A stretch of 20,835 nucleotides of DNA from a virus. Where the stretch lies: IMG/VR virus record IMGVR_UViG_3300036719_002287, positions 1 to 20,835 of that record; one strand, given 5' to 3'. The notes under the pieces are model-generated. The model ran no database searches. It had not been told where the DNA came from and worked only from the letters and a program-made list of their open reading frames with translations. This document shows, piece by piece, positions 1 to 20,835 of this stretch. Positions within the stretch are counted from its first letter, which is position 1, and every line of letters starts with the position of its first letter. The translations under genes were made by a program, and so were the position numbers.

Positions 1-454
1 ATGCCAATATGGCCCTCATAGAGCCTCCATAAACTCCTGTTAGAAACGCTGATACACGGGAGTCTAAAGAACTGAACCCAGTCAGTAGAATATCACCAGA
101 AATAGACCACTGTAAGTCCGTGCCGCTTAGAACGACAGATAACGCGGATAAGTCGTCTGCATCAACGCATGCGGTAAATCCAGGGCCTTGAGCTACGATG
201 CATGGATCTGATAGCATAGTGAATGCAGACATGTCTATAGTGCCAGAAAGAGACGAAACGCGCACAACCCACGTATTTGGGTCAGAACACCCGAATCCAT
301 CATATGCAGTAGTAATGCTCCCGGCTGGGTCAGTAACCCAAGACGCAACTTCGACCCACGGATCACCACTAAGTAGCGATGAAGCAAACTGGGCACACGT
401 CTGGCAGCATGGGTCGCACGGCTGGCTGCCACATGGCTTCAGAATGAATGTCAT
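1..454 (-). CDS. N-terminal part of a Cys-rich phage protein (runs off the left edge), at least 151 aa
   Basis: The ATG at 454 overlaps the preceding stop (ATGA), and the frame stays open for all 151 visible codons to the window edge. The start MTFILKPCGSQPCDPCCQTC has five Cys within 13 residues (8, 13, 16, 17, 20), a CxxCCxxC cluster that could bind metal or form disulfides. More Cys follow (GFGCSD, DPCIV, FTACVD). The rest alternates strands and Ser/Thr/Gly (TWVVRVSSLSGTIDMSAFT, DLQWSISGDILLTG), like a virion surface domain. Codons use more A/T in third position than neighbouring genes (TTA, CTA, TCT, ACT), hinting at a different origin. No family is recognised. Confidence 0.75.
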   Translation of the reverse strand, partial: MTFILKPCGSQPCDPCCQTCAQFASSLLSGDPWVEVASWVTDPAGSITTAYDGFGCSDPNTWVVRVSSLSGTIDMSAFTMLSDPCIVAQGPGFTACVDADDLSALSVVLSGTDLQWSISGDILLTGFSSLDSRVSAFLTGVYGGSMRAILA

Positions 455-756
455 GGGATATACCCATATATATAGACGCTTGTGTCTACACCGTTTATGC
501 ATGCATTAACCGGGCCGAGCAGTGTTAGTGTCTCGCCGTTCGGTCCGGTTGGCAATGAGGCAACACCACCTCCACTTACGGATGGCTGCCCAGCGGGGCT
601 GGTATTGCCTGAATTAGCAGCGCTCTGGTCCTGCGTCTGACCGTCGCCTGCGCTGCCGGTCCCGGCGGCGTTGAGAGCCAAGTATAACTGCTCAATATCC
701 CGCAGGATCTGCGACTGCCCAAACTCATTGAACGGGGCGTTCGTTGAGATAGGCAT
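451..756 (-). CDS. Small tail-associated protein, 101 aa
   Basis: The start overlaps the nozzle-like stop by one base (TAATG), and the stop overlaps the next start by ATGA, so it is clearly part of the chain. A helical N-terminus (MPISTNAPFNEFGQSQILRD, IEQLYLALNA) is followed by a Gly/Ser/Gln-rich low-complexity linker (about 33-70) and a short hydrophobic end (SVYIYGYIP). It looks like a connector or small virion component and is not recognised further. Confidence 0.7.
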   Translation of the reverse strand: MPISTNAPFNEFGQSQILRDIEQLYLALNAAGTGSAGDGQTQDQSAANSGNTSPAGQPSVSGGGVASLPTGPNGETLTLLGPVNACINGVDTSVYIYGYIP

Positions 757-2738
757 TAGGTTTCCTCAGCAGGCTTCGTGTTGTTGTCGCGGAACGACGC
801 GTCAAGGAAGCGGACGCCGTCAAGCGGAGCCTCGGCTATCACCTCCGCACGGATGACGCGCTTCCAGTCGCCGGGAGTCGGGACCGGGATAAAGCCATCC
901 GTAGCGCCAGCGTCAAAGTCCAGCGAGATGACGTTAGCCGCAACCGAGACGCCTTCGGGGAAGGTATCGGCAGCGAATGCCGTAGCCGGTACAGCCGTGG
1001 CGCTGAAGTCTTGGTAGAAGTTGACCTGACCGTCGCCCATGTCGTCATCGGGGCGGATGGCCATGAGGAACTTATCGGGCCGCTTGGCGAAGTTCATGCC
1101 TTCGCCGGGGTTCCAGTCCGTCATAATCCGCTGACGGATGCTGCCGACGTAGGCTTCCATGCCAGCAGTCGGGGCATTTGCCAGTGCAGGAGTGACCGTG
1201 ATCTGGCTGCCAGATGCTACGGTAATCAGCCGTTCCTCGCCAGTAGACGGGACATACAGCGTCTGCCCGACAACGGCTGTATTCGTTCCGTTGATGATGG
1301 TCGTTGTGCTTCCACTGGTAACAGTAACCACGCCAGCGCCAGCACCATCGTTGGCAGCAACGCCAACACGCCACAGGTAGTTGTTGGAGTCGCCAATCAT
1401 CAGGCGCTGCCTGTCGGTGTACGCCGTATTTAGCACGCCAAACGTGATAGGCTGCCGGTACGCGTACAGTGTCCATTCCTGCGTGTCCAGTGACCAGCAG
1501 AGCGCACGCTTGCAGTAGGTTTCACCGGACAGCGGGAAGAAGAACAGCACCTCTCGGCGCTCAGGCTCGTAGACGATGAACTGTGCCGTGGTATTCGACG
1601 CGTCCATGAGCGATCCCAGCGTGGTATCCACCCGGCGGCTGATTTTCTTGGGCTGCATGGCGTCGATCATCCACATGCCATTGCGCCCCCAGCCAACCAG
1701 TACGCCGCCGTCAATCTTGATGACGCAACGTGCATTGAAGCATCCGAAGTTGCCTGGTATGTCACTCACAATGGCAGCAGCGGGGTCGCTGGAGTAGATA
1801 AGCCTCCGCATGCTTCGCGTGCCGAAGAGGTACATATCCGTGTAAAACGACGACATAGCCGTTGGCGTATCGCCAGCATCCAGCGTAATAGCACGGGCGT
1901 AGTTGGTCTGATCCCATGACTCGGGGAACAGGGCGCGGCTCCATGCCAAGGTTCCGGTGGCAATATCCCACAGCCAGAGGCGCTGCCGATGCTCGCAGAG
2001 AATATCATAGGTTGCCGGTGGCTGATCGTGCCCAAACTCGCCATCACGGCTGGCGGCGATCTGGACGATGAGGTTGGCATCGCTGATGTTGACGTTAGTC
2101 GTAGACCCGCTATTGGCGATAGTCTTTGCCCGGTAGTACGTCTCTGCACCAACAGCCGTCATCTCAATGATGATGCTGGTAACAGTGGCGTCACCACTGG
2201 CCGTGTAGGTAACGTCAATGGTCTGACCAGCAGTGGTCGTAACGGACACAACATCACTGGGATTGCTGTAGCGATTACGGGTACTGTCGTAGTAGCGATA
2301 GCGGATCAGATGCAGGCCAGCGTCTACGCTGCCAGATCCCGTGCCGGTAGCAGTCGGGTCTACGGTTGGGGCAACGATGCCAATGGTGCGGGCAGTTGCA
2401 GTCCCGTTGTCAATAGCGCGAGCTTCTGTGCCATTGGCGTAGTACAGACGGCTGGACATGGACGCGAACGTGGGACGCTGCGTAGCCGTAAGCCCAGTCG
2501 CCAGAGAAGCCACAGACCCAGTCGTCTGATGCACCGACTTGATTTCGCCAGCCGACGTTGCGATGACGGCGTAGCTGCCCATTTCAGCCGCCGACCAGCC
2601 GATGGAAGCGAGATCAACCTTAGCGCCAAAGCCAAGGCGGCGACGGCACTCGCCCTGAATGTAGAGCGAGCAATTCTCAATGGCTTCCCAGCCATCACCT
2701 ACGTCCGTCTCGTCATCTCGATAGCCGTTCCAGGCCAT
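756..2738 (-). CDS. Beta-propeller nozzle or stopper-like tail protein, 660 aa
   Basis: The protein opens MAWNGYRDDETDVGDGWEAI and runs through repeated four-strand blades (SYAVIATSAGEIKSVHQ, RPTFASMSSRLYYANGTEA, LHLIRYRYYDSTRNRYSNPS, QRLWLWDIATGTLAWSRAL, GGVLVGWGRNGMWMIDAM). This pattern fits the tail hub or nozzle proteins of short-tailed phages (P22 gp10- and T7 gp12-like), including the Ig-like insert around residues 130-235. It lies one base after the adaptor-like gene, which matches that pairing in podoviruses. The final part contains GDGQVNFYQDFSATAVPAT and a C-terminal Asp-rich region. The stop shares a base with the next ATG. The call is based on fold pattern and neighbours. Confidence 0.7.
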   Translation of the reverse strand: MAWNGYRDDETDVGDGWEAIENCSLYIQGECRRRLGFGAKVDLASIGWSAAEMGSYAVIATSAGEIKSVHQTTGSVASLATGLTATQRPTFASMSSRLYYANGTEARAIDNGTATARTIGIVAPTVDPTATGTGSGSVDAGLHLIRYRYYDSTRNRYSNPSDVVSVTTTAGQTIDVTYTASGDATVTSIIIEMTAVGAETYYRAKTIANSGSTTNVNISDANLIVQIAASRDGEFGHDQPPATYDILCEHRQRLWLWDIATGTLAWSRALFPESWDQTNYARAITLDAGDTPTAMSSFYTDMYLFGTRSMRRLIYSSDPAAAIVSDIPGNFGCFNARCVIKIDGGVLVGWGRNGMWMIDAMQPKKISRRVDTTLGSLMDASNTTAQFIVYEPERREVLFFFPLSGETYCKRALCWSLDTQEWTLYAYRQPITFGVLNTAYTDRQRLMIGDSNNYLWRVGVAANDGAGAGVVTVTSGSTTTIINGTNTAVVGQTLYVPSTGEERLITVASGSQITVTPALANAPTAGMEAYVGSIRQRIMTDWNPGEGMNFAKRPDKFLMAIRPDDDMGDGQVNFYQDFSATAVPATAFAADTFPEGVSVAANVISLDFDAGATDGFIPVPTPGDWKRVIRAEVIAEAPLDGVRFLDASFRDNNTKPAEET

Positions 2739-2739
2739 G

Positions 2740-4221
2740 CTAGGTCACCCGCTTCCAGCGAGGCGAATCACGACCAATCGAGAGATTCAGCCCAACCGCC
2801 GGGACATCAGTGGCCGACTTGTCCTGCACCGTCAAGCGGGAGAGTGCTTCCTTGTACGCCTGCATGGTCGTCTCGGCGTCACCAGCCATCGACTTGCCAA
2901 CTTGACGCGCGAGTTGATAGTCCATTGCGCGCTTTAACACTTCCAGGTGCACCGGATCCCAGTCGGCAATATCGGTATCGTTGACCAGCCGCGCCGGGCG
3001 AGCGAAGTAGGTGTAGTTCAGCATCTCGTCACTCTGCGGATACGGCCAGCAGATGAACGAACCATTGGCCACACAGAACACATCAGCGAATCGCTGCGAG
3101 TAGACCGCCGCGCTCTCGGCCTCCATGACATCCGCCAGCGACATGGGCGTAGCACCCCAGCCCCACCGCTGACCGGGCAGATTCTTGTGGAAGCGCCAGA
3201 GATCGTCGGGTAGATCGTACTCGTTCTGGTACAGGATGTAGGTAGCGCCAGAGATGGTCGTAGCACCCCAGACATCCGCCATCGTCAGCGTGTCATTGTC
3301 GGCACGGGTGTAGACATCAATGATCTGGTTCTGGACGAACAGCTTACCGCTGGCTGCCCACGACGGCCACGTTCCGCCAACCAATTCCACATTAGCGCTG
3401 CCGTTGGTGATCGTGATGGTTCCGGTGGAGTACGGACCATGCAGGCTGAGCATCGCCCGGCGCAGCAGATGCGGCCACAGACGCTCACTGGACACCATAT
3501 CCAGCGCATCGTTGGCCACGCTCTTGATAATCGTGTCGGCCTTGCTGCCAACCGAGTCAACGAACTGGCGGCGGATGTAGGCCCACAACTGAGCAGCAGA
3601 CATCGGGTTCGCAGTGCTGCCAGCCGTCAGTGCAATGTCCGCACCAGGGCCGGTGACCGTACCACCGCTGACAACGATGGTAGCCGAAGCCTGCGTGTAG
3701 CCGTTCAACTGGGCGCGCACCGTAAATGTGCCGTCTGATAGGTAGACCGGACCCCACAGACCGCTGGCATCAGTCGTAGCCTGCGTGATGAAGGTCGCGC
3801 CAAGGGTGATGTAGACCGTGGCGTTGGCCAGCGGCGATGCGCCATCGGTCACGCGACCATCAGCAGCCGTAGCAGTAAAGCTGGACGGGGTAGAACCGCT
3901 GGTGCCGGTGTCGTTGACCACGTAAATCTGGTTGAAGGCGTCCAGTGGCGAAGCGGTGCGGATGATCTGGAGGACGTAGGTGCCGTTGGTGGCCACGAAC
4001 GCGCTCGACGCAACCTCAACCTCGTACTCACCGGGGTTATTAGCTGCGCTGACCTCAGTTACGGTGATACCAGCGGTGGACTGGTTGCCAACACCGTCCA
4101 GCGACAGCCGCTTGGTAAAACTGCCATCAGTCAGGCCGGTAACAAACGCCCCGGTTCCGTCCTGAATCACAATGACATCCCGCAGAGTCGTTGATTTCCG
4201 GTGGTAGACTATGCTGGACAT
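2740..4221 (-). CDS. Adaptor-like head-tail protein with N-terminal Ig-like domains, 493 aa
   Basis: The C-terminal half (about 210-493) resembles podovirus adaptor or tail-tube-A-like proteins, which bind the portal and link it to the nozzle. Features are AAQLWAYIRRQFVDSVGSK, a helical part, a strand block including NQIIDVYTRADNDTLTMADV, the YDLPDDLWRFHKN segment, CWPYPQSDEMLNYTYFARPA, and final helices (HLEVLKRAMDYQLARQVGK). Ahead of it lie two beta domains. Residues about 1-110 hold RDVIVIQDGTGAFVTGLTDG, and about 120-205 form a carboxypeptidase-regulatory-like fold (DGASPLANATVYITLG, then GTFTVRAQLNGYTQASATI). Such added Ig-like modules usually sit on the virion surface. The next gene starts one base after the stop. 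The adaptor call is by pattern and context. Confidence 0.68.
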   Translation of the reverse strand: MSSIVYHRKSTTLRDVIVIQDGTGAFVTGLTDGSFTKRLSLDGVGNQSTAGITVTEVSAANNPGEYEVEVASSAFVATNGTYVLQIIRTASPLDAFNQIYVVNDTGTSGSTPSSFTATAADGRVTDGASPLANATVYITLGATFITQATTDASGLWGPVYLSDGTFTVRAQLNGYTQASATIVVSGGTVTGPGADIALTAGSTANPMSAAQLWAYIRRQFVDSVGSKADTIIKSVANDALDMVSSERLWPHLLRRAMLSLHGPYSTGTITITNGSANVELVGGTWPSWAASGKLFVQNQIIDVYTRADNDTLTMADVWGATTISGATYILYQNEYDLPDDLWRFHKNLPGQRWGWGATPMSLADVMEAESAAVYSQRFADVFCVANGSFICWPYPQSDEMLNYTYFARPARLVNDTDIADWDPVHLEVLKRAMDYQLARQVGKSMAGDAETTMQAYKEALSRLTVQDKSATDVPAVGLNLSIGRDSPRWKRVT

Positions 4222-4463
4222 ATGGGTTGCTCAATAGTATGCAAAAGTGTGGGATCGCAAGCAATAGCCCGCTGGATACACGCGGAAGCCATCGGCTCAT
4301 GGACGCATAGACCGAATACCAACAGGCTCTTAGGATCCAGTACGTTCACGGACTGCTCAAACCCGAACTTACGGAAGCGATGCCCCATGCAGCGGAGCGC
4401 ATAGGTGTGTGCTAGCCGCTTAGCAGGCGTCCAATCAGGCCACAGTTTCTCATCAAGATCCAT
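4209..4463 (-). CDS. Small unknown protein, 84 aa
   Basis: The frame starts inside the end of the DUF115-like gene (11-nt overlap) and ends 13 nt inside the next gene, so it is coupled on both sides. The sequence (MDLDEKLWPDWTPAKRLAHT, a RFRKFGFEQ segment, several Cys and His) has no signal or membrane segment, and I do not recognise it. The Cys residues (25, 53, 62, 68 and 82) are not arranged in clear CxxC pairs. The close coupling suggests it works with either the DUF115-like enzyme or the adaptor-like protein. Confidence 0.62.
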   Translation of the reverse strand: MDLDEKLWPDWTPAKRLAHTYALRCMGHRFRKFGFEQSVNVLDPKSLLVFGLCVHEPMASACIQRAIACDPTLLHTIEQPICPA

Positions 4464-5577
4464 GGTCTGCCCAATACTGTAAGGAACGGAAGCTATTTAG
4501 GATGGCATCGCGGAGCATGGTGTACGCCTGCGGCTCGGTCAGCGGCAGGGTGCGCCGGAGGATGCTGACGGACAGGTAGACGGTCTGGAGCAGCACCTGA
4601 CCCAGTTGATGGTCCTCTTTATCGAACAGAGCGCCTACAGTAAGCCCGTTGGCGTCTGTAGCCTTCTCTGCCCGTTCTACGGCCTGTCGGATGATCTGGC
4701 CTAGTTGCCCGATTCTGGTGCCGTTCGTGGCTGTACGGTCAACAGGACGCGGCTGGAGGCATGGCTTGTTGCCTAGGACTGGGGACAGCGGCTTAGACTC
4801 GGCTCCCTTGAGGACTGCACCGCCGGGCGCACACTGGACGATACGGCACATAGTAGCCATACCCTCCAGTTCGTTGAGTGCCTGCCGGTAGACCCGGTTG
4901 CTGGCCCGCTCTACGCCATCGGCGCACATGACAGATCCGCATTGCTTCTCTTCAGCGAATGCAAATCCTGCATAGTGCCCTTGGGCGAGGTCATGACCGA
5001 CTAGCCAGCAGGTGCCAGTGGCCATACGAGCGGCGATCCATGCCGATAGGGTGCCGGAGGTCGTAGAGACGGGGATATCCTCACGGCTGATGCCCAGCCA
5101 ACGGCTCACTTTCCCTACATCACCGACCAGATAGTGACGGCTGCACATATCAGGCGCATGCGGCACAAGGGGTAAGCCAGCGTAGACGACACTGGACGGC
5201 AGGGGCAGCGGGATCTTGTCGGGATCTGGCAATCGCTCCTTGGGACAGATGACATGCGGAGTGATACCACATGCAATCAGCCGTGGGATTGCTGAATGTG
5301 AGGCCACAATCAACACTTTGTCCTGCGCCTCACGCAGAAATGGGATATATTGGTCCAGACTTGGGCCAGAACCGACCGATATGCTATCGCCATGGTAGAT
5401 GCCAACAGGCAGCGGATCAGCGTTTAGAAGCCAGGCGTTGCTTTTTATGACATCTATCCCAATCACAGTGTCCAAAATATCATCACCAAACGTCAAGAAA
5501 TGCGACTCGTGCAGTTCCAGCGTCGGATCTTCCAGACGATTAAGTATGGTGACAACCGGCGTAGAACTGTGCTCCAT
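4453..5577 (-). CDS. DUF115 / MptE-like (Maf-type) domain protein, 374 aa
   Basis: The domain family includes archaeal 6-hydroxymethylpterin diphosphokinase MptE and bacterial Maf motility-accessory factors, which are linked to adding nonulosonic acids to flagellin. Family marks visible here are SVGSGPSLDQYIPFL (67-81), the Gly-rich nucleotide-binding-like loop; a strand KVLIVASHSAIPRLIACGIT (87-106) followed by PHVICPKE; and TSGTLSAWIAARMATGTCWL with VGHDLAQ (173-198). The C-terminal part (about 285-374) is helical. The start follows GGAGG. It lies between head and tail genes and overlaps the next gene by 11 nt. The domain call is confident. The substrate is unknown: a glycosyl- or pyrophosphoryl-transferase acting on virion or host-surface sugars is an inference. 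Confidence 0.8.
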   Translation of the reverse strand: MEHSSTPVVTILNRLEDPTLELHESHFLTFGDDILDTVIGIDVIKSNAWLLNADPLPVGIYHGDSISVGSGPSLDQYIPFLREAQDKVLIVASHSAIPRLIACGITPHVICPKERLPDPDKIPLPLPSSVVYAGLPLVPHAPDMCSRHYLVGDVGKVSRWLGISREDIPVSTTSGTLSAWIAARMATGTCWLVGHDLAQGHYAGFAFAEEKQCGSVMCADGVERASNRVYRQALNELEGMATMCRIVQCAPGGAVLKGAESKPLSPVLGNKPCLQPRPVDRTATNGTRIGQLGQIIRQAVERAEKATDANGLTVGALFDKEDHQLGQVLLQTVYLSVSILRRTLPLTEPQAYTMLRDAILNSFRSLQYWADHGS

Positions 5578-5719
5578 ACAAATCCTCCGGCACGCTTGTA
5601 AGTTGAGACAGCAGGGAGTCAACGGCAGGGTCCGGTGACAAACGAACAACCACCCGCCCAAAGAGCGAGTGGTTGACGCCGGGGTCTACCCGGTAATCAC
5701 AATCTTCAGCCGTCAGTTC
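5540..5719 (-). other. Unassigned open frame after the decoration gene (59 codons, no ordinary start)
   Basis: The 140 bases between the decoration stop and the next gene are not obviously empty. In the +1 frame relative to the decoration gene they read ELTAEDCDYRVDPGVNHSLF and continue with plausible coding composition (RLSPDPAVDSLLSQLTSVPE) to a TAA at 5540, overlapping the next gene by 38 nt. There is no ATG. The choices are a CTG at 5716, a GTG at 5653 with a poor ribosome site, or a +1 frameshift at the decoration stop (AUC UGA A). None is convincing, and it may also be a decayed gene or chance. Confidence 0.3.
5584..5588 (-). promoter_or_regulatory. Strong ribosome binding site for the DUF115-like gene
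   Basis: GGAGG on the coding strand, six bases before the ATG at 5577, fixes that start over an ATG-equivalent 28 codons upstream. Confidence 0.7.
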
Positions 5720-6242
5720 AGATGAGACCGGCGAGGACCGCAGTCCCGTCGCCCGAGAGGGCAACGACAGCCGACTGGGTGAGATAGCTGTTGTTGCGCA
5801 GCTGCTGGGCAAGGCTGACGGTGATGCTGGTGATCTGGGCATACGCGAGGATAAGACCCAGCGACTGCACAGCAAGGCCGTCCTGCACAGCGGTCGTGTC
5901 GATCAGGGTGCAACCCGACAGGATGGTGCACGGGCCGCCGACCTGAAGCAGGAAGTAGTCGCCAGCGATCAGGCTGGTGGTGCCAGTCGAACCCTTCTGA
6001 CCCTTGGGGATGACGCCGAAAGCGTAGCCCTGGGGGTTGGCCGGGAGGTCAACGTTCCAGGTCGGCGCACCAGCGACGAACTCAGTGACAACGCCGCGAC
6101 CACCGGCATCAGCCAGAGTCGTGACGAGCTTGGCGACAATGTAGATCTTGCCATTGGCAAAGACCAGCTTGCCGAGATCAGCCTTGTGAGCGGCGTTGGA
6201 CGAAGCCGTGCCGACAGTGATGGGAGCGTGAAGGAGAGACAT
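5718..6242 (-). CDS. Probable capsid decoration or head-associated protein, 174 aa
   Basis: This Ala/Gly/Val/Thr-rich protein follows the capsid gene after a 92-nt gap holding a hairpin. Its order of short strands (HKADLGKLVFANGKIYIVAK, QGYAFGVIPKGQKGSTGTTS, DYFLLQVGGPCTILSGCTL) and its size fit a small all-beta head protein such as a decoration or cement protein. It has two cysteines nine residues apart, and the C-terminus is helical (LILAYAQITSITVSLAQQL). The start at 6242 has only a weak purine-rich site. Function is inferred from position after the capsid gene and composition. An out-of-frame open stretch begins right at its stop. Confidence 0.72.
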   Translation of the reverse strand: MSLLHAPITVGTASSNAAHKADLGKLVFANGKIYIVAKLVTTLADAGGRGVVTEFVAGAPTWNVDLPANPQGYAFGVIPKGQKGSTGTTSLIAGDYFLLQVGGPCTILSGCTLIDTTAVQDGLAVQSLGLILAYAQITSITVSLAQQLRNNSYLTQSAVVALSGDGTAVLAGLI

Positions 6243-6291
6243 GTGGTTTTCTTTCTCTACCGGACTAGCCGGATACGAGGGTGATGGTCCA

Positions 6292-6318
6292 CCCCTGGCA
6301 GGTACACCCTACCAGGGG
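6292..6318 (-). terminator. GC-rich hairpin after the major capsid gene (attenuator or mRNA-processing hairpin)
   Basis: On the minus-strand transcript an 11-bp stem (CCCCUGGUAGG with CCUGCCAGGGG) closes a 5-base loop (GUGUA). One pair is G-U. On the plus strand the same position is a C-A mismatch, so the stem suits minus-strand RNA. No U tract follows. It lies 17 bases after the capsid stop and could lower expression of downstream genes or stabilise capsid mRNA. Confidence 0.5.
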
Positions 6319-6334
6319 CTTCGCATCAGTTAGT

Positions 6335-7651
6335 TCAGGCCGCACCGCTGTACGGGCTGGCGCGACCGAAGTAGCGCGGGTTGCAGATCAACTGGCCGGG
6401 GAAGGTGCACGAGGTGAGCCACTGGCGACGATTCGGGTCGCGGGTGATCTCAGTCTCCAGGATACCGGCGTCCTCACCGCTGACCTTCAGCGGGTTGCCA
6501 TCTTCCAGTCCACGGTACAGCGGCTGCACCTTGAGCTTCATCTGCGCGCCTGGGAAGGCATAGGCGGTGTTGGCGGGCATCAGATCGTCCCAGAACCAGG
6601 CAACGCCCTGGTGCATGATGACATCGGTCGGCCAGCCAGTCTCAGCCACGTTGATGGCCTTGTTGGTGTTGCTGACAAAGATCGTCTCACGGACGGCCTT
6701 CTTGCGGCCCAGGTACTCAAAGAAGTTGCGGTCCAGGATGCCGACCGTGGGCTTCTTCATGCGGTCCGAGTTGCTGAAGCGGCTCAGACGGAACACGAGG
6801 TACGACAGGAAGATTTCGATGGCGTCATCTTCGTCGCTCAGAGTGCCGGTCCACGAGGACGAGGCGGAGTTGACCAGGGTCGGGGTCCAAGCGTCCCACT
6901 GAGCCGAGTCAACAGCAAGCTGACCGGGCTTCAGGGCCAGGCCGAGGTACTTGTTGCTGCCATTGACGGCCACTTCCTTGTCGGCGGCAACAGGAGCAGC
7001 GCCCGTCAGGGTGCCGGTTCCGGTCGAAGTCGTCGGAGGGGTGTAGCCTTCGATGTCGTAGTCGCCAATCGCAGTGCCGGTCGCGGGCGATCCGCCAGCG
7101 GTGACCGCGCCCATGGCGTAGGTCGCGCTGCCGTCATAGCCGTTGCCGGGGAGCAGGGTCGGCAGACCCTCAATCGGCAGGCCCGAGCCAGCGTAGATGC
7201 TGGAGTTCATCTGGAGCATCTGGTGACGCAGGCCGTTCTCAGCGGTGATCGTGTCACGGATCATCGCAGGGATCTCGCTCTTGCTCAGATCAACGATCGC
7301 GCTGCCCTTGTTGCGGCGCAGAGCACCACGGTCCAGAGCGGTCGCGTTCACGACCTCAGCGAAGTTCGCAACCCAACGCTGGTAGCGCTTCTTGTGGGTG
7401 AACAGAGCCGAGATGTCCTGACCGGGGGCCGAGATCGACGGCAGGATGCGACCCGCCTCGATAGCGCCGGACAGTTCATAGGTCTGCGACTGAAGTTGGG
7501 TGCCATCAGAGCCGCCCTGCACGTCGTATTCAATCGCGCCAGCCTTCTTGATCTCCTTGAAGAGGGGATCATGGTCGCTGACGCCTTCCCAAGCGCCGCG
7601 AGCGACGTTGGCAAGAGTGGTGGTGGAAACGGGATCCTGTGAGCCGGACAT
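6335..7651 (-). CDS. Major capsid protein, 438 aa
   Basis: The gene follows scaffold and portal, has the usual length, and reads like an HK97-fold shell protein. It has an N-terminal arm (SGSQDPVSTTTLANVARGAW), an early strand pair, a helical spine region (KSEIPAMIRDTITAENGLRH), a Gly/Thr-rich insertion at about residues 170-240, a P-domain-like segment (DRMKKPTVGILDRNFFEYLG), and a C-terminal part with ETEITRDPNRRQWLTSCTFPG. The Gly/Thr-rich insertion could be a surface loop or small added domain. The ATG is four bases after the scaffold stop region, with only a weak GAAAG site, so translation may be partly coupled. The identity is by position and pattern, not by a single catalytic motif. 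Confidence 0.87.
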   Translation of the reverse strand: MSGSQDPVSTTTLANVARGAWEGVSDHDPLFKEIKKAGAIEYDVQGGSDGTQLQSQTYELSGAIEAGRILPSISAPGQDISALFTHKKRYQRWVANFAEVVNATALDRGALRRNKGSAIVDLSKSEIPAMIRDTITAENGLRHQMLQMNSSIYAGSGLPIEGLPTLLPGNGYDGSATYAMGAVTAGGSPATGTAIGDYDIEGYTPPTTSTGTGTLTGAAPVAADKEVAVNGSNKYLGLALKPGQLAVDSAQWDAWTPTLVNSASSSWTGTLSDEDDAIEIFLSYLVFRLSRFSNSDRMKKPTVGILDRNFFEYLGRKKAVRETIFVSNTNKAINVAETGWPTDVIMHQGVAWFWDDLMPANTAYAFPGAQMKLKVQPLYRGLEDGNPLKVSGEDAGILETEITRDPNRRQWLTSCTFPGQLICNPRYFGRASPYSGAA

Positions 7652-7654
7652 GGG

Positions 7655-8707
7655 TTAGCTTTCGTATTTAGCAAGCAGTTGAGCGAAGCGGGGAGTGGAC
7701 GGGTCGATGCCCTTCCGTTTGGCTTCCGCAATCGCCAGAGTGTATGAGTCAGTGTTAGCCGGACGCGGGTCGCGGGTAATGGCAGCCTCGCCCTTCGTCA
7801 GTCTCTGCTGTTCCTTCGCCATCTCTGCCTTCGCGTCCACCTTGGACGAGTTGGCCTTCAGGCGCTGGTTTTCCGCGTACAGCAGCATCATCTGTTTGGC
7901 GTAGTCGTAGGGACGGCTCGGCATCTCTTGGAGTGCGCGGGCAAAGTCCTGACCATGCTCTTTGATGAGCGGAGCCAACTGGGGGTCTGCGAAGTCGCTC
8001 TGCACACTGTGCTGAGCTTCCATCTTCTGCATGAACTGCTGGACGGTCTGCTCAACCATGGGCATAACCATCGGCATCAGAGTCCCGTGCGGGTCGGTGA
8101 ACCAATCCCGCTGGAAGTTATTGATACTATCCCGGTACTCGTTAATCGAAGCCTGTTCCTCGGGCGACATTGCAGAGATGATCGCCTGCTTCATGGCTTC
8201 CTGCTGCTCGGGCGGCAGGTTGGCCGGGATGCGCTGAAGCTGGGAGTTGATGACCTTGGCTCGCTCAAGCAATCCGTTGAACTTCTGATTCTCGGGATGA
8301 GCCTTGCTCCAGGGCTTGAGGGATGCGGCCTTGGCTCGCTCATCCTGCTCCTGCTTCCACTTCTCCAGTTGTGAAGCCTTCTCCTGCGTCTGCGACATCT
8401 GCTGCTTCCACTGGCTGATCTGCCTGTCGAAGTAGCTCTGCTGATCGCGGAGCCGCTTTTCCAGTGTCGGACCTTCCTTGGACCAGTCGCGCTGTGGCTG
8501 CTGTTCGGGTGACTGACTATTGGGGGGTGTCAAAGACCCATCGGCTTTGGTGTCAGGTGCGACCGGATTGGTCGGCTGATCGCCATGCGTTTCCTGCTCT
8601 GCCTGAGCGGCCTCTGGTGCAGCAGCGGCCTCAACGGAGGGTTCGCTGGTCTGCGCAGAGCCGGTATCAGCCTCGGCTTCGGGCATGGTAGTATCGTCGT
8701 CGTCCAT
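7655..8707 (-). CDS. Capsid scaffolding protein, 350 aa
   Basis: Scaffolds guide prohead assembly and are then removed. This protein has the usual features: an acidic disordered N-terminus (MDDDDTTMPEAEADTGS), Gln/Pro/Ser-rich low complexity to about residue 90, then long charged helices likely to be coiled coils (YFDRQISQWKQQMSQTQEKA, MLLYAENQRLKANSSKVD), and no cysteine. It lies immediately before the major capsid gene. I use the ATG at 8707, which has AAAGG seven bases upstream; a TTG two codons earlier is less likely. No protease domain (Ser-His-Asp) is apparent, so any maturation protease would be elsewhere. Confidence comes from composition plus position. Confidence 0.82.
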   Translation of the reverse strand: MDDDDTTMPEAEADTGSAQTSEPSVEAAAAPEAAQAEQETHGDQPTNPVAPDTKADGSLTPPNSQSPEQQPQRDWSKEGPTLEKRLRDQQSYFDRQISQWKQQMSQTQEKASQLEKWKQEQDERAKAASLKPWSKAHPENQKFNGLLERAKVINSQLQRIPANLPPEQQEAMKQAIISAMSPEEQASINEYRDSINNFQRDWFTDPHGTLMPMVMPMVEQTVQQFMQKMEAQHSVQSDFADPQLAPLIKEHGQDFARALQEMPSRPYDYAKQMMLLYAENQRLKANSSKVDAKAEMAKEQQRLTKGEAAITRDPRPANTDSYTLAIAEAKRKGIDPSTPRFAQLLAKYES

Positions 8708-8738
8708 TGTCAAGCCTTTCTATGGCTTATACGTCATT

Positions 8739-8762
8739 GTCAGTAACCGGTATGGTACTGAC
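8739..8762 (-). terminator. Hairpin between zinc-ribbon and scaffold genes (attenuator or processing site?)
   Basis: A perfect 7-bp inverted repeat (GTCAGTA / TACTGAC) with a 10-base loop begins three bases after the zinc-ribbon stop codon. The loop holds CC and GG that could extend the stem. There is no U tract after it, so a classic intrinsic terminator is unlikely. It may protect a transcript end or slow the polymerase. Confidence 0.35.
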
Positions 8763-8765
8763 TAG

Positions 8766-9062
8766 TTATGCTTTGGTGACCACGAAGCCGCGACGGTGGC
8801 CCTCGTCAATGGCTTCCTGCTGGCTCTTGGCGTAGTACGGGCTGCGGACATCGTAGTCCAACTGGCTGATGCGCCTGCCCTTGCCGTTGTTCTCGGTAGA
8901 CCACGCCTTGCTATCGCCACAGACAAATGCTGGCGAGTTGATCATGCGCTTGGCAATGGTGCCGCAGTCAGGGCACTCAATCGCGCCATCACGCTTGGCG
9001 ATGGGGACGATCTCGTCAAAGATGCACTTGCAGGCAGGGCATTCAAAATCGAAAGACGGCAC
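8766..9062 (-). CDS. FmdB-type zinc-ribbon protein, 98 aa
   Basis: The N-terminus has the FmdB/CxxC zinc-ribbon layout: F.FECPACKCIFDE with Cys8/Cys11 and IECPDCG with Cys30/Cys33, followed by SPAFVCGD. The family is widespread in bacteria and phages and is annotated as a putative regulatory protein, but its biochemical role is not established. The C-terminal half is charged (RISQLDYDVRSPYYAKSQQE). It starts at a GTG behind a strong ribosome site, just after a likely promoter, and sits between portal and scaffold. A role in late-gene control, or as a small virion or assembly factor, is possible. The zinc-binding fold is well supported; the function is not. Confidence 0.82.
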   Translation of the reverse strand: MPSFDFECPACKCIFDEIVPIAKRDGAIECPDCGTIAKRMINSPAFVCGDSKAWSTENNGKGRRISQLDYDVRSPYYAKSQQEAIDEGHRRGFVVTKA

Positions 9063-9065
9063 TTT

Positions 9066-9072
9066 ACCTCCT
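9066..9072 (-). promoter_or_regulatory. Strong ribosome binding site for the zinc-ribbon gene (GTG start)
   Basis: AGGAGGT on the coding strand is three bases before the GTG at 9062. It is a near-perfect Shine-Dalgarno site at rather short spacing and it decides the GTG start. Confidence 0.7.
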
Positions 9073-9083
9073 ATGGTGTCTAT

Positions 9084-9115
9084 GTTTTAGACAACAACGA
9101 GGTGAAAGTCAACGC
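9084..9115 (-). promoter_or_regulatory. Probable sigma70-like promoter for the zinc ribbon-scaffold-capsid genes
   Basis: Two bases after the portal stop the coding strand has AGCGTTGACT. TTGACT (9112-9107) matches 5 of 6 bases of the -35 consensus. After exactly 17 bases comes TAAAAC (9089-9084), 4 of 6 at the -10. Transcription would start near 9077, a few bases before AGGAGGT and the GTG of the next gene. This is the best promoter candidate of the three GCGTTGAC sites. Confidence 0.45.
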
Positions 9116-9118
9116 TTC

Positions 9119-10987
9119 TCAGGCCGGAGGCGGAGTCCCACCAGTAGGCCCAGTCTGAGGCGGAGCAGCCGGAGGCGCACCCTGTGGCGGCATAGCAGCC
9201 ATCATCTGCTGCTGCATGGCGATCTGCGTAGCGATGTTGCGGGCAGCACTGACAAGCTCAGGTGACATGCGGTTCTTCTCAGCGAACTCAGCAGCCAGAG
9301 CCGATACGAACTCGCCACCGCCAGGCATGTTGACTAGGCTCGGGGCAAGCTGATTCAGCGCCACATTGAGGTTCTGGATCTGAGCGTCCAGGTCCATCCG
9401 GCGCATGCTGCCAGCGTCAATCGTGCGGTCGGCTTCGTGGATCCATGCTTCCATGTCTACCAGTGCCGGCGGTCCAAGGATCTGGTCAACCTGCTCGGGC
9501 GGCATGCCTTGCATGGCTGCGTCCTGATACATGGCCGTGCGCGCCGCCTTCTCGTTGGCGACGGCTTCCGGCGAAGCAATCTCACCCCAGATCTTGCCAG
9601 CCTCAGGGCCAAACAGCTTGGCGATGTCCTCACTGGGGTGCAGGAAGCGTGCAGCGAACAGGCGCTTGCGGTAAATCTTCTCAAGGAACTGAGTAACGCT
9701 TTCCCGCATGCTATCGCTACGGGTACGGCTGTTCTGCTCCACAAGCTCGGCAGCCTTGGCGCTACGCAACTGGGTCGGCGTCGTGCCGGAGTACAGCACT
9801 TCAGCCAGCCCGGTGGACTTCTCAAACTCGCTGGAGAGGATGCCCCACAGGCGCTCAAAGCCGGGGACCGGATCGCCCCAGTCGATGCGCTGGAAGTATT
9901 TGTTGATATCGGGAACCTCGTCCGTACCGGCGAACTTGGCCAGCAGTACGTCGATATGCTCACCACGCAGCACCTTGAACAACTGGTCGGATTCGATGCC
10001 CTGACCGTTGTGCGTGATCGCCGCAAACGGGGTGCGGCTCATGTACCGCCACTTGGCGATAAAGGTCGTATAGGCGTAGTTCATCGCCCGCAGATGGCCC
10101 ATACCAGGCTCCATCGGCTGAAGCGGGAACATGCAGCCGGGGCGCTCAATGGGATCCAGGTACGAACCAGGCCACTCGTCAATGTGGAAGAACGGGATTT
10201 CCCAGTCGCCTTCGTACAGTACCTTGCCATCGGCAATGACGTACTTCTTCTTGGCAGTCGTGTCAATCTTGTCGGCGGTAACAGTCTCGGTGGACTGCAT
10301 GTAGTTGGTCGCGCCAACCCCCATCCAGACTTCGTAGTAGCAGATCAGATCGCTCTGGGCGTCGGACTGCTTACGCCCGCTGTCAGGCTTGCCGTAGACC
10401 GGCAGACGTTCGATGACAGCCGCGCTATCGGGGTAGCGGGACATCAGTTCCCAGCGGGGCTTGATGCGCTTGCGGGACTGCCAGTTCTGTTCCTCAACGC
10501 ACTTGGCGTCAGGGTCAACCACCAGATGGTCGGCACGGTCGAAGATGTCCTGAACGATGCCCTTCTTGTCGTTGTAGCCCGTCCACATGACACCGCGCCC
10601 ACGCAGGAGCGCGTGGTCCACACAGCGGCGCATCTGCTTGGCGAGTTCGCCGTGACGCGCCGAGTAGTCGGCGTACTGTTCCTCAACGACATGCCGCTGA
10701 CGCGCCCACTGGTCTGCCCACGCTTCGGAGTTCACCGAGGCGTCAGGATTATGCGGGTACAGGAAAGCGCCGAATATCTGGCAGAACTCAGAAGCCTTGT
10801 TGACACGAGCCATGAACGACTGCTCGGCCTCAAACTCTTGGTAGAGGAAGCCATAGTCGTTGCTGGTCGTGTACCGCTCAATCTCATCAGCCTGCTTCTG
10901 CCAGTCCTTGGCAGCTTCAATACCGGCGTCCAATAGACGTTGCAGGGTCTTGCCGACCGGAAGCTCAACTGGTGTATTTTCGTCCAT
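9119..10987 (-). CDS. Portal protein, 622 aa
   Basis: The portal forms the dodecameric ring through which DNA enters and leaves the head. Supporting features are the DHLVVDPDAKCVEEQNW segment (153-169), typical of podovirus-like portals; YYEVWMG (217-223); a central region with LLAKFAGTDEVPDINKYFQR; the STGLAEVLYSGTTPTQLRSA block followed by a Glu/Arg-rich helix (SRTRSDSMRESVTQFLEKIY), which is the usual portal core; and a long helical C-terminus ending in a Met/Gln/Pro-rich low-complexity tail (about 591-622). The ATG has AGGA six bases upstream. The gene stands alone between two non-coding gaps, heading the block that leads to scaffold and capsid. It lies more than 7 kb from the terminase gene. 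Confidence 0.9.
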   Translation of the reverse strand: MDENTPVELPVGKTLQRLLDAGIEAAKDWQKQADEIERYTTSNDYGFLYQEFEAEQSFMARVNKASEFCQIFGAFLYPHNPDASVNSEAWADQWARQRHVVEEQYADYSARHGELAKQMRRCVDHALLRGRGVMWTGYNDKKGIVQDIFDRADHLVVDPDAKCVEEQNWQSRKRIKPRWELMSRYPDSAAVIERLPVYGKPDSGRKQSDAQSDLICYYEVWMGVGATNYMQSTETVTADKIDTTAKKKYVIADGKVLYEGDWEIPFFHIDEWPGSYLDPIERPGCMFPLQPMEPGMGHLRAMNYAYTTFIAKWRYMSRTPFAAITHNGQGIESDQLFKVLRGEHIDVLLAKFAGTDEVPDINKYFQRIDWGDPVPGFERLWGILSSEFEKSTGLAEVLYSGTTPTQLRSAKAAELVEQNSRTRSDSMRESVTQFLEKIYRKRLFAARFLHPSEDIAKLFGPEAGKIWGEIASPEAVANEKAARTAMYQDAAMQGMPPEQVDQILGPPALVDMEAWIHEADRTIDAGSMRRMDLDAQIQNLNVALNQLAPSLVNMPGGGEFVSALAAEFAEKNRMSPELVSAARNIATQIAMQQQMMAAMPPQGAPPAAPPQTGPTGGTPPPA

Positions 10988-10997
10988 TGGATGTCCT

Positions 10998-11029
10998 AAG
11001 GTTAGACGCGGTGTTTAGAATGTCAACGC
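10998..11029 (-). promoter_or_regulatory. Intergenic element with GCGTTGACA; possible weak promoter for portal
   Basis: The TAG stop of the tail gene runs into GCGTTGACA on the coding strand, giving a consensus TTGACA -35. At 16-17 bases downstream only TAACCT or AACCTT is available as a -10, a poor match. The octamer GCGTTGAC is shared with two other block boundaries. Confidence 0.28.
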
Positions 11030-13725
11030 TACTTGAGGGCAATGAACTGGCCTAGCCGTAGTGCCGTGCTGGTTTCCTCAACCGCTGCGGCAATCGCCGT
11101 GATATCCGCAGGCAGCACGCCAGAGCCGACTGCCACGACAATAGCCTCCGTGTTCGCCTTCCAGATGATGGACGAGCCAAGCACGGCCCGGGCGCGGGTG
11201 ACGCCATCCGACCAGATGAAGGCGAACGAATCCTCGACGGACAAGGTGCTCGCGGCCTTCGCGTTGTTGACGTAGATCGCCATGACGGTCGTGTCGATGG
11301 CTGCCTTGCCGTTTTCCAGCCATCGCAATGCTGGAACGCCAGCGTTGCTGACCCAATTCCGCAGACCGTTGGCCGTGGCGATGGCGTCGGTGATGAACAG
11401 GGCAATCCGCAGTTTGGTCGTACTGTTGTCGGCGTCATCAACGTCAACCTCAACGTTGGCGTAGTCGGTCGCGCACTCCGCAACCGTGCTGCCGTCGAAG
11501 CTGTGCGAGTTTGGCTCCACCCAATCGGCCTGCGAGTCGTTCAATGCGACGTTGCTTGATCCGGCGGTGAACCCCGCACGGAACACCTGCTTGTAGACGC
11601 CTGACTGCGAGTATCCAGCCAGTAGGACCAGCTCATCGTCGATGTCGTAGTCCACGCCGCTGGTCAAGGAGACGCTGTACCCGCTGATGCCAACCACAGC
11701 CGCGTCAATCTCCGTGTCCTGCGTGACGTTCTTAAGCAGGACGACCGAGTCCTCCAGTAGGTTGGGTGCCGATATCGTAATGATGATGCTGTTATCGACG
11801 GTAGGCGCGGGCGTTCCGGCCAGCGTCAGCGCCGGGTCGGTCGGCAGGCGCAGAATGACGAGGGTGCCGCCGCTGCCGTTTTCGATGGTGCCGTCGAAAG
11901 GCGAACCACGCAGATCCAGGGAGCCAGTTTCCTCGATGATAATGGTCCCGCTGCCAGACAGCCCATCAGCGGGCATCTCAGCGATGGCTGCGACAGTCAG
12001 CGTGCCATCGACATTCAGCGCCCCCGTGAAGTTGTCGAAGGATGGCGCGTCAGCGTGCTGACCACTCGGGACGGTGACGTTGCCAGAGGCGACGGCGTCC
12101 CCCTCAAGTTCGATGCTGCCATTGACATTGCTACTGACCTCGGTGTTAGTCTTGACGATGATGGTTCCGTCGCCGTCGGTCGCCAACCCCCCTGGGAACG
12201 TGGGGCAGGATTGCAGATTATCCGTCTTGATCGTGATCGTGCCGTCGCCCGTGGTGACGATTGCGAACGCTGATGCAGCGGCAGAATCAACAACAAGGTC
12301 GCAGTCGCCGATGCTCAGCGTAAGGCCACCGCCGTTGATGTGCTGTGTAAGAATGGTCGGCAGAAGCAGGTTGCCGACTGTGGATTTCCACGACTTGTAG
12401 CGGTCGTAAAGGTAGGCGCAGAAGTCAATGGACGTATAGGCGTTAACGGTGGTGCGGTTGGTCTGCGTGACGTAAGGGTCGGACAACTGCGCCCAGTTGA
12501 ATGAGGTTCCGCCAGTACCACGAAGAGTCTCCGTGCGAACGGCAGATAGGAACAGATATCCGTAGAAGTAGATGTCGAAGTCATCAGCACTACTCTTGCC
12601 GAAATAGCTCTGGCTAATGGTGGTGGTCAGCGGACTCGTGAGTCCATACCACTTCTTGATGCCAGTTCGCACCGTTGCGGTCGCAATACCAGATCCGTTC
12701 GGCGTCGGCGTGTAGCTCTCGACAGTCGTCCATGTGAATCCGCTTCGACCCTGCTCTGGCTGGAATCGGTTGCCGTCATCAGTCTCATTGATGTACAGCC
12801 CAGCATTGGCGGTTATCGGTGATCCTGCCGCATCCAGCAGTGTCGCGGTAACTACCTGCGTGAACAACCAATTCATACGCACGGCATCGGTATTGGTATT
12901 GCCCCATGCCCTGGTCGCCGTACCTACATCGGTGTTTCGCAGCGTATAGATCGGGGTGATCGCCACGTTGTTCGCACTATTTCCGAAGATATCGTAAGAG
13001 ACGTAGTTGTTTGCGAACTCCAGGTTGTCGAAGGTGAGGTCAACGCTCGACGAAGAGAAATTCTGTAATGTGAATGCAGCGAACTGTGCGGCAAACGAGG
13101 TGAAGTTGGTGGCGAAGAGGATCACGTTCCGAAGGGTTACGTTGTCTACGTCGCACGACAGGCGCAGGCCCTTGACGTTTATCGTCTGCCCAGTGGACAA
13201 GTCGAAGCGGACCTGTGCCGCAGCAGCGTTGGCGGCTGCCCCCTGGAACATATCGATGGATTCAATATTTACCGAACCAGTATACTTCGTGTTAAGCGTT
13301 CCACCGAAGCTGACTGGAGATTTCGTCTTGATGGACCCGCCGTAGCCAATGAACGACGATCCGTTAGCTTTTGAACAAATCCCAGCGTAAGTGTCGGTAT
13401 CGAAATCGGTGGTCGCCTGCCGTCCGATGATAATGGCATCGCCTGTGCTGTATAGGATTCGACTGCCAGAAGTGCGCTTGCGACCGATCTGTAGTGTGCC
13501 GTTGTATGTTATACACGGGTAGGCGACATTGTCTTTGAGATACAAGCACTCAACGTCGGGGTCAATTATCAGCGAACCCGTTACGACTAGACGAGCAGTG
13601 TCGAGAACATAGAGGGTCTTGTTTCCGAGGGCGGTTGTGGTCACGCCGGTTAGCCCGGCGAAATTGGCAAGGCTTGTCTCCGTGCCTGTGACCGTGATGA
13701 CGCCAGCGGAATATGTGACGGCCAT
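11029..13725 (-). CDS. Large beta-rich tail protein (fibre/spike candidate), 898 aa
   Basis: This is the largest gene here. The N-terminal part (about 1-300) is a series of short beta strands with Asn/Gly turns (TARLVVTGSLIIDPDVECLY, GTLQIGRKRTSGSRILYS, VNIESIDMFQG), which suggests a right-handed beta-helix like that of tailspikes. The middle has repeated GDGTI.IK-type strands (residues roughly 490-560). The C-terminal third is more globular and ends SGVLPADITAIAAAVEETS, a motif common at the ends of phage surface proteins. No lyase or hydrolase catalytic set is evident. It is followed by a clean gap and the portal gene. Receptor binding is inferred, and a passive structural role is also possible. 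Confidence 0.68.
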   Translation of the reverse strand: MAVTYSAGVITVTGTETSLANFAGLTGVTTTALGNKTLYVLDTARLVVTGSLIIDPDVECLYLKDNVAYPCITYNGTLQIGRKRTSGSRILYSTGDAIIIGRQATTDFDTDTYAGICSKANGSSFIGYGGSIKTKSPVSFGGTLNTKYTGSVNIESIDMFQGAAANAAAAQVRFDLSTGQTINVKGLRLSCDVDNVTLRNVILFATNFTSFAAQFAAFTLQNFSSSSVDLTFDNLEFANNYVSYDIFGNSANNVAITPIYTLRNTDVGTATRAWGNTNTDAVRMNWLFTQVVTATLLDAAGSPITANAGLYINETDDGNRFQPEQGRSGFTWTTVESYTPTPNGSGIATATVRTGIKKWYGLTSPLTTTISQSYFGKSSADDFDIYFYGYLFLSAVRTETLRGTGGTSFNWAQLSDPYVTQTNRTTVNAYTSIDFCAYLYDRYKSWKSTVGNLLLPTILTQHINGGGLTLSIGDCDLVVDSAAASAFAIVTTGDGTITIKTDNLQSCPTFPGGLATDGDGTIIVKTNTEVSSNVNGSIELEGDAVASGNVTVPSGQHADAPSFDNFTGALNVDGTLTVAAIAEMPADGLSGSGTIIIEETGSLDLRGSPFDGTIENGSGGTLVILRLPTDPALTLAGTPAPTVDNSIIITISAPNLLEDSVVLLKNVTQDTEIDAAVVGISGYSVSLTSGVDYDIDDELVLLAGYSQSGVYKQVFRAGFTAGSSNVALNDSQADWVEPNSHSFDGSTVAECATDYANVEVDVDDADNSTTKLRIALFITDAIATANGLRNWVSNAGVPALRWLENGKAAIDTTVMAIYVNNAKAASTLSVEDSFAFIWSDGVTRARAVLGSSIIWKANTEAIVVAVGSGVLPADITAIAAAVEETSTALRLGQFIALK

Positions 13726-13728
13726 GGG

Positions 13729-13794
13729 CTAGCCCTCCACCGAGTTGCCGGTGAGGTATTCGTGCTGCGTGGCGGTGCGGAGGATGCGGGGCAT
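13729..13794 (-). CDS. 21-codon mini-ORF between two virion genes
   Basis: The peptide MPRILRTATQHEYLTGNSVEG starts with a 1-nt TAATG overlap on the previous stop and ends with TAG three bases before the next ATG. The ribosome site of the next gene (GGAGG) lies inside its last codons. It could be a real micro-protein, or a translated spacer that keeps ribosomes moving into the big tail gene. The overlap pattern matches genuine junctions in this window, but 21 codons is too short to judge by composition. Confidence 0.4.
   Translation of the reverse strand: MPRILRTATQHEYLTGNSVEG
13734..13738 (-). promoter_or_regulatory. Strong ribosome binding site for the 898-aa tail protein
   Basis: GGAGG on the coding strand is eight bases before the ATG at 13725. 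It fixes that start and sits inside the 21-codon mini-ORF. Confidence 0.7.
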
Positions 13795-14090
13795 TAGCTG
13801 TAGGTCAACGATGCGCGGTTAGCCCACACATTATCGTAGTTTGAGTTTCCGTCAGCCCATAGCAGAGCCTGCGGATTAGCTACGGTCAGGCGGCTGATCT
13901 TCCAGACCGATGCGCTTTCGGCACTACCAATGGGTGCATAGCCGAAATACTGGTACGTGCTGGCGTCATCAATACGAATGGACTCTGGTGCCGATGCACC
14001 TGTGCTGATAGACCCGCTATCAACGATGACATGCGGTATCTTGAGGCCATTCTCCTTCGTCGCCTTGGGGCGAATGAAAGGACCGCCCAC
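13794..14090 (-). CDS. Small virion-like protein, 98 aa
   Basis: The start is a GTG with GGAAG about seven bases upstream, overlapping the previous stop region. The centre (STYQYFGYAPIGSAESASVWKI, then SRLTV) matches a pattern I know from small proteins encoded near phage tail and fibre genes, in which a Y.GYA.IG..ts...W.I.R. motif is common; its exact role is not established. The end (YDNVWANRASLTYS) is also typical of that group. The TAA stop shares a base with the ATG of a 21-codon mini-ORF, and the large tail-protein gene follows. Confidence 0.7.
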   Translation of the reverse strand: MGGPFIRPKATKENGLKIPHVIVDSGSISTGASAPESIRIDDASTYQYFGYAPIGSAESASVWKISRLTVANPQALLWADGNSNYDNVWANRASLTYS

Positions 14091-14093
14091 GGG

Positions 14094-14567
14094 TTACTTC
14101 CCGACAACAGCAGCGATGGCAGCCCGAATCTCGGTCAGCTTGGTGTTGGCGGCAGCAACGTCCGCGTCAAGGCGAGCCTTCTCAGCCTTGGCAAGATCCA
14201 CCGCAGCCTGTGCGGCGATCTGGTCCTTAATCGCCGCATCAACGATGGCGTCAGCCTTCGCCTTGGCAGCAGGGACCATGAGCTTGGCTTCGGCGTCAGC
14301 CTTGGTCAGCGCAGCAGTAGCCCGAATCTTCGCCTCTGCTACGATGTCCTGAGCCTGCTTCTTGGCAGCAGCGATAGCAGCCTTGGTTTCAGCCAGTTCG
14401 ACGCCCACAGCGCCATGCTCGTCCTTGACGGCGGCAAGCGCCTTCTTGGCGACCACCAGGCGGGCTTCAGCCTGGACCACGCTATCCAGCGCAGACTCGA
14501 CCTGGGCCAGCGAGGCAAAAGCCTTCACGACCTTGCGGACTTCAATCAGATCGGCTTCCAAGCTCAT
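14094..14567 (-). CDS. Ala-rich coiled-coil protein, 157 aa
   Basis: Nearly the whole protein is an Ala/Lys/Glu-rich helix with heptad-like spacing (for example LAETKAAIAAAKKQAQDIV and DLAKAEKARLDADVAAANTK), resembling rod-like phage proteins and the stalk of ATP synthase b subunits. There are no cysteines, membrane segments or catalytic motifs. The ATGA overlap with the upstream beta-rich gene and the close spacing to a small virion-like gene suggest a structural part, such as a fibre rod or spacer. Similarity to ATP synthase b would be compositional only. Function is inferred from shape alone. Confidence 0.72.
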   Translation of the reverse strand: MSLEADLIEVRKVVKAFASLAQVESALDSVVQAEARLVVAKKALAAVKDEHGAVGVELAETKAAIAAAKKQAQDIVAEAKIRATAALTKADAEAKLMVPAAKAKADAIVDAAIKDQIAAQAAVDLAKAEKARLDADVAAANTKLTEIRAAIAAVVGK

Positions 14568-14851
14568 GCGGCCCCCATAACGGTAACGGTGATGCCCGCA
14601 GGACCGACCGGCTTCACGCAGCGGACGGGCGGGAGAACAACCAGAGCCGGGGTGCTACGCACGACATCCAGCGGGACGTTGGCGTTGTCGATACCACCGT
14701 AGATGGTCAGCACTTCCCCAGCCAGATCGCCTTCGACCTGAACCAGCACCTTGCCGCCCAGCGGGACACGGGCAATCGAACACTCGCTGCCGTCAAGCTC
14801 CCAGCGGTACACATCAGTCGGACGGTCTTGGATCTTGGTAGGGTTGTTCAT
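14564..14851 (-). CDS. Small beta-rich protein, 95 aa, unknown (virion-like)
   Basis: The ATG has GAGG five bases upstream, a good ribosome site. The sequence alternates short beta strands: DVYRWELDGSECSIARV, GGKVLVQVEGDLAGEVLTIYG, and a Pro/Val-rich end GPAGITVTVMGAA. This looks like a small all-beta domain of the kind used in virion decoration or fibre attachment, but I recognise no family. It is the first gene after the membrane-protein cassette and follows a short non-coding gap. It is coupled to the following coiled-coil gene by an ATGA overlap. Confidence 0.72.
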   Translation of the reverse strand: MNNPTKIQDRPTDVYRWELDGSECSIARVPLGGKVLVQVEGDLAGEVLTIYGGIDNANVPLDVVRSTPALVVLPPVRCVKPVGPAGITVTVMGAA

Positions 14852-14861
14852 TTATGCCTCG

Positions 14862-14893
14862 TAAGTGTATAGAATATCAACGGTGGTCAACGC
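14862..14893 (-). promoter_or_regulatory. Intergenic element with GCGTTGAC; possible promoter for the 95-aa gene block
   Basis: Directly after the TAA stop at 14894 the coding strand reads GCGTTGACC, then TTCTATACAC. TTGACC could be a -35 box and TATACA a -10 box, but they are only 13 bases apart, so the sigma70 fit is poor. The octamer GCGTTGAC is shared with the gaps after 11029 and 9119, which is the main reason to list it. Confidence 0.3.
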
Positions 14894-15328
14894 TTAACTC
14901 TGGCGCAGACGCTTGTCCACCAGACGATGAATACGAGGCCAAAAATACCAGCCGACGCCAATACCAACCAGCGCGGCGATAGCCAAGACCCACCAGTAGT
15001 GCTGGGCGATCCAGATGTAGGCTGCTCCGGTGACGCTGACTCCGGCTCCACCGATACCGGCGAGGCGGAAGAGGTAGGCAAACGGTTGGAGGGCCGGGTA
15101 GAACAGCGCGATGAGCGAGAGAGCCAATCCCGCTGCTGCGCCGATGGCTCCAGCCCAGGCGAGCGTAGCTCCAATGCCCCCGAAGAGGTCTGGGACCGGG
15201 GTTGGTCCTGGCTCTGGAGGTCGCGCCTCCCCGCAGCTAGCCAACAGGGCAGCCGCTACAGCCAAAGCAAGGATGATGAGCGCCAAGCGGACAGCGGTTT
15301 TATCATCGTCCTGCGGATACAGGCTCAC
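14894..15328 (-). CDS. Lipobox protein with Pro-rich linker and three membrane segments, 144 aa (lysis candidate)
   Basis: Translation starts at a GTG overlapping the previous stop (GTGA). After a charged N-terminus, residues 14-31 form a hydrophobic segment ending in the lipobox LASC (Cys32). A Pro-rich linker follows (RPPEPGPTPVPD, 36-47), recalling Rz1-type o-spanins. Three further hydrophobic segments come next (about 50-75, 83-106 and 110-130), and the protein ends with a basic tail (RIHRLVDKRLRQS). Multi-pass segments plus a basic tail recall holins, so the protein looks like an o-spanin-like head joined to a holin-like body. If the lipobox is not used, it is simply a four-pass membrane protein. 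It closes the small-gene cassette, and the next gene begins after a 42-nt gap. Confidence 0.68.
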   Translation of the reverse strand: MSLYPQDDDKTAVRLALIILALAVAAALLASCGEARPPEPGPTPVPDLFGGIGATLAWAGAIGAAAGLALSLIALFYPALQPFAYLFRLAGIGGAGVSVTGAAYIWIAQHYWWVLAIAALVGIGVGWYFWPRIHRLVDKRLRQS

Positions 15329-15549
15329 GGCTTTGGAGTCCTGCGCAGCAGTTCCTTGATGTCAGACCGCATTTCCTCTTGGACGCGCTCTGCCGCCGTC
15401 TGCTTCTCACGGATCACGGCAATGGCGGTTTCGTGCGCGATTAACTGGGTACTGAGAAACCCAAGACCGCCAGTGAGCAATACGGCAACAATGCCCATGA
15501 CCCACGCAATAGCCGATTTCTTATCCTGCTGGTAGTTATCTCTGGTCAT
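15325..15549 (-). CDS. Single-pass membrane protein with coiled coil, 74 aa (i-spanin-like)
   Basis: The start MTRDNYQQDKKSAIAW is chosen because AGGG lies eight bases upstream; an alternative ATG at 15582 has poor spacing. A charged N-terminus is followed by one membrane segment (about residues 14-38: AIAWVMGIVAVLLTGGLGF and on) and then a coiled-coil-like stretch (AIREKQ-type heptads, ERVQEEMRSDIKELLRR). This N-in/C-out layout is that of an inner-membrane spanin (Rz-like), though it is shorter than usual. The next gene begins inside its end (GTGA) and encodes a lipobox plus a Pro-rich stretch, as an o-spanin would. The spanin role is inference from topology and pairing. An XhlA-type or holin-accessory protein is an alternative. 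Confidence 0.68.
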   Translation of the reverse strand: MTRDNYQQDKKSAIAWVMGIVAVLLTGGLGFLSTQLIAHETAIAVIREKQTAAERVQEEMRSDIKELLRRTPKP

Positions 15550-15769
15550 GACTGTCACCCTGTGGAAGATCGTGCGGCTCATGGTCCTTCTGGATACGCT
15601 CCGTATCGCAGTCCATGCGTAGCCGCTGGACCTGCTTGCGCAGATCCTTGGCGGTAACTTCCCATGTCATCGCGTGCGCCCGTGCCTGAGCGAGCAGGAG
15701 TTCCAAGTCATTGACTCGGCGCTCCGCTTCCTCGGCACGTGACAGCAGGATGTACGGGTCCAGAAGCAT
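15536..15769 (-). CDS. Small coiled-coil protein, 77 aa, unknown
   Basis: The product runs from MLLDPYILLSRAEEAERRVN to GDSHDQR. Residues 9-55 are highly charged with leucine spacing (NDLELLLAQARAHAMTWE, then KDLRKQVQRLRMD), which suggests a coiled coil. The C-terminal 20 residues are hydrophilic with several Asp and His. There is no membrane segment. The start overlaps the preceding stop by one base (TAATG), and the end overlaps the next gene by 14 nt. A cytoplasmic partner of the neighbouring membrane proteins is conceivable, but nothing in the sequence shows it. Confidence 0.62.
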   Translation of the reverse strand: MLLDPYILLSRAEEAERRVNDLELLLAQARAHAMTWEVTAKDLRKQVQRLRMDCDTERIQKDHEPHDLPQGDSHDQR

Positions 15770-15930
15770 TACTCTGCCGGTTTCTCTGCCGGTTCCAGGG
15801 CCTTGATCGCGGCCTGGGCTTCGCGCAGGAACGGGCCGCGCACGCTGGGGGCAAGGGTGGTGGAGTAGTCGTTCAGCGCCTGGGCGATGTACTGGAGGGC
15901 CTGAGCTTTGGGGTCGGCGGGTTCGGTCAC
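15769..15930 (-). CDS. Small helical protein, 53 aa, unknown
   Basis: I start this gene at the GTG at 15930, which makes a GTGA overlap with the lipoprotein stop and has AAGGA seven bases upstream. An upstream ATG at 15984 would add 18 residues that lie inside the lipoprotein gene. The product (TEPADPKAQALQYIAQAL at the start, AAIKALEPAEKPAE at the end) is predicted to be mostly helical, with no signal or membrane segment. Its TAA stop shares a base with the next ATG. It is not recognised. Its position inside the small-gene envelope cassette is the only hint of function. Confidence 0.6.
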   Translation of the reverse strand: MTEPADPKAQALQYIAQALNDYSTTLAPSVRGPFLREAQAAIKALEPAEKPAE

Positions 15931-16349
15931 TTGGTGATCCTTGATGGTGAAGCGGCGGGGTTGACGGGAGGAAGGCTGGCGCACATGGCGTTGAGGACTG
16001 CGATGTCCTCGGGCGTGTGCGCAATGAGCTTGAAGCCGGGCGATTCGTACCGGCGCAGCAGTTCCAGCAAGTCAGCAGGGCGCTGGTGTGCGTAGGCGTG
16101 CTGAAGTTCGTCAGACCAGACCTGTATGAATCCAGTGCCGCGCACCTGCTCGCTGATCGTGATGTCGCCGTTGGAGGGATCGTAGTAGCCGAGCAGTTGC
16201 GCGGGGCCGTACGATGGGCCGGGCTTGCGCTCGTGCATCCACTGTGCGCTGCCGATGTAGACCGCCAGGTCAGCACCGGGATTCAGCCGCGTGCGGTCGC
16301 CGCAGCCGGTGAGCAGTACGACAGCAAGGACGATGAGTATGCGGATCAT
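15927..16349 (-). CDS. Phage lipoprotein with a degenerate HExxH-like site, 140 aa
   Basis: Residues 1-16 form a textbook lipoprotein signal: MIR, a run of Ile/Leu/Val/Ala, then the lipobox LLTGC with the lipidated Cys16. The mature part carries LGYYDPSNGDITISEQ (about 52-67) and WSDELQHAYAHQ (78-89). This arrangement resembles zinc metallopeptidase-like proteins in which a strand precedes HELxHA, but the first His is Asp80 here (DELQH), so a normal zinc site is missing. It overlaps its neighbours by ATGA and GTGA and opens a cassette of small genes with membrane features. A role at the outer membrane in lysis or superinfection exclusion is possible. The lipoprotein call is strong; the peptidase relationship is tentative. 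Confidence 0.75.
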   Translation of the reverse strand: MIRILIVLAVVLLTGCGDRTRLNPGADLAVYIGSAQWMHERKPGPSYGPAQLLGYYDPSNGDITISEQVRGTGFIQVWSDELQHAYAHQRPADLLELLRRYESPGFKLIAHTPEDIAVLNAMCASLPPVNPAASPSRITK

Positions 16350-16876
16350 GTCTTAGCAGTGATAAGGGCAGATCCGAGCCGGTCAATTTCGTAATGCGCG
16401 TCAAGCCCATTCAGGAAGCAGGACGTTCCCGCGCTCAGCGCCAGCGACAGGCGAGCATGCAGGATGCTGCTGATCTTGCGATTCGTTCCGGTCAGCGTGG
16501 CAGAGAAGTTGGCCGTCTGCATCTGCCACGCAGTCATCGCGCTATTGAACGCGATGGTGGTCGTTTCCTTGGCCGACAGCGCAGCGCCCGTGACGTTGCT
16601 TAGATGGTAGATCACCTCCAGCGTCCACGTGCCGGTGTAGGTCGCAGACGTTGACGGCATCCAGTGCAGATGCGGCGTCAGAACCGTGCCCTCGCTGTAA
16701 TTGTGCGGAAGTTGCTGGTCGGGGAAGTGCAGCGACTCGCCGTTGGTGAACTCCCAAGCCAGGATGCCCGTACCGTTCACATCGGCCAGCGCAGCGGGGG
16801 AGCTAGGAGGCGCACCAGCAGAACCGGCCCAGCGCCAATCGCCATAGTCGGCGTTGATGAGGCGGGTATTGCTCAC
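16346..16876 (-). CDS. Beta-rich virion-like protein, 176 aa, unknown function
   Basis: The protein begins MSNTRLINADYGDWRW and contains LTPHLHWMPS, a TGTWTLEVIYHL strand pair and a C-terminal LNGLDAHYEIDRLGS. This alternating-strand pattern resembles single-domain jelly-roll proteins often found beside phage fibres, so a virion or fibre-tip role is likely but not shown. I chose the GTG at 16876, which forms a 4-nt GTGA overlap with the fibre stop, over a TTG four codons upstream, because the same junction type recurs across the window. The stop overlaps the following lipoprotein gene by ATGA. It has no signal peptide, membrane segment or catalytic motif that I can see. Confidence 0.72.
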   Translation of the reverse strand: MSNTRLINADYGDWRWAGSAGAPPSSPAALADVNGTGILAWEFTNGESLHFPDQQLPHNYSEGTVLTPHLHWMPSTSATYTGTWTLEVIYHLSNVTGAALSAKETTTIAFNSAMTAWQMQTANFSATLTGTNRKISSILHARLSLALSAGTSCFLNGLDAHYEIDRLGSALITAKT

Positions 16877-18447
16877 AGGATCACCCAATCGGTGCCGTTA
16901 GCGACGATCTGGAGCGACTGCCCAGCGGTCAGGACCACGGTGGTCGTGCCGTCGATGGTGTCAGACCCGGCGCGGTTGACGGTCAGGTTGCCGGTGCTGC
17001 GGTTCTTGATGAATAGGACGCGACCGGATGCGGCAGCAGGCAGCGTGAACGTCTGTGTAGTGCTGCCTGTGCAGACTGCCAAGTGGTCGGTGCCGTCCAG
17101 CGTGGTTGTACCGGCGGCGCTGGTTACGCTGCGGACGCCGATCTTGCGAGCGTTTCCGGTGACCAGCGACTTCGCCACACTCAACCCGCCGCTCAGTCGC
17201 ACCGAGCCGTCGCTGGTGGTCATTGCGTCGGTGGTGTTGTTGACGGTCAGTATTCCAGAGCCGTCGATAGTCGCAGATACAGTTGTGCTGCGGCGGAACT
17301 CAGTGATATTTGCACTGGCATGCGATGTGCCAAACATGCGTATATTTGCACCCTGTGCGCTACCAGATCCAGCGGCGATTCTAAGCTCGACATTCGTTCT
17401 ATCGGAATAGATATATGTGTAATCAGCATCGGCTGTAGTGAGTAGTTGGAATCCGCCGCCAAAACCGGCGCCGGTGCCCTGATAGACTGCAGCAGCAACG
17501 CCCGCCACTGATACCCCAATAGAGGTAGAACTTAACCGATACAACCCGCTCGCCTCGCTCGTCAGTCGGATCCCCGGCGCGGCGGCGGTTCCATTGCCCC
17601 CCTGGATTGTGGTGGCGGCAAAAAGGCCCTGATCGGTCAGCAGAGCGGCATAGACGCCAGATACGGCAAACCCGAGTGTAGTGCTGTTGAACCGATACAG
17701 CCCGTGCGCCTCGCTGGTCAGCCGTATCCCCGGCGCGGCGGCGGTGCCGTTGGGGAAGATCATCCCGCTGCCGGCCAGGGTTAGCTGACCGACTCCAGAC
17801 CGCGACAGCGTGGTGTCACCTGCGGCGGTTCCGTCGCCCCAGACATGCGTGCCGCTGGCTGCGATGAGAAGTCGAACGTTGGCGTCACCAGCGACGGAAA
17901 TTGTTTGGGCGGTATTTCCAGACGCCGCTCTGGTTGCCGTGATCGTGCTGGTGAATGTGCCGCTGGTCGCAGAGATGGAACTGGAGCAGGTGACCGCGCC
18001 TGCGCTGTCGATGGTCAGGCGAACAGTATTATTCGTAGCCAGCGAAAGCGCTACTGCATCGGTTGTCCCGATAGCGAAGGCGGTATGCGCCGACGAAAAG
18101 ATCGACGCCATGCCAGCCCGAGCCAGGCCGAATTGCGTGCCGCTGCGGGCTACGCCGTAGGCTGCTTGACTCAGTGTGCCGGTGCCGTTGCTGGTTATCG
18201 TCCTCGCTTCGGCTGACGTTCCGGCTGCGTCAGTATTGCGCGACAAGATCTGGATGATGCCGTTGCTTGCTGCCGATACCGTTTGGCTGACAGTGAATGT
18301 CTGCGCGACTTCAAGCCCGGCGACGGTGATCGCCGCATCAGGGAACGTCGCGGTGCGGGCGGTGGTGCCGGCCTTGGTGAGGGTGAGGGTGCCGGAGATG
18401 CCCGTGGTGCCAAGCCCCGGCTGACGATCCTGAGAGGTCTTAATCAT
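16873..18447 (-). CDS. Tail-fibre-like protein with stalk repeats, 524 aa
   Basis: This Ser/Thr/Ala/Gly-rich protein resembles trimeric phage fibres, which bind the host surface. Segments such as TNNTVRLTIDSAGAVT (about residues 139-154), a near-duplicated block starting NGTAAAPGIRLTSEA at residues 233 and 285, and TTDAMTTSDGSVRLSGGLSV (405-424) are typical of fibre stalk elements. The C-terminus (about 455-524, from HLAVCTGSTTQTFTLPAA to the final NGTDWVIL) is a beta-rich domain seen at the ends of many virion proteins. No chaperone-of-endosialidase Ser-Asp cleavage site is evident. The gene is joined to the terminase gene by a 1-nt TAATG overlap and to the next by a GTGA overlap. The fibre role is inferred from composition and repeat style. 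Confidence 0.72.
   Translation of the reverse strand: MIKTSQDRQPGLGTTGISGTLTLTKAGTTARTATFPDAAITVAGLEVAQTFTVSQTVSAASNGIIQILSRNTDAAGTSAEARTITSNGTGTLSQAAYGVARSGTQFGLARAGMASIFSSAHTAFAIGTTDAVALSLATNNTVRLTIDSAGAVTCSSSISATSGTFTSTITATRAASGNTAQTISVAGDANVRLLIAASGTHVWGDGTAAGDTTLSRSGVGQLTLAGSGMIFPNGTAAAPGIRLTSEAHGLYRFNSTTLGFAVSGVYAALLTDQGLFAATTIQGGNGTAAAPGIRLTSEASGLYRLSSTSIGVSVAGVAAAVYQGTGAGFGGGFQLLTTADADYTYIYSDRTNVELRIAAGSGSAQGANIRMFGTSHASANITEFRRSTTVSATIDGSGILTVNNTTDAMTTSDGSVRLSGGLSVAKSLVTGNARKIGVRSVTSAAGTTTLDGTDHLAVCTGSTTQTFTLPAAASGRVLFIKNRSTGNLTVNRAGSDTIDGTTTVVLTAGQSLQIVANGTDWVIL
17479..17751 (-). repeat. Tandem 156-bp (52-codon) repeat inside the tail-fibre gene
   Basis: A 52-residue unit (residues 233-284) is followed at once by a second, partial copy (from residue 285 to about 323). 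Both open with NGTAAAPGIRLTSEA.GLYR and differ at scattered positions further on. At the DNA level the copies are closely alike at their start, around 17537-17595 and 17693-17751, which suggests in-frame duplication with later drift. The repeat presumably lengthens the fibre shaft. Confidence 0.75.
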
Positions 18448-20102
18448 TAGAACGCCTCAACCATCCAGCCAGACGCACGCGCTGCACGACGATCCCGTGA
18501 GCGGTAGACGCCAGTGGCAAAGTCAAAGCGGGGAGGTTGCACCGTGCGATCTCGCTTTTGTGGTACCGGGATAGTACCCGTAGCGTCAAGGAATGCAACT
18601 CGCTGCGTGGCGATGTGCCGTGCATTGCCGCAGGCGAAGTCTGCCACCCAATAGGGACGCTGCATTACGAGATACCGTAAAGGGTCTACTAAGTCGTCGT
18701 TCTTCTTCACCACGCCACCGGGGCCGGTGAACTTCGTCTCTTCCCGCCCACGGTACGCCATGATCTGCTGCCGGAGTTGGGCGACACAGTTCTCATCCGT
18801 CGCCTTGTCTAGCATGAGCAGTGGAGGTGCCGCCCGTTCCTCGGCGGGATCCATGTAGTGTCGCAGCATAGCAATGCCCGGTGCGTGATTCTTCTTGGAT
18901 TGGCAGAATCCATGCTTGGGAACGATGCCACGGGACGCCATCAGCTCCTTGGTGCGGACCAACAGGCTCGGTCCACCGCCACGATCCTTGTTCTTGAGGT
19001 TGGTATCATAGACAAACCCGGCGATATTCCGTCCACGTAGCCACTCGGCCAGCCGATCTACATCCTTCTCTAGCGTTTCGCCCTTATAGGACCAGCATTT
19101 GACGATGTTGAGCCGCATCGGGTACTCTTTGTTGATCGCAGCGACCAACATACCCATCGGATGCTCGACACCAGGGTCATATCCGACCCAGAGGTTGTCA
19201 TCTGGGCTGATAACGTACTGATCCTTGTGAATATGCCGCTCATCTTGCCACTGCTTGCCGAATATCTGCACCAGTGAGCCTGCATCGGTGGTACCGCGCA
19301 TGCGAATATCACCCTGCTCTTTGGTCATCGTGCCAGCCAGCATCTCACGGGCGGCGGCAGTAATGGCGGGGTTCTCGCCTGGCATCAGGTGGAATGTCTT
19401 ATGCCCGCGTACCTTGTCCTCGCACTTGCGCTTGAACTCTTCGAAGGCGTCATTGTAGCGGGTATTGGTGTACGCCCAGACGTAGAAGCCTAAGCCAACG
19501 TCCTGCGACAGCGAATCCGTCAAGCGGGCAGCGATTTCCGCCACCAGGCGTGGTGTACCAGCCTCTTCGTCGATGTATGCAGCGTCCAGTTTGACACCGG
19601 AGATCTTGGCGTCCTGGTCATCAGCCCCAGTCCATGAGAAGATGGCCCGATTTCCGTTCTTGAGGACGACTTCCTTGGGGACGCGCATACCAGCCTGCAT
19701 CGGGCGGGATAGCTTTTCAATCTCCCAGGCTGGGATCATCGGCTGATTCCGCGCCTCTGCCGGAGCATCCTTGGGCAGCACGAGTTCCGAGTCATCAAAG
19801 AGCTTGCGGGCGATGACGTTGGACGCCTGCATGCGCGTCGGGGCGAATACAGCGATGGTCAGGTTCTTATGCTTGGGCAGGTATGGGTGTGTGCCACGCA
19901 GCAGCATGGCGAGGTCAGCCATGGTGATAGCCGACTTGCCTGCGCGGTTCATGGCCGACAGGAGGACGAACGGGAACTCCTTGGTATCCCGCCGCAAGAA
20001 CTGCTCCTGAGTCGGTGATGGAACGAACCAGCGGAGCGGGTCTGACCGTTCCCGCTGCGTCAGGATCATCTGCGCCTTCTGGGCTGGCGTCAGTTTAGCC
20101 AT
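18447..20102 (-). CDS. terL: Terminase large subunit (packaging ATPase and nuclease), 551 aa
   Basis: This is the DNA-packaging motor. It uses ATP to push phage DNA through the portal and cuts the concatemer. The ATPase domain shows a deviant Walker A at residues 49-57 (SAMNRAGKS, with Lys56) and a Walker B at 174-180 (AAYIDEE, Asp178 and the catalytic Glu). The RNase H-like nuclease domain has its acidic residues at Asp309 (VGYDPG), Asp366 (FVYDTN) and Asp469/Asp470/Asp473 (NDDLVD). Length is normal for the family. The start overlaps the preceding gene by 8 nt, and the TAA stop shares its last base with the next ATG. The two domains in order and all key residues make this the most secure call in the window. 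Confidence 0.96.
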   Translation of the reverse strand: MAKLTPAQKAQMILTQRERSDPLRWFVPSPTQEQFLRRDTKEFPFVLLSAMNRAGKSAITMADLAMLLRGTHPYLPKHKNLTIAVFAPTRMQASNVIARKLFDDSELVLPKDAPAEARNQPMIPAWEIEKLSRPMQAGMRVPKEVVLKNGNRAIFSWTGADDQDAKISGVKLDAAYIDEEAGTPRLVAEIAARLTDSLSQDVGLGFYVWAYTNTRYNDAFEEFKRKCEDKVRGHKTFHLMPGENPAITAAAREMLAGTMTKEQGDIRMRGTTDAGSLVQIFGKQWQDERHIHKDQYVISPDDNLWVGYDPGVEHPMGMLVAAINKEYPMRLNIVKCWSYKGETLEKDVDRLAEWLRGRNIAGFVYDTNLKNKDRGGGPSLLVRTKELMASRGIVPKHGFCQSKKNHAPGIAMLRHYMDPAEERAAPPLLMLDKATDENCVAQLRQQIMAYRGREETKFTGPGGVVKKNDDLVDPLRYLVMQRPYWVADFACGNARHIATQRVAFLDATGTIPVPQKRDRTVQPPRFDFATGVYRSRDRRAARASGWMVEAF

Positions 20103-20529
20103 TGGCCATCTTCTGGAGTTCGTCCTGGGTCATACCGTCCATACCACGACCGCTTTCCTCAGCCTGCTTCTTCCACGCGAAAAGACGCTCAAGGGCCTTG
20201 TCCCGACGCGCCTCCGCTCTGGCTGCAATGTCGTCCATCTGCTTGAGCAGGGCGTGTGCCAGCTTCGGATCACCAGCGTCCTTAGCGGCGTTATAGGCAT
20301 CGCGCATCTCAAACAGCAACTGGATAGTGACCGGATCGCCCGACTTGGCCTTCCGGTGATAGGTCTTGGCGTTAGGATCGAACAGCTTGAGCTGATCCAC
20401 GCGGAAGAGGAACGTGAGGTCACGCTCCTGCTCCCGACCCATAATCATCTCGACCTTTTCAACGTCCAGACCACGCTTGCCGGTGATCTCTTGGGAGGGA
20501 TCTGGAACGGATAGCTCTGTGTCACTCAT
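20095..20529 (-). CDS. Probable terminase small subunit or packaging-associated protein, 144 aa
   Basis: The protein starts MSDTELSVPDPSQ. I chose the ATG at 20529 over an upstream GTG at 20577 because it forms an ATGA overlap with the preceding stop. The frame ends 8 nt inside the terminase large-subunit gene. The sequence is charged and largely helical, with a central part (FRVDQLKLFDPNAKTYHRK) and a C-terminal Arg/Lys/Glu-rich stretch (ARAEARRDKALERLFAWKKQ) that could form a coiled coil. No helix-turn-helix is obvious. The small-terminase call rests on position directly before the large subunit, on size and on helical character, and is inference rather than motif evidence. A packaging chaperone or an unrelated small protein would also fit. 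Confidence 0.45.
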   Translation of the reverse strand: MSDTELSVPDPSQEITGKRGLDVEKVEMIMGREQERDLTFLFRVDQLKLFDPNAKTYHRKAKSGDPVTIQLLFEMRDAYNAAKDAGDPKLAHALLKQMDDIAARAEARRDKALERLFAWKKQAEESGRGMDGMTQDELQKMANG

Positions 20530-20690
20530 TGGTACAGCGGCTTCTTTTGCAGGGTAGCGATCATGTGAGTAAAGCACTTCTCCATGAAGTCCGCTCGTCT
20601 GGAGCTTTCTTCCTTCAGGAATAGGTTGGCTTCGGCCCCTTTGCGAGCCTTACGCCTAGCAGCACCTTCGGGCGAGTGTCTACGTCTCAT
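20526..20690 (-). CDS. Small basic protein, 54 aa, upstream of the terminase genes
   Basis: This reading frame begins MRRRHSPEGAARRKARKGAE and ends KKPLYQ. Its TGA stop overlaps the ATG of the next gene in an ATGA junction, the same coupling used at many junctions here, which is the main evidence that it is real. The N-terminal 20 residues are rich in Arg and Lys and could bind nucleic acid. The rest (LFLKEESSRRADFMEKCFTH) looks helical. No Shine-Dalgarno site is convincing: CAGG sits only two bases from the ATG. I do not recognise a family. A role as a packaging accessory or an unrelated small early gene are both possible. Confidence 0.5.
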   Translation of the reverse strand: MRRRHSPEGAARRKARKGAEANLFLKEESSRRADFMEKCFTHMIATLQKKPLYQ

Positions 20691-20729
20691 TGCCTGAGAC
20701 TAGCGGGGAATGTGGTTGATTGCAAGCCG

Positions 20730-20835
20730 CTATCGTAGCGACTTCAGACCTTCGTTGACGCGCCTGATCCTCTCCTTCATCAGCGAGACAAGGCGCAGTT
20801 GGTCGATGGCGTGCCCTGCGGCCAGCTCATCCTCC
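20730..20835 (-). CDS. C-terminal end of an unknown phage protein (truncated by window edge)
   Basis: The minus strand is open from the window edge to a TAG stop and gives the last 34 residues of a protein whose start lies outside the window. The visible part is hydrophilic and helical, with a charged stretch (KERIRRVNEG) and the end KSLR. It precedes a small gene and the terminase genes in transcription order, so it probably belongs to the packaging or late-gene entry region. No family is recognisable from so short a tail. That it is coding is inferred from the open frame and the tight spacing to the next gene (39 nt). Confidence 0.5.
   Translation of the reverse strand, partial: EDELAAGHAIDQLRLVSLMKERIRRVNEGLKSLR

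Follow-up and report, generated by a model that had tools for sequence, protein, structure and literature searches.

What does a gene of the Maf/MptE-like (DUF115) family do inside the head-tail gene block of a tailed phage? The question is raised by an IMG/VR virus record (IMGVR_UViG_3300036719_002287), of which positions 1 to 20,835, the whole stretch analysed, are referred to here as the window. A first reading of the letters and their open frames, the original prediction, had placed such an enzyme next to a small overlapping gene and had connected the family with MptE pyrophosphokinases and with Maf proteins of flagellin modification. To our knowledge, sugar-coated particle proteins of phages are known in few groups only.

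The PF01973 gene and its product

The gene lies on the minus strand, with an ATG at 5577, a Shine-Dalgarno-like GGAGGA just 5' of it and a stop at 4453, and the plus strand across the same interval carries many stops. The original prediction had given no strand; the open frame fills the predicted interval exactly, and the three motifs that had been read from it (GSGPSLD, GITPHVICPKE and TSGTLSAW...VGHDLAQ) are present. Membership in DUF115, expected over residues 60-200, is confirmed by Pfam, where the 374-aa protein matches PF01973 ("MptE-like", formerly DUF115) over residues 65-198 with an E-value of 4.4e-12 and 46.5 bits, the curated cut-off being 34.6 bits. A family search of the records found PF01973 above the cut-off in seven related records as well. 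In NCBIfam, the model of the flagellin modification protein PseD matches residues 29-116 below its cut-off; this match spans the segment preceding and including the GPSLD loop, and the copy encoded by the relative L007 also matches the PseD model. PHROGs has no family for the protein. The domain motifs are invariant between the window copy and the L007 copy, and both this gene (dN/dS 0.03-0.14) and the adjacent 84-aa gene (0.07 in the one computable pair) look to be under strong purifying selection. The PF01973 gene and its motifs are more than chance.

Table 1. Features discussed in the text. Positions are those of the window, except for the three genes located on L033.
Feature	Position	Strand	Remarks
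SU10-type adaptor protein	2740..4221	(-)	PF24175, E 5.3e-10; downstream flank of the cassette
84-aa companion gene	4209..4463	(-)	follows the PF01973 gene in the cassette and was found next to that gene only; both are missing from L012-L014 and L029
PF01973 (MptE-like/DUF115) protein, 374 aa	4453..5577	(-)	proposed truncated Maf-like nonulosonic acid transferase
PF01973 domain, residues 65-198	4984..5385	(-)	carries the GSGPSLD, ITPHVICPKE and TSGT...GHD motifs
Hairpin, 13 pairs, loop of 3	5647..5675	(-)	in the gap before the cassette; from a consensus scan
174-aa capsid-adjacent protein	5718..6242	(-)	next gene downstream of the capsid gene; only its position suggests a decoration-like protein; candidate acceptor
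Probable major capsid protein	6335..7651	(-)	from position and the L029 homologue; flanking marker and second candidate acceptor
CMP-nonulosonate synthetase-like (NeuA-like)	L033 3998..3312		PF02348; PseF model E 5.7e-35
Hydrolysing UDP-GlcNAc 2-epimerase-like (NeuC-like)	L033 5194..3998		NeuC_NnaA above cut-off
Sialic acid synthase-like with SAF domain (NeuB-like)	L033 6378..5062		PF03102; NeuB_NnaB E 1.8e-77

Relationship to Maf and MptE

In Maf enzymes, a central PF01973 domain that resembles the sialyltransferase Cst-II precedes a helical domain at the C-terminus; the known enzymes act on flagellin, and some accept CMP-Neu5Ac (PMC11339370). As judged from profile comparisons and a predicted structure, the 374-aa protein resembles these flagellin glycosyltransferases more than it resembles MptE. 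A profile of six phage copies, compared with the sequences in the PDB, matched Maf of Magnetospirillum magneticum (5mu5) with an E-value of 1.3e-4 and the MptE/HPPK of M. jannaschii with 0.058. The original prediction had proposed a structural comparison with both families, and this gave the same order: Foldseek, applied to an AlphaFold model of low confidence (pLDDT 53), ranked 5mu5 at the top (E 6.8e-7) and MptE next (0.039). However, both structure models obtained are poor (pLDDT 53 and 44), so that the fold match applies to local segments only, in which the model is reliable. VIA-align superposed the first model on 5mu5 with a Z of 6.1 over 238 residues and an rmsd of 20 Å, amid unrelated helical proteins, and was used for the aligned range alone, residues 275-645 of 5mu5 including the C-terminal helical part. 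As the aligned range begins with the PF01973 domain and continues to the end of 5mu5, the phage protein resembles a Maf that lacks the N-terminal domain. Helices are predicted at residues 288-372 and aligned within the same range of 5mu5, in a model of low confidence and in a class of folds where helical matches are common. The Rossmann-like N-terminal domain of Maf is absent, about 64 residues preceding the PF01973 domain compared with about 270 in 5mu5, and the N-terminal part of the phage protein has no family match at E<=1. A Paenibacillus protein of Maf-like architecture shares 29% identity with the phage protein over the domain.

The phage protein has in common with Maf (PseD/Maf; 5mu5) the PF01973 domain, the GxGPSL loop and a G-[HQ]-D-L motif, and probably also a C-terminal helical region after the domain. 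It differs in its length (374 aa compared with about 630-760 aa), in the missing N-terminal domain and in the location of its gene among head genes, with no flagellar genes noticed nearby. With MptE (8sd5), the archaeal 6-hydroxymethyl-7,8-dihydropterin pyrophosphokinase of M. jannaschii, it shares PF01973 and part of the fold, but MptE is the weaker match and lacks the long C-terminal region, and the phage gene has no pterin context.

A two-gene accessory cassette

The 84-aa gene overlaps the PF01973 gene by 11 bases and the adaptor gene by 13. Its product has no match in sequence-family searches including Pfam and PHROGs, and a scan for it found it solely next to the PF01973 gene. The original prediction had suspected a partner in this small gene, and the two indeed behave as linked companions, which are present or absent together.

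The 374-aa protein is encoded completely or almost completely in seven IMG/VR records, and one more record breaks off inside the gene. The protein is 90-100% identical in six of the seven and 55% identical in L007 (record G007, 28.2 kb). On all contigs that span the site, the gene order is portal, zinc-ribbon protein, scaffold, capsid, 174-aa protein, PF01973 gene, 84-aa gene, adaptor and next virion gene. The cassette is present in L001-L007, and both of its genes are missing in L012-L014 and L029, although the flanks match; there 70-180 bases separate the 174-aa gene from the adaptor gene that follows it, and a family search confirmed that PF01973 is absent. The capsid proteins of these cassette-free records are 64% (L012, L013, L014) and 56% (L029) identical. 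The expectation that homologous phages keep the gene at this position therefore holds for the near relatives but fails for these four records. Their lack of the gene indicates an optional cassette and leaves the assignment to the enzyme family untouched. The two genes are gained or lost as a pair, the enzyme is dispensable for building this type of particle, and comparison of the records identifies the pair as an optional, moron-like accessory cassette and not a core structural gene.

G+C at the third codon position in the window is 0.62 in the PF01973 gene and 0.57 in the 84-aa gene, compared with 0.69-0.80 in the neighbouring capsid and adaptor genes; the lower values are in keeping with a later acquisition, but one virion gene of L007 is equally low. 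The hairpin in the gap before the cassette (Table 1) is a possible weak terminator or processing site, and the region holds three terminator-like sites where 1.5 are expected in shuffles. A scan of the region found no sigma-70-like promoter near the cassette, the sigma-70 consensus being perhaps not the promoter type of this phage.

Covariation with head proteins

Four lineages, represented by the window, L007, L013 and L029, entered a test of how the sites of each head protein split by presence of the cassette. In the 174-aa protein, which has no family match in sequence-family searches including Pfam and PHROGs, 25 informative sites support the cassette split and one supports other splits. 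Identity in the last third of this protein is 40% and 60% within the groups and 6-20% between them. The capsid protein, whose L029 homologue matches the major head protein family phrog_9953 (E 7.1e-7), groups by cassette more weakly (22 sites compared with 5 and 4), and no such preference is seen in portal, scaffold or adaptor across the four lineages. No special link to the cassette was noticed for the fibre proteins, which the original prediction had named as possible substrates. The 174-aa and capsid proteins may be partners of the cassette, or the genes may form a recombination block that is inherited together; the four lineages fit both readings. The 174-aa protein itself is conserved in its N-terminal part, and its C-terminal third is wholly different between cassette-bearing and cassette-free phages.

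Predicted nonulosonic acid pathway genes in a relative

The original prediction had linked the family to nonulosonic acids, and this link gained substance from the relative G007, which carries NeuA-, NeuB- and NeuC-like genes (Table 1). The three genes are adjacent and full-length and lie on the opposite strand, at positions 3312-6378 of L033, which correspond to 20.3-23.4 kb of G007. Their best matches among solved structures are the sialic acid synthase of N. meningitidis, a hydrolysing 2-epimerase of the legionaminic pathway and CMP-NeuAc synthetases. On one side they adjoin a long gene that ends the late block and overlaps the NeuA-like gene by 50 bases, and on the other side phage replication genes follow, an SSB-like and a DUF2800 protein being among the products encoded there. 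Being flanked by phage genes, they are part of a phage contig unless the contig is chimeric. Judged by these assignments, the gene set of G007 would in principle suffice for the conversion of UDP-GlcNAc to CMP-Neu5Ac; legionaminic acid is a possible product if the host supplies the precursor. Such genes in the relative may add a further likeness to Maf systems.

NeuB is rare in deposited phages, with hits in three of 50,697 records at an E-value of 1e-5, one of the three being a bacterial contig, and a scan of viral contigs for NeuB returned G007 itself only. PF01973 was also looked for in two unrelated phages that encode NeuB together with a cytidylyltransferase, and is absent from both; the co-occurrence of PF01973 with the Neu pathway is that of one relative, G007. 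The Neu-like genes are absent within the 20.8-kb window fragment, which ends before the corresponding region.

Proposed function and alternatives

From the family, the behaviour of the cassette, the covariation with head proteins and the pathway genes of one relative, we infer an activity, a donor, an acceptor and a role for the 84-aa protein. The shortened Maf-like glycosyltransferase would use a CMP-activated nonulosonic acid (a sialic-type sugar of nine carbons) as donor and transfer the sugar to Ser/Thr of a protein within the infected cell, with the 84-aa protein acting as an accessory. In G007, the NeuC-, NeuB- and NeuA-like enzymes would turn UDP-GlcNAc first into ManNAc, then into the nonulosonic acid and finally into the CMP-activated sugar. 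For the window phage, a donor supplied by the host is also conceivable. The acceptor would most likely belong to the phage's own head, the candidates being the capsid protein and the 174-aa protein encoded next to it. That the enzyme is a nonulosonic acid transferase we consider probable, and for a Maf-like transferase whose acceptor is a virion (head) protein the chances appear about even. More tentative, and with the odds against it, is the full picture of a tailed-phage lineage that synthesises its own CMP-activated sialic-type sugar and coats its capsid with it by means of a shortened Maf; the enzyme would come as a swap-in cassette paired with a fitting head protein, and the outcome would be a self-supplied sialylated particle.

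The acceptor of the same class of enzyme might instead be a host surface structure, such as flagellin, another surface protein or a glycan, and the altered surface of the infected cell might, for example, block a second phage. Such a role would agree with the action of known Maf enzymes on flagellin (PMC11339370) and with the prophage-encoded enzymes that alter host nonulosonic acids in Acinetobacter (PMC12053666). However, it is unlikely for a gene inside the late head-tail block, whose expression is expected when a surface change helps least; moreover, the covariation is with head proteins, and no integrase was noticed in an unsystematic inspection of the fragments. Transfer of the sugar to phage DNA or a small molecule, and not to a protein, is conceivable because phage glycosyltransferases often act on DNA, as PMC12619734 states. 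The Maf relatives act on proteins, though, genes for base hypermodification were not noticed in the stretches inspected, and the gene is located among head genes, all of which makes this reading very improbable.

Two further explanations concern the activity itself. A pterin pyrophosphokinase like archaeal MptE, which would feed the synthesis of a folate-type cofactor, is suggested by the Pfam family name and by the weak matches to the M. jannaschii HPPK 8sd5, but is highly doubtful in view of the better agreement with Maf in both the sequence and the fold comparison, of about 170 additional C-terminal residues, and of a neighbourhood in which no pterin genes were noticed, while the relative has NeuA/B/C-like genes instead. 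The loss of the N-terminal domain and the co-inheritance with a head protein would also suit a non-enzymatic or repurposed relative that has kept the fold as a chaperone or binding protein for the neighbouring head protein. This explanation seems rather improbable, because the domain motifs are invariant between copies of 55% identity, purifying selection is strong and pathway genes occur in G007. If the nonulosonic acid transferase is real, it would give the Maf family a small and flagellum-free member whose acceptor might be identified from one particle by mass spectrometry, and the label "MptE-like pyrophosphokinase" on many environmental phage genes would change.

Distribution and comparison with known phage systems

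Neither the enzyme nor the adaptor, portal and terminase has a match in the 50,697 deposited phage records, and scans of bacterial and archaeal genomes with short exact peptide patterns, which reach close relatives only, found no relative of the enzyme or the portal. The Maf-type domain of Paenibacillus, used as a query, also found no relative in the phage records. The lineage of the window phage seems to be known from metagenomes only. Comparison of the fold with viral proteins retrieved several "MptE-like" proteins of uncultured Caudovirales phages from BFVD (e.g. A0A6J5PG89), which belong to the same fold family as the 374-aa protein; the databases therefore already contain phage representatives of this family.

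The proposed modification has partial parallels. Virion glycosylation in mycobacteriophages (Freeman et al., 2023, cited in PMC12619734 and PMC12691614) is a related case in other hosts: passages of the two citing papers attribute it to glycosyltransferases that the phages encode and that decorate their capsid and tail proteins, and these passages mention no sialic-type pathway carried by a phage. The prophage genes epaA/epaB of Acinetobacter baumannii represent, as in G007, a phage-encoded nonulosonic acid metabolism, but they change the sugar of the host capsule, and no Maf-like transferase is described with them (PMC12053666). The open-licence literature yielded no phage Maf enzyme, no phage with genes for an activated sialic-type sugar together with a Maf-like enzyme, and no arrangement of pathway plus cassette.

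Other structural genes of the window

The adaptor protein carries an N-terminal extension with a carboxypeptidase-regulatory-like domain (below cut-off), which is unusual in an adaptor. Between the scaffold and portal genes, positions 8766-9062 encode a small zinc-ribbon-like protein (CPAC...CPDC) that is conserved in all four lineages. The fibre proteins have a high Ser/Thr content, and the fibre-like protein encoded at 16873-18447 is Ser/Thr-rich (27% S+T) with the repeated motif GNGTAAAPGIRLTSEA.GLYR.
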